Below, piece by piece: positions 1-45,293 of a stretch of 45,293 nt of DNA (within the stretch, counting starts at the first letter, position 1; each line of letters starts with the position of its first letter). The position numbers and the translations under genes were made by a program. The stretch comes from Akkermansia muciniphila (GTDB taxonomy: Bacteria > Verrucomicrobiota > Verrucomicrobiia > Verrucomicrobiales > Akkermansiaceae): positions 1-45,293 of the forward strand of contig CAMCCX010000016.1 in the NCBI GenBank assembly GCA_945873305.1, in the 5' to 3' direction. Under the pieces are notes generated by a model. It ran no database searches. It worked only from the letters and a program-made list of their open reading frames with translations, and was not told the DNA's origin.

Positions 1-131
1 GGCGGACTCGGGCTTCGTAGCCTTTTACAGACAAAGATTTACACTACCGGCAAGCCATGTGAAGCGTCTGGAATCAGGCGGGACGACGAAACGATGACCC
101 ACCTGAGATTCAGCTCGGAATCGGGTGATGT

Positions 132-587
132 TTACTTGGCTCGCCGTGCGACAACGGGAGTTGCAGCGGATTTGGCGGCGGCATTTTGCGCCGCGATTTT
201 GGCGAGAGCTTCGGTTTCGAGGCGTTTTAATGCCGCTTGAGTCGCCGCCTCCTTGGCGTTTTCGGCGTTGTTCTTGTCGCCGCTGTTGCCGGGTGCCGAC
301 TGGTCGCCGTTGCCCCAGCCGTTATTGGCGGACGCGCTATTGCCAGGGCCGCCGTGGTTGCTGTTGCCAGGACCGTTTTCCGCGTTGTTGTGGTCGCCGC
401 TATTTCCCGGCGAGCCTTGGTCGCCGTTGCCCCAACCGTTGTTCTCGTGATCGAAATCCACGCGGGTGCACTTTTGCGAATTCCCGGGGGCCGGACCCTG
501 TTTTGGAGTCGGCGTGCCGGCATGAGACGGCACCGCACAAAGGGCGATCGAGGCACTGATCAGGGGGAGCAATGATAATGATTTCAT
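132..587 (-). CDS. Secreted Gly/Asn-rich repeat protein, unknown function
   Basis: I do not recognise the family. From the ATG at 587 it is 151 aa, beginning with a clean Sec signal peptide (MKSLSLLPLIS...) and a likely SPase I site after SHA at about residue 23. The mature part has two near-identical 23-residue units (about residues 49-71 and 88-110) built on NNGWGNGDQ, PGNSGD and NNAEN, joined by a linker rich in PGNS. It ends in an Ala-rich, probably helical segment (about 111-140) and a basic tail. One Cys is visible. An in-frame ATG at 626 would add 13 residues, but a promoter-like site at 643-670 would start transcription near 636, and the signal peptide fits 587 better. Neither start has a Shine-Dalgarno site. 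A periplasmic or surface low-complexity protein is inferred. Confidence 0.6.
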   Translation of the reverse strand: MKSLSLLPLISASIALCAVPSHAGTPTPKQGPAPGNSQKCTRVDFDHENNGWGNGDQGSPGNSGDHNNAENGPGNSNHGGPGNSASANNGWGNGDQSAPGNSGDKNNAENAKEAATQAALKRLETEALAKIAAQNAAAKSAATPVVARRAK

Positions 588-642
588 CAAATTGATAATA
601 TTCAACTTATCCTTCAAAAGAGACATTCGTCATGATGGTCTT

Positions 643-670
643 TCTATAGTTCAGCATCGGGCGAAGTCAA
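643..670 (-). promoter_or_regulatory. Candidate sigma70-type promoter of the secreted repeat protein
   Basis: On the minus strand a TTGACT (-35, 665-670) and TATAGA (-10, 643-648) are separated by 16 bases. The implied transcription start near 636 gives a leader of about 50 bases to the ATG at 587. It lies in an A+T-rich pocket of an otherwise G+C-rich sequence. This is a motif match only. Confidence 0.35.
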
Positions 671-967
671 ATTTCCGCTGGAAATATTCAACTCATTCCA
701 TTGTATTATTTAGTTATACTTATGGTGTATGGATGATGATGTTTTCGGCCGGGTGGGAACGCTCCGCCTGTCTGTGGTAAGCCATGACTGTGGCGGTGAA
801 GCGACAGTTGGGCCAGGATCAGGGGGAGTTCGATCCCGACGCGCGAAGTTCCTCCGTGTCAAAGAGACGGCAGGAGGGACGGCGGGTGATGCGCCCCGAC
901 AACGGGGCTGGAGCGAAGGCTGCCGCCAGGCTCGGCATCGCGGCGCCACCGTCAAACGCGGGCGGCG
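671..967. other. Intergenic region with no supported gene
   Basis: Between the secreted protein and citrate synthase there is no convincing gene. The left part (about 690-730) is A+T-rich. The right part is G+C-rich, and its short open frames on both strands have no recognisable residues and no start signals. A perfect 6-bp hairpin with a 4-base loop (893-898 with 903-908) has no following T-run, so I do not call a terminator. Confidence 0.5.
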
Positions 968-2254
968 TCAGGCGCGCTCGGCGAGCGGCTTGTAGGTGCG
1001 GAGGGTCGCTCCGGTGTAAATCTGGCGCGGCCGGGAAATGCGGCTTTCCGGATCGTCCATCACTTCCTTGAAATTCGCGACCCAGCCGGGCATCCGGCCG
1101 AGGGCGAAGAGCACGGTGAACATGTCCATCGGGATGCCGATGGCGCGCATGATGATGCCGCTGTAGAAATCGACGTTCGGATAGAGCCTGCGCGAGACGA
1201 AGTATTCGTCGTGCAGGGCGATTTCCTCAAGTTTTTTGGCGATGTCGAGCAACGGGTCGGAGACGTGCAGCTGGGCGAGCACCTTGTCGCACTGCTCTTT
1301 GATGATGACGGCGCGCGGGTCGAAATTCTTGTAAACGCGGTGGCCGAAGCCCATCAGCTTGCGGTTGCCGGTCTTGTTCTTGACGGCGGTGAGGAACTTG
1401 GTGCCGTCGTCGCCTTCCTTGTGGATTTCCTCGAGCATTTCGAGCACGGCTTGGTTCGCGCCGCCGTGGAGCGGGCCCCAGAGGGCGCAGACGCCGGCGG
1501 AGGCGGAGGCGAAAAGATTGGCGCGGCTGGAGGCGACCATCCGCACGGTGGAGGTGGAGCAGTTCTGCTCGTGGTCGGCGTGGAGCAGGAAAATGAGGTC
1601 GAGCGCCTTGACGATTTCCGGCTTCAATTCGCAGTCCTCACCCGGATACGAGAACATCATGTGAAGGAAGTTCTCGGTGTATTTGAGGGTTGTTTTCGGA
1701 TAGATGGAAGGCAGCCCGCGGGCTTTGCGGTAGGAAAATGCGGCGATGGTGCGGACCTGCGAAATCAGGCGCGCGGCGTGGTAGGGAAAGCGCTCCTCCC
1801 GGGCGTGGATCAGGTTCGGATGATAGGAGGACGCCGCGTTGATCATCGAGGAAAGGATGGCCATCGGGTGGGCGCTGGGCGGAAATCCTTCGAAGTGGTG
1901 GCGCATGCCCTCGTGGAGCATTTCGTTGTCCGTGAGCAGGCCGGAAAACTCGCTGAGCTGGGCGGCGGTGGGGAGTTCGCCGTAGATGAGGAGATAGGCG
2001 GTCTCGACGAAGGTGCTTTTCTGGGCGAGTTCGGCGATGTCGTAGCCGCGGTATTGGAGGATGCCCTTTTCGCCGTCGATGAAGGTGATGGCGCTCTTGC
2101 AGGCGCCGGTGTTTCCATAGGCCGGATCAAGGGTGATCGCGCCTGTTTTGCTGCGAAGCGTGCTGATGTCGATACCGACTTCCCCTTCAGTTCCTACGAC
2201 TGTCGGCAGCGTGAGAGGCTTGCCATCAATGATCAATTCCACTGTTCCGTTCAT
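968..2254 (-). CDS. gltA: Citrate synthase (type II, hexameric-type)
   Basis: Condenses oxaloacetate and acetyl-CoA to citrate, the entry step of the TCA cycle, in the cytoplasm. The 428-aa length is typical of the bacterial gltA type. Family hallmarks are all present: the N-terminal beta-rich part ending in [11 protein letters not shown], the [15 protein letters not shown] segment, [13 protein letters not shown], the catalytic His in [14 protein letters not shown], and the catalytic Asp in PNVDFYSG. The gene is last in a same-strand group scpB-pheA-gltA with a 66-base gap from pheA. That gap holds a GGCTAGCC palindrome but no obvious terminator, so it may be cotranscribed or have its own promoter. 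The start ATG at 2254 precedes a normal N-terminus. Confidence 0.97.
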
Positions 2255-2320
2255 GCGGCGGAATGCTACTCAGCTTTATTTCGGGAAGGCTAGCCTGCAA
2301 TGCAGCGATTTTTCAGCCGT

Positions 2321-3391
2321 TCATTCCCCGGCGTCCGGATACGAGCCGAGGAGTTTGACGAGCGAGCAGTGCTTGCCGAGTTCTTCGAGGGCTTCGGCGA
2401 CTTTCGCGTCGTCGCAATGGCCGGCGAGATCGACGTAGAAGATGTATTCCCAGTCTTTGCGCTTGGACGGGCGGGACTCGATTTTCGAGAGGTTGATGTG
2501 GAATTGGTCGAAGGCTTGGAGGGCTTTGACCAACGAGCCGGGCCGGTCGTGGATGGCGAACAGGATGGAAGTGCGGTCGTTGCCGGTGGGCGGGCAGGGT
2601 TTTTCGCCGATGACGAGGAAGCGGGTGGTGTTGGTGGCGCGGTCCTGGATGGATTCTTCCAGCAGCGTGAGCCCGTACATTTCCGCGGCGAGCGGTCCGC
2701 CGAGGGCGGCGGCTCCGTGGGCGGCTTGATCGCGGGCGATCTGCGCGGCTTTGGTGGTGGAGGAAACCTCGACGAGGTCGGCCTCCGGGAAATTTCTCAA
2801 AATCCACGCCCGGCATTGGCCGAAAACCTGGGGATGCGAATAGAGCGTCTTGATTTCCGAGCGCGGGATGGCCGCCATCAGGCCGTTTTCGATGCGGAGC
2901 AGGATCTGCGCGCAGATGTGCAGCGGCGAGTCGACGAACAAGTCGAGCGTGTGCGAGACCGCGCCTTCGGTGGAATTCTCGATGGGCACCACGCCGTAGC
3001 TCGCGGCGCGGCGGGCGACTTGGTCGAAGACATCCGAGAAGTTCGGCTGCGCCGAGTAGTTCACCGAGTGGCCGAATTTCTTGATCGCCGCCTGGTGCGT
3101 CCAGGTTCCCTCGGGGCCGAGGTAGGCGATGGTCAGGTCGTCCTCCAGCGCGAGTGCGGCGGACATGATTTCGCGGTAAATCGCCCGGATCGAATTTTCC
3201 GGCAGACGGCCTTGGTTCATCTCGATGAGCCGCCGGAGCAGCGCTTCCTCGCGCTCGGGGGCGTAAATTTGCAGGCCGTCGCGTTTTTTCACCACGCCGA
3301 CTTCATGGACGAGGTCGGCACGGCGGGAGAGGAGGTCGAGCAGGTCGTGATCGATGGTGTCGATCTGGCTGCGGATGTCGTCGAGATTCAC
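2321..3391 (-). CDS. pheA: Bifunctional chorismate mutase / prephenate dehydratase (P-protein)
   Basis: Makes prephenate from chorismate and then phenylpyruvate, committing flux to phenylalanine. The 356-aa protein has three domains in order. An AroQ-type chorismate mutase (about 1-85) shows the helical DDIRSQIDTIDHDLLDLLSRR start. A prephenate dehydratase (about 90-270) shows YLGPEGTWTHQAA, VVPIENSTEGAV, and the TTRF motif in RATNTTRFLVIG. A C-terminal ACT domain (about 280-350) shows DRPGSLVKAL and the ESRPSK motif of the Phe-binding site, suggesting feedback inhibition by Phe. The start is a GTG at 3391; the reading frame continues upstream but only antisense to scpB. The scpB stop lies 17 bases upstream, so the two genes are likely cotranscribed. 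Confidence 0.95.
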   Translation of the reverse strand: MNLDDIRSQIDTIDHDLLDLLSRRADLVHEVGVVKKRDGLQIYAPEREEALLRRLIEMNQGRLPENSIRAIYREIMSAALALEDDLTIAYLGPEGTWTHQAAIKKFGHSVNYSAQPNFSDVFDQVARRAASYGVVPIENSTEGAVSHTLDLFVDSPLHICAQILLRIENGLMAAIPRSEIKTLYSHPQVFGQCRAWILRNFPEADLVEVSSTTKAAQIARDQAAHGAAALGGPLAAEMYGLTLLEESIQDRATNTTRFLVIGEKPCPPTGNDRTSILFAIHDRPGSLVKALQAFDQFHINLSKIESRPSKRKDWEYIFYVDLAGHCDDAKVAEALEELGKHCSLVKLLGSYPDAGE

Positions 3392-3408
3392 GGGAAAAAA
3401 TGGGGAAG

Positions 3409-4134
3409 TTAGGACTCGGTGGAGGATTCGTCGCCCGCGGCGGCGGCCGGAATGCCGACGGTGCCGAGGGCGAGTTGTTGCTCGGGATCGGCGGCGGGTG
3501 CCGGCGCGAGTTCGGGCTCGGGCAGCTTCACCTTGCGCAGTTCCGTGGCGTTCGGGAGGTCGTCGATGGAGCGGATGCCGAAGTGTTCGAAGAACAGATC
3601 CGTCGTTTCGTAAAGCAGCGGGCGGCCCGGCAGTTCGGCGCGACCGCCGATGCGGATCAGGTCGCGGTCGAGGAGTTTCTGGATCATCCCGTCGCAAGCC
3701 ACGCCGCGGACCGCCTCGATGGCGGCCTTGGTGATGGGCTGGCGGTAGGCGATGATGGCGAGAGTTTCCATCGCCGGGCCGCTCATCCGCTCGGGCTTGC
3801 GGCCGGGGAAAAGCTGGCGGACGAACTCGCCGTATTCGATGCGGGTGAAGACTTTCCAGCCTTTCGGGCGCTCGATGATGGTGAAGGCGCGCTGGCTTTC
3901 CTGATAGGTCTGGTTCAGCTCGGCGATGGCTTCGGTGACTTTTTCCGCGGACGTCGCGGTGAGGGCTAACAACCAGTCCGGCAGGGCGGGGGCTTCTTTC
4001 CCCTCCTCGGTTTCGCGGATTTTGACGTCTTCCGCCTCGGCGACGCGGGCGCGCACCAACCGGGCAATTTCCTCGGACGGGAGAGGATTTTGAGAGGCGA
4101 TGAGAAGGGCTTCGACGATGGCGCTGAGCTGCAT
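3409..4134 (-). CDS. scpB: Segregation and condensation protein B
   Basis: ScpB is the kleisin-associated winged-helix subunit of the SMC-ScpAB condensin, acting in chromosome organisation and segregation. The 241-aa protein opens with MQLSAIVEALLIASQNPL and shows the conserved core: RIEYGEFVRQLF, the SGPAMETLAIIAYRQPITK stretch, IEAVRGV.CDG, LLDRDLI, and the GRPLLYETTDLFFEHFGI block. The C-terminal tail (about 205-241) is Ala/Pro/Glu-rich and probably disordered. ATG 4134 was chosen over 4173 because the family starts there and an AAGG lies about 13 bases upstream, one of the few Shine-Dalgarno-like sites here. No scpA is in the window. It is divergent from the DksA-like gene. Confidence 0.93.
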   Translation of the reverse strand: MQLSAIVEALLIASQNPLPSEEIARLVRARVAEAEDVKIRETEEGKEAPALPDWLLALTATSAEKVTEAIAELNQTYQESQRAFTIIERPKGWKVFTRIEYGEFVRQLFPGRKPERMSGPAMETLAIIAYRQPITKAAIEAVRGVACDGMIQKLLDRDLIRIGGRAELPGRPLLYETTDLFFEHFGIRSIDDLPNATELRKVKLPEPELAPAPAADPEQQLALGTVGIPAAAAGDESSTES

Positions 4135-4340
4135 GGCGGGGCCGCACCTTACGGACCCGCGCGGGCATTTCAAGTCTCCTGCCTAAAACCTGACGAATCA
4201 CTTATTTTGGCAGAGCATGAAGTTTCCGCTTGCTGGAGTGTGGATCACGGGCTAACCCACCGCGCTCGTCACGTCGCCGAAATTCCATTTCGGGTAGAGC
4301 GGCGAAATTTTCCCATCACCCGCATCCTCATCTCTGCGCC

Positions 4341-5405
4341 ATGGCCGCGAAGAAAACTACCTCCAAACCTGCGCCCCAAAAGGGGAAAGCGAAGCCCGCC
4401 GTCAAGCCCTCGAAGTCGGCACCGGCGGCTAAGAAGCCAGTGGTCAAAGCGGCCAAGAAACCTGCGCCCGCGGTGAAGAAGCCTGCTCCGAAGTCCGTGA
4501 AAAAGGCGGCTCCCGCTCCAAAGGCAGTGCTGGTTAAGAAAGCCGCGCCGCTGGTTAAGAAGGCCGCGCCGCTGGTTAAGAAGGCCGCGCCGCCGGTTAA
4601 GAAGGCCGCGCCGATTGTGGAAAAGGCGGTGCCTGTGAAAAAAGTCCAGAAGGCGGTCAAGAAAGTCGAGAAGCCGGTCAAGAAAGTTTCCCCGCCTGCC
4701 AAGGAAGCCGTGAAGAAAGTGAAAGCTCCGAAAGCCGACCCCGTCGTGGTGGCGGTCAAGGTCGAAGCTCCGGTCAAGCCGGTCGTCCCCGCGAAAAAGG
4801 TGCCCGCCACCAAACCCCGCTCTTCCGTCGTGGATTTCCCAGCGCCTCCCGCTCCGGTGAGGCCGCCCTTCGTCCCGCCCAAGGCCGCGCCAGTCCACGC
4901 CGACGGTCCGGTCACTCCCGGCAGCAACGGCACCCACAGCGTCACCTTCGTCCAGAAACAACGCCAGCGCCTTCTCGACCTCCGCGACGATCTGGTGGAC
5001 GCCGTTTCCGGCATGGCCCGCGACACCATCCGCAACGCGCCGGAAGGCTCGGAAGCGTCCGGCAGCGGCCAGCACCAAGGCGACGCCGGCAGCGATGCCT
5101 ACGACCGCGACTTCGCGCTCTCCGTCCTCGCGAAGGAGCAGGACGCGCTTTATGAAATCGAGCAGGCGCTCTATCGGATCAAGCAGGGTTCCTACGGCAT
5201 TTGTGAGATGTCCGCCCGCAAGATTCCCCAAGCCCGTCTCGAAGCCATCCCGTTCGCCCGTCTAACGGTCGAATGTCAGGGCCAGTGGGAGAAGGAATAC
5301 GGCAACCGCCGCTTCCGTCCGTCCAACGAAGTCGGCTTCAGCGGAGGCAAATATGCCGAAGATGAAGATTCCGAAACAGTTTCTCTTGACGAAGACGACG
5401 ATTAA
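4341..5405 (+). CDS. DksA/TraR-like protein with a long histone H1-like Lys/Ala/Pro N-terminal tail
   Basis: A 354-aa two-part protein. Residues about 1-200 are a Lys/Ala/Pro/Val-rich tail resembling histone H1 C-termini, including four 7-residue repeats of the type LVKKAAP. Residues about 230-330 form the DksA/TraR fold: a helical region with a D-AYDRDFA tip motif, then the zinc-finger segment YGICEMS...RLTVEC. Only the first and fourth of the four zinc Cys remain; the second is Ser and the third Thr, at exactly canonical spacing. The end is acidic. DksA-family proteins bind the RNA polymerase secondary channel; the tail could bind DNA or RNA, which is inference. ATG 4341 is the first start giving the tail. 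rpmG begins 24 bases downstream, so it is probably cotranscribed with the ribosomal genes. Confidence 0.85.
   Translation: MAAKKTTSKPAPQKGKAKPAVKPSKSAPAAKKPVVKAAKKPAPAVKKPAPKSVKKAAPAPKAVLVKKAAPLVKKAAPLVKKAAPPVKKAAPIVEKAVPVKKVQKAVKKVEKPVKKVSPPAKEAVKKVKAPKADPVVVAVKVEAPVKPVVPAKKVPATKPRSSVVDFPAPPAPVRPPFVPPKAAPVHADGPVTPGSNGTHSVTFVQKQRQRLLDLRDDLVDAVSGMARDTIRNAPEGSEASGSGQHQGDAGSDAYDRDFALSVLAKEQDALYEIEQALYRIKQGSYGICEMSARKIPQARLEAIPFARLTVECQGQWEKEYGNRRFRPSNEVGFSGGKYAEDEDSETVSLDEDDD
4530..4613 (+). repeat. Four tandem 21-bp units inside the DksA-like gene
   Basis: Four consecutive 21-base units (4530-4550, 4551-4571, 4572-4592, 4593-4613) differ at only a few bases and each encode a 7-residue (L/P)VKKAAP unit. 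Because the unit is a multiple of three, copy-number change would lengthen or shorten the basic tail without a frameshift. Confidence 0.9.
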
Positions 5406-5429
5406 AGCAAAGTCCGCGCCCCACAAGTC

Positions 5430-5603
5430 ATGCCACGCGAGATTATCATCCTAGAATGCACCGAAGCGAAAGCCGAGGGCAAGCCGACCTCACGTTACGT
5501 CACCACGCGTAACAAGAAGAGCCTCCGTACTCCAGGTCGCCTCGAGAAAGTGAAATTCAATCACTTCCTCAAGCGCCGCACCCTTCACCGCGAACTCCGC
5601 TAA
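5430..5603 (+). CDS. rpmG: 50S ribosomal protein L33
   Basis: A 57-aa L33 protein of the large ribosomal subunit. It begins [12 protein letters not shown], continues with the characteristic [11 protein letters not shown] and [11 protein letters not shown] segments, and ends in [11 protein letters not shown]. Only one Cys is present, so this is the non-zinc-ribbon type of L33. It sits 24 bases after the DksA-like gene and 23 bases before rpsR. No Shine-Dalgarno sequence precedes the ATG. Confidence 0.93.
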
Positions 5604-5626
5604 CCGCGCACTCCGCCCCATTTCCC

Positions 5627-5869
5627 ATGTCCGAGCCAAAAACAATTCAGCGCCGTATCAACTTCCGTAAGGCGAACCGTCGGATGACGCGTCGCCGTCA
5701 CGACATTCCGGCCGATCAAGTCGTCGCCACCAACCCGGAACTTCTCACCAAGTTCACAACCGAAACCGGAAAGATCCTTCCGCGCCGCGTCACCGGAGTT
5801 TCCGCGAAACTGCACCGCAAGATCAACAACGCGATCAAGCAATCCCGCGCGATCAACCTGCTTCCATAA
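5627..5869 (+). CDS. rpsR: 30S ribosomal protein S18
   Basis: An 80-aa S18 of the small ribosomal subunit. The diagnostic C-terminal half is intact: [27 protein letters not shown], and a final [12 protein letters not shown]. The N-terminal half is basic ([16 protein letters not shown]) and lacks the Cys pair seen in some S18 proteins. It follows rpmG by 23 bases, and a strong intrinsic terminator lies 27 bases downstream, ending the dksA-like-rpmG-rpsR unit. Confidence 0.95.
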
Positions 5870-5896
5870 GCGGCCGCAAAGGTCCTTCTTTCAAAT

Positions 5897-5934
5897 GAGC
5901 CAGTCCGTGAAAACCGGGCTGGCTCTTTGTTTTT
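5897..5934 (+). terminator. Rho-independent terminator after rpsR
   Basis: A 10-bp stem (5897-5906 with 5916-5925, one G-U pair) has a 9-base loop and is followed by TTTGTTTTT. It is placed directly after rpsR and before ptsH. Confidence 0.9.
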
Positions 5935-6026
5935 CCGGCGTTTGGCGGCGGCGCATTGTTCCGCAATTTTTACCTTGGAGCCGCCCGTTTCCCTTCCTAC
6001 ATTCCGCCCGGCGCAAGCCTTTTCCC

Positions 6027-6293
6027 ATGGCCCAAAAAGACTACACCATTCTCAACAAGCTCGGCATCCACGCTCGCCCCGCCGCGCAATTTGTCAAAAC
6101 GGCCAACCGCTTCCAGTCCGACATCTTCGTTGAAAAAGATGGCGAGGAAGTCGATGGCAAGAGCATCATGGGCCTCATGATGCTGGCCGCCGGCAACGGC
6201 TCGGTCATCTCCATCAGCGCGGATGGCTCCGATGCCGACGCCGCGCTCGAAGCGCTCGGCGACCTGATCAGCCGCAAGTTCGAGGAGGATTGA
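6027..6293 (+). CDS. ptsH: Phosphocarrier protein HPr
   Basis: HPr relays phosphate from Enzyme I in the phosphotransferase system. The 88-aa protein has the active-site His15 in LGIHARPAAQF and a regulatory Ser46 in VDGKSIMGLMML, both at canonical positions, so HPr kinase control is possible. No Enzyme I, EII or hprK gene lies in the window, so its role may be regulatory rather than sugar transport; that is inference. ATG 6027 sets the normal length; the frame is open further upstream but runs through the terminator. No Shine-Dalgarno site is seen. Confidence 0.95.
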   Translation: MAQKDYTILNKLGIHARPAAQFVKTANRFQSDIFVEKDGEEVDGKSIMGLMMLAAGNGSVISISADGSDADAALEALGDLISRKFEED

Positions 6294-6304
6294 GCCCCGG
6301 TCGC

Positions 6305-6736
6305 TCACCCGTCGCCCGGGGTGACCACCTGATAGCCCGCCGCCATGGCCGCTTGCGCCTGGCGTTGGTCGTGGGTCATCAAGCGTTTGATGCCCAGTTC
6401 CGCCATGGCGGCCAGATGCATCCGGTCGAGGGAACGACAGTGAACGAGTGACGCTTCGTGTTGGGTGATGGCGGTTTCGAAAAGGGACCCTTGGAGCTTC
6501 CTCCGTGAAAACGGCGCGCATCCGACAATTTCCATCAGCCGGTCACGAAGTCGCAGTGTCCGGGCTTCACCCAATCGGCCCCCGAGAAAAAGCGCCCGTA
6601 TTTGCACGCGTGCTTCCAGATCGGCCAGCGCCGACACCGCCACGGACTTTTCGGCGAGAACCGCCGTCCTCGTGACTTCCGATTGGAGATCAGGCAGGAC
6701 GAGTTTCAGCAAACTGCTCGTGTCGATGTAGATCAT
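6305..6736 (-). CDS. vapC: PIN-domain toxin (VapC type)
   Basis: A 143-aa PIN-domain ribonuclease, the toxin of a VapBC-type system. Acidic catalytic residues are in expected places: Asp5 in MIYIDTSSLLKL, a Glu near 41 in ALADLEARV, an Asp in RSLDRMHLAAM, and an Asp in MTHDQRQAQAA. VapC toxins cleave RNA, often tRNA or rRNA; the target here cannot be told. The start overlaps the antitoxin stop in an ATGA arrangement, indicating translational coupling. All core motifs look intact. Confidence 0.88.
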   Translation of the reverse strand: MIYIDTSSLLKLVLPDLQSEVTRTAVLAEKSVAVSALADLEARVQIRALFLGGRLGEARTLRLRDRLMEIVGCAPFSRRKLQGSLFETAITQHEASLVHCRSLDRMHLAAMAELGIKRLMTHDQRQAQAAMAAGYQVVTPGDG

Positions 6737-6993
6737 GGCAGTTGGCGATCTTCACGGTCCTCCAGCAATCCCGTGAGGCTGTCGAAAACCACGTCCTTTC
6801 CCCAGAACTCTTCCATCCAGAGCCGCTGCTCCTCCGGATCGAACTGTTTCTTCGGAGCGCCCTCCTCGGTGAGCGGCAACAATCTCGCCACGGGACGACC
6901 GTCGCGGGTGATCAGAATCTCCGCTTCCGTCGCCAGCGCCCGCTCGGCTTCCGGCCAGCGATGGCGAATGTCACGAATGGTCATCGTCTTCAC
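6733..6993 (-). CDS. Phd/YefM (VapB-like) antitoxin
   Basis: An 86-aa prevent-host-death type antitoxin that should bind and neutralise the neighbouring PIN toxin and repress the operon. The N-terminal DNA-binding part shows VKTMTIRDIRHRWPEAE and EILITRDGRPVARLLPL, typical of this family. The C-terminal part (FDPEEQRLWMEEFWGKD...) is the likely toxin-binding tail. The GTG at 6993 gives the family's usual start. The ATG at 6984 is an alternative. The longer frame to 7029 would run through the promoter. Confidence 0.85.
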   Translation of the reverse strand: MKTMTIRDIRHRWPEAERALATEAEILITRDGRPVARLLPLTEEGAPKKQFDPEEQRLWMEEFWGKDVVFDSLTGLLEDREDRQLP

Positions 6994-7000
6994 GCTCGTG

Positions 7001-7029
7001 GTAATACATGTGTCACGCCGTGCGGTCAA
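7001..7029 (-). promoter_or_regulatory. Candidate promoter of the toxin-antitoxin operon
   Basis: On the minus strand TTGACC (7024-7029) and TATTAC (7001-7006) are spaced by exactly 17 bases. The predicted transcription start falls at or next to the GTG at 6993, so the antitoxin mRNA would be leaderless or nearly so. Confidence 0.5.
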
Positions 7030-7043
7030 GTCGTCGTTCGGCT

Positions 7044-7081
7044 CATGTCCGGCAAGCTGTCCCGACTGAGGCAGTGGGAAC
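7044..7081. repeat. Internally shortened copy of the 28.4-kb palindromic repeat
   Basis: Bases 7062-7081 match 28464-28483 at 18 of 20 positions. The flanking CATGT and GCTGTC blocks (7044 onward) also recur in the same order at 28422-28438. Compared with the 28.4-kb copy, the inner hairpin is missing here. The element sits between the octaheme cytochrome stop and the toxin-antitoxin promoter. Confidence 0.6.
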
Positions 7082-7085
7082 CCAA

Positions 7086-9386
7086 TCAGCGCGACGGGCG
7101 TGAAAGCGACTGGATGAGTTGCATCGCCTCGGCGAAATCCGGGCGGAGCTGGAGGGCGCTGGTGGCGGCGGCGAGGGCTTCGTTTCGCTGGCCGAGGCGG
7201 GCGTGGATCGTCGCGCGGGCGTAGGGAATCCCCGAATCGTTAGGATCGGCGGCTTCTCCCTGAAGCAGCGCGGCGATGGCTTCCCGCGGCTGGCCGATGC
7301 CGTTGCGGGCGAGGCCGAGGTTATACCAGGCACGGGCGTATCCGGGATCGAGCTTCACGGTTTTTTCCAGCTCGGCGATGGTTTCCGCCGTGGTGCCGGA
7401 TTCGCTCAGCGCAAGGGCGAGCTTGTAGTGGTATTCAGGATTTTCCGGGTCGAGGCGGATGGCGTCCCTGAGCGCTTTGACCGCGCCCGCGGCGTCGCCG
7501 GTGGTGCTCAGCAGGATGGCGAGGTCGTGATGGAACGGCGGGGAGTTCGGATCCCATTCGATGGCCTTGCGCATCTGGCGGATGGCGCTGGCGTTGTCGC
7601 CGCGCAGCATGGCGAACTGGCTGAGCTGCATCCGGCCGGTCGGTTGGTCGGCGTTGATGTCGAGCATGTGGACGAGCTCGCGGCCGGCGCGCGAGGCGAG
7701 GTCGAGCGTGTCGCAAAGCGCCCACGCGGCGGCGATGCGGACGGAGCGGACGGGGTCGTCCAACAGCGGTTGGATGGCGCTGCGGACGCTGGCGTTGTTA
7801 GCCCGGGCCTGCTGGCCGAGCGTGCGCACGGCGGCCTCGCGGACGAGCGGACTCTGGTGCGTGAGCTGGCCTAGCAGCGCCTGGGTGGCGGCGGGGTCCA
7901 TCACCCAGCGTTCCAACAGGTGGCAGGCGGTGGCTTGCCACGCGGGGATTTCCTCGGTGGCGAGCATCTTGATCAGTTGTCCGCGGGCGGCGGGATCCCC
8001 GCGGCGGGCGTTGGCCACGGTGAGGGCGCGGGTGCGGGACGGGCGGTCGGGTTTCTCGCCGTAGAACTTCTTGTTAGCCGCGATCGCCCAGTCGACGTCC
8101 TTGTCGGCGTGGCATTGGTTGCAGGCGTTGGGAACTCCGAATTCCTTGGTCAGCTTGGGATCGGGGATGCTGAAGCTGTGGTCGTGGCGCGGGTGGCGCT
8201 GCATGTAGGTGGTCACCGGCATGTGGCAGGAAACGCACTGGTTGCCGGTGCTGTCCGCGCCGTGGTGGCTGTGGGCGGTGGGATCGATGACGGGCGCGGT
8301 GGGGTAGTCCGCGCGCGGCGCGGTGTGGCAGTTCATGCAGAGCTGGTTGCCCTTCACGATGTTCTTGTTGGAGTGGGGATCGTGGCAGTCCACGCAACGC
8401 ACGCCGGCGTGGTGCATGCGGCTGGATAGAAACGAGGTGAACTCGTAGTTCTCATCCCGCACCTGGCCGTCGGGGTGATAGGTATCCGTTTCGTCGGTGA
8501 CGGTCAGGCTGAAGTGGTCGTGGAACGACTCGCCGGGGATGAGGTCGCCGGTGAGTTCCGCGCGGCGGGCGTGGCAGGCGGCGCAGGTTTCCATGACTTG
8601 GTCGCGGGAGGGCTTGGAAAGAGCGGGGTCCTTTTTGGCGCCCAGCGGCGGCTTTTTTTTCTGCCACTCGACATGGTCTTTGAGCGGGCCGTGGCAGGAC
8701 TCGCAGCCCACGCTCATTTCAGCCATGGTGGTGTGATAGCTGTTGGTTTGCGGTTCGTAGTTTTTCCGCAGGCGGGTGTTGTGGCAGGCGGCGCACATCG
8801 CGTTCCAATTCATGCCCTGGCCGGTCCAGTGGCCCCAGTCGCCGGGAGCGCGCTCGTCTTCATTGCCGTAAACGTCGAACCATTCGTTCTTGGCCGGATC
8901 CAATGAGACGTCGCAAGTCTGCATCCGGCCGCCGGGCGCGGGGATGAGGAACTGGCGCAGCGGGTTGTTGCCGATGACCCGCACGACCGGATAGGCGTGG
9001 CGTTGCTTGTCGAGTCCCTGGGTCAGGATTTTCGCGAGTCCGTCCGCATCGACGAAGGCCTCGGAGGTGTCTTTGCCGTGGGCGAGGGTTTGCTTCGGCT
9101 CGAAGGCTTTGTAGTCCTCGTCCTTGCTCACGGGGCGCTCGGCGCGGCCGTGGTTGGAGCCGTGCCATTTTTCAAAGGCCGCGGCGTGGCATTCTTTACA
9201 AGATTCGGAGCCGGCGTATTTGGCGTGCACCTCGTCTTCGGGCGCGAGGATGGGTGCATCCGCGGCTGGAGCGGCGGCCATAGCCGGGGCCGCGGGGCGG
9301 GAGTTGAAATGCCAAGCCATCCAGCTAACAGCGGCGGTGGTGGCTGCTAGAGCGACGAGTGCGAGTGGCTTTTTCCGGATGCGCAT
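7086..9386 (-). CDS. Octaheme c-type cytochrome with HEAT-like and TPR repeats
   Basis: A 766-aa exported multihaem protein. Residues 1-30 are a signal or membrane anchor (RIRKKPLALVALAATTAAVSW). Eight CxxCH haem sites lie at about residues 63, 198, 228, 268, 331, 350, 384 and 422, resembling the cytochrome c554/multihaem reductase family. Several extra His could be distal ligands. Residues about 440-580 are helical HEAT-like repeats (DDPVRSVRIAAAWAL), and about 590-766 are TPR repeats (for example EYHYKLALALSESG and ARAWYNLGLARNG). It probably acts as a periplasmic electron carrier or reductase on a protein scaffold; the substrate is unknown. It is monocistronic. An 8-haem count with the last site close to the HEAT region is seen directly. 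Confidence 0.88.
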   Translation of the reverse strand: MRIRKKPLALVALAATTAAVSWMAWHFNSRPAAPAMAAAPAADAPILAPEDEVHAKYAGSESCKECHAAAFEKWHGSNHGRAERPVSKDEDYKAFEPKQTLAHGKDTSEAFVDADGLAKILTQGLDKQRHAYPVVRVIGNNPLRQFLIPAPGGRMQTCDVSLDPAKNEWFDVYGNEDERAPGDWGHWTGQGMNWNAMCAACHNTRLRKNYEPQTNSYHTTMAEMSVGCESCHGPLKDHVEWQKKKPPLGAKKDPALSKPSRDQVMETCAACHARRAELTGDLIPGESFHDHFSLTVTDETDTYHPDGQVRDENYEFTSFLSSRMHHAGVRCVDCHDPHSNKNIVKGNQLCMNCHTAPRADYPTAPVIDPTAHSHHGADSTGNQCVSCHMPVTTYMQRHPRHDHSFSIPDPKLTKEFGVPNACNQCHADKDVDWAIAANKKFYGEKPDRPSRTRALTVANARRGDPAARGQLIKMLATEEIPAWQATACHLLERWVMDPAATQALLGQLTHQSPLVREAAVRTLGQQARANNASVRSAIQPLLDDPVRSVRIAAAWALCDTLDLASRAGRELVHMLDINADQPTGRMQLSQFAMLRGDNASAIRQMRKAIEWDPNSPPFHHDLAILLSTTGDAAGAVKALRDAIRLDPENPEYHYKLALALSESGTTAETIAELEKTVKLDPGYARAWYNLGLARNGIGQPREAIAALLQGEAADPNDSGIPYARATIHARLGQRNEALAAATSALQLRPDFAEAMQLIQSLSRPSR

Positions 9387-9400
9387 GATCGGCTGAGATA

Positions 9401-9472
9401 AGGAGAGCGGACACTCCTGTCCGCGAGGTCAATGTGAAGGGAAACGAGAGCCTGAAAAGGCTGATCTTTCAC
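9401..9472. repeat. Dispersed intergenic repeat, copy 1
   Basis: This starts AGGAG, then a perfect 7-bp hairpin (9407-9413 with 9418-9424, loop CTCC), then GAGG and a conserved tail containing GTGA, AAA.GAG, CTGAAA.GG and TTTC.CG. The same order of blocks occurs at 15471-15540 downstream of another gene. Confidence 0.55.
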
Positions 9473-9569
9473 GTTTCACAGCAAGCGGACCGCACCCTTG
9501 ATCCCGGGAAACTGATGTTTTGGATCAAGTTGTTTCCGAACGCATCCGCGACGGACGCGGTGCCCGGGT

Positions 9570-9914
9570 TCATGCCGTTGCATGGCTTCGTTTGATGGAC
9601 CAGATTTCTTGCGGTGAGAGGATGCCGACGAAAGGGCTGCTCTGGCGCAGTCGGATCGCCCCTTCGTCGCCCGCTATCAGCAAGGCGGCGATTTCGGCGG
9701 GCGGGCGGGTTTCAAGAATGCCCAGCCATTCTTGATAGACCGCTTCCAGCGCCGTGTTGCGGTGGAGTTGGATCCATGAGTTGAGATTGTGCAGCGCCTT
9801 GCCGATCACCCGTTGGGGATCGCTGGTCAAGAGTCGGGCGATCCGGCAGTGGATCTCCAGGGACTGGATTTCCCGGCGTGCGTGCATGTGGAAATCATGA
9901 CCGCGAATTGACAT
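9570..9914 (-). CDS. Conserved small protein with RLRQSSPF signature, unknown function
   Basis: A 114-aa soluble, helical protein. I recall this pattern from uncharacterised short proteins with an N-terminal helix bearing LEIHCRIARLL..DP, a central NLNSWIQLH, a YQEWLGILE block, and a C-terminal RLRQSSPFVGILSPQE, but I cannot name the family or its activity. Such proteins often lie in toxin-antitoxin-like settings; here no partner gene is adjacent. The ATG at 9914 is used; an in-frame ATG at 9887 would give 105 aa. It follows nrdJ on the same strand by 46 bases, with a GATAAT (-10-like) in the gap. Confidence 0.65.
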   Translation of the reverse strand: MSIRGHDFHMHARREIQSLEIHCRIARLLTSDPQRVIGKALHNLNSWIQLHRNTALEAVYQEWLGILETRPPAEIAALLIAGDEGAIRLRQSSPFVGILSPQEIWSIKRSHATA

Positions 9915-9960
9915 GGGTCAATGCCGGGAAATTATCCCCCTGACTGATACCGGCGACCCA

Positions 9961-12900
9961 TCAGCTGCACCCCTGGCTGGTGCCGCACTGGGTGCAGACG
10001 CCGCAGGCCCCGGCGCGGATCACTTTGTCCGAGCCGCAATGCGAGCAGATGACGCCCATGTAGGCGGTGCCGAGCGCGCGTTTGACGCGGCTCTGGCTGC
10101 TGTCGAGATTGAGCTCGCGGACCGGGCGGTTGAGCGCGGTTTGCTCCATTTCGGCGACTTCCGGCAGCGGCAGTTCGCCTTGGCCGTGGTCGGGCGAGGT
10201 GGCTTTCCGATAGCCCTGGATGAACTCGCAACCCATCCAGCGGAAGACGTAGTCGGTGATGCTGAAGGCGGTGCGGATGTCGGGATTTTTGGTGAAACCG
10301 CTGGGCTCGAAACGCTGATAGGCGAATTTGTTCACCAGTTGCTCCAGCGGCACGCCGTATTGCAGCGCGATGGAGGTGAGCGTGGCGACCGTGTCCATCA
10401 GCCCGCCGATGGTGCTGCCTTCCTTGGACATCTGGATGAAAATCTCGCCCGGGCGGTGGTCCGGATAGAAGCCGACGGTGAGGTAGCCCTTGTGGCCGGC
10501 GATCTCGAATTTGTGGGTGAGCGACATGTGGGTGTCGGTCATCGGTTGGCGGATCGGGGCTTCGAGGCGCTGGCGGAGCGTTTCGTTTTCACGGGCGAGT
10601 TCCTCGATTTTCGCGGCCAGCACGTCGGCCGGAGCGGTGGCGTCATCGGCGCTGCCGCCCATGCCGGTGGTCTTGCGGGTGTTGAGCGGGGCGCTGCGCT
10701 TCGAGCCGTCCCGATAGATGGCGACGGCCTTGAGTCCGAGCTGCCAGGCCTCGATGTAAGTCTGCATGATGTCCTCTACGGTGGCGTTTTCCGGCAGGTT
10801 GACGGTTTTTGAGATCGCTCCGGATAGAAACGGCTGGGCGGCGGCCATCATCAGCAGGTGGCCGCGGTAGTGCAGGCTGCGGCTGCCGTTGTAGGGCTTG
10901 AAGGCGCAGTCGAAAACCGGCAGGTGCTCGTGTTTCAAGCCGCTGGGGACGGGCTCGCCGGTGGCTTCGTCGGTGACGTCCTCGATGGTGTCGTATTGCT
11001 CGATGTGGCCGAGGATGGCGGCGATTTCATCCAACGTGTATCCGAGCCGGGTGAGGGCGGGAGGCACCGTGCGGTTGACGATTTTCAACATGCCGCCGCC
11101 GGCGAGCAGCTTGTATTTCACCAGCGCGATGTCCGGCTCGATGCCGGTGGTGTCGCAATCCATCAGGAACCCGATCGTGCCGGTGGGTGCCAGCACAGTG
11201 ACCTGCGCGTTGCGGTAGCCGTGGCTGCGGCCGACCTGCAAGGCGCGGTCCCATGCGGCGCGGGCGCTGTCGATGATCGGCGCGCAATCGCCGCGGCCTT
11301 CGAGCTTTCCGGCGCGGTCCTGATGGCGCTTGATGACTTCCAACATCGACTCCTCGTTGGAAGCGGCGGGCGGGTGGGTGACGTCGCCGTAGCGGGCGTC
11401 GCGGTAGGAGGGAAACGGGCCTTTCACCGAGGCCAGCTCGGCGCTGACCTCGTAGGCATGGCCGGTCATCAGCGCGGTGATGGCGGCGGCGAAGGTGCGG
11501 CCCTCGTCGCTGTCATAGCCGAGGCCGCGGCTCATGATGAGCGCGCCGAGATTGGCGTAGCCGAGGCCGAGCGTGCGGAAGGCGTGCGAGTTTTCGGCGA
11601 TCGGCTGGGTCGGATAGCTGGCGCGGTCCACGAGGATTTCCTGGGCGACGATGAAGATGCGGATCGCGGCCTGGAAGCGCGCGGTGTCGAACGAGCCGTC
11701 GGATTTCTGGAAATGAACGAGGTTGAGCGAGGCCAGATTGCAGGCGGTGTCGTTGAGGAAGAGGTATTCCGAGCACGGGTTGGTCGAGTGCTGGCGGCCG
11801 CTGCCTTTGCAGGTGTGCCACTCGTGGATGGTGGAGTCGAACTGCATGCCGGGGTCGCCGCAGGTCCAAGTGCCGAGGGCGATTTTACGCAGTAGTTCGC
11901 GGGCGTTTTTTTTCTCGCAGGGCTCGCCGTCGGTGACGCGGCGGGTCCACCAGTCGCCACCGTCGGCGGCGGCCTGCATGAACTCGTCACTGGCGCGGAC
12001 GGACAGGTTTTCGTTTTGGAACATCACCGAGCCGTAGGCGTCGCCGTTGTAGCTGCCGTCGTAGCCTTGCTCGATGAGCGCCCAGGCCTTTTTTTCCTCG
12101 ATGGTTTTGGCCTCGATGAAATCTTCGATATCGGGATGCCAATCCTTGAGCGTGTTCATTTTCGCGGCGCGACGGGTTTTGCCGCCGGACTTCACGGCGT
12201 TGGCGACCTGGTCGTAAATCCGCAGGAACGACATCGGTCCGGACGGCCTGCCGCCGCCTGATAGTTTCTCGCGGGACGAGCGCAAGGTGGACAGGTCCGA
12301 GCCGGAGCCGGAGCCGTATTTGAAGAGCATGGCCTCGGAGGTGGCGAGGCGCATGATGTCCTCCATGTTGTCTTTCACGCCCTGGATGAAGCAAGCGCTG
12401 GCCTGCGGATAGTGGTATTGGCCGGCCGCGCGGCGGGCTTCTCCGGCCGCGGGGTCCCAGAACCAGGAGCCCTCGCCGCCGTTCTCGCCGACGCCGTAAT
12501 GATGGTGGAGGCCGACGTTGAACCACACCGGCGAGTTGAACGCGCCGTGCTGGTGGAGGCAGAGCCAGGTGAGGTCTTGATAGAAATTCTCCGCGCTCGC
12601 TTCATCCGCGAAATAGCCGTCGGCGAGTCCCCAGTCGGCGATGGTGCGGGTGACGCGGTGGATGAGCTGGCGGACGGATTGCTCGCGGCCGCCTTTGAGC
12701 GGGTCCTTGCCGAGCGAGGCGTCGCCATAGAAATACTTGGAGACGGCGATTTTGGTGGCGAGTTCGCTCCAAGCCTTGGGCACCTCGACATTCTCCTGCC
12801 GGAACATCGCCTTGCCGCTGTCGTCGGTGATTTCCGCGGTGCGGTGGTCCCATTCGATGTCGTCGAACGGCGAGATTCCGGGCGTCGCAAAACGAGCTTC

Positions 12901-12981
12901 GAAGGTGAGTCCGGAACCAAGGTCCGAAGGGGTGGAAACCGGACGAGCCGGAGCGTCAAGAGTCGTGGTGGGTGTGTTCAT
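9961..12981 (-). CDS. nrdJ: Class II (adenosylcobalamin-dependent) ribonucleoside-diphosphate reductase
   Basis: Reduces ribonucleotides to deoxyribonucleotides using a thiyl radical made from adenosylcobalamin, so it works with or without oxygen. The 1006-aa protein carries the NPCSE active-site loop at residues 401-405 (thiyl Cys403) and the redox pair expected at Cys197 (ASACFIQG) and Cys414 (DTACNLASLN). A glycine-rich YGSGSGSDLSTLRS segment, PTGTIGFLMDCDTTG, and a TSCPD-type region (about 860-930) are present. The C-terminus is Cys-rich (CSHCGS, CGVCTQCGTSQGC), a shuttle tail for electron transfer. No other RNR genes are in the window. A 16-base NrdR-like palindrome lies upstream at 13038-13053. 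Confidence 0.96.
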   Translation of the reverse strand: MNTPTTTLDAPARPVSTPSDLGSGLTFEARFATPGISPFDDIEWDHRTAEITDDSGKAMFRQENVEVPKAWSELATKIAVSKYFYGDASLGKDPLKGGREQSVRQLIHRVTRTIADWGLADGYFADEASAENFYQDLTWLCLHQHGAFNSPVWFNVGLHHHYGVGENGGEGSWFWDPAAGEARRAAGQYHYPQASACFIQGVKDNMEDIMRLATSEAMLFKYGSGSGSDLSTLRSSREKLSGGGRPSGPMSFLRIYDQVANAVKSGGKTRRAAKMNTLKDWHPDIEDFIEAKTIEEKKAWALIEQGYDGSYNGDAYGSVMFQNENLSVRASDEFMQAAADGGDWWTRRVTDGEPCEKKNARELLRKIALGTWTCGDPGMQFDSTIHEWHTCKGSGRQHSTNPCSEYLFLNDTACNLASLNLVHFQKSDGSFDTARFQAAIRIFIVAQEILVDRASYPTQPIAENSHAFRTLGLGYANLGALIMSRGLGYDSDEGRTFAAAITALMTGHAYEVSAELASVKGPFPSYRDARYGDVTHPPAASNEESMLEVIKRHQDRAGKLEGRGDCAPIIDSARAAWDRALQVGRSHGYRNAQVTVLAPTGTIGFLMDCDTTGIEPDIALVKYKLLAGGGMLKIVNRTVPPALTRLGYTLDEIAAILGHIEQYDTIEDVTDEATGEPVPSGLKHEHLPVFDCAFKPYNGSRSLHYRGHLLMMAAAQPFLSGAISKTVNLPENATVEDIMQTYIEAWQLGLKAVAIYRDGSKRSAPLNTRKTTGMGGSADDATAPADVLAAKIEELARENETLRQRLEAPIRQPMTDTHMSLTHKFEIAGHKGYLTVGFYPDHRPGEIFIQMSKEGSTIGGLMDTVATLTSIALQYGVPLEQLVNKFAYQRFEPSGFTKNPDIRTAFSITDYVFRWMGCEFIQGYRKATSPDHGQGELPLPEVAEMEQTALNRPVRELNLDSSQSRVKRALGTAYMGVICSHCGSDKVIRAGACGVCTQCGTSQGCS

Positions 12982-13037
12982 GAGTGGTGGAATTGGGCTC
13001 GGGGACGGAGTGGCTGGCTTTTACGGAAATTTCACGA

Positions 13038-13053
13038 ACACCAAATGTGGTGT
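13038..13053. promoter_or_regulatory. NrdR-like box upstream of nrdJ
   Basis: A perfect palindrome ACACCA-AATG-TGGTGT, with the ACAC...GTGT ends and 16-base length expected of NrdR boxes, sits 57 bases before the nrdJ start. A weaker partner with TGGT...ACCA arms lies at 13063-13076, 24 bases centre to centre, which is not the usual spacing of NrdR box pairs. Control of nrdJ by the repressor NrdR is inferred; no nrdR gene is in the window. Confidence 0.55.
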
Positions 13054-13196
13054 GGCGCAGTGTGGTTAAACTACCATGGATAGCTTCATCAAGCAGAAAA
13101 TGCGGAGTCGTCTGCAACCCTTGATGGCTCTAGGGATGAAATTTTAACAGCTCTCGAAGTGGTTCCGGTAATTGGCGAAAAAAGTTTCTTTAATGT

Positions 13197-13213
13197 TGAT
13201 CTCGCCAAGATCA
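13197..13213. promoter_or_regulatory. 17-bp palindrome at the start of the Fe-S repair gene
   Basis: TGATCT-CGCCA-AGATCA is a perfect 6+5+6 inverted repeat just before or at the possible start of the ric gene. It resembles a dimeric-regulator operator, loosely like CRP/FNR half-sites. Its position suits repression or control if translation starts at 13234. Confidence 0.4.
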
Positions 13214-13233
13214 TGCGTGAGCCTCGCGGCGTC

Positions 13234-13953
13234 ATGAGTCATTCACCAACCGTATTTTCGCCCGCCGGAACTCCCTTAATTGATCGCACCGTCGGTGAGA
13301 TCGTCGCCGAAAGCCCGACGCTGGCGCGGGTTTTTCAGTCCTTCAAAATCGATTTCTGCTGCCAAGGCGGACGCACCTTGCGCGAGGCCTGCGAGCTGAA
13401 AGGCATCGCGGCCGAGTCCGTGATGGAGCAGTTGGAGGCAGGGATGCTGGAGAAGGGAAATCCGGCGGCCAACCCCGCGTTGCTGCCGCCCGTCGAGCTG
13501 GTCGCGCACATCGTCGGCACCCATCACGCCTATCTGCGGAGCGAATTGCCGCGGCTGCACGCGATGACGGAGCGGGTCGCGCGAGTGCATGGCGGTCACA
13601 CGCCTTCGCTGGTGGAAGTGCATGAAATTTTCACGGAAATGGCCGCGGAGTTGGACAGCCACATCATGAAAGAGGAGACCATTCTGTTTCCCGCCATCGT
13701 CGAGATGGTGGAAAAAGGAGCCACTTCGCTGCCGATGGACGGTCCGATCGCCTGCATGCTGCACGAGCATGATGATGCCGGAGCCGCGCTTTCGCGGTTG
13801 CGGGAATTGACCCACGGTTTCACGCCGCCGCCCGAGGCCTGCAACACTTACCGCGCCTTGTTCGCCGGCTTGCTCGAACTGGAGGAGGACTTGCACCGCC
13901 ACATCCATTTGGAAAACTCCGTGCTGTTCCCCGCCGCGCTGGCGATGGCGTGA
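13234..13953 (+). CDS. ric: Iron-sulfur cluster repair di-iron protein (Ric/ScdA/YtfE family)
   Basis: Repairs iron-sulfur clusters damaged by nitric oxide or oxidants. The N-terminal ScdA_N-type domain (about 10-70) carries the hallmark KIDFCCQGG with its vicinal Cys pair and LREACELKG. The rest is a hemerythrin-like four-helix domain with di-iron ligands visible in HIVGTHHAYL, LDSHIMKEETILFPA, MLHEHDDAG and LHRHIHLENSVLFPA. ATG 13234 gives 239 aa; an in-frame ATG at 13213 and a GTG at 13159 are alternatives, but a palindrome spans 13197-13213. The gene is divergent from nrdJ. NO responsiveness is expected from the family, not shown by the sequence. Confidence 0.9.
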   Translation: MSHSPTVFSPAGTPLIDRTVGEIVAESPTLARVFQSFKIDFCCQGGRTLREACELKGIAAESVMEQLEAGMLEKGNPAANPALLPPVELVAHIVGTHHAYLRSELPRLHAMTERVARVHGGHTPSLVEVHEIFTEMAAELDSHIMKEETILFPAIVEMVEKGATSLPMDGPIACMLHEHDDAGAALSRLRELTHGFTPPPEACNTYRALFAGLLELEEDLHRHIHLENSVLFPAALAMA

Positions 13954-14031
13954 TCGTGCCTTTCCAGCGATTTTCTGTGCACCGACTGCTTTGAAATTGG
14001 CGGACCGGGGAACTCTCCTACCTTTCAACAA

Positions 14032-15471
14032 ATGAGCACAAGTCCCGCATCTTCCAGTTTAGCCGATGCCTCGATGTTGCCGCCGATCATTCAAGGTGGG
14101 ATGGGAATCGGGGTGTCCGGCTGGCGTTTGGCGCGGGCGGTTTCGCAACTGGGCCAGCTCGGTGTGGTCTCGGGGACCGCGCTGGATCTGTTACTGACGA
14201 GGCAACTCCAGCTGGGCGATACCGGCGGCCATTTGCGGCGCGCGCTTGACGCGTTTCCCTATCCGGAAGTCGCGAGGCGCATTCTCGGCCGTTATTTCAT
14301 TCCGGGCGGCAAGGAGGACGACGCTCCTTTCAAAACGCCGCCGATGATTTCCCACCAGCCCTCGCGATCCACCCGCGAGCTGGTGATCGCGTCGAGTTTC
14401 GTCGCGGTCCATCTCGCCAAGGAAGGTCACGCGGGATGGGTGGGACTCAATCTGTTGGAAAAAATCCAGACGCCGACCTTGCTGGCGCTTTACGGCGCGA
14501 TGCTTGCCGGCGTCAACGTGGTGCTGATGGGCGCGGGAATTCCCCGCCAAATCCCGAAAATCCTCGACGATCTGGCCGCCGGAAATCCCGCCGAGATGCG
14601 GCTCGACGTGACGGGCGCGAAGGAGCCCGTGCTGATCCATCTCGATCCCGCGGAATTCGGCCCGGTGCCGGAACTCGCGCGGCCGATCTTCCTCGCGATC
14701 GTCTCCTCGCCGGTGCTGGCGGAAAACCTCCGCCGCAAATCGTCCGGGCGGGTCGATGGATTCGTGGTGGAAGCCGCGATCGCCGGCGGCCACAACGCGC
14801 CGCCGCGCGGACCGATGCAACTCACGGCCGAGGGCGAGCCGATCTACGGCGAGCGCGACCGGATCGATCCCGCGAAGTTCGCGGAAATCGGCCTGCCGTT
14901 CTGGCTGGCCGGCGGTTACGGCCGCATCGGCAAGCTGCGTGAGGCGCAGGCGCTCGGAGCGAAGGGCATCCAGGTGGGAACGGCGTTCGCGTTCTGCGAG
15001 GAGTCCGGATTCGATCCTTCGATCAAAGCTGAAATCCTCGCGGGCGTGAAACGCGACGATTTGAAAGTCCACACCGACGCGTTCGCGTCGCCCACGGGTT
15101 TCCCGTTCAAGGTCGCGCAAGTGACGGGCAGCATCGCCGATCCTTCGGTCTATCAAGAGCGCGGCCGCGTGTGCGATCTCGGGGTGCTGCGCGAAATATA
15201 TCAGAAACCCGATGGCGGCGTCGGCTACCGTTGCTCGGCCGAGCCCGAGGACGCTTACATCGCGAAAGGCGGTGACCCGTCGCAAACCGCGGGCCGTATC
15301 TGTTTGTGCAATTCACTCGCCTCGTCCGCCGGAATCCCGCAAATCCGCCACGGAAACGTGGAACCGCAGCTCATCACCATTGGCGACGATCTCAACGCCG
15401 TGCGCGAGTCGCTGCTGAAAGGTCGCGACAGCTACACTGCGGCGGACGTGATCGAGCGGCTGCTGGCGTGA
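14032..15471 (+). CDS. Nitronate monooxygenase-like flavoprotein (NPD/PfaD-type)
   Basis: A 479-aa FMN-binding TIM-barrel protein of the 2-nitropropane dioxygenase family. Visible family features are PPIIQGGMGIGVSGWRLA at the N-terminus, GWVGLNLLEKIQ, VNVVLMGAGIPRQIP, a catalytic-region GFVVEAAIAGGHNAPPRG (His in the NMO position), and the phosphate-binding FWLAGGYGR and GIQVGTAFAFC loops. The length exceeds classical nitronate monooxygenases (about 330-380 aa) and fits the longer PfaD-like group. Its substrate is unknown. It follows ric on the same strand by 78 bases, and a possible shared role in nitrosative or oxidative stress is inference. Confidence 0.8.
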   Translation: MSTSPASSSLADASMLPPIIQGGMGIGVSGWRLARAVSQLGQLGVVSGTALDLLLTRQLQLGDTGGHLRRALDAFPYPEVARRILGRYFIPGGKEDDAPFKTPPMISHQPSRSTRELVIASSFVAVHLAKEGHAGWVGLNLLEKIQTPTLLALYGAMLAGVNVVLMGAGIPRQIPKILDDLAAGNPAEMRLDVTGAKEPVLIHLDPAEFGPVPELARPIFLAIVSSPVLAENLRRKSSGRVDGFVVEAAIAGGHNAPPRGPMQLTAEGEPIYGERDRIDPAKFAEIGLPFWLAGGYGRIGKLREAQALGAKGIQVGTAFAFCEESGFDPSIKAEILAGVKRDDLKVHTDAFASPTGFPFKVAQVTGSIADPSVYQERGRVCDLGVLREIYQKPDGGVGYRCSAEPEDAYIAKGGDPSQTAGRICLCNSLASSAGIPQIRHGNVEPQLITIGDDLNAVRESLLKGRDSYTAADVIERLLA

Positions 15472-15540
15472 GGAGTGTGGACATTTTGTCCACGAGGCCG
15501 GTGAGGGGAGAAAGAGGAGTCTGAAACGGCCCGACTTTCG
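15471..15540. repeat. Dispersed intergenic repeat, copy 2
   Basis: AGGAG, a perfect 7-bp hairpin (15477-15483 with 15487-15493), GAGG, then GTGA.GGG, GAAA.AG, CTGAAA.GGC and TTTCGCGG follow in the same order as at 9401-9472. The two hairpins differ by compensating base changes (GCGGACA/TGTCCGC versus GTGGACA/TGTCCAC). Confidence 0.55.
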
Positions 15541-15554
15541 CGGCTCATGGGCCT

Positions 15555-15573
15555 GATGGACGAGACGTCCATC
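15555..15573. terminator. Perfect 8-bp hairpin between convergent genes
   Basis: GATGGACG-AGA-CGTCCATC is a perfect inverted repeat lying between the convergent ends of the flavoprotein and citramalate synthase genes. There is no T-run on either side, so termination is only suggested by position. Confidence 0.35.
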
Positions 15574-15577
15574 CCCC

Positions 15578-17146
15578 TTATTTCCTGCGTTGCAGGAATA
15601 GGTCGATGCCGTCCACGAGGGCGAGCCAGCTGGCTTCGATGATGTTGTCGGAAACGCCGACGGTGCCCCAGGTGGTCTCGCCGTCGGTGGAGACGATGAG
15701 CACGCGGGTCTTGGCGGCGGTGGCGTCGTGGCCGTCGAGGATGCGGACCTTGTAATCGACGAGCGAGACGCCGGAAATTTCCGGATAGAACGGCAGCAGC
15801 GCCTTGCGCAGCGCGAGGTCGAGCGCGTTGACCACGCCGTGGCCTTCCGCAACCGTTAGCTCGGGCGTGCCACCGACGGCGAGCTTGACGGTGGCTTCGC
15901 AGATCGGCGGGTGGCCGTCGCGATACTGGCGGAAGGTGGTGTGGTATTCCTTGAGGTCGAAGGTTTTCACGTAGTCCCCGAGCTCGCGGCGGATGAGGAT
16001 TTCCAACGAGCCGCCGGCGGCTTCGTAGGAGTAGCCTTCGTTTTCCAGGTCCTTGACGCGGCGCAGGATCGCACCGGCGACGGGCGAACCTTTCTCTAGC
16101 GGCAGGCCGAGCTCCTCGGCTTTGACGAGGATGTTCGACTGGCCGCTGAGTTCGGAAACGAGGATGTTCTGCGAGTTTCCGACGCTGCCGGGGACGATGT
16201 GCTCGTAGCTGCGGGCGAGTTTCTGCACGGCGTTGACGTGCATGCCGCCCTTGTGGGCGAAGGCGGTGCGGCCGACGAAGGCGGCGCGGGCGAAGTGCGG
16301 GTTGTTGGAAACGTCGTCCACGAAATACGACAGGTCGCGGAGTTGTTCGAGGTGCGGGACGACCGGCATGTCCATCTTGAGCTGGAGGATGGGGATGACG
16401 GAGGTGAGGTTGCAGTTGCCGGTGCGCTCGCCGTAGCCGTTGATGGTGCCTTGGATCTGGTTGGCTCCTGCCCTAACGGCGGCGATGGCGTTCGCCACGG
16501 CGAGCTCGCAGTCGTTGTGCGTGTGGATGCCGAACGGTGTGTCTGGCAGGTGTTTTTTCACGGCCATGCAGATTTGCATGACTTCTGAGGGAAGCGTGCC
16601 GCCGTTGGTGTCGCAGAGGACGAGGCAGGCGGCGCCACCGTCGGCGGCGGCTTGGAGTGTGGCGAGCGCGTGGTCCGGCGAGTCCTTGTAGCCGTCGAAA
16701 AAGTGCTCGGCGTCATAGACCACCTCGCGGCCGTGTTTCACCAGATAGGCCACGGTGTCGCGGATCATCGCCTGGTTTTCCCCGACGGTGGTGCGGAGGA
16801 CTTCGGTGACCTGGAGCTCCCAGCTTTTTCCGAAAATGGTGACCACCGGAGTCTCGGCTTCGAGCAGCAGGCGGACCTGCGGGTCTTTCTCGACGGGGGT
16901 GTCCGCGCGGCGGGTGGAGCCGAACGCGGCGAGCTTCGCGTGGGTGAGTTTGAGATTCTTCGCCTCGCGGAAAAACTCGATGTCCTTGGGATTGGAGCCC
17001 GGCCAGCCGCCTTCGATGTAGTCGATGCCGAACTCGTCCAAGCGCTTCGCGATCCGCAGCTTGTCGAGGCCGGACAGTTGGAATCCTTCGCCCTGCGTGC
17101 CATCGCGCAGGGTCGTGTCGTAGAGAAATACAGGTTTGGAGCTCAT
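15578..17146 (-). CDS. cimA: (R)-citramalate synthase
   Basis: Condenses pyruvate and acetyl-CoA to citramalate, a threonine-independent route to isoleucine. The 522-aa protein is a DRE-TIM metallolyase like LeuA: FLYDTTLRDGTQGEGFQLS at the N-terminus, DYIEGGWPGSNPKD, the metal-binding GIHTHNDCELAVAN, and QGTINGYGERTGNCNL. The C-terminal LeuA-type allosteric domain (about 395-522) should bind isoleucine. The GxxPGSNPKD and length match the CimA subgroup better than isopropylmalate synthase. ATG 17146 was chosen because conserved residues begin at once; the longer frame is antisense noise. A degraded copy of its 5' part sits in the pseudogene at 20720-21314. Confidence 0.92.
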   Translation of the reverse strand: MSSKPVFLYDTTLRDGTQGEGFQLSGLDKLRIAKRLDEFGIDYIEGGWPGSNPKDIEFFREAKNLKLTHAKLAAFGSTRRADTPVEKDPQVRLLLEAETPVVTIFGKSWELQVTEVLRTTVGENQAMIRDTVAYLVKHGREVVYDAEHFFDGYKDSPDHALATLQAAADGGAACLVLCDTNGGTLPSEVMQICMAVKKHLPDTPFGIHTHNDCELAVANAIAAVRAGANQIQGTINGYGERTGNCNLTSVIPILQLKMDMPVVPHLEQLRDLSYFVDDVSNNPHFARAAFVGRTAFAHKGGMHVNAVQKLARSYEHIVPGSVGNSQNILVSELSGQSNILVKAEELGLPLEKGSPVAGAILRRVKDLENEGYSYEAAGGSLEILIRRELGDYVKTFDLKEYHTTFRQYRDGHPPICEATVKLAVGGTPELTVAEGHGVVNALDLALRKALLPFYPEISGVSLVDYKVRILDGHDATAAKTRVLIVSTDGETTWGTVGVSDNIIEASWLALVDGIDLFLQRRK

Positions 17147-17323
17147 CGGCAGGGGCGCGGAACTTAATGGCCGCCGCGCGGATGGGCAAGGGAGAAGCGC
17201 GGGGGCGTCAGGGTGGGGGAGACCGGGGCGGAGCGGCAGGTATTCGTGGTTTCTCGTGAAAGATTTCACCCGGAAATTTCGTTTCGGGGGCTTGCCGCTT
17301 TGCAACCCCGCCCGATTTTCAAA

Positions 17324-19237
17324 ATGACCGATTCACGACCGTCCCCGCTCCCCGGAATGCTGCCGCTTCTCTTGAGTGGAATGGCGCTGGTGGCGCCGGT
17401 CTCGGCCGCCCCGGATTTCGTTCACGAGGTCGCGCCGATTTTGAAAAAGCACTGTTCCGAATGTCACACCGACACCAAGAAAAAGGCGGGGCTCTCGATG
17501 AATGACGAGGCGTCGTTCCGGGAGGGCTCGGAAAACGGCCCGATCATCGACGCCGCGCACCCGGAAAAAAGCCTGATGCTCGAACTGATTTCGTCCGATG
17601 ACGAGGACCTCCGGATGCCGCCGAAGGGCAAGGGGCTCAGCGACCCGCAGGTGGAAATCATCAAGGCGTGGGTGATCTCAGGGGCGAAATGGGAGCCGGG
17701 CTTCGCGTTCAAAAAGCCGGCCTACGAGCCGCCGCTCCGTCCTCGGAATCCCGAGCTACCAGCTGCCCGCGACGGTCGCACCAACCCGATCGACCGGATC
17801 ATCGACCACTACCTCGCCGAAAAAAAACTGCCCCGGCCCGCCCCGCTCGACGACACCGCGTTTCTCCGGCGCGTCCATCTCGATCTCGTCGGATTGCTTC
17901 CCTCGGCGGAGACCTTGCGGACCTTCACCGCCGACCGGGCGCCGGACAAGCGGGCCCGCCTGGTGGACACATTGCTCGCGGACAAGACCGCCTACGCCGA
18001 ACACTGGCTGACGTTCTGGAACGACCTGCTCCGCAACGACTACGCCGGCACCGGCTACATCGACGGCGGCCGCAAGCAGATCAGCGGCTGGCTCTATCAG
18101 GCGATTTACGACAACATGCCCTACGACGAGTTCGTCCGCCAGCTGGTCGCGCCGAATCCCGAGAACGAGGGTTTCGCCAACGGCATCAAATGGCGTGGCA
18201 GCGTTTCCGCGGCGCAAATCACCCCGATGCAATACGCCCAGTCGGTCGGCCAGACCTTTCTCGGCATCAACCTGAAATGCGCGTCCTGTCACGATTCATT
18301 CGTCGATCGCTGGAAGCTCAGCGAGGCGTATGGCTTGGCGGCGATCTATGCGGACGAACCGTTGGAAATGTTTCGCTGTGACAAACCGACCGGCAAGACC
18401 GCCGTCCCCGGCTGGTTGTTCCCGGAACTCGGCACGGTGGACGCCAGCCTGCCGAAGGCGGAGCGCCTGAAACAACTCGCGGCCCTCATCACCCATCCGG
18501 AAAACGGACGCACGCCGCGCGCCATCACCAACCGTCTCTGGCAGCGTCTGATGGGGCGCGGCATCGTGCATCCCGTGGATGCGATGCAATCGCCGCCGTG
18601 GAACGAGGATCTCCTGGATTACCTCGGAGCGCACCTCGCGGAAAACCAGCAGGATTTGAAAAAGACGCTGCGGCTGATCTGCCTTTCGGCGGCCTATCAA
18701 TCGAAGTCCGAGTCGTTCGAGGAGGCACCCCAGGAGTCCAACTATGTCTATCAAGGCCCGCGCCCCAAGCGGCTTACCGCCGAGGAGTTCACCGACGCGA
18801 TCTGGCAGATCTGCGGCACCGCGCCCGGCAAGATCGACGCGCCGGTGAAGCGCGATTCGTCCGCCAGCCCGCAGCCGATGGTCCGGGCGGCGTTGCTGAA
18901 ATCCGACTTGCTGATGCGCACGCTTGGCCGCCCGAACCGCGAGCAGATCGTGAGCAGCCGTCCGAACGATCTCGCGACCTTGGAAGCGATGGATCTCAAC
19001 AACGGCGCGATCCTCGACCAGCGCCTGGCCGAGGGCGCGCGATCATTGTTAGCCAGGAACCTCGGCTCCTCCGAAACTCTGGCCACCTATGTCTGGCAGG
19101 CCGCGCTTTCCCGGGAACCGACGCCGGATGAACTCCGGCTCGCCGTCTCCATGTTAGGCGCGAAGCCGGAAGCCGCCGCCATCCAGGACTTCCTGTGGGG
19201 AGTCTTCATGCTGCCGGAATTCCAGATCGTCCGCTGA
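17324..19237 (+). CDS. Planctomycete-type cytochrome / DUF1549 / DUF1553 protein
   Basis: A 637-aa exported protein of a family expanded in Planctomycetes and Verrucomicrobia. A Sec signal peptide (about 1-26) is followed by a PSCyt1 cytochrome-like domain with HCSECH (about residue 46) and RMPPKGKGLS. Then comes DUF1549 (about 135-340; FLRRVHLDLVGLLPS, AEHWLTFWNDLLRNDY, and a second haem-type motif CASCHDSF), and DUF1553 (about 390-637; TPRAITNRLWQRLMGRGIV, LGRPNREQI). The two CxxCH sites suggest haem binding, and function is unknown. The next gene is DUF1501, the usual partner, starting 23 bases later, so the two are an operon. Confidence 0.92.
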   Translation: MTDSRPSPLPGMLPLLLSGMALVAPVSAAPDFVHEVAPILKKHCSECHTDTKKKAGLSMNDEASFREGSENGPIIDAAHPEKSLMLELISSDDEDLRMPPKGKGLSDPQVEIIKAWVISGAKWEPGFAFKKPAYEPPLRPRNPELPAARDGRTNPIDRIIDHYLAEKKLPRPAPLDDTAFLRRVHLDLVGLLPSAETLRTFTADRAPDKRARLVDTLLADKTAYAEHWLTFWNDLLRNDYAGTGYIDGGRKQISGWLYQAIYDNMPYDEFVRQLVAPNPENEGFANGIKWRGSVSAAQITPMQYAQSVGQTFLGINLKCASCHDSFVDRWKLSEAYGLAAIYADEPLEMFRCDKPTGKTAVPGWLFPELGTVDASLPKAERLKQLAALITHPENGRTPRAITNRLWQRLMGRGIVHPVDAMQSPPWNEDLLDYLGAHLAENQQDLKKTLRLICLSAAYQSKSESFEEAPQESNYVYQGPRPKRLTAEEFTDAIWQICGTAPGKIDAPVKRDSSASPQPMVRAALLKSDLLMRTLGRPNREQIVSSRPNDLATLEAMDLNNGAILDQRLAEGARSLLARNLGSSETLATYVWQAALSREPTPDELRLAVSMLGAKPEAAAIQDFLWGVFMLPEFQIVR

Positions 19238-19260
19238 ACCACTTTCCTGAACCGACCGCC

Positions 19261-20697
19261 ATGCAACCGCTCCAGCTCGACCCCGAACAGCCCCGCCGGG
19301 ACTTCCTGAAAAAACTTTCCGCGGCGTCCATCGCCGCGCTGATGGCCCGCGCGCCCCGTGCTTCGGCGGAAACGATCCTCCAGCCGAAGGCCACGGCGGA
19401 CGCGTGCATCGTGCTGTGGATGGGCGGCGGTATGGCGGCTCCCGAGACCTTCGATCCCAAGGCCTATCAGCCGTTCGTCAAGGGCGCGCCCGTTTCGAAA
19501 ATGTTGTCCACCTTTCCGGCGATCGACACGTCGGTGGACAACATCAAGATCTGCCAGGGGCTTGAAAAGATCGCCAAGGTGATGGACCGCGCCACCCTCA
19601 TCCGCTCGGCGGTGCAGCCGGATCTCGGGACCATCCTTCATTCGCGCCATCAATATCACTGGCACACCGGCTACGTGCCGCCGCAGACCGTCGCCGCGCC
19701 GCACATCGGCGCGTGGATGGCCAAGGTGCTCGGGCCGCGCAATCCGGTGATGCCCGCTTTCATCAACATCGGCCAGCGGCTCGAAGGCGTGGGCGAATCC
19801 GAGGAGCTCAAGGCCTTCACCACCGGCGGATTTTTCGGCTCGGAGTTCGGGCCGATGAACCTGCCGTTCCCCGAGGAAGCGATGCTCGCCGTGCGTCCGC
19901 CGAAGGGCATGGACCCCGGCCGTTTCGCCAACCGCCGAGCGTTTTTCAAGAACCTGATCGACCGGAACCCGCACCGCGACCTGATGTCCGACTATCAGCA
20001 GGAGTCGATGCTCCGCTCGTTGGAAAGCGCCCACCGCTTGCTGGCGGCCCCCGAGGCGAAAGCCTTCGATCTCGGCCTGGAGTCGCAGGAGGTCCGCGAC
20101 GCTTACGGCAAAAGCCATTTCGGCCAGGGCTGCCTGCTGGCCCGGAAACTGGTGGAGAGCGGCGCGCGCTTCGTCGAGGTCACGACGGAATACGTGCCGT
20201 TTCTGAACTGGGACACCCATGCGAACGGGCACGAGGTGGCGGAGCGGATGCACCGCGAAATCGACTCGCCGATCGCCCGTCTGATCCTCGATCTGGAGGA
20301 GAGAAACCTACTGGATCGCACGCTGGTCATCATCGCCTCCGAGTTCAGCCGGGATGCGATGATCGAGGGGGTTCCGGGCTCGAAGGCGAAGGATCAATCC
20401 AACGCGGAATCGGACCTGCTGTTGGAGCCGAAGCACTACGGCCTGCACCGCCATTTCACCGGCGGCTCGTCGGTGGTGATGTTCGGCGGCGGGATGAAGC
20501 GCGGTTTCCTCCATGGCGCGACGGCGGACGAACGCCCGCTGGTCACCACCACCCAGCCGGTGTCGATCTCGGATCTTCACGCCACGATTTTCACCGCCAT
20601 GGGCATCAGCCCGAAGACGATGTATGAGGTCGAGCAGCGTCCCTTCTACGCGACCGAGGACGGCAAGGGAGTTGCCGTGAAGGAGGTTTTCGCCTGA
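19261..20697 (+). CDS. DUF1501 family protein, Tat-exported
   Basis: A 478-aa DUF1501 protein, alkaline-phosphatase/sulfatase-like in fold, whose activity is not established. It opens with a twin-arginine signal (RRDFLKK then a hydrophobic AASIAALMA stretch, cleavage near RASA). Conserved features are CIVLWMGGGMAAPETFDPK, YHWHTGYVPPQ, NWDTHANGHE, TLVIIASEFSRD and a final ISDLHATIFTAMGI. Potential metal ligands are the Asp/His in NWDTHANGH and LHATI. It is encoded directly after the DUF1549/1553 gene and likely acts with it in the periplasm. Confidence 0.92.
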   Translation: MQPLQLDPEQPRRDFLKKLSAASIAALMARAPRASAETILQPKATADACIVLWMGGGMAAPETFDPKAYQPFVKGAPVSKMLSTFPAIDTSVDNIKICQGLEKIAKVMDRATLIRSAVQPDLGTILHSRHQYHWHTGYVPPQTVAAPHIGAWMAKVLGPRNPVMPAFINIGQRLEGVGESEELKAFTTGGFFGSEFGPMNLPFPEEAMLAVRPPKGMDPGRFANRRAFFKNLIDRNPHRDLMSDYQQESMLRSLESAHRLLAAPEAKAFDLGLESQEVRDAYGKSHFGQGCLLARKLVESGARFVEVTTEYVPFLNWDTHANGHEVAERMHREIDSPIARLILDLEERNLLDRTLVIIASEFSRDAMIEGVPGSKAKDQSNAESDLLLEPKHYGLHRHFTGGSSVVMFGGGMKRGFLHGATADERPLVTTTQPVSISDLHATIFTAMGISPKTMYEVEQRPFYATEDGKGVAVKEVFA

Positions 20698-20719
20698 AAT
20701 CCCCGGTCCTGCTTCTGAC

Positions 20720-21314
20720 AGGTCTCCAGGGTCTTGACGAACTGGTAGAAGTCGGCGGCGGAGGGGCTGGAGTTGTAGGCGGTAGCGTAAATGCCGGTGG
20801 CCTGTGCGTCGGCCTTGCCCTTGATTTCCTGCTCCTTGCGGTAGGCTTCTGACTGGATGGAGAGCAGGTCGCGCTCTTTGCGGCCGAGGATCTTGGCGGC
20901 CTCGCCGGCGCCTTCCGAGCGGAAGCGGTCGGCGATCTGCTCGCGCTCCGAGGACATCCGCCTGTAGATCTTGTCGATGACGCCGGGGTTGTAGTTGATG
21001 CGCTTGAAGCGGACGTCGAGCAGCTCGATGCCCCAGGAGCGGACTTTCGGCTGGGCGGCCTTGAGGATTTGCTCGTCGAGGGTGTTTCTGCCGAAGCGGA
21101 TCGGCGGGAGCTGGCCGAGGTTGGAGCTGGCCGCGGCAAGCGCCTCGTCGCGCACGGGCGTGAGTTTGAGGCTCTCCCCCTCGCGGAAAAACTCGATGTC
21201 TTTCGGGTTATCGCCCGGCCAGCGCCTTCGATGTAGTCGATGCCGAACTCGTCGAGATGCATCGCGATCCGCAGCTTGTCGAGGCCGGAAAGTTAGAATC
21301 CTTCGCCCTGCGTG
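20720..21314 (-). pseudogene. Chimeric pseudogene: cimA 5' fragment fused to hflC 3' fragment
   Basis: Read on the minus strand, 21314-21160 matches cimA 17099-16944 (about 89% by my base count), and 21159-20720 continues directly as hflC 23255-22816 (about 96%, 17 differences over about 440). The cimA part has lost one C relative to cimA (near 21221) and carries a CAA-to-TAA nonsense change in GFQLSG, so it cannot be expressed from the cimA start. The fusion point is in frame (LKLT joined to PVRDEAL). No hflC start or membrane anchor is present. The hflC-derived frame itself is still open for about 170 codons. It lies just after the DUF1501 stop. Confidence 0.85.
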
Positions 21315-21442
21315 GCAGCTGCAAGGCCGCCGAAAGCACCGTGCAAATCCTCTGCGCCTGACCCTATCGAACGACATGCTTTGCATGGGTTGCTCCGTTC
21401 TTGCCGCGATGGCGGCCAAGTAGAACAAGCGCAGCCATCGAT

Positions 21443-22660
21443 ATGAACTCAACTCTTGCCACCGCAGCCCTGCTTTGGCTGGGCGCGGGATTTTTGGGAT
21501 ACGGTTCCGCAGGAACACCGCCGGCCGCCGCTTCCGCACCCACCGGCATCCTCGTCGGGAAACTCGCCGAAGGCTCAGCCTATGACCGCCTGTGGTCGCT
21601 GCCGCTGCTTTATAAAGACGAAGCGAACCCGGTGCTTCAGGAGCTCGCGTTCCAAGGCCAGCTCCAGACCCAATACGCCTATGGTTCCGATGATTCCGGA
21701 AACTTCGGCTCTGGCGACAAACCGGACGCCAACACCTGGGGTGACGTCGATGTCCGGCGCTTTCGCTTCGGCATCAAGGCCCGCTTGTTTCACTCGCTGA
21801 AATTCCACAGCCTGCTGGACCTCTATCCGGATCTGTCGCCGCGGATCTACCAGCGCACCGCCGAGGCCTACCTCACCTACTCGCCCTGCGATGCCTTCAG
21901 CCTCTCCGTTGGCAAGGCCGAGCTGAAGTTCACCCGCGAGCAGGAAATCTCCTCCCGGGAAATCCTCACCTTCGAGCGCTCCCAACTCGTCAACCAATTC
22001 TACGGCGGCGAACTCACCGGTGCCTGGATCTCCGGCAAAAACCTTGCCGGCGGCTGGTTTTATGAACTCGGGGCCTATGGCAACGACCGCACCGACGAGT
22101 GGACGACCCTGGATGGCGGCACCGTGATCCTCGCCAAGCTCGGTTACAACTACACCGGGTCCACCTCCTTCGACAACGCCATGGCGGAACTCCACTACCT
22201 GCACAATTCCGATCCGGGATACGCCTCCCCCGGCGATCCGCCGTCGGCTCCCTATCCGGATGCCGTCGCTGTTTCCAACACCATCACCGAAGGGCGCTTC
22301 GGGCTGGAAACCGAGGCGTTCTGGGGCGATGGCCCGCTCGGCAAGGCGGACGTCTGGGGCGTGACGGCCATTCCCTCATGGTTTCTCACGGAAAAACTCC
22401 AGTGCGTCGCCATGCTCGAATATGCCTGCAGCAGCGATCCCAACGGGATTTTCCTGCGCTACCGCTATGAGGGCCAGGCTCCCGGCGGGGTCAAAAGCGG
22501 CGACGCGTTCTTTGCCTGCTACAGCGGCCTCAACTACTACCTCTACGGCCACAAGCTCAAGCTCATGTCCGGTGTGAAATACACCTTCATGGACGGGGAC
22601 ACTCAAGCGGAGGATTTCAACGGCTGGACCGGGCTGGTCGGCTTGCGCATGGCCTACTGA
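21443..22660 (+). CDS. Phosphate-selective porin OprO/OprP-type outer-membrane protein
   Basis: A 405-aa outer-membrane beta-barrel protein resembling the porin O/P family. Residues 1-30 form a signal peptide (TLATAALLWLGAGFLGYGS). The rest is rich in alternating aromatic beta-strand patterns: VDVRRFRFGIKARLFHSLKF, a FSLSVGKAELKFTRE strand, YELGAYGNDRTD, and a terminal WTGLVGLRMAY ending in an aromatic residue as BAM substrates do. FRFG/KxxF and the 'GKxxxKFTREQE' layout match the family. Substrate specificity (phosphate, polyphosphate or other) cannot be told. It is convergent with hflC; a G+C-rich hairpin (22697-22702 with 22714-22719) lies between. Confidence 0.75.
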   Translation: MNSTLATAALLWLGAGFLGYGSAGTPPAAASAPTGILVGKLAEGSAYDRLWSLPLLYKDEANPVLQELAFQGQLQTQYAYGSDDSGNFGSGDKPDANTWGDVDVRRFRFGIKARLFHSLKFHSLLDLYPDLSPRIYQRTAEAYLTYSPCDAFSLSVGKAELKFTREQEISSREILTFERSQLVNQFYGGELTGAWISGKNLAGGWFYELGAYGNDRTDEWTTLDGGTVILAKLGYNYTGSTSFDNAMAELHYLHNSDPGYASPGDPPSAPYPDAVAVSNTITEGRFGLETEAFWGDGPLGKADVWGVTAIPSWFLTEKLQCVAMLEYACSSDPNGIFLRYRYEGQAPGGVKSGDAFFACYSGLNYYLYGHKLKLMSGVKYTFMDGDTQAEDFNGWTGLVGLRMAY

Positions 22661-22720
22661 ACGCCAAAGCGGCCCCGCGTCGGCCGGATCGGGCGTGGCG
22701 GGAATCTTGATCGCCCGCCC

Positions 22721-23695
22721 TCAGGGTTTCGGGGTCTCGATGTGTTTGAAGAGGCGGAACAGGTCGCTGTTGGAAGTCATGATGGTGGTGGTGTCCTTGC
22801 CGAGGGTTTTCTGGTAGGTTTCGAGGGTCTTGACGAACTGGTAGAAGTCCGCGGCGGAGGGGCTGGAGCTGTAGGCTGAGGCGTAGATGCCGGTGGCCTG
22901 GGCGTCGGCCTTGCCCTTGATTTCCTGCTCCTTGCGGTAGGCTTCGGACTGGATGGAGAGCAGGTCGCGCTCCTTGCGGCCGAGGATTTTGGCGGCCTCG
23001 CCGGCGCCTTCCGAGCGGAAGCGGTCGGCGATTTGCTCGCGCTCCGAGGACATGCGCTTGTAGATCTTGTCGATGACGCCGGGCTTGTAGTTGATGCGCT
23101 TGAAGCGGACGTCGAGCAGCTCGATGCCCCAGGAGCGGACTTTCGGCTGGGCGGCTTTGAGGATTTGCTCGTCGAGGGTGTTTCTGCCGAAGCGGATCGG
23201 CGGGAGCTGGCCGAGGTTGGAGCTGGCCGCGGCAAGCGCCTCGTCGCGCACGGGCTTGCGGTCCTTGTCGCTGCGGATCACCTCGATCAAGTCGTGGGAG
23301 GCGATGACGTTGCGGGTCTCGCTGCCGATGATGTCGTCGAGCCGGGAAAGGGCGCTGCGCTCGTCGCGGAGTTTTTCGAAATAGGTCTTCGGGTCGGAGA
23401 TGCGCCAGCGGGCGAAGTTGTCCACGGTGATGTAGAGCTTGTCGCGGGTGGGCATTTCGGTGGCCGGGCCGTCCCATTCGAGCATCCGCTTTTCGATGCG
23501 GTTGACCTGCTGGATGAAGGGTTTTTTCCAATGCAGGCCGGCCTCGTTTTTCGCGGGGTCGGCGTTGATCGGATCGCCGACGGGCTTGCCGAACTCGGTG
23601 ATGAAGACCTGCTCCGCTTGATTCACGGTGTAGGCGCTGCTGGCGATGATGATGACGCCGACGAAGGCGACGATGAGAATGGAAATGGCTTTCAT
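22721..23695 (-). CDS. hflC: HflC-type SPFH/band 7 membrane protein
   Basis: With HflK it forms the large periplasmic-facing SPFH cage that surrounds and modulates the FtsH protease. The 324-aa protein has an N-terminal membrane helix (SILIVAFVGVIIIASSAYTV), then the SPFH domain (about 25-190, with GLHWKKPFIQQVNRIEKR and DNFARWRISDP), and a long coiled coil (about 200-290, ADRFRSEGAGEAAKILGRKERD). It ends FRLFKHIETPKP. It follows hflK by 24 bases and is the source of the larger part of the pseudogene at 20720-21314. Confidence 0.92.
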   Translation of the reverse strand: MKAISILIVAFVGVIIIASSAYTVNQAEQVFITEFGKPVGDPINADPAKNEAGLHWKKPFIQQVNRIEKRMLEWDGPATEMPTRDKLYITVDNFARWRISDPKTYFEKLRDERSALSRLDDIIGSETRNVIASHDLIEVIRSDKDRKPVRDEALAAASSNLGQLPPIRFGRNTLDEQILKAAQPKVRSWGIELLDVRFKRINYKPGVIDKIYKRMSSEREQIADRFRSEGAGEAAKILGRKERDLLSIQSEAYRKEQEIKGKADAQATGIYASAYSSSPSAADFYQFVKTLETYQKTLGKDTTTIMTSNSDLFRLFKHIETPKP

Positions 23696-23719
23696 GAAGG
23701 TGGGAAGTTAGGGGTCGGA

Positions 23720-24688
23720 TTACTTGAGGTTCATGAGCGGGAGGAACTGCTTGGCGTCCTCGTCGATGATGATTTTCGAGCCGAGCTTGGGCAGCACCTC
23801 GTTCATGGTTTCCAGATAGAGACGTTGTTTGGTGATGGCCGGGGCCTTGTCGTATTGGACGAGGAGTTCCTTGAAACGGGCGACGTCGCCCTCCGCCTCG
23901 TTGACGCGCTGGACGGCGAAGCCCTCGGCGCCGGAGATCCGCTGGTCGGCGAGTCCCTTGGCGCGCGGGATGACTTTGTTATACTCGCCGTTGGCCTCGT
24001 TGATCATCTGCTCGCGCTCCTGTTGGGCGCGGTTGACTTCGTCGAACGAGCGCTGGACCGGGGCGGGCGGGTGGACGTTCTTGAGTTGGATCTGCTCGGC
24101 GGTGACTCCCATGTTGAGTTTTTCCAACAGGACTTTCAGGCGGATGAGCGCTTCGGTTTCGATCTCGGTGCGGCCGATGGTGAGGACCTCGTCCACCGTG
24201 CGGTCGCCGATGACCTCGCACATCACGCCCTCGGTGAGGTCGCGCAGGGTGGAGCCGGGGCGGCGCACTTGAAAGAGGTAGTCCTGGGGCGAGGAGATGC
24301 TGTATTGGACGATCCACTCGACCTGGGCGGCGTTGAGGTCGCCGGTGACCATGTCGCGCTCGAGTTCGGGCGCTTCGCTGGCTTGGTCGGGATTGGTCGA
24401 GCCGCTGGTGGTGAAGCCGAATTCAAGCTTCAGCTGGCGGCGGACCGGCACGATGGTGGCGGTGTCGATGCCGTAGGGCAGCTTGAAGTGCAGGCCGGGC
24501 TTGGCGATGAACTGGAATTTCCCGAAGCGCTGGACGACGGCTTCGGCCTCGGGGCTCACGGTGTAATAGCTTGAAAACAGGCCTATCAGCAGGAAGACGC
24601 CGAGTGGGGCGAGGATGAGCCACTTGGGAGAAAAGTTCAGCTTGGGGCGCGGAAAATCGATGGTGTTGTTGAACGGAGGCGGTTTCAT
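23720..24688 (-). CDS. hflK: HflK-type SPFH/band 7 membrane protein
   Basis: A 322-aa partner of HflC in the FtsH-regulating SPFH complex. A cytoplasmic leader precedes one membrane helix (WLILAPLGVFLLIGLFSSYY, about 26-45). The SPFH domain (about 45-230) shows VVQRFGKFQFIAKPGLHFKLPYG-type sequence, and a coiled-coil segment follows (EVNRAQQEREQMINEANGEYN). It is shorter than E. coli HflK. ATG 24688 was chosen since the upstream open frame encodes no family residues. hflK precedes hflC as in the classical operon; hflX and hfq are absent here. Confidence 0.92.
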   Translation of the reverse strand: MKPPPFNNTIDFPRPKLNFSPKWLILAPLGVFLLIGLFSSYYTVSPEAEAVVQRFGKFQFIAKPGLHFKLPYGIDTATIVPVRRQLKLEFGFTTSGSTNPDQASEAPELERDMVTGDLNAAQVEWIVQYSISSPQDYLFQVRRPGSTLRDLTEGVMCEVIGDRTVDEVLTIGRTEIETEALIRLKVLLEKLNMGVTAEQIQLKNVHPPAPVQRSFDEVNRAQQEREQMINEANGEYNKVIPRAKGLADQRISGAEGFAVQRVNEAEGDVARFKELLVQYDKAPAITKQRLYLETMNEVLPKLGSKIIIDEDAKQFLPLMNLK

Positions 24689-24845
24689 AATCAGATAGCG
24701 AGTGGCCAGGCGCGCCCTGAAGCGCGGCGGAGCCGGAAGATAGGAGCAAACCACGGGATTAGGAACCTTGAAAATTCGGTAGTGATTGTAATCGGCCGGG
24801 CGTTTGCGGGGGGCGGATTTATTCAAGGTTTCCTAAGGATTGGCT

Positions 24846-24874
24846 TTGACGGATTCTGCCGCGCGCCCTAAAAA
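24846..24874 (+). promoter_or_regulatory. Candidate promoter for the zinc-ribbon/membrane protein pair
   Basis: TTGACG (24846-24851) and TAAAAA (24869-24874) are spaced by 17 bases. The predicted transcription start is about 12 bases before the ATG at 24893, implying a very short leader. Confidence 0.45.
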
Positions 24875-24892
24875 ATCCCGTCGTTGTTGTTT

Positions 24893-25552
24893 ATGAAGTG
24901 TCCCCGTTGTGTCCAGCGTATCCACCGAGCTGCGGCGTCTTGCCCGCATTGTGGATTCACGCTCGCGGATGCGGACGCGCGGTTCGGCGACGAGGAGGTG
25001 AGAATCCGCTGCCTCACGGACAGCGCGGGCATCCTCCGCCGCGGCGACCGCGAGAAGGTGGAGCTGGCGATGGAAAGAATCACCCGCCGCTTCCCGCAGG
25101 TTTTCGTGGCGATTTACACCGGATCTCTTGGCGAGGTGGCGAACATCCGGCAGTTCGGATTCTGGCTGCTGAACCGCTCCGCCTTCGAGGACGTGCCGGT
25201 GGAAAAGCCGAACGAGGCGGGCATCCTCATCACCATCGATCCCGAGTCGAAGGCGGCCGGGATGGTTTTCGGTTATCTGTTGGATCCGTTTCTCGAAGAG
25301 TCCGACACCTTCGAGTGTCTCTCCCGCGCGCACGCTTATTGGCTGGAGGGGCGCTATGCCGAGGGGATTTTGCGAGCGCTCAAGCACCTCGACGGCATCC
25401 TCCGCAAGCGCAGCCGCCAGGCCCGCCGTGATCCCGAGCACTTCGAGCGCAAGGTCATGCCTCCCGTGCAAATGGGCGACTTGGTGCGCCGCATCCGTGC
25501 GGGCCACCGTCCGGTCGCCGAGGAAGAAGCAACCGCGGAGGTGTTGTCGTGA
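24893..25552 (+). CDS. Zinc-ribbon protein with TPM-like domain, unknown function
   Basis: A 219-aa soluble protein. Two CxxC motifs at the N-terminus (CPRC and CPHC, residues 3-6 and 18-21) form a zinc ribbon. The middle (about 50-145) resembles a TPM/YgcG-like alpha/beta domain (VELAMERITRRFPQVFVAIYT and GILITIDPESKAAGMVFGY). The C-terminal third is helical and basic. The stop overlaps the next gene's start in GTGA, so the two are translationally coupled. I do not know a function; the pairing with a membrane protein of similar fold suggests a two-component envelope complex. Confidence 0.75.
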   Translation: MKCPRCVQRIHRAAASCPHCGFTLADADARFGDEEVRIRCLTDSAGILRRGDREKVELAMERITRRFPQVFVAIYTGSLGEVANIRQFGFWLLNRSAFEDVPVEKPNEAGILITIDPESKAAGMVFGYLLDPFLEESDTFECLSRAHAYWLEGRYAEGILRALKHLDGILRKRSRQARRDPEHFERKVMPPVQMGDLVRRIRAGHRPVAEEEATAEVLS

Positions 25553-26577
25553 GGTTTTTCCCGGTCATCGCCACGGCGGTTTTGATGGCGAACGCGTATG
25601 CCCTCGTCGAGCCGACGCTGCCGGTGTGGGACCTCAAGCAACGCGCGGAGTTAGAAGCCGCCGGCTGGATCCCGGGGGCCATCCTGCTCACCGACGCCCC
25701 GGTGCCCGACGAGCCGCAGCAACCCGCCGCCGAGCCGCTTCAAGTCGAGCAGCCCAAGCCGGAGGAAATCGCCGGGGACCTCAAGCCCTCGACCGACATC
25801 GCCGAGAAATTCCTGCCCGCCTATTTCGCCGAGCGCCCGAAAACCTTCCTGATCGATCCCCAAGGCCTGCTCTCTCCGGCCGACTATCGGGACCGCCTGA
25901 GTTTCCTCAACTATCACGCCAGCGACTCGTCGATCGACCTGTTCGTTTACGTGATGGGCGGGGAGCAGGACATCCCCAGCGAGGTCCGCGAGGAGGAAAT
26001 GATCGAGCGGTTTTTCTCGGCGGGACGCCCCGCCGTGGTTGTTTACTACTACCTCGGCGCGCCGCAGCGCTCGGTCGTGTATCTCAGTCCTTCCATCACC
26101 GATTCGGTCTCCGCCGCCGAGCAACACCGCGCGCTTGAGAGTTCGGTGATGCAGGCTTTTGAAAAAATCAGGCACCCCGAACAGCTCGAGAAATTCCTCG
26201 TCCAGATGTCCATCCGTATCTACTGGATGGAGCGGATGTTAGCCGGCGACTCGGCTTCCGTCGCGGCGGCCCCGTCTGCCAGAGTCGCAGCCGTTCGCAA
26301 GGCCGCCGCCCCGTCGGCGAAACTCCTCTGGCTGCAGGAGCTCGCGCGCAAGTGCGCTTTCCCCGCCGCTCTCGCCGGCGGGGGCGTGTTGGCGGTCTTC
26401 GCATTCGGTTTCTGGCGGCGGCTGAGCGTCCGCTATCGGTTTCCGGATTTCGAGGTCGAGCCCCGTCTCGGCGGAGCGCACGCGGCTGGCGTGGGAGCGG
26501 TGATTTCCTTCGCGAGCGCCGCCGTGCCGCCCGCCTCGCAGCGCGACCAGGTGCCGGATTATTTGCGCCGGGCTTGA
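25549..26577 (+). CDS. Exported, membrane-anchored TPM-like protein, unknown function
   Basis: A 342-aa protein starting at a GTG that overlaps the upstream stop. It has a signal peptide (about 1-18, RFFPVIATAVLMANAYA), a Pro/Glu-rich linker (about 50-75), and an alpha/beta region (about 95-230, SIDLFVYVMGGEQ and PAVVVYYYLGAPQRSVVYLS) resembling the TPM/YgcG fold. An Ala-rich linker, one membrane helix (about 270-292, AALAGGGVLAVFAFGFW) and a cytoplasmic tail follow. Topology therefore places the main domain outside the cytoplasm, facing away from its zinc-ribbon partner. No catalytic residues can be named. Confidence 0.72.
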   Translation: MRFFPVIATAVLMANAYALVEPTLPVWDLKQRAELEAAGWIPGAILLTDAPVPDEPQQPAAEPLQVEQPKPEEIAGDLKPSTDIAEKFLPAYFAERPKTFLIDPQGLLSPADYRDRLSFLNYHASDSSIDLFVYVMGGEQDIPSEVREEEMIERFFSAGRPAVVVYYYLGAPQRSVVYLSPSITDSVSAAEQHRALESSVMQAFEKIRHPEQLEKFLVQMSIRIYWMERMLAGDSASVAAAPSARVAAVRKAAAPSAKLLWLQELARKCAFPAALAGGGVLAVFAFGFWRRLSVRYRFPDFEVEPRLGGAHAAGVGAVISFASAAVPPASQRDQVPDYLRRA

Positions 26578-26638
26578 TCTTCGGCACCGCCTCGGTCCGG
26601 ACGATTGATCTTTATCCCTGCCAGGCTCCGCCCTAATC

Positions 26639-27355
26639 ATGGCGAGTCGGATGAGTTCAAAACCCAAACCAACCCGCTTGGACCGTGCCCCCGCCCAGCC
26701 GACGGCGGACGAGCTGCTCCACTTCTTCAACCAGTCGCCCGACCTGCTCTGCATCGCCGGCTTCGATGGCGTCTTCAAGCGGCTCAACCCGGCCTGGTCG
26801 CCGCTGCTCGGATGGTCCAACGCGGAACTTCATGCCCGGCCGTTTCTCGAATTCGTCCATCCCGACGACCGCGCGGCGACCCTCGCCGCCATCCGTTATG
26901 CCGCCACATTCCTGGCAAACGAACTGCGCCAGCGCGACCCGGCGGCTGCGGCCAAGGCCGACCGGATCGGCGGGATGGCGGGCGATGCCGTCACCCTCGC
27001 CCGCGAACTGGCTCGCGGGATCTTCCCCGTGCAGCTCGACGGGCTCGGCCTCGCGCCGGCGCTGGAGGAACTCGCCGACACCACCACCCGCCAGACCGAC
27101 ATGCTCGTCACTTTTTCCGAAACCGGCGACACCCGGCCCACCGACCCGGCGGATGACCTGCACCTTTACCGGAACGCCCAGGAGGCTTTGGGAAACGCTG
27201 CGAAACACAGCGCCGCCCGCGGCATGGGCCTGGACTCCATGCGCTATCGGGCGCGCGCCCTCAGCGGCGAACTCACCATCGAGTCCCTCCCTGGAGAGGG
27301 CGCTATCGTCGCCTGCGAAATCCCTAACCGACCGCTCGCCACTCCCTCCTCATGA
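26639..27355 (+). pseudogene. Degenerate PAS sensor histidine kinase with internal deletions
   Basis: Recognisable parts of a NarX/DegS-type kinase remain in one open frame of 238 codons. A PAS domain (DLLCIAGFDGVFKRLNPAW to FVHPDDRAATLAA) breaks off after about 60 residues and jumps to a late kinase helix (LANELRQRD). A HisKA_3-like and HATPase N-box segment (IFPVQLDGLGLAPALEEL, LYRNAQEALGNAAKHSAAR) follows, and it then jumps directly to the last ATPase strand (GMGLDSMRYRARAL). The phosphoacceptor-His region and the DxGxG box are missing, so it cannot be an active kinase. Deletions kept the frame, which may mean a residual PAS protein is made. The stop overlaps the start of a truncated response regulator in ATGA. 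Confidence 0.75.
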
Positions 27356-27397
27356 CCCCGTCCCCCGCCGTCGGAAAAAAGCAAATCCTCATCGTCG
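27352..27397 (+). pseudogene. Stub of a response regulator gene
   Basis: The ATG at 27352 overlaps the kinase stop, as in two-component operons. About 15 codons read MTPSPAVGKKQILIVD, the normal first beta-strand of a receiver domain ending in its first Asp, and then similarity stops abruptly. The receiver and output domains are absent, so this is the 5' remnant of the kinase's partner. Confidence 0.65.
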
Positions 27398-27426
27398 ATC
27401 TCACCCTGTCCGGTCCCGGCAATCGA

Positions 27427-27732
27427 GCACCAGCCTTTTCGGTTGGTGCCATTTTCACCTCGTCTTCATGACCGAAGACGAGGAATCCGCCGGTCCGGAG
27501 GGCGGCGACTCTCAGCGCGAGGCAGCAGAGAAGGAGCGCGGCGCAGCCTGCTCAACCCACTCCAAGCCAGCGCGAACCTCGGCAAGCCGGAGTAGAGCGG
27601 GTGGGGGCTCCATACAACGGGAGCCTGAACAAGGAGCGGCGGAACGCGTCCGCCGATGTGCATGGGAAGCCAATGAACTGAACGAAGCGCTTTCCGTTGT
27701 CTCCTCATGGTCCGGGCGATCATGCATCGCCC
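27427..27732. ncRNA. Hairpin-rich non-coding region (candidate structured RNA or repeat)
   Basis: No credible gene is found between the response-regulator stub and the broken toxin. Instead there are at least six strong inverted repeats in 306 bases. These are 27427-27435 with 27441-27449 (9 bp), 27458-27467 with 27474-27483 (10 bp, perfect), and 27487-27491 with 27501-27505. The others are 27606-27611 with 27620-27625, 27637-27643 with 27649-27655 (7 bp, perfect), and 27714-27720 with 27726-27732 (7 bp, perfect). Open frames on both strands look spurious. It may be a structured RNA, a dispersed repeat or a mobile-element relic. The type is uncertain and strand cannot be assigned. Confidence 0.35.
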
Positions 27733-27758
27733 CTCCGTGGGTAGTTAGGGGGCGGGTC

Positions 27759-28053
27759 TTATTTCCGCCGCAGGCCGAAGCGGGGGTTCCGGCGATCATG
27801 GCGGACCGCCATCACCTTGATTCCCCAAGGCTTCTCTTCGTAGATGAAATGATAAGGAAAATCCGGGAGATTCGCCCGCCGCATGCATTCACCGATCGGT
27901 GGAAAATGCAGTGGATTTGAAAGCGCCTTGGAGACCGTTTCGAGCAGGTTCTTTGAAAAATCGATCTGCGAGTTGAGATCCCGCCTCGCTGTCATAGTGA
28001 TCTAAAATCTGCCTGACATCCCGGGCGGCGGAGCGGTGGTAAGTCACCTTCAT
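27759..28053 (-). pseudogene. RelE/ParE-family toxin with a frameshift
   Basis: From ATG 28053 the first frame reads MKVTYHRSAARDVRQILDHY and on to RFFKE, and then diverges to an early stop. The next frame continues the family as LLETVSKALSNPLHFPPIGE, then LPDFPYHFIYEE, ending VVRHDRR-like VMAVRHDRRNPRFGLRRK. One extra base near 27947-27950 explains the break: 295 bases is 98 codons plus one. The start overlaps the antitoxin stop in ATGA, so the locus is otherwise normal. An active toxin would be an mRNA interferase or gyrase poison. A sequencing error cannot be excluded. Confidence 0.8.
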
Positions 28054-28268
28054 GCCGGACGGCCCACAGCTTTGAGGAATTCCTTATGGGTGAGGCATGC
28101 GGACGGATCACGGTCCATTTCCTCGGACCGCCGCAGAGCCTCCGCCAATCCCTCGTCATCCTCGACCAGCACCCCCGGCAGGGAATCCAGCAAATCGGCG
28201 GCCAGCCTGGCCCGGTCGGATTCCGGGAGCGTGAGCGCCAAGGTTTCGATTTCCGCGAGTGTGACCAT
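28050..28268 (-). CDS. Addiction-module antitoxin (PF09720-type)
   Basis: A 72-aa protein of the 'putative addiction module component' type that partners RelE/ParE toxins. Its helical N-terminus IETLALTLPESDRARLAADLL is the family signature, followed by an acidic stretch (VEDDEGLAEALRRSEEM) and a C-terminal HKEFLKAVGR. ATG 28268 gives the usual length; the frame is open to 28316 but without family residues. It overlaps the toxin start by four bases. The gene is intact although its toxin is frameshifted, which would leave a harmless orphan antitoxin. Confidence 0.85.
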   Translation of the reverse strand: MVTLAEIETLALTLPESDRARLAADLLDSLPGVLVEDDEGLAEALRRSEEMDRDPSACLTHKEFLKAVGRPA

Positions 28269-28421
28269 GGCAAAGACCATGGCCGGATTCGCACTTGAAT
28301 CAAGCCGCTTTCCCAAATCACAGTCAACGGGATGTCAAGGGAGGGGCTTCCGGCCCGAGGGAAAACGCCAGAAGACCACCGATTCCATCTCCCTCCGGAG
28401 CGGCGGCGTGTCGGGTGATGG

Positions 28422-28483
28422 CATGTGTGCCGGCTGTCTCAGCCGGTTGCGGAAGTTCTGCTTCCGACTGAGACAGTCGGAAC
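28422..28483. repeat. Large nested palindrome, dispersed-repeat candidate
   Basis: An outer 13-bp stem (28430-28442 with 28468-28480, one G-U pair) encloses a perfect 6-bp hairpin (28450-28455 with 28461-28466, 5-base loop) and a 7-base internal loop. A related but internally shortened copy lies at 7044-7081. It is 56 bases upstream of the methyltransferase start and could act as a mobile REP-like element or an RNA structure. Confidence 0.65.
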
Positions 28484-28538
28484 AGATTCCGGGTGCAAGG
28501 CGCTTGCATGGCGGCGTTTGCGGGGGGAAAGTCCGGGC

Positions 28539-29138
28539 ATGACCGATTGGGAAAGCCGCTATCAGGTGGGGGACATGCCGTGGGAAAAGGGGCAGGCTTC
28601 GCCGCCTTTGTTGGAGTTGCTGGAGAGGCCGGTGGACTGGGGCGCGGGACCGGTGTTGGTGCCGGGCTGCGGGTTCGGCCATGATGTGCGGGCGCTTGGA
28701 GTGCTGGGGATTCCGGTGGTGGGGCTGGATTTGGCGCCGACGGCGGTGGCGCGGGCGCGGGGATTTCCGGGAACCGGGGTGGAGAGCTACGAGGTGGGGA
28801 ATTTCCTGGAGCCGGAATGGAGGGTGGGGCGCGAGTGCTCGGCGATCTGGGAACACACGTGTTTTTGCGCGATCGATCCGGGCGACCGGAAGCGCTACGC
28901 CGAGGCGGCGGCGGGTTGTCTGCGGGAAGGCGGTTTGCTGGCGGGGGTGTTTTTCCTGACGCCGTTTGATCCGGGCGAGGAATCGGTCGGGCCGCCGTTC
29001 GCGGTGACGGTGGAGGAACTGGACGCGTGGTTTTCCCCGTGGTTCGAGCGGGTGGATGGCTGGGTGCCGCAAGCCGCGTTTCCGGGACGGGCGGGGCGGG
29101 AATGGATCGGACTTTTTCGCAGGATCGCAAAGCCATGA
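28539..29138 (+). CDS. TPMT-family (thiopurine S-methyltransferase-like) SAM-dependent methyltransferase
   Basis: A 199-aa soluble methyltransferase. The TPMT-family signature is present: WESRYQVGDMPWEKGQASPPL at the N-terminus, a SAM-binding VLVPGCGFGHDVRALG, VVGLDLAPTAV for motif II, and the IWEHTCFCAIDPGDR segment. Bacterial members methylate S, Se or Te compounds or unknown small molecules. ATG 28539 fits the family N-terminus; the longer frame crosses the palindrome. The following protease starts 47 bases later on the same strand. Confidence 0.87.
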   Translation: MTDWESRYQVGDMPWEKGQASPPLLELLERPVDWGAGPVLVPGCGFGHDVRALGVLGIPVVGLDLAPTAVARARGFPGTGVESYEVGNFLEPEWRVGRECSAIWEHTCFCAIDPGDRKRYAEAAAGCLREGGLLAGVFFLTPFDPGEESVGPPFAVTVEELDAWFSPWFERVDGWVPQAAFPGRAGREWIGLFRRIAKP

Positions 29139-29185
29139 GTTGCGGGAAAGACAGGATGCCGGTAGCCTGCCGCCCAACCAAGACG

Positions 29186-30166
29186 ATGAAGTTTCCATGG
29201 ATTTTCCCGATGCTGGCGCTGCTGCCGTGGTGCGCGTTTTCCCAAGAGGGCCGGTCGTATGTGAACGACCTGAAGGCGCCGGAAAGCCGCAAGGATCTGG
29301 AGACCATCCAAACGGCGGTGGGCGACGCGCTGCCCAAGGCGCGGGCCGCGACGGTGTGCATCGAGATTTCCGAAGGCTCGGGGACCGGCGTGATCGTCTC
29401 GGCGGACGGCCTGGTCCTAACCGCCGCGCACGTGGCGACCGGGGTGAGGAAAAAGGTGACGGTGATCCTGGAAGACGGCACCCGGCTGAAGGCGGAAACG
29501 CTGGGCCTGGTGGCGGACAAGGACGCGGCGATGATCCGGATCACGGAGCCGGGGAACTATCCGTTTGTGGAAATCGACCGCGCGGAAACGACCCGGCTCG
29601 GCGACTGGGTGTTCTCGCTGGGGCACTCGGGCGGCTTCGACAAGGAGCGCGGGTCGGTGGTGAGGCTGGGCCGGTTAGTGCGGATCGCCAACTCGACGTT
29701 TCAATCCGACGGCATGCTCATCGGCGGTGATTCGGGCGGGCCGTTGTTCGATCTGACAGGCAAGCTGGTGGGAATCCACTCGCGGGTCGGCCTGCAAATG
29801 CAGGTGAACATGCATGTGCCGATGACGGAATTCATCGCGAACTGGGAGGGCATGTTGAAAGCGGAATTCATCGGCGAGGGGCCGTATGCGGCGAAGCCGG
29901 TGAAGGGAAATGGTTTCCTCGGCCTGGCGACGGAGACCCGGACGGAAGGCGGCCTGCGGGTGACGAAAGTGGGCGACAAGAGTCCGGCGCAGGAAGCGGG
30001 GATCAAGGAAGGCGATGTTTTGCTGAAAATGAACGGCGTCGTTTTGGAGAAACGCGAACAGATGCAGGAACTTCTCAAAGAAATGTCAGCGGGGGACGAG
30101 CTCAGTCTCGAAACGGAACGCGGCGGCAAAGCCAAACCATTTACCCTCAATCTCGGTGAACGCTAA
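29186..30166 (+). CDS. HtrA/DegP-like serine protease with PDZ domain
   Basis: A 326-aa exported trypsin-like protease. A signal peptide (about 1-19, PWIFPMLALLPWCAFS) is followed by a protease domain (about 45-230) with the full triad: His in VLTAAHVATG, Asp in DKDAAMIRI, and Ser in IGGDSGGPLFD. One PDZ domain follows (about 240-326, GLRVTKVGDKSPAQEAGIKE). It probably acts in periplasmic protein quality control. Its end overlaps the start of a second, catalytically degenerate homologue by 11 bases, so the two are coupled. Confidence 0.9.
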   Translation: MKFPWIFPMLALLPWCAFSQEGRSYVNDLKAPESRKDLETIQTAVGDALPKARAATVCIEISEGSGTGVIVSADGLVLTAAHVATGVRKKVTVILEDGTRLKAETLGLVADKDAAMIRITEPGNYPFVEIDRAETTRLGDWVFSLGHSGGFDKERGSVVRLGRLVRIANSTFQSDGMLIGGDSGGPLFDLTGKLVGIHSRVGLQMQVNMHVPMTEFIANWEGMLKAEFIGEGPYAAKPVKGNGFLGLATETRTEGGLRVTKVGDKSPAQEAGIKEGDVLLKMNGVVLEKREQMQELLKEMSAGDELSLETERGGKAKPFTLNLGER

Positions 30167-31157
30167 CTGGATTTTTTCAATCGCCGGCATCGGGCTAACC
30201 CTCGCCGCGGCCGGCCAGCAAAGCCTGGATTCCGCCTATCGGACCACCGGCACGGCGGTGGTGGCGGCGTTCGAGGCGCAGCGGCAAATCCTGCAAACAT
30301 CGAGCGCGGTGATGCTGGATGGCCGGAAGGAGATCGGCTACGGCGTGGTGATTTCCGCGGACGGGCACATTCTGACCAAGGCGAGCGAGGTTCTCGATGT
30401 GAAGGCACTCGCGGTGACGGTGGACCAGGCGCATTTCCGCGAGGTCAGAGTGCTGGCAGTGGACCCGGCTTGGGACGTGGCGCTTTTGAAAATCGAGGCC
30501 GACGGGCTGGTGCCGGTGGTTTACGCGCCGACGAGCGCGGTGCCGCAGGGGACTTGGGTGGTGGCGAATGGCGCGACGACCCGCACGGCGAGGCGGTTGC
30601 TGGCGGGGATCGTGAGCGCGAAGATCCGCGAAATTCCGGCAAGCGGCGGTGCGGCGCTCGGGGTGGTGCTGAACGGGAAGTCGAAATTTCTCGAAGTGGA
30701 CGACGTGAACGAAAAAAGCGGCGCGAAGGAGGCTGGCTTGCAGAAGGGCGATGTGATTTTGAGCATCGAAGGCAAGAAGCTGAAAAAAATCGAGGACATC
30801 GCGGAAATCCTCAAGGACCGCAAGGCCGGCAGCACGGTGAAGATGACTTACCGCCGCAAGGGCGCGGAAATCACCGTGGATGTCAGGTTGGCCGCCCGTG
30901 GCGAGATGTTCACCGACCAGATGAACCGCAACGATGAAATGAGCGGCGAGTTTTCCCCGCGGCGCAGCGGATTTCCACGGGTGATGCAGCACGACATCCT
31001 CGGCAGCAAGTCGGTGGTCGGCGGGCCGTTGCTCGATCTCGACGGGCGCTGCATCGGGATGAACATTGCGCGGGCGAACCGCGCGGAGAGTTTCGCGATC
31101 CCGGTGGAGGATCTTCATGAGCTGTCCGGGCGTTTGCTGAAGCAGGCGGAAAACTAG
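30156..31157 (+). CDS. Catalytically degenerate trypsin-like/PDZ protein
   Basis: A 333-aa exported homologue starting at a GTG inside the end of the protease gene, with a short signal (FSIAGIGLTLAAAG). The first protease lobe (about 40-150) keeps the Asp in DPAWDVALLKI, but the His site reads HILTKASEVLD with no His at the catalytic place. The catalytic Ser site reads SKSVVGGPLLDLDG, with Val instead of Ser. A PDZ domain (about 170-250, GAKEAGLQKGDVILSIEG) lies between the two lobes, and the second lobe resumes with FPRVMQHDILGS and ends IARANRAESFAIP. This inserted-PDZ layout occurs in PVC-group proteins. A scaffold or regulator of the upstream protease is inferred. Confidence 0.85.
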   Translation: MNANWIFSIAGIGLTLAAAGQQSLDSAYRTTGTAVVAAFEAQRQILQTSSAVMLDGRKEIGYGVVISADGHILTKASEVLDVKALAVTVDQAHFREVRVLAVDPAWDVALLKIEADGLVPVVYAPTSAVPQGTWVVANGATTRTARRLLAGIVSAKIREIPASGGAALGVVLNGKSKFLEVDDVNEKSGAKEAGLQKGDVILSIEGKKLKKIEDIAEILKDRKAGSTVKMTYRRKGAEITVDVRLAARGEMFTDQMNRNDEMSGEFSPRRSGFPRVMQHDILGSKSVVGGPLLDLDGRCIGMNIARANRAESFAIPVEDLHELSGRLLKQAEN

Positions 31158-32576
31158 TCAGCGGCCGGCGGCGCGGTGGTTTTTGAAAATCGCCAGCGTC
31201 CGCTCGCGTTCGGTTTTGTGATCCAGGCAGGGCAGGGGATAATCCGGGGCGATCGGGCGTCCGTCCTTCGGCGCTTCGTGGAGGCGGGACGGGTGGATTT
31301 TTGCGAGCTCGGGCACCCATTTTCTTATATAAGTGCCATCAGGGTCGTAGCGGGCGCTTTGGGACCAGGGATTTTGAATCCGGAAATACGGCGCGGCATC
31401 CGCTCCGGTGCCCGCCGACCACTGCCAGCCGCCGTTGTTCGAGGCGATTTCACCATCGACGAGATTCTGCATGAACCACGATTCGCCCTGTTTCCAGTCG
31501 ATGTGCAGATCTTTGGTGAGGAACATCGCGGTGATCATGCGCAGCCGGTTGTGCATGAATCCGGTGGCCTTGAGCTCGCGCATCCCGGCATCGACGATCG
31601 GGAAACCGGTTTTCCCCGCTTTCCATACCTCAAACCGTTCGTCCGGCTCGTCCCAAGGCAGTCCGCGCCAATCGGCGTTGAATTCCTCGTCGAGGACGTT
31701 TGGGAAATGGTGGAGGATGGCGAAATAGAACTCCCGCCACGCGAGTTCCTTGATGAACACGTCGATTCCGGCCTTTGCCGCGAGATCGGCGGCGGCGCGG
31801 GCTTTCATCACTTCCGCATAGACGGTGCGGATGGAAACCAGGCCGAACCGCAAGTCCTGGGAAATCCGCGAGGTGCCGTTTTCCGCCGGGAAATCACGTT
31901 TCGCGGCGTAGTTCTGGATTTTTCCGGTGATCGCGAGTTTCAGCCGCTCCCGTGCGGAACGTTCGCCGGGAGCGGCGATTTGGGTCGCGGGGATTTCCAA
32001 ACCCCAGAGTGCGACGGTGGGAAGCGGGAGCGATTTGATGTCGGCCGGAGTCCGCAGCGCCGACGGTTTCGCGAGCGGTGACGGCTTCGGCAGTCCGAGC
32101 CAGTTCCGGCTGTAAGGCGTGTAAACCCGATAAGGCAGCGCGCTTTGGGTCAAAACCTCGTCCGGCCGGTGAAGCGTCGAGTCGGCGTGGGCGTGGCACT
32201 CCACTCCGAGCTCGGCGCAAAGCTCACGCACCTCGTTTTCCGCGGATTTTCCGAAAGGATCCGGATCGGCGTTGAAATGAATCGCGACGGCCCGGCTCTC
32301 CGTGATCAGCTTCCGGAGCTCGTCAACCGCCTTGCCCTGACGGATGATCAGGCGGCCCTCGACGGTTTCGAGGTTTTTGGCCAACGACTCCAAAGAGCCA
32401 CAAAGAAAATGCTGGCGATTCGGTCCCGTCCAAGAATGGACGCCGCGCCAAGCGCTTAGAATATAAACAGGAATAACGGGAAGTCCGGGTTTCGCCGCGC
32501 GGCACAGGGCCGTGTTATCCGCAATTCGCAGATCGCGGCGAAACCAATGGATTACGGAAGTTTTCAGGTCCGGCAT
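31158..32576 (-). CDS. phrB: Deoxyribodipyrimidine photolyase (cryptochrome/photolyase family)
   Basis: A 472-aa light-driven DNA repair flavoprotein. The N-terminal alpha/beta antenna domain starts SVIHWFRRDLRIADNTAL, and the C-terminal FAD domain includes GTSRISQDLRFGLVS, ELAWREFYFAIL, FPIVDAGMRELKATGFMHNRLRM, and WSAGTGADAAPYFRIQNP with the FAD- and substrate-binding Trp, Arg and Asp. This is a class I CPD photolyase type; cryptochrome function is less likely. ATG 32576 was chosen over 32603 because the beta-strand follows directly. Its stop is 1 base from the upstream convergent gene. Confidence 0.92.
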   Translation of the reverse strand: MPDLKTSVIHWFRRDLRIADNTALCRAAKPGLPVIPVYILSAWRGVHSWTGPNRQHFLCGSLESLAKNLETVEGRLIIRQGKAVDELRKLITESRAVAIHFNADPDPFGKSAENEVRELCAELGVECHAHADSTLHRPDEVLTQSALPYRVYTPYSRNWLGLPKPSPLAKPSALRTPADIKSLPLPTVALWGLEIPATQIAAPGERSARERLKLAITGKIQNYAAKRDFPAENGTSRISQDLRFGLVSIRTVYAEVMKARAAADLAAKAGIDVFIKELAWREFYFAILHHFPNVLDEEFNADWRGLPWDEPDERFEVWKAGKTGFPIVDAGMRELKATGFMHNRLRMITAMFLTKDLHIDWKQGESWFMQNLVDGEIASNNGGWQWSAGTGADAAPYFRIQNPWSQSARYDPDGTYIRKWVPELAKIHPSRLHEAPKDGRPIAPDYPLPCLDHKTERERTLAIFKNHRAAGR

Positions 32577-32644
32577 GTGCGGAACTTGTCTCGCATCAGG
32601 CACGGCGCAAATTCTGAAATTCCCGGAATCCCGGATTTTTCGCT

Positions 32645-32908
32645 TCAGACCGCTTCAGCAAGGAGCTTTTCAGCCTTCTTGATGGTGGCCGGAGTCAGTT
32701 TGTTATCAACGCGCTTGGCTCCTTCGATGATCACTTTCAGATCGGCCAAGGTTTTCTCAGCAGCTGCCAATGACTTCTTGCCGCCGCCGAACTTCTTGTC
32801 GGGGAAGTAGCGGGTGAAGGTCGTGCCCGCCCGGCTAATGCACAAACGCCATCCTTCAAATGCGGCGCTTTCGTAGGTGAATCGAGTTAGGTTCTTTTTG
32901 GATTTCAT
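32645..32908 (-). CDS. Small AP2-like DNA-binding protein
   Basis: An 87-aa basic protein. Residues about 9-55 (a GWRLCISRAGTTF strand pair followed by TRYFPDKKFGGGKKSLAAAE) resemble the AP2/ERF-like fold found as mini-proteins in bacteria: beta-strands with Trp-Arg then a helix. The C-terminal part (about 56-87) is a Lys/Ala-rich helix. DNA binding is inferred from fold resemblance, not from a known target. It stands alone next to the photolyase; the ATG at 32908 is the only sensible start. Confidence 0.65.
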   Translation of the reverse strand: MKSKKNLTRFTYESAAFEGWRLCISRAGTTFTRYFPDKKFGGGKKSLAAAEKTLADLKVIIEGAKRVDNKLTPATIKKAEKLLAEAV

Positions 32909-33036
32909 AGTTTGTTTATGGTGGATTGCCCCGGCACCATATTTCCCCCTGATAGAAAATCTAGTTTTTTTTCATAAAAATGAGGAAATAGTGCCGAAAT
33001 GGTACTTCGCCGCCGAAAAAAGGGACAAAAAATGCT

Positions 33037-33065
33037 TTGCAAGCTGCCCTGCTCCATCATTTAGT
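33037..33065 (+). promoter_or_regulatory. Weak candidate promoter upstream of rpoA
   Basis: TTGCAA (33037-33042) and TTTAGT (33060-33065) are 17 bases apart, each matching four of six consensus positions. About 95 bases of leader would precede rpoA. Confidence 0.25.
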
Positions 33066-33166
33066 CACGCCCCCGCGGGCAATCGCACAACGCCGTCGGT
33101 CCTCTGAGAGTCTCTTTTTAGAGTCTTTCCGCTCGCAAGAGGGTAACCCGGCAATCAAAAAATAAC

Positions 33167-34249
33167 ATGTCAGCAGTCAAACTCGCTCGTTTCGAGCTCC
33201 CTAACCGCCTCGTTCGCAACGAGGACACCGCCACCGATACCTACGCCCAATTCGTCGCCGAGCCTTTCGAGCGCGGATACGGCCACACCATCGGCAACTC
33301 CCTCCGCCGCGTGCTTCTTTCCTCGTTGGAAGGTGCGTCCATCACTTCCGTCCGCATCGCCGGCGTGCAGCACGAATTCTCCAGCCTCCCCGGCGTGGTG
33401 GAAGATGTCACCGACATCGTGCTTAACCTGAAGAAGGTGAAATTCTCCCACAATGAGAAGGATCCCCGCATCCTCACCATTAAAGTGGAAAAAGAAGGCG
33501 TCGTCACCGCCGGTGACATCATGCCGGACCACATCTACGACATCGTCAACAAGGACCAGGTCATCTGCACCCTCGACAAGAAGGTGAAATTCGACTGCGA
33601 GTTCGAAGTCCGCGTCGGCCGTGGTTTCTCCACTGGCGACGAAAACAAGCGCAAGGACCAGCCGATCGGCGTCATCGCCATCGACTCGATCTTCTCGCCG
33701 GTCACCCGCGTGAAATACTCGGTGGAAAGCACCCGCGTCGGTCAGATGACCGAATTCGACAAGCTGATCCTCGACATCTGGACCGACGGCCGCATCACGC
33801 CGCAAGACGCGTTGCTCCAAGCCTCCGCCATTCTCCGCCACCACCTCGACGTCTTCGTCAACTATGACGAAAACGCCGTGGACTTCGAAGAAGCGCCGGC
33901 CGAGTCCAGCGAAGAGAACGCCGCTCTCAAGAAGCTTCTCAACATGTCGGTCAACGAAATCGAACTCTCGGTGCGTGCCGCCAACTGCCTCAACAACGCG
34001 AACATCACCTCGGTGGGCCAACTCGCGATGAAGTCGGAAGCGGAAATGCTCAAGTATCGCAACTTCGGCAAGAAGTCCCTCAACGAAATCAAGGACAAGC
34101 TCGTCGAGCTCGGCCTCGGTCTCGGGATGTCCTTCGAATCCTCGTTGCTCTCCGGCCCTGCCGCTGCCTCACGCGGCCCGCGCCTCGGTGCGGAAGACGA
34201 AGCTCCTGTCGGCCTTGCCGATCTGATCGCTCAAAACCTCGACGACTAA
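33167..34249 (+). CDS. rpoA: DNA-directed RNA polymerase subunit alpha
   Basis: The alpha subunit organises RNA polymerase assembly and contacts promoters and activators. The 360-aa protein has the N-terminal domain with FVAEPFERGYGHTIGNSLRRVLLSSLEG, ITSVRIAGVQHEFSSLPGVVEDV and VKYSVESTRVGQMTEFDKL, and the C-terminal domain with LLNMSVNEIELSVRAANCLNNANI and YRNFGKKSLNEIK. It is slightly longer than E. coli's 329 aa because of a tail after about 320 (PRLGAEDEAPVGL). It is cotranscribed with rplQ, 28 bases downstream; the rest of the alpha operon (rpsM, rpsK, rpsD) is not upstream here. Confidence 0.97.
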   Translation: MSAVKLARFELPNRLVRNEDTATDTYAQFVAEPFERGYGHTIGNSLRRVLLSSLEGASITSVRIAGVQHEFSSLPGVVEDVTDIVLNLKKVKFSHNEKDPRILTIKVEKEGVVTAGDIMPDHIYDIVNKDQVICTLDKKVKFDCEFEVRVGRGFSTGDENKRKDQPIGVIAIDSIFSPVTRVKYSVESTRVGQMTEFDKLILDIWTDGRITPQDALLQASAILRHHLDVFVNYDENAVDFEEAPAESSEENAALKKLLNMSVNEIELSVRAANCLNNANITSVGQLAMKSEAEMLKYRNFGKKSLNEIKDKLVELGLGLGMSFESSLLSGPAAASRGPRLGAEDEAPVGLADLIAQNLDD

Positions 34250-34277
34250 CCTTTAAATCTAGAAACGGAAGCAACCG

Positions 34278-34757
34278 ATGAGACATCGCAGCAAAACAGT
34301 TAAACTCAAACGCAACGCCTCGCACCGTAAGGCACTGCTTGCCAACATGGCAATCAGCCTGATCGAGCATGGCCGCATCAAAACCACCCTCGGCAAAGCC
34401 AAAGCGCTTCGTCCGGTCGCGGAAAAGTTGGTCACCCTCGCCAAGCGCGACGACCTGCACTCCCGCCGCCTGGCCATCGCTTTCCTTCACCAGAAGGATA
34501 CCGTGCAGAAGCTTTTCTCCGAAATCGCTCCTGCATCCAAGGATCGCCAAGGCGGTTACTGCCGCATCACCAAGCTCGGCGCCCGCATGAGCGACTCCGC
34601 ACCGATGGCGATCATCGAGTGGGTCGACCGCGTTGCCGCTGGTGAAGAGGCTCCTGTCGAAGAAGTCGCCGCCACCGAAGCCGTCGAAGCTCCTGCTCCC
34701 AAGAAAGCAGCGAAGAAGAAGGCTGCCGAAGCCGTCGTCGAAGTGGCCGGAGAGTAA
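34278..34757 (+). CDS. rplQ: 50S ribosomal protein L17
   Basis: A 159-aa L17 of the large ribosomal subunit. The core (about 1-120) has [41 protein letters not shown], and the [23 protein letters not shown]-terminus. A Lys/Ala/Val-rich tail of about 35 residues ([14 protein letters not shown]) extends it beyond the usual 120-130 residues. GGAAG about 12 bases upstream is a modest Shine-Dalgarno site. It is followed by an intrinsic terminator. Confidence 0.96.
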
Positions 34758-34780
34758 TCTCTTCTGCAAACAATCCCCAA

Positions 34781-34813
34781 GCCGCCTGCGCTCACCCGCA
34801 GGCGGCTTTTTTT
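34781..34813 (+). terminator. Rho-independent terminator after rplQ
   Basis: A perfect 10-bp G+C-rich stem (34781-34790 with 34797-34806), extendable by two A-T pairs, with a 6-base loop and seven T's. Confidence 0.92.
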
Positions 34814-34856
34814 ATAGGTCCTATAAGTCGTATAAGCCCTATAAGTCCTATAAGTC
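34812..34856. repeat. 9-bp tandem repeat (CTATAAGTC units)
   Basis: Five 9-base units from 34812, of which the third-to-last and last ones read exactly CTATAAGTC and the others carry one or two substitutions. They follow the terminator directly and stop 38 bases before the MazG-like start. The A+T-rich units contain TATAA-like cores. Confidence 0.85.
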
Positions 34857-34893
34857 CTCGCAGTCACCGGGCTCCCCCGCTAAGACTCCGCGC

Positions 34894-35244
34894 ATGAGCG
34901 ATTCCATAGCCGAACTAACCGCGCAAATCCAAGATTTCGTGGACGCCCGCGAGTGGCGGAAATATCACAATGCCAAGGATCTCGCCGTGGCCATCGCCGC
35001 GGAAGCCGGCGAACTCATGCAGCACTTCGTCTGGCAGCAGGAAGAGCAGATCGAAAAACGCCTGGAGAAAAACCGCGAGGAAATCGCCTCCGAGATCGCC
35101 GACGTCGCCATCCTGTTATTCGAGTTCGCGGACAATCTCGGCATGAACCTCGGCGAGGTCATGCAGGCGAAGATCGCCCGCAACGACGTCCGCTATCCGG
35201 TGGAGAAATCCCGCGGCAACAACCTGAAATACTCCGAACTGTGA
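34894..35244 (+). CDS. MazG-like nucleotide pyrophosphohydrolase
   Basis: A 116-aa all-helical house-cleaning NTP pyrophosphohydrolase, of the RS21-C6/dCTPase-like MazG subfamily. The metal-binding residues are in place: LAVAIAAEAGELMQHFVWQ provides the EExxE-type first motif (E38..E41), and EEIASEIADVAILLFEFAD the second (ExxD). It ends with PVEKSRGNNLKYSEL, typical for the subfamily. The stop overlaps the next gene's GTG start. Substrate (dCTP-like or other) is not decidable. Confidence 0.9.
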   Translation: MSDSIAELTAQIQDFVDAREWRKYHNAKDLAVAIAAEAGELMQHFVWQQEEQIEKRLEKNREEIASEIADVAILLFEFADNLGMNLGEVMQAKIARNDVRYPVEKSRGNNLKYSEL

Positions 35245-36275
35245 GCGACGACGAAACCCCGCGCCCGCCGCGGCGCAAGCGTTACAGCGGGAAAAACCCC
35301 CGCCGTTTCGAGGACAAATACAAGGAGCACGACCCCGCGCGCTACGGCGAGACGATCGCCAAGGTGATTGCCTCCGGGAAGACTCCGGCGGGCTCTCACA
35401 TTCCGATTCTGATGGACGAGTCCCTCGACGCTCTCCAGTTAGCGCCCGGCATGTCCGGCGTGGACGCGACCCTCGGCTACGGCGGCCATGCTGCGAGGAT
35501 TCTGGAGAAGATCGCTCCTGATGGAAAACTCATCGGCTTGGATCTCGACCCGTTGGAACTTCCGAAAACCTCCGCCCGTCTGCGCGCGATGGGTTTCGGC
35601 GGGGATCGTTTCGAAGCGGTGCGTTCCAACTACGCCGGCATCGCCAAAGTTCTGGCAGAACGCGGTCTGGCGGAGGTGGATTTCATTTTCGCCGATCTCG
35701 GCTGCTCCTCGATGCAGTTCGACGATCCGTCCCGCGGCTTCAGTTTCAAATCCGCCGGACCGCTCGACATGCGGATGAATCCCGGTCGCGGCCTATCAGC
35801 CGCGGACTGGCTGGCGAGAGTCAGCGCCGAGAAACTCGAAACCGCCCTTCACGAACACGCGGACGAACCCCGCGCCGAGTCGCTCGCGCTCGCGCTGGCG
35901 GGCCGCTCGTTTCCAGACACCCTCGCGCTCGCCCGCGCGATCCGCGAGTCCGTCCGCGTGAGCGACGAGGATGAGCGGGAACTCACCGTGCGCCGGGTTT
36001 TTCAGGCGGTTAGGATCGCGGTGAACGAGGAATTCACCGCGCTCGACGCGTTTCTCCGGGTCTTGCCCAAGTGCCTGAAGCCAGGCGCGCGCGCGGCCAT
36101 CCTCACCTTCCACTCGGGCGAGGACCGCCGCGTGAAGCAATCGATGAAAGTGGGCGTCCGCGACGGAATCTATTCTGAAATGAGCGACGGCCCCATCACC
36201 GCCAGCCCGGAAGAGCGGCGTTTGAACCCGCGAAGTAGCTCCGCGAAACTGCGCTGGGTCACCCGGAGCGCTTGA
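35241..36275 (+). CDS. rsmH: 16S rRNA (cytosine1402-N4)-methyltransferase RsmH
   Basis: Methylates N4 of C1402 in the 16S rRNA decoding centre. The 344-aa protein has a basic leader (RKRYSGKNPRRFEDKY) then the RsmH fold: HIPILMDESLDAL, SAM-binding VDATLGYGGHAARIL, FADLGCSSMQFDDPSRGFSF, DMRMNPGRGLSAADWL, and a C-terminal AILTFHSGEDRRVKQ. The GTG start overlaps the MazG-like stop, and the leader residues are not otherwise placed, so this start is used. It is unlinked to a division/cell-wall cluster, unlike in many bacteria. Confidence 0.92.
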   Translation: MSDDETPRPPRRKRYSGKNPRRFEDKYKEHDPARYGETIAKVIASGKTPAGSHIPILMDESLDALQLAPGMSGVDATLGYGGHAARILEKIAPDGKLIGLDLDPLELPKTSARLRAMGFGGDRFEAVRSNYAGIAKVLAERGLAEVDFIFADLGCSSMQFDDPSRGFSFKSAGPLDMRMNPGRGLSAADWLARVSAEKLETALHEHADEPRAESLALALAGRSFPDTLALARAIRESVRVSDEDERELTVRRVFQAVRIAVNEEFTALDAFLRVLPKCLKPGARAAILTFHSGEDRRVKQSMKVGVRDGIYSEMSDGPITASPEERRLNPRSSSAKLRWVTRSA

Positions 36276-36312
36276 TCCAACGAAGGGAATCCGCAAGTTT
36301 AACCGCCTGAAA

Positions 36313-37812
36313 GTGCTGCTGACACTTCATGACATCCGCAAATCCTTTGGTGCCGTTCGCGCGCTCAAGGGTGTTTCGTTCGAACTGCGGCCGGGTGAAG
36401 TCCATGCGCTGCTAGGCGAGAATGGCGCGGGGAAATCCACCCTCATCAAGGTCATCACCGGCGCCCACCAGCCCGACGGCGGCACGCTGGTGGTCGCGGG
36501 CGAGGAAGTGCACCACCTCACGCCGTCCAAGGCGCGGGAGCTGGGAATCGCCTGCATTTACCAACAGCCCGCGCTGTTCCCCGACCTCACCGTCGCGGAA
36601 AACATCGGCCTGCGCTTGAAAAAAACCGGGCTCTTCAGCCGCGTTTCCTGGACCGACCAGCGGACCCGCGCCACCGAGCTGCTTCACCGCATCGGCGCGG
36701 AAATTTCGCCCGATGCCGAGGTGCAATCGCTGTCGATGCCCGAGCAGCAGCTGGTCGAAATCGCCTGCGCGCTCGGTTCCGGCGCGCGCATCGTCGTGAT
36801 GGACGAGCCGACCGCCTCACTGACCCAGAAGGAGCAACACCTGCTTTTTAAAGTCGTCCGCGACCTCCGCGACAGCGGGGTGGGGGTGATCTACATATCC
36901 CACCGGCTGGAGGAAATTTTCGCGCTCGCCGACCGCGTCACCGTGTTGCGCGATGGCGAGAGCGTCGGAACGAACGCAGTCGATTCGCTGAATGAATCCC
37001 AGATGATCAAGCTGATGGTCGGGCGCGAGGTGTCGTCGATCTATCCGCCATCCGAAAGCGAGCCCGGTAAGACGGTGCTCTCGCTGAAAAATCTCGGCTG
37101 CACCGAAAGCGGTGTGAGCGGCGTGACACTCGATGTCCGGGCCGGAGAAATCGTCGGCATGGCCGGCCTCGTCGGCGCGGGCCGCACCGAGCTGGCGCGG
37201 ATCCTTTTCGGCATCACGCCAGCGGACTCGGGCGAAATTTCGCTCAACGGCGAGCGGATTTCTATCCACAGCCCGCGCGAGGCGATCGCCCGCGGCATCG
37301 CCTACGTGCCGGAAGACCGTCGCCGGCACGGGGTGATCCTCGAAATGCCGATTTCCCAAAACATGACAATGGCGATCCAGCCGACCTTGTTCCCCGGCGG
37401 CTGGCTGCGGCTCAAGGCGGAGTCGTTGTTAGCCCGCGAGTTCATCCGCGACCTCGGCATCAAAACCAGCGGCCCGGAAGCTCCCGGCGGCAGCCTGAGC
37501 GGCGGGAATCAACAGAAAGTCAGCGTCGCCCGCTGGCTCGCGACGAAGCCGAAACTGCTCATTCTCGACGAGCCGACGCAAGGCGTGGACGTCGGCGCGA
37601 AGAGCGAGATCCACAAGATCATCCGCCAGCTCGCCAAGGAAGGACTCGCGGTGTTGATGATTTCCAGCGACCTGCCGGAAGTGCTCGGCATGAGCGACCG
37701 CGTCGCCGTGATGCGCGGCGGCAAGCTGGTGGAAATCATCGCCAAGGAAAACGCGGATGCCCACTCGGTCATGGCCGCCGCCCTTGGAACTAACGGTAGA
37801 GACGCCGCCTGA
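36313..37812 (+). CDS. Sugar ABC transporter ATP-binding protein (double-domain, RbsA/RhaT-type)
   Basis: The energy-coupling subunit of an importer, 499 aa with two ABC domains. The first has GENGAGKSTLIKV (Walker A), LSMPEQQLVEIACAL (signature) and IVVMDEPTASLT (Walker B). The second has the degenerate Walker A GLVGAGRTELARILFG, LSGGNQQKVSVARWL and LLILDEPTQGVDVG, as in RbsA/LsrA proteins. The start is GTG 36313, 37 bases after rsmH. The ATPase stop is adjacent to the permease ATG. Its setting with RhaA and RhaT suggests rhamnose, as in rhizobial RhaT, though ribose or autoinducer-2 types share the architecture. Confidence 0.9.
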   Translation: MLLTLHDIRKSFGAVRALKGVSFELRPGEVHALLGENGAGKSTLIKVITGAHQPDGGTLVVAGEEVHHLTPSKARELGIACIYQQPALFPDLTVAENIGLRLKKTGLFSRVSWTDQRTRATELLHRIGAEISPDAEVQSLSMPEQQLVEIACALGSGARIVVMDEPTASLTQKEQHLLFKVVRDLRDSGVGVIYISHRLEEIFALADRVTVLRDGESVGTNAVDSLNESQMIKLMVGREVSSIYPPSESEPGKTVLSLKNLGCTESGVSGVTLDVRAGEIVGMAGLVGAGRTELARILFGITPADSGEISLNGERISIHSPREAIARGIAYVPEDRRRHGVILEMPISQNMTMAIQPTLFPGGWLRLKAESLLAREFIRDLGIKTSGPEAPGGSLSGGNQQKVSVARWLATKPKLLILDEPTQGVDVGAKSEIHKIIRQLAKEGLAVLMISSDLPEVLGMSDRVAVMRGGKLVEIIAKENADAHSVMAAALGTNGRDAA

Positions 37813-38745
37813 ATGAGCAAGTATTCCCGGGAAATCACGGTGGCCGCGGCGCTTGGGCTGTTGATGGTGGCATTGGCCGTTATCGCACCGCACTTTTTCC
37901 AGTGGCAGCCGTTCATCTCGCGGCTCACCTCGCAGATGCCGGCGCTGGTCGCCGCTATCGGAATCGCGCTGATCATCATTTGCCGGCAGATTGATATTTC
38001 CATCGGCGCGCAGTTCAGCATGTGCGCGATCGTCGCCGGAGTGACGGCCGCGTCCGGCCTGCCGTTGGGCGTGGCGATTCTGGCAGCGCTCGGAGCGGGT
38101 GCATTGATGGGCGCGGTGAACGGCGTGTTTGTGGCCTACCTCGGGCTGCCGAGCATCGTGGTCACGCTGGCGACGATGGTCACCTGGCAGGAAGCGCTGC
38201 GCCTTTGGCAGCAAGGGCGCTTGTTCACGCTCCCCGCCGGTGTGCAGTGGTTCGGTCTCAGCCAGCCTGCGGGACAGGCGGTGGTGATTTCACTCACCTT
38301 CGTCCTGCTGGCCGCCGCGGCCTGGGCGATGAAAAATCTAGCTGGCGGACGCTTCATCTACGCCACCGGCACCGACGCCGAGGCCGCGCGCCTCGCGGGC
38401 ATCGATCCCAAACGCACCACCTTCGGCGTCTTCGTCCTGATGGGCCTGCTGTCCGGCCTCGCGGCGGTGCTGAACCTCGTGCAATCGCCACAGGTGCAGC
38501 CGAATTGCGGCGACGGGCTGGAGCTGAAAACCATCGCCGCCGCCGTCGTCGGCGGAGTCGCCATTCGAGGAGGACGCGGAACGCTGGTCGGTGTCCTGCT
38601 AGGCATGATGCTGCTCTCGAACGTGAATCCGGCGCTCACCCATTTCCACCAGCCGCCGTATTGGGAGAAGGCGATCCAGGGGTTGGTGATCCTGCTCGCC
38701 GTGATGGCCGACGGCTTGCGCAACCGGAAGAAAACGAGATCATGA
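37813..38745 (+). CDS. Sugar ABC transporter permease 1 (RhaP-like)
   Basis: A 310-aa inner-membrane permease of the BPD_transp_2/RbsC family. About nine hydrophobic helices are visible, and hallmark residues include ALIIICRQIDISIGAQFS, a loop with ATGTDAEAARLAGI, and IAAAVVGGVAIRGGRGT near the C-terminus. The ATG follows directly on the ATPase stop; its TGA overlaps the ATG of the next permease. With permease 2 it forms the channel of the proposed rhamnose importer; being one of two different permeases is typical of the RhaP/RhaQ type. Confidence 0.9.
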   Translation: MSKYSREITVAAALGLLMVALAVIAPHFFQWQPFISRLTSQMPALVAAIGIALIIICRQIDISIGAQFSMCAIVAGVTAASGLPLGVAILAALGAGALMGAVNGVFVAYLGLPSIVVTLATMVTWQEALRLWQQGRLFTLPAGVQWFGLSQPAGQAVVISLTFVLLAAAAWAMKNLAGGRFIYATGTDAEAARLAGIDPKRTTFGVFVLMGLLSGLAAVLNLVQSPQVQPNCGDGLELKTIAAAVVGGVAIRGGRGTLVGVLLGMMLLSNVNPALTHFHQPPYWEKAIQGLVILLAVMADGLRNRKKTRS

Positions 38746-39776
38746 CTTCATCTATCAAATCCTCGCTTGCCCGTCACGAAACGGTGTTGCTGTTGGTGAT
38801 CGTGCTCGAGGTGGTGCTCTTTAACGCGCTCGGCCAGCGCTTCCTCACCGGCGGAAACATTTCCAACATCTTCCGCCACTCGGTGGAAATCGGCCTGCTC
38901 GCGCTCGCCATGACGCCGGTCATCCTCACCGGTGGCATCGATCTATCCGTCGGCTCGATGATGGGCCTGTGCGCGGTGCTCTTCGGCATGATGGTGAACA
39001 CGCTGGGGCTCGATCCGTGGCTGGCGGGTCTTGCGGCGATCACCATCGGAGCCCTCGGCGGTGGTTTGAATGCGGTGCTCATCACCCGGCTGAATCTCCC
39101 GCCGTTGATCGTCACACTCGGCACGTTTTCCCTGTTCCGCGGGCTGGCGGAGGCGCTGACAAAAGGATCGGTGGCCTACTCGCAATTTCCGCAATCGTTC
39201 CTCGCGCTGGGTAATTCCAACACCGCTGGCATCCCGACGCAGATGTGGGTATTCCTCGCCGTGGCGGCGGGAATCTGGCTGCTGGTGCATCAGACCACGT
39301 TGGGACGTTCGTTCCGCGCCATCGGATTTTCGGCCGAAGGAGCGCGTTATGCCGGCATCCCCGTCGCGCGGAATACCAGCATCGCCTACATCATCGCCGG
39401 AGCCGTCGCCGGCCTCGCTGCGGTGATCATCGTTTCCCGGTTAGGAGAAGCGCGGGCGAACGCGGGGATCGGTTATGAGCTGCTCGCCATCACCGCGGTC
39501 GTGCTCGGCGGCGTGAGTATTTTCGGTGGCACGGGCACGGTGGCAGGCACGCTGCTGGGGTGGTTGTCGCTCGCCATCCTCAACAACGGCCTCACGCGGA
39601 TTTCGGAGTATCGGATTTTCGACCAATCGGTTTCCAGCGTCGCCCGCGAGTTGTCCGGCATGCTGACCGGGGTTCTGCTCATCGCCGCGCTGGCGATCGG
39701 AACCGTGATGAAATCGCTCGCCGTCCGCCGCGCGCTCAAGCAATCTCTCGAAAATACCAAAGCAACCCATTCATGA
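38742..39776 (+). CDS. Sugar ABC transporter permease 2 (RhaQ-like)
   Basis: A 344-aa permease in the same family as its neighbour. The family core is intact: MTPVILTGGIDLSVGSMMGL, TLGTFSLFRGLAEALT, AIGFSAEGARYAGIPV and VVLGGVSIFGGTGTVAGTLLG. The ATG at 38742 overlaps the previous stop (ATGA), and its own stop overlaps the next start in the same way, so the four transporter genes are strictly coupled. It probably pairs with permease 1 as a heterodimer. Confidence 0.9.
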   Translation: MTSSIKSSLARHETVLLLVIVLEVVLFNALGQRFLTGGNISNIFRHSVEIGLLALAMTPVILTGGIDLSVGSMMGLCAVLFGMMVNTLGLDPWLAGLAAITIGALGGGLNAVLITRLNLPPLIVTLGTFSLFRGLAEALTKGSVAYSQFPQSFLALGNSNTAGIPTQMWVFLAVAAGIWLLVHQTTLGRSFRAIGFSAEGARYAGIPVARNTSIAYIIAGAVAGLAAVIIVSRLGEARANAGIGYELLAITAVVLGGVSIFGGTGTVAGTLLGWLSLAILNNGLTRISEYRIFDQSVSSVARELSGMLTGVLLIAALAIGTVMKSLAVRRALKQSLENTKATHS

Positions 39777-40759
39777 AACGCAAAACCTTCATCGCCGGCC
39801 TCGCCCTCATCGCCACGCTTCCCTTTGTTTCCTGCAGCAAAACCAAGTCCGACGGCAAGCTGACCATCGCCTTCCTCCCCAAGAGCAAGGGCAACCAATA
39901 CTTCGTCACCTGCGAGCGGGGCGCCCGCGCCGCAGCCACCGAGCTCAACGCCGAGCTGAAATTCGACGGCCCGACCAATCCCGATCCCGCCAAGCAAAAT
40001 GAGATCGTGGAAAACTGGATCACCGACGGCGTGAACGTCATCGTCGCCGCCTGTGAGAACAAGGATTCCATTTCCACCGCGCTGAAAAAAGCCCAGGCCG
40101 CCGGGATCAAGGTCATCACCTACGATGCCGATTCCCAACCGGACGCCCGGTCGTTTTTCGTCAACCAGGCCACCGCCCAGGCCATCGGCGAGCAGTTGAT
40201 GGACACTGCCGCCTCGCTAACCGGCAGCGAGGGCGAGTTCGCCATCATCACCGGCAGCCTCACCTCGTCCAACATGAACGAGTGGATCCAGCACATCAAA
40301 GAGCGCCAGGCCGCCTATCCGAACATGAAGCTGGTGGACATCAAGCCGTGCGACGACCAGAAGGACAAGGCCCAGCAGGAAGCCACCAACCTGCTCAGTG
40401 CCTATCCGAATTTGAAAGCCATCATCGCCGCCAGCTCGCTCGCCGTTCCAGGTGCAGCGGAAGCCGTGAAACAAGCCGGCAAGACCGGCTCCGTGAAAGT
40501 CCTCGGCCTCGGCCTGCCCAGCGAGAATAAAACTTACGTCAAGGAAGGCGTCACCCAGGCGGTGATCCTCTGGAAAGTCGAGGACCTCGGCTACCTCGCC
40601 GTCATGGCCGGTGCCGCGGTCGCCAAGGGCGAGCTCGCTCCCGGTGCCACGGAATTCACGGCAGGAAAGCTCGGTAAAATGCCGGTCGCCGGCGACAACA
40701 TCGTGCTCGGCAAGCCGTTCGTCTTCACCAAGGAGAACATCGATCAGTTCGATTTCTGA
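39773..40759 (+). CDS. Sugar ABC transporter substrate-binding lipoprotein
   Basis: A 328-aa periplasmic binding protein of the RbsB/RhaS type, tethered by a lipid. The N-terminus (KRKTFIAGLALIATLPFVSC) ends in a lipobox with Cys21. The binding-protein fold shows LTIAFLPKSKGNQYFVTCE, WITDGVNVIVAACENKDS, GIKVITYDADSQPDAR and VLGLGLPSENKTYVK. It closes the four-gene coupled operon, and its stop is only five bases from the stop of the convergent AraC gene. Rhamnose as ligand is inferred from the locus. Confidence 0.88.
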   Translation: MKRKTFIAGLALIATLPFVSCSKTKSDGKLTIAFLPKSKGNQYFVTCERGARAAATELNAELKFDGPTNPDPAKQNEIVENWITDGVNVIVAACENKDSISTALKKAQAAGIKVITYDADSQPDARSFFVNQATAQAIGEQLMDTAASLTGSEGEFAIITGSLTSSNMNEWIQHIKERQAAYPNMKLVDIKPCDDQKDKAQQEATNLLSAYPNLKAIIAASSLAVPGAAEAVKQAGKTGSVKVLGLGLPSENKTYVKEGVTQAVILWKVEDLGYLAVMAGAAVAKGELAPGATEFTAGKLGKMPVAGDNIVLGKPFVFTKENIDQFDF

Positions 40760-40764
40760 CCGGT

Positions 40765-41634
40765 TCAGACGACTCCCTGTCGCATTCGATAGTTTCTGGG
40801 AGAAAGCCCGGTCGCCTTGGTGAACTGGCGGGTGAAATAGTTGCTGTCGTTGAAGCCGACGTCGAAGGCGATTTCCGTGATCCGCTTGTCCGTATGGCGC
40901 AGCAGGCTGCAGGCGCGGTTGATCCTCTGGCCGATGACCCACGCCAGCGGGGAGGTTCCGACGGCGGACTGGAAGACCCGCAGGAAGCTCCTTTGGGACA
41001 TGTGGGCGATGGTGGCCAGTTCCTCCAGATCGATCTCGCGGTGGATATTCCGCTCCAAGTGGGAAAGCGCCTCGCCGATGCGCAACAAGGCGCGTCCGTC
41101 CGGTGACGGACTGCGCCCGTAGCAGCGGGAAAGCAGCCCGATGATCAGCATGAACGATGCTGTCGCCATGAAACCGAATCCCGGCTCGCGGGCCTTCAGT
41201 TCGATTTCCAGCCGGTCCGCCAACTCGATCACCTGGGCCAGATCCTTGCTGGTCAAATGCAGTTTTCCCTTGGTGGGCTGGCGCGTCCGCCACGATGGTT
41301 CGAGCGTGAAAAGCGCGTGGTAGCCAGCGACCGATGGCAGGTCCAGCAGGCCCATTTTCAGTTGAGCGGGTTGATACAGGATGTTGATCAATCTCAAATC
41401 CACCAGCTCCCGGTATTCGTGTTCCCGCGGGCCGGCGATCACGAACACATCGCCTGCGGTGAGGTCCCAGGATTCATTCCCGGTGACATGCAGGCATTTT
41501 CCGCCGGTCACGATCACCAGCTCGGCGAACTCGTGGGCGTGCGGTTCGAAATGCTCCTGCGGTTCCCTGCGCTCCACGCTGATCGGGAAGCCGTCGGGAT
41601 GGAACCATTCATCAATTTTGAGGACGCGTTTCAC
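40765..41634 (-). CDS. AraC/XylS-family regulator of the rhamnose locus (RhaS/RhaR-like)
   Basis: A 289-aa transcription factor. The N-terminal cupin-like sensor domain (about 1-120) carries HFEPHAHEFAELVIVTGG and GDVFVIAGPREHEYREL. The C-terminal AraC DNA-binding domain (about 185-289) has two helix-turn-helix units: LEELATIAHMSQRSFLRVFQ, and ITEIAFDVGFNDSNYFTRQF, followed by the usual P-x-x-Y (SPRNYR). GTG 41634 was chosen; the ATG at 41733 would overlap the divergent rhaA start. The 83-base divergent gap holds a TTTGGCCAAA palindrome (41654-41663), a likely control site. A rhamnose-responsive activator role is inferred from context. Confidence 0.85.
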   Translation of the reverse strand: MKRVLKIDEWFHPDGFPISVERREPQEHFEPHAHEFAELVIVTGGKCLHVTGNESWDLTAGDVFVIAGPREHEYRELVDLRLINILYQPAQLKMGLLDLPSVAGYHALFTLEPSWRTRQPTKGKLHLTSKDLAQVIELADRLEIELKAREPGFGFMATASFMLIIGLLSRCYGRSPSPDGRALLRIGEALSHLERNIHREIDLEELATIAHMSQRSFLRVFQSAVGTSPLAWVIGQRINRACSLLRHTDKRITEIAFDVGFNDSNYFTRQFTKATGLSPRNYRMRQGVV

Positions 41635-41653
41635 TGGCGGGATCGTGCTTGTA

Positions 41654-41663
41654 TTTGGCCAAA
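41654..41663. promoter_or_regulatory. Palindrome in the regulator/rhaA divergent gap
   Basis: TTTGGCCAAA is a perfect 10-base palindrome between the regulator start (41634) and the rhaA start (41718). It is a plausible but untested operator; AraC proteins more often use direct repeats. Confidence 0.3.
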
Positions 41664-41717
41664 CAGTGGAGGTTTTTCTGAAGAATTCCACGCAGGCTTT
41701 CCCGAACCACATCCGCC

Positions 41718-42986
41718 ATGTCCAAATCTTCAAAATCCATCGCCCAGTCCTACAAACTCGCCCAAGCCCAATACGCCGATCTCGGTGTGGATACCGATGC
41801 CGCCATGGCCAAGCTCGCGGGCATTCCGATTTCCCTCCACTGCTGGCAGGGCGACGACGTCGGCGGTTTCGAAAACTCCGGCGAAGGCCTCAGCGGCGGG
41901 ATTGCGGTGACCGGCAACTACCCCGGCAAGGCCCGCACTCCGGATGAACTTCGGGCGGACCTCGACAAGGCGCTCTCCCTCATCCCCGGCAAGCACCGCC
42001 TCAATCTCCACGCCTTCTACGGCGAGTTCGGTGGGAAAAAAGTCGATCGCAACGAAATCAAGCCGGAGCATTTCAAAGGCTGGATCGACTGGGCGAAATC
42101 CAACGGCATGGGCATGGATTTCAACCCCACCTGCTTCGCCCACCCCAAGGCCGCCGACGGTTTCACTCTTTCCCATCCGAAGAAGGCGATCCGGGATTTC
42201 TGGATCGAGCACTGCATTGTTTCCCGTGAAATCGGCGCGGTGATGGGCAAGGCGCTCGGCTCTCCGACGGTGACTAACGTCTGGATTCCCGACGGCTACA
42301 AGGACACCCCGGTGGATCGCCTCGCTCCGCGCCAGCGTCTATCCGACTCGCTCGACCAGGTTTTCGCCAAAAAACTCAACCCCAAGCACCATCTCGACGC
42401 CGTCGAGTGCAAGCTCTTCGGCATTGGCAGCGAAAGCTACGTCGTCGGTTCGCACGAGTTCTACATGGGTTACGCGATCAAAAACCAGAAGGTGCTTTGC
42501 CTCGATGCCGGCCACTTCCACCCCACGGAAGGCATCGCCGACAAGCTCTCCTCAGCGCTGATGTATGTGCCGGAAATCCTGCTCCACGTCAGCCGCGGCG
42601 TGCGTTGGGACAGCGACCACGTCGTCACCCTGGACGACGCGCTGCAATCCATCGCCGCCGAACTGGTGCGCAACAAACTGCTCGCCCGCACCCACATCGG
42701 CCTCGATTTCTTCGATGCCAGCATCAACCGCATCGCCGCGTGGACCATCGGCACGCGCAACACGCTCAAGGCGCTGCTCATGGCCTTGCTGGAGCCAGCC
42801 GCTCTTCGGGACGCCGAGAAATCCGGCGACTACACCTCGCGCCTCGCGCTGATGGAAGAATCCAAGAGCTTGCCATGGGGCGCGGTTTGGGATGCTTATT
42901 GCGAATTGCAAAACGTCCCGGCCGGCACCGACTGGCTCGCCGAGGTCAAGCAATACGAAACCGCGGTGCTGAGCAAGCGCGCCTAA
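41718..42986 (+). CDS. rhaA: L-rhamnose isomerase
   Basis: Converts L-rhamnose to L-rhamnulose, the first step of the bacterial rhamnose pathway. The 422-aa length is close to that of E. coli RhaA (419 aa). Visible family features are [88 protein letters not shown], and a metal-ligand region near [11 protein letters not shown] and RWDSDHVV. It is a TIM barrel using divalent metals. It is divergent from the regulator and 47 bases upstream of rhaT. Confidence 0.95.
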
Positions 42987-43033
42987 GTTAGGAATTCTCC
43001 ACCATCCAAAAATCCAACTGACACTACTATATT

Positions 43034-44212
43034 ATGGGATCTGCATTACTCGGCGTTGTCTTTCACTGGCTCGGCGGCTTGGCCTCGGGAAGTTTCTATG
43101 TGCCTTACAAGGGCGTTAAAAAATGGTCCTGGGAAACCTACTGGCTGGTCGGCGGGTTCTTCTCCTGGATCATCTGCCCGCTGCTGCTCGCTTCCTTTTT
43201 GACCAAGGATGTCTTCGGCGTGCTCGGCAGTCAGTCCGCATCCACCCTCGGCTGGACCTTCCTGTTTGGCGCGCTTTGGGGCACCGGCGGTCTGACCTTC
43301 GGCCTGGCGATGCGTTACCTCGGGATGTCGCTCGGCATGGGCGTCGCGCTCGGTTACTGCGCGGCGTTCGGCACCTTGCTGCCGCCGATTTTCAAACTCT
43401 TCTTCCCATCCATCCCGGTGCCGGAAACGATCACCGAGATCGCTTCCAGCACGGCTGGGCAGGTGACTCTGCTAGGCGTGGCGGTTTGCTTGCTGGGCAT
43501 CTTCATCGCCGCTCTTGCGGGTGCGACCAAGGAAAAGGAAATGTCGGCCGAGGACAAGCAGAAGGCCATCGCCGAGTTCAGCTTCAAGAAAGGCATCCTC
43601 GTGGCGACCTTCTCCGGGATCATGAGCGCCTGCTTCAGCTTCGGCCTGACCGCGGGAAACCCGATCGGCGACGCCTCGGTGGCTGCCGGAACCTCGGTGA
43701 TCTGGAGCGGACTTCCGAAATTGATCGTCGTTATGCTCGGTGGCTTTGCGACTAACTTCGTGTGGTGCGTCGGGCTGAACATCAAGAACCGCACCGGCTA
43801 CCAGTATCTCGCCTCGCACGCCCGCGCCGAGCACGCCGGCCTGACCGCTTCGGGCGGCGAACACGGCGGCGGATCATCCTCCGGTTCCTCGACTCCCGCG
43901 CAGAGTGATTTGAAGATCCCGATGCTCGGGAACTATCTGTTCTCCGCGCTGGCCGGCACCACCTGGTATTTCCAATTCTTCTTCTACACCATGGGCGAGA
44001 CGCAAATGGGCAAGTTCGGCTTCGCCTCGTGGACCCTGCACATGGCCAGCATCATTATCTTCAGTACGATGTGGGGCTGGATTTTCCACGAATGGAAGGG
44101 CTCTAGCAAAAAAGCCCACCGTTTGATCGTCACCGGCATTCTTACCCTGATCCTTTCAACGATCATCATCGGCGTCGGCACCTATATCAAGGGCTCCGGC
44201 GGTGGCCACTGA
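43034..44212 (+). CDS. rhaT: L-rhamnose/H+ symporter RhaT
   Basis: A 392-aa inner-membrane symporter of the drug/metabolite superfamily with about ten membrane helices (for example GGFFSWIICPLLLASF and GILTLILSTIIIGVGTYI). The RhaT family signature GLASGSFYVPYKGVKKWSWE, GLAMRYLGMSLGMGVALGYC and SGIMSACFSFGLTAGNPI are clear. A Gly/Ser/His-rich soluble loop (about residues 275-295) interrupts the C-terminal half. It follows rhaA, so isomerase and symporter are one unit. Together with the upstream ABC importer the locus holds two rhamnose uptake routes. Confidence 0.95.
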   Translation: MGSALLGVVFHWLGGLASGSFYVPYKGVKKWSWETYWLVGGFFSWIICPLLLASFLTKDVFGVLGSQSASTLGWTFLFGALWGTGGLTFGLAMRYLGMSLGMGVALGYCAAFGTLLPPIFKLFFPSIPVPETITEIASSTAGQVTLLGVAVCLLGIFIAALAGATKEKEMSAEDKQKAIAEFSFKKGILVATFSGIMSACFSFGLTAGNPIGDASVAAGTSVIWSGLPKLIVVMLGGFATNFVWCVGLNIKNRTGYQYLASHARAEHAGLTASGGEHGGGSSSGSSTPAQSDLKIPMLGNYLFSALAGTTWYFQFFFYTMGETQMGKFGFASWTLHMASIIIFSTMWGWIFHEWKGSSKKAHRLIVTGILTLILSTIIIGVGTYIKGSGGGH

Positions 44213-44239
44213 TCGGTAGTGTGAAATAATGTTCCATCC

Positions 44240-44277
44240 TCACGGCTCCGTCATCACAGGCGGGGCCGTGATTCTTT
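44240..44277 (+). terminator. Intrinsic terminator after rhaT
   Basis: An 11-bp stem (44240-44250 with 44261-44271, one G-U pair), a 10-base loop and a T-rich tail follow the rhaT stop by 27 bases. Confidence 0.75.
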
Positions 44278-44324
44278 CAAGACGCTCTGGACCGCGGTCC
44301 GGCGATGTAGTGTAGTCCCCGCCA

Positions 44325-45293
44325 GTGAATCCGAGTCCATCCCCCGCCGCCGTCCTCAACCCCGACCTTGAAATCAAGGACGCCCAGCTGATTTTCAACC
44401 GGGTTTGGAAAGGACTGGAGAAAGAGCTCGGCCGCGAAAACCTGATCTTCCCGAAGGAGCTTATCCTGCTCGGAGGCGCGCCCGGCTCGGGTAAGGGGAC
44501 GAACACCGCTTTCATTTGCCGGGTCCGCGGCATCACCGCGGCGCCAATCGTGATCAGCCAGTTGCTGGACTCCCCGGAAGCGCGGAAGATCAAGGCGGGC
44601 GGCGGAATGGTGGGGGATGAGGAAGTGCTCCGCCTGCTGCTTCACGAACTCCTCAAGCCGCAATTCCGCGACAGTGTCGTGCTCGACGGATTCCCCCGCA
44701 CCAACGTGCAGGTCGAGTGCCTCAAAATGTTATATGATCAAATGATCCGGTTGCGCCGCGAATTTTCCGGCACTGCCAAGGCGCTGAATTTCCGGCAACC
44801 GACGTTCCACATCATGGTGCTGTTTGTCGATGAGGCGGAAAGCATCGCCCGCCAGCTCAAGCGCGGCCGGGAGGCGCTCGCCCGCAACGCCGAGATCCGC
44901 CAGTCCGGCGTGGGGGAGCTGGAGGAGGAGCGCAACACCGACTTCCATCCCGAGCTCGCGCGCAACCGCTACCGCACCTTCAAGGAGAAGACCTACGACG
45001 CGCTCGTCTCGCTGAAGCAAATCTTCCACTATCATTTCATCAACGCCCAGGCGCCGATCGAGATCGTCCAACAGAACATCATCAACGAGCTCGCCTATCA
45101 GAGCTCGCTCGAGCTCGACCCGCTCACCTACGACAGCCTGCGCTACATCCCGCTGGCGGATGAAATCGTCGTGCAGGCGCGCCAGGAACTCGTCAACCGG
45201 CTGGACGGCTATCAGGTCGAGCGCCCCGAGCTGTTGAACTCGGTGGTCGATTTCATCCAGGGGAAAATGATGCCGATCATCAAGCGCTACGCC
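44325..45293 (+). CDS. Adenylate kinase-like nucleoside monophosphate kinase (3' end outside window)
   Basis: The first 323 codons of a P-loop kinase, open to the window edge. GTG 44325 starts MNPSPSPAAVLNPDLE. The core has Walker A GGAPGSGKGTNTAFI (Gly-x-Pro-Gly-Ser-Gly-Lys-Gly-Thr as in adenylate kinases) and VVLDGFPRTNVQVE, the NMP-binding block. An insertion with FVDEAESIARQLKRGREA precedes HPELARNRYRTFKEKTYDAL. It is already about 100 residues longer than normal adenylate kinases (about 215 aa) and its C-terminal extension has no domain I recognise. The real length and any extra domain lie beyond the window. Confidence 0.85.
   Translation, partial: MNPSPSPAAVLNPDLEIKDAQLIFNRVWKGLEKELGRENLIFPKELILLGGAPGSGKGTNTAFICRVRGITAAPIVISQLLDSPEARKIKAGGGMVGDEEVLRLLLHELLKPQFRDSVVLDGFPRTNVQVECLKMLYDQMIRLRREFSGTAKALNFRQPTFHIMVLFVDEAESIARQLKRGREALARNAEIRQSGVGELEEERNTDFHPELARNRYRTFKEKTYDALVSLKQIFHYHFINAQAPIEIVQQNIINELAYQSSLELDPLTYDSLRYIPLADEIVVQARQELVNRLDGYQVERPELLNSVVDFIQGKMMPIIKRYA

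Follow-up and report, generated by a model that had tools for sequence, protein, structure and literature searches.

A truncated hflC copy fused to a decayed cimA copy in Akkermansia muciniphila: a probable seam between two versions of one neighbourhood

Between a DUF1501 protein gene and a porin gene, a genome of Akkermansia muciniphila carries a truncated second copy of hflC joined head-to-tail to a truncated second copy of cimA. This segment is probably a non-functional seam, at which a single faulty recombination set an interval of the type seen in one relative (G001) before an interval of the type seen in another (G011). Both single versions of the neighbourhood persist in those relatives, the joint carries a short sequence common to both parent genes, and the two halves of the segment have diverged to very different extents.

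The segment and its neighbourhood in relatives

The stretch of DNA that was analysed, here called the window, comprises 45,293 nucleotides. The partial copies are referred to as hflC' and cimA', and the genome to which the window belongs as G000. The features that matter here are as follows.

15578-17146, minus strand: intact cimA (citramalate synthase type; HMGL-like and LeuA_dimer domains), from open reading frame, Pfam and orthologues
16944-17102, minus strand: stretch of cimA equivalent to cimA' (codons 15-68), from alignment
17324-19237, plus strand: DUF1549/DUF1553 protein gene with a planctomycete-type cytochrome domain, its start predicted, from Pfam and relatives
19261-20697, plus strand: DUF1501 protein gene, from open reading frame and Pfam
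20713-21159, minus strand: hflC', truncated and mosaic, its left 287 bp divergent from and its right 160 bp nearly identical to the resident hflC, from alignment
21155-21162, no strand: hflC'/cimA' joint with GCTTG-type microhomology, from sequence comparison
21160-21317, minus strand: cimA', truncated and decayed (one-base loss, TAA), from alignment
21318-21360, plus strand: fragment of a transposase gene, presumably ISAs1-type, joined to cimA' at a common CCCTGCG, from alignment and from Pfam of the full G016 gene
21443-22660, plus strand: intact porin gene (Porin_O_P), from Pfam and relatives
22721-23695, minus strand: intact hflC (SPFH/Band 7), from open reading frame and Pfam
22809-23255, minus strand: stretch of hflC equivalent to hflC', from alignment
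23720-24826, minus strand: hflK (SPFH/Band 7), from open reading frame and Pfam

The minus-strand pair thus stands between the end of DUF1501 (20697) and the start of the porin gene (21443). hflC' repeats codons 147-296 of hflC and is identical to 22809-23255 at 428 of 447 bases without a gap (E 1.0e-208); it is truncated on both sides and shows little decay. cimA' corresponds to codons 15-68 of cimA; it is identical to 16944-17102 at 140 of 158 aligned bases (E 5.7e-51) and has lost one base after 21222 and acquired a TAA in the cimA frame at 21293-21295. Both matches are far beyond chance. The initial annotation had described a chimeric cimA::hflC pseudogene arisen by duplication, about 96% identical to its parent in the hflC part and 89% in the cimA part, with a nonsense codon and a one-base loss in the cimA part. 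That description is supported by the truncation, the frameshift, the stop and the lost codon constraint in cimA', and its identities agree with the counts above. It had also placed the segment rightly, apart from the ends: it begins at 20713 instead of 20720, and its cimA part reaches 21317 instead of 21314. Matches to the segment fall at exactly three places in G000 (3.06 Mb in 171 contigs), so that the chimera is single-copy, as had been proposed.

A third piece, beyond the two originally recognized, follows cimA'. Of the 43 bases at 21318-21360, 37 are identical to a transposase gene in G016, with six mismatches and no gap, and none of 1000 shuffles matched as well. The full G016 gene carries DDE_Tnp_1 and DDE_Tnp_1-associated domains in Pfam, and we take its family to be ISAs1. 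The motif CCCTGCG is common to cimA and the transposase gene at the cimA'/IS joint, and no transposase match was found at 21361-21442. Elsewhere, close to the left end of the window, lies a 70-bp direct repeat (257-326 and 374-443) that is 80% identical.

The two intervals of the window occur separately in relatives. G001 has cimA, DUF1549, DUF1501 and hflC in sequence, with about 130 bp from the DUF1501 stop to the hflC stop; this DUF1501-hflC interval is without porin, without chimera and without the cimA'-IS-porin block, and window positions 15586-20697 align to G001 in a single block. In the same genome, an imperfect palindrome lies between DUF1501 and hflC (locus L023, 6942-7023). G011 has the region upstream of cimA (up to window position 17215), then a 23-base transposase match, a porin 3' remnant and hflC. 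The 23-base piece resembles the same transposase gene as the window's fragment (one mismatch, one gap; 0 of 1000 shuffles), the decayed porin remnant holds the position of the window's intact porin, and the flank from porin to hflC is alike in both, with one stretch absent from G011. No DUF1549-DUF1501 pair was found in the G011 assembly (about 90% complete), where that stretch yielded no more than a 77-bp match, the scoring having covered 30 of 75 candidates.

In the window the two intervals follow each other, cimA-DUF1549-DUF1501-hflC' first and cimA'-IS-porin-hflC second, and cimA' therefore stands where G011 has its intact cimA, and hflC' where G001 has its intact hflC. The initial annotation spoke of two distant fragments brought together; a single joint, of which the G001 and G011 neighbourhoods are the two halves, is the better reading.

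Comparison of the DUF1549 neighbourhood at 18 loci places the cimA-DUF1549-DUF1501 order in G013 and G009 as well, with no hflC found behind it. Sequence matching the DUF genes at 79% also occurs in G002 and G024. G013 was considered as a third stacked relative and rejected: its hflC lies on another contig, its downstream region is unlike that of the window, and it gave no transposase match. hflC and cimA are direct neighbours in G046 and G049, indicating that hflK-hflC-cimA can adjoin, and likewise in G051, with scraps of hflC and hflK. This adjacency is not universal, since the two genes lie about 1.2 Mb apart in G063 and 76 kb apart in G004 (contig coordinates of one-contig genomes).

The joint and the divergence of its two halves

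At the joint, hflC reads GGGCTTG (GGGCTTGCGG), the cimA genes of G001 and G013 read GTGCTTGAG, and the chimera reads GGGCGTGAG. GCTTG, about 5 bp, is common to hflC and to the G001 and G013 cimA; the window reads GCGTG where these parents have GCTTG, and the resident cimA is changed there too. A common GCTTG with one later change is the simplest reading of the joint. The gene direction across it is cimA' then hflC', head-to-tail relative to the single-copy locus. An exact, in-frame fusion at 21159/21160 had been proposed: the frames do agree, which has a one-in-three chance, while GCTTG is common to both parents, so that the joint is not placeable to the base. Because the cimA frame is broken upstream of the joint (shift at 21222, TAA at 21293-21295), nothing from the cimA start reads into hflC'. 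A search of 73 genomes of the genus, G000 included, gave matches at E 1e-40 or better in 46; among these the joint is well crossed only in G000, the next longest overrun reaching 12 bases past it in G050. An intact third gene containing the segment, a possibility raised at the outset, was found in none of the 73.

The unequal divergence of the two halves is real, as the initial annotation had held. Against nine other rows, cimA' has 11 private changes (including the lost base and one at 21315), seven at second, three at first and one at third codon positions; the change at 21315 may belong to the IS and was left out of the test of first and second positions. Between hflC' and the resident hflC there are 19 differences, of which 15 fall at third positions. 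Private changes at first and second positions number 9 at 104 sites in cimA' (lost base counted) versus 2 at 298 in hflC' (p 1e-4), or versus 2 at 191 in the left part of hflC' (p 0.002); these counts depend on the relatives aligned, and the row sets differ (10 for cimA, 11 for hflC). This pattern indicates that the differences in hflC' mostly date from its time in a working gene and those in cimA' from after its death. cimA' has long been decayed. In a tree of the short piece its end branch measures 0.097, versus at most 0.012 for the cimA of G000, G001, G011 and G013, with distant relatives reaching 0.16; no fork in the trees of the short cimA' and hflC' pieces reached the tool's support threshold. 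Identity of cimA' to cimA is 91.1% in G013, 90.4% in G001, 88.6% in its own genome, 87.9% in G011, 84.7% in G009 and 82.7% in G049.

hflC' itself is a mosaic. Compared with the resident hflC, it differs at 18 of 287 sites left of position 23096 and at 1 of 160 to the right, whereas G011a, one hflC version of G011, shows the reverse pattern, with 4 differing sites on the left and 12 on the right. A Fisher test on these four counts (4, 18, 12 and 1) gives p 4e-5, the split at 23096 having been chosen after viewing the data. Free of any split, every one of the 14 positions at which hflC', of the two, alone departs from the resident hflC falls to the left of the 11 at which G011a alone does; 0 of 20000 permutations gave so extreme an arrangement (5 sites common to hflC' and G011a left out). 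Furthermore, at 23234 and 23249 the resident hflC and hflC' have a base common to them only, among the eight rows compared. This sharp mosaic supports gene conversion with hflC, which the initial annotation had offered beside a two-event origin, or an exchange of alleles, as the cause of the unequal divergence.

The resident gene is 98.6% identical to G011a left of the patch, 99.5% in the 5' part of the gene and 92.5% in the right 160 bp, the part in which it agrees with hflC'. hflC' could accordingly have given sequence to hflC, or have received it, since every row varies within the patch and G011a carries bases of its own there. Identities between G011a and the window in the surroundings are 93.9% for cimA and 92.1% for the gene after hflK, below those of hflC around the patch. 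Along window positions 22800-24600, 200-base bins of hflC-hflK are 95-100% identical to the G011a locus (L024), while cimA and the gene after hflK stand at 92-94%. A recent exchange between lineages is a possible source of this similarity. G011 itself has two hflC-hflK versions (L024 on contig C132, L025 on contig C131), 91.8% identical in the 450-bp hflC segment, which may reflect a strain mixture or allelic replacement; the two loci are nearly identical in their first stretch, before the two versions begin. Given the high identity to G011a around the patch and the two G011 versions, hflC-hflK alleles seem to have been exchanged in the group.

Origin of the joint

In the account considered probable here, a single illegitimate recombination at about 5 bp of microhomology would have made the joint, and the other end would have been closed by homologous recombination in or beyond cimA, either as in homology-facilitated illegitimate recombination (HFIR) or by single crossover of an end-joined fragment. 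A G001-type piece would thereby have entered a G011-type chromosome, with a homologous crossover on the cimA side and the illegitimate joint on the hflC side. Afterwards hflC' would have lost its 3' end next to DUF1501, a deletion would have run from cimA' into the IS at the common CCCTGCG, cimA' would have decayed freely, and exchange of sequence with functional hflC would have kept hflC' young. Today the fragment would provide a direct repeat of about 450 bp, suited to conversion or to deletion of the cimA'-IS-porin block. It is important to note what speaks against this account: cimA' is not specifically close to the G011 cimA, as stacking onto a G011-type chromosome would lead one to expect; the identity profile has no donor boundary between cimA and DUF1549 or across cimA and the DUF genes; and the joint occurs in one genome only, in a fragmented assembly (171 contigs). 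A single joining also predicts halves of equal age, whereas cimA' looks much older, even beside the left part of hflC'; the account therefore needs conversion or a second event as well.

The joint, and most of the anatomy, would look the same after an internal tandem duplication from hflC to cimA, with the DUF genes of one copy then replaced by IS and porin. This alternative competes on the origin of the joint only and is possible, if tentative. It predicts the same joint and the same order, with the cimA' to hflC' direction that a head-to-tail arrangement requires. G011 would have lost one copy by recombination between direct repeats, and G001 would have done likewise or never have been duplicated, collapses that the 447- and 158-bp direct repeats would allow. 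It also fits that cimA' is nearer to the cimA of G013, G001, G000 and G011 (87.9-91.1%) than to that of G009 or G049 (84.7% and 82.7%). However, the duplicated unit should contain the DUF pair, which adjoins cimA already in G009, more distant at cimA, so that an extra replacement step is needed, and no second DUF pair was found in G000. The position of these genes in G009 is why stacking is preferred over a tandem copy. The strongly unequal decay of the halves and the long end branch of cimA' (0.097) would instead suit two events, in which an old cimA' relic beside IS and porin later received the hflC piece; we consider this unlikely, as the second insertion would have to fall exactly at the edge of cimA' and the youth of hflC' is explicable by exchange with hflC, in line with the mosaic.

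An assembly artefact or a strain mixture in a metagenome-assembled genome is very improbable. The genome is in 171 contigs, and two coexisting contigs of G011, with hflC segments 91.8% identical, indicate that mixtures occur in the group, but a mis-join would copy existing sequence, whereas private changes, one lost base and a stop in this segment are absent from all rows (eight relatives for cimA, nine for hflC), and both the hflC'/cimA' and the cimA'/IS joint show short common sequence. Least credible of all is a functional chimeric gene or regulatory RNA made from hflC and cimA. The hflC' frame runs without a stop from 21539 to 20646, yet it starts antisense within the porin gene; since codons 1-14 of cimA and 1-146 of hflC are missing, no N-terminal membrane segment would be expected, and SPFH is matched only at profile positions 114-172 of 176, its last third. 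Third positions are not favoured among the changes in cimA', and exchange with functional alleles accounts for their excess in hflC'. A functional fusion gene was thus rejected, given the partial SPFH match, the missing cimA start, the joint in 1 of 73 genomes and the decay; a working product from the chimera appears unlikely.

Known recombination systems offer partial parallels. HFIR joints usually show 3-10 bp of microhomology, according to PMC3240628, and the roughly 5 bp of GCTTG at the window's illegitimate joint lie within that range. In that E. coli study, 56 of 60 clones gave a PCR product for a partial duplication of the homologous locus, 14 being sequenced, and these duplications were ascribed to single crossover of a circular molecule, not to true HFIR. 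The study concerns foreign DNA in a laboratory strain, whereas the window would involve two alleles in a natural genome; HFIR has one homologous and one illegitimate end, and in the window the homologous end of the putative event was not located. A second likeness is to insertion with long target duplication (Nobusato et al. 2000), described in PMC1643837, PMC3031569 and PMC3154945 for restriction-modification genes of Helicobacter pylori. The DUF pair with hflC' lies between 158-bp cimA repeats, and the cimA'-IS-porin block between 447-bp hflC repeats; the former was not found in G011, and the latter is absent from G001, relatives with a single target copy and no insert. The window differs from that model in stacking two different inserts and in having repeats that are decayed and partly converted.

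The novel joint of a bacterial tandem duplication is head-to-tail and fuses parts of two genes at short homology. The window's joint is likewise head-to-tail, cimA' then hflC', at short homology, but its two intervals have unlike content (DUF1549-DUF1501 versus IS and porin), which means that one copy was refilled or that there never was a simple tandem duplication. The kind of event is known, but its history here goes beyond the fusing of two fragments. In the literature collection searched, no paper joining hflC with cimA, or DUF1501 with DUF1549, in Verrucomicrobia was found.

The cimA locus in the genus and significance

Other genomes display further rearrangements at cimA. Directly behind the cimA of G023 come genes for a HigB-like toxin and an HTH protein (Pfam), and after them stands a second, 155-bp copy of the cimA 3' end, 96.8% identical; this toxin-antitoxin pair beside a duplicated cimA end hints that the locus may take such insertions repeatedly. 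In G068 (locus L208, contig C478), a 170-bp fragment at 3769-3938 contains a cimA 5' end, 87.6% identical to that genome's own cimA, and continues in frame into a 361-codon open frame that is unrelated. Upstream of cimA, varied open frames were seen in the six relatives examined. Partial internal copies or scraps of cimA occur in at least 4 of 61 genomes (G000, G023, G068 and a 30-codon scrap in G040), matches at contig ends in G002, G045 and G054 having been left out; for hflC, partial copies of at least 70% identity occur in 1 of 61 (E 1e-5). A FabK-like gene, intact in the window at 14032-15471, has left scraps in G001, G011 and G014, with no full copy found in these; those of G001 and G011 lie by cimA (L023 1544-1792 and L026 1851-2129). 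Taken together, these findings suggest a busy cimA locus, the control counts for hflC and the FabK-like gene being small; the numbers are too small for claiming that cimA is special.

A broader and quite doubtful reading would make the flanks of cimA a recurrent landing site, where cargo arriving by additive integration leaves partial copies of the target gene and where hflC' trades sequence with hflC, diversifying its variable stretch. The cargo would be DUF1549-DUF1501, the IS with the porin, and the HigB-like toxin with its HTH antitoxin-like gene in G023.

For annotation, the segment calls for caution, in that the in-frame open frame of hflC' is not a gene. Its own function is unlikely; what it documents is genome shuffling. 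Since relatives still carry each version of the neighbourhood on its own, the stacked state, the joint, the decay and the exchange can be traced step by step, which makes this an unusually legible case in a group known chiefly from metagenome assemblies.
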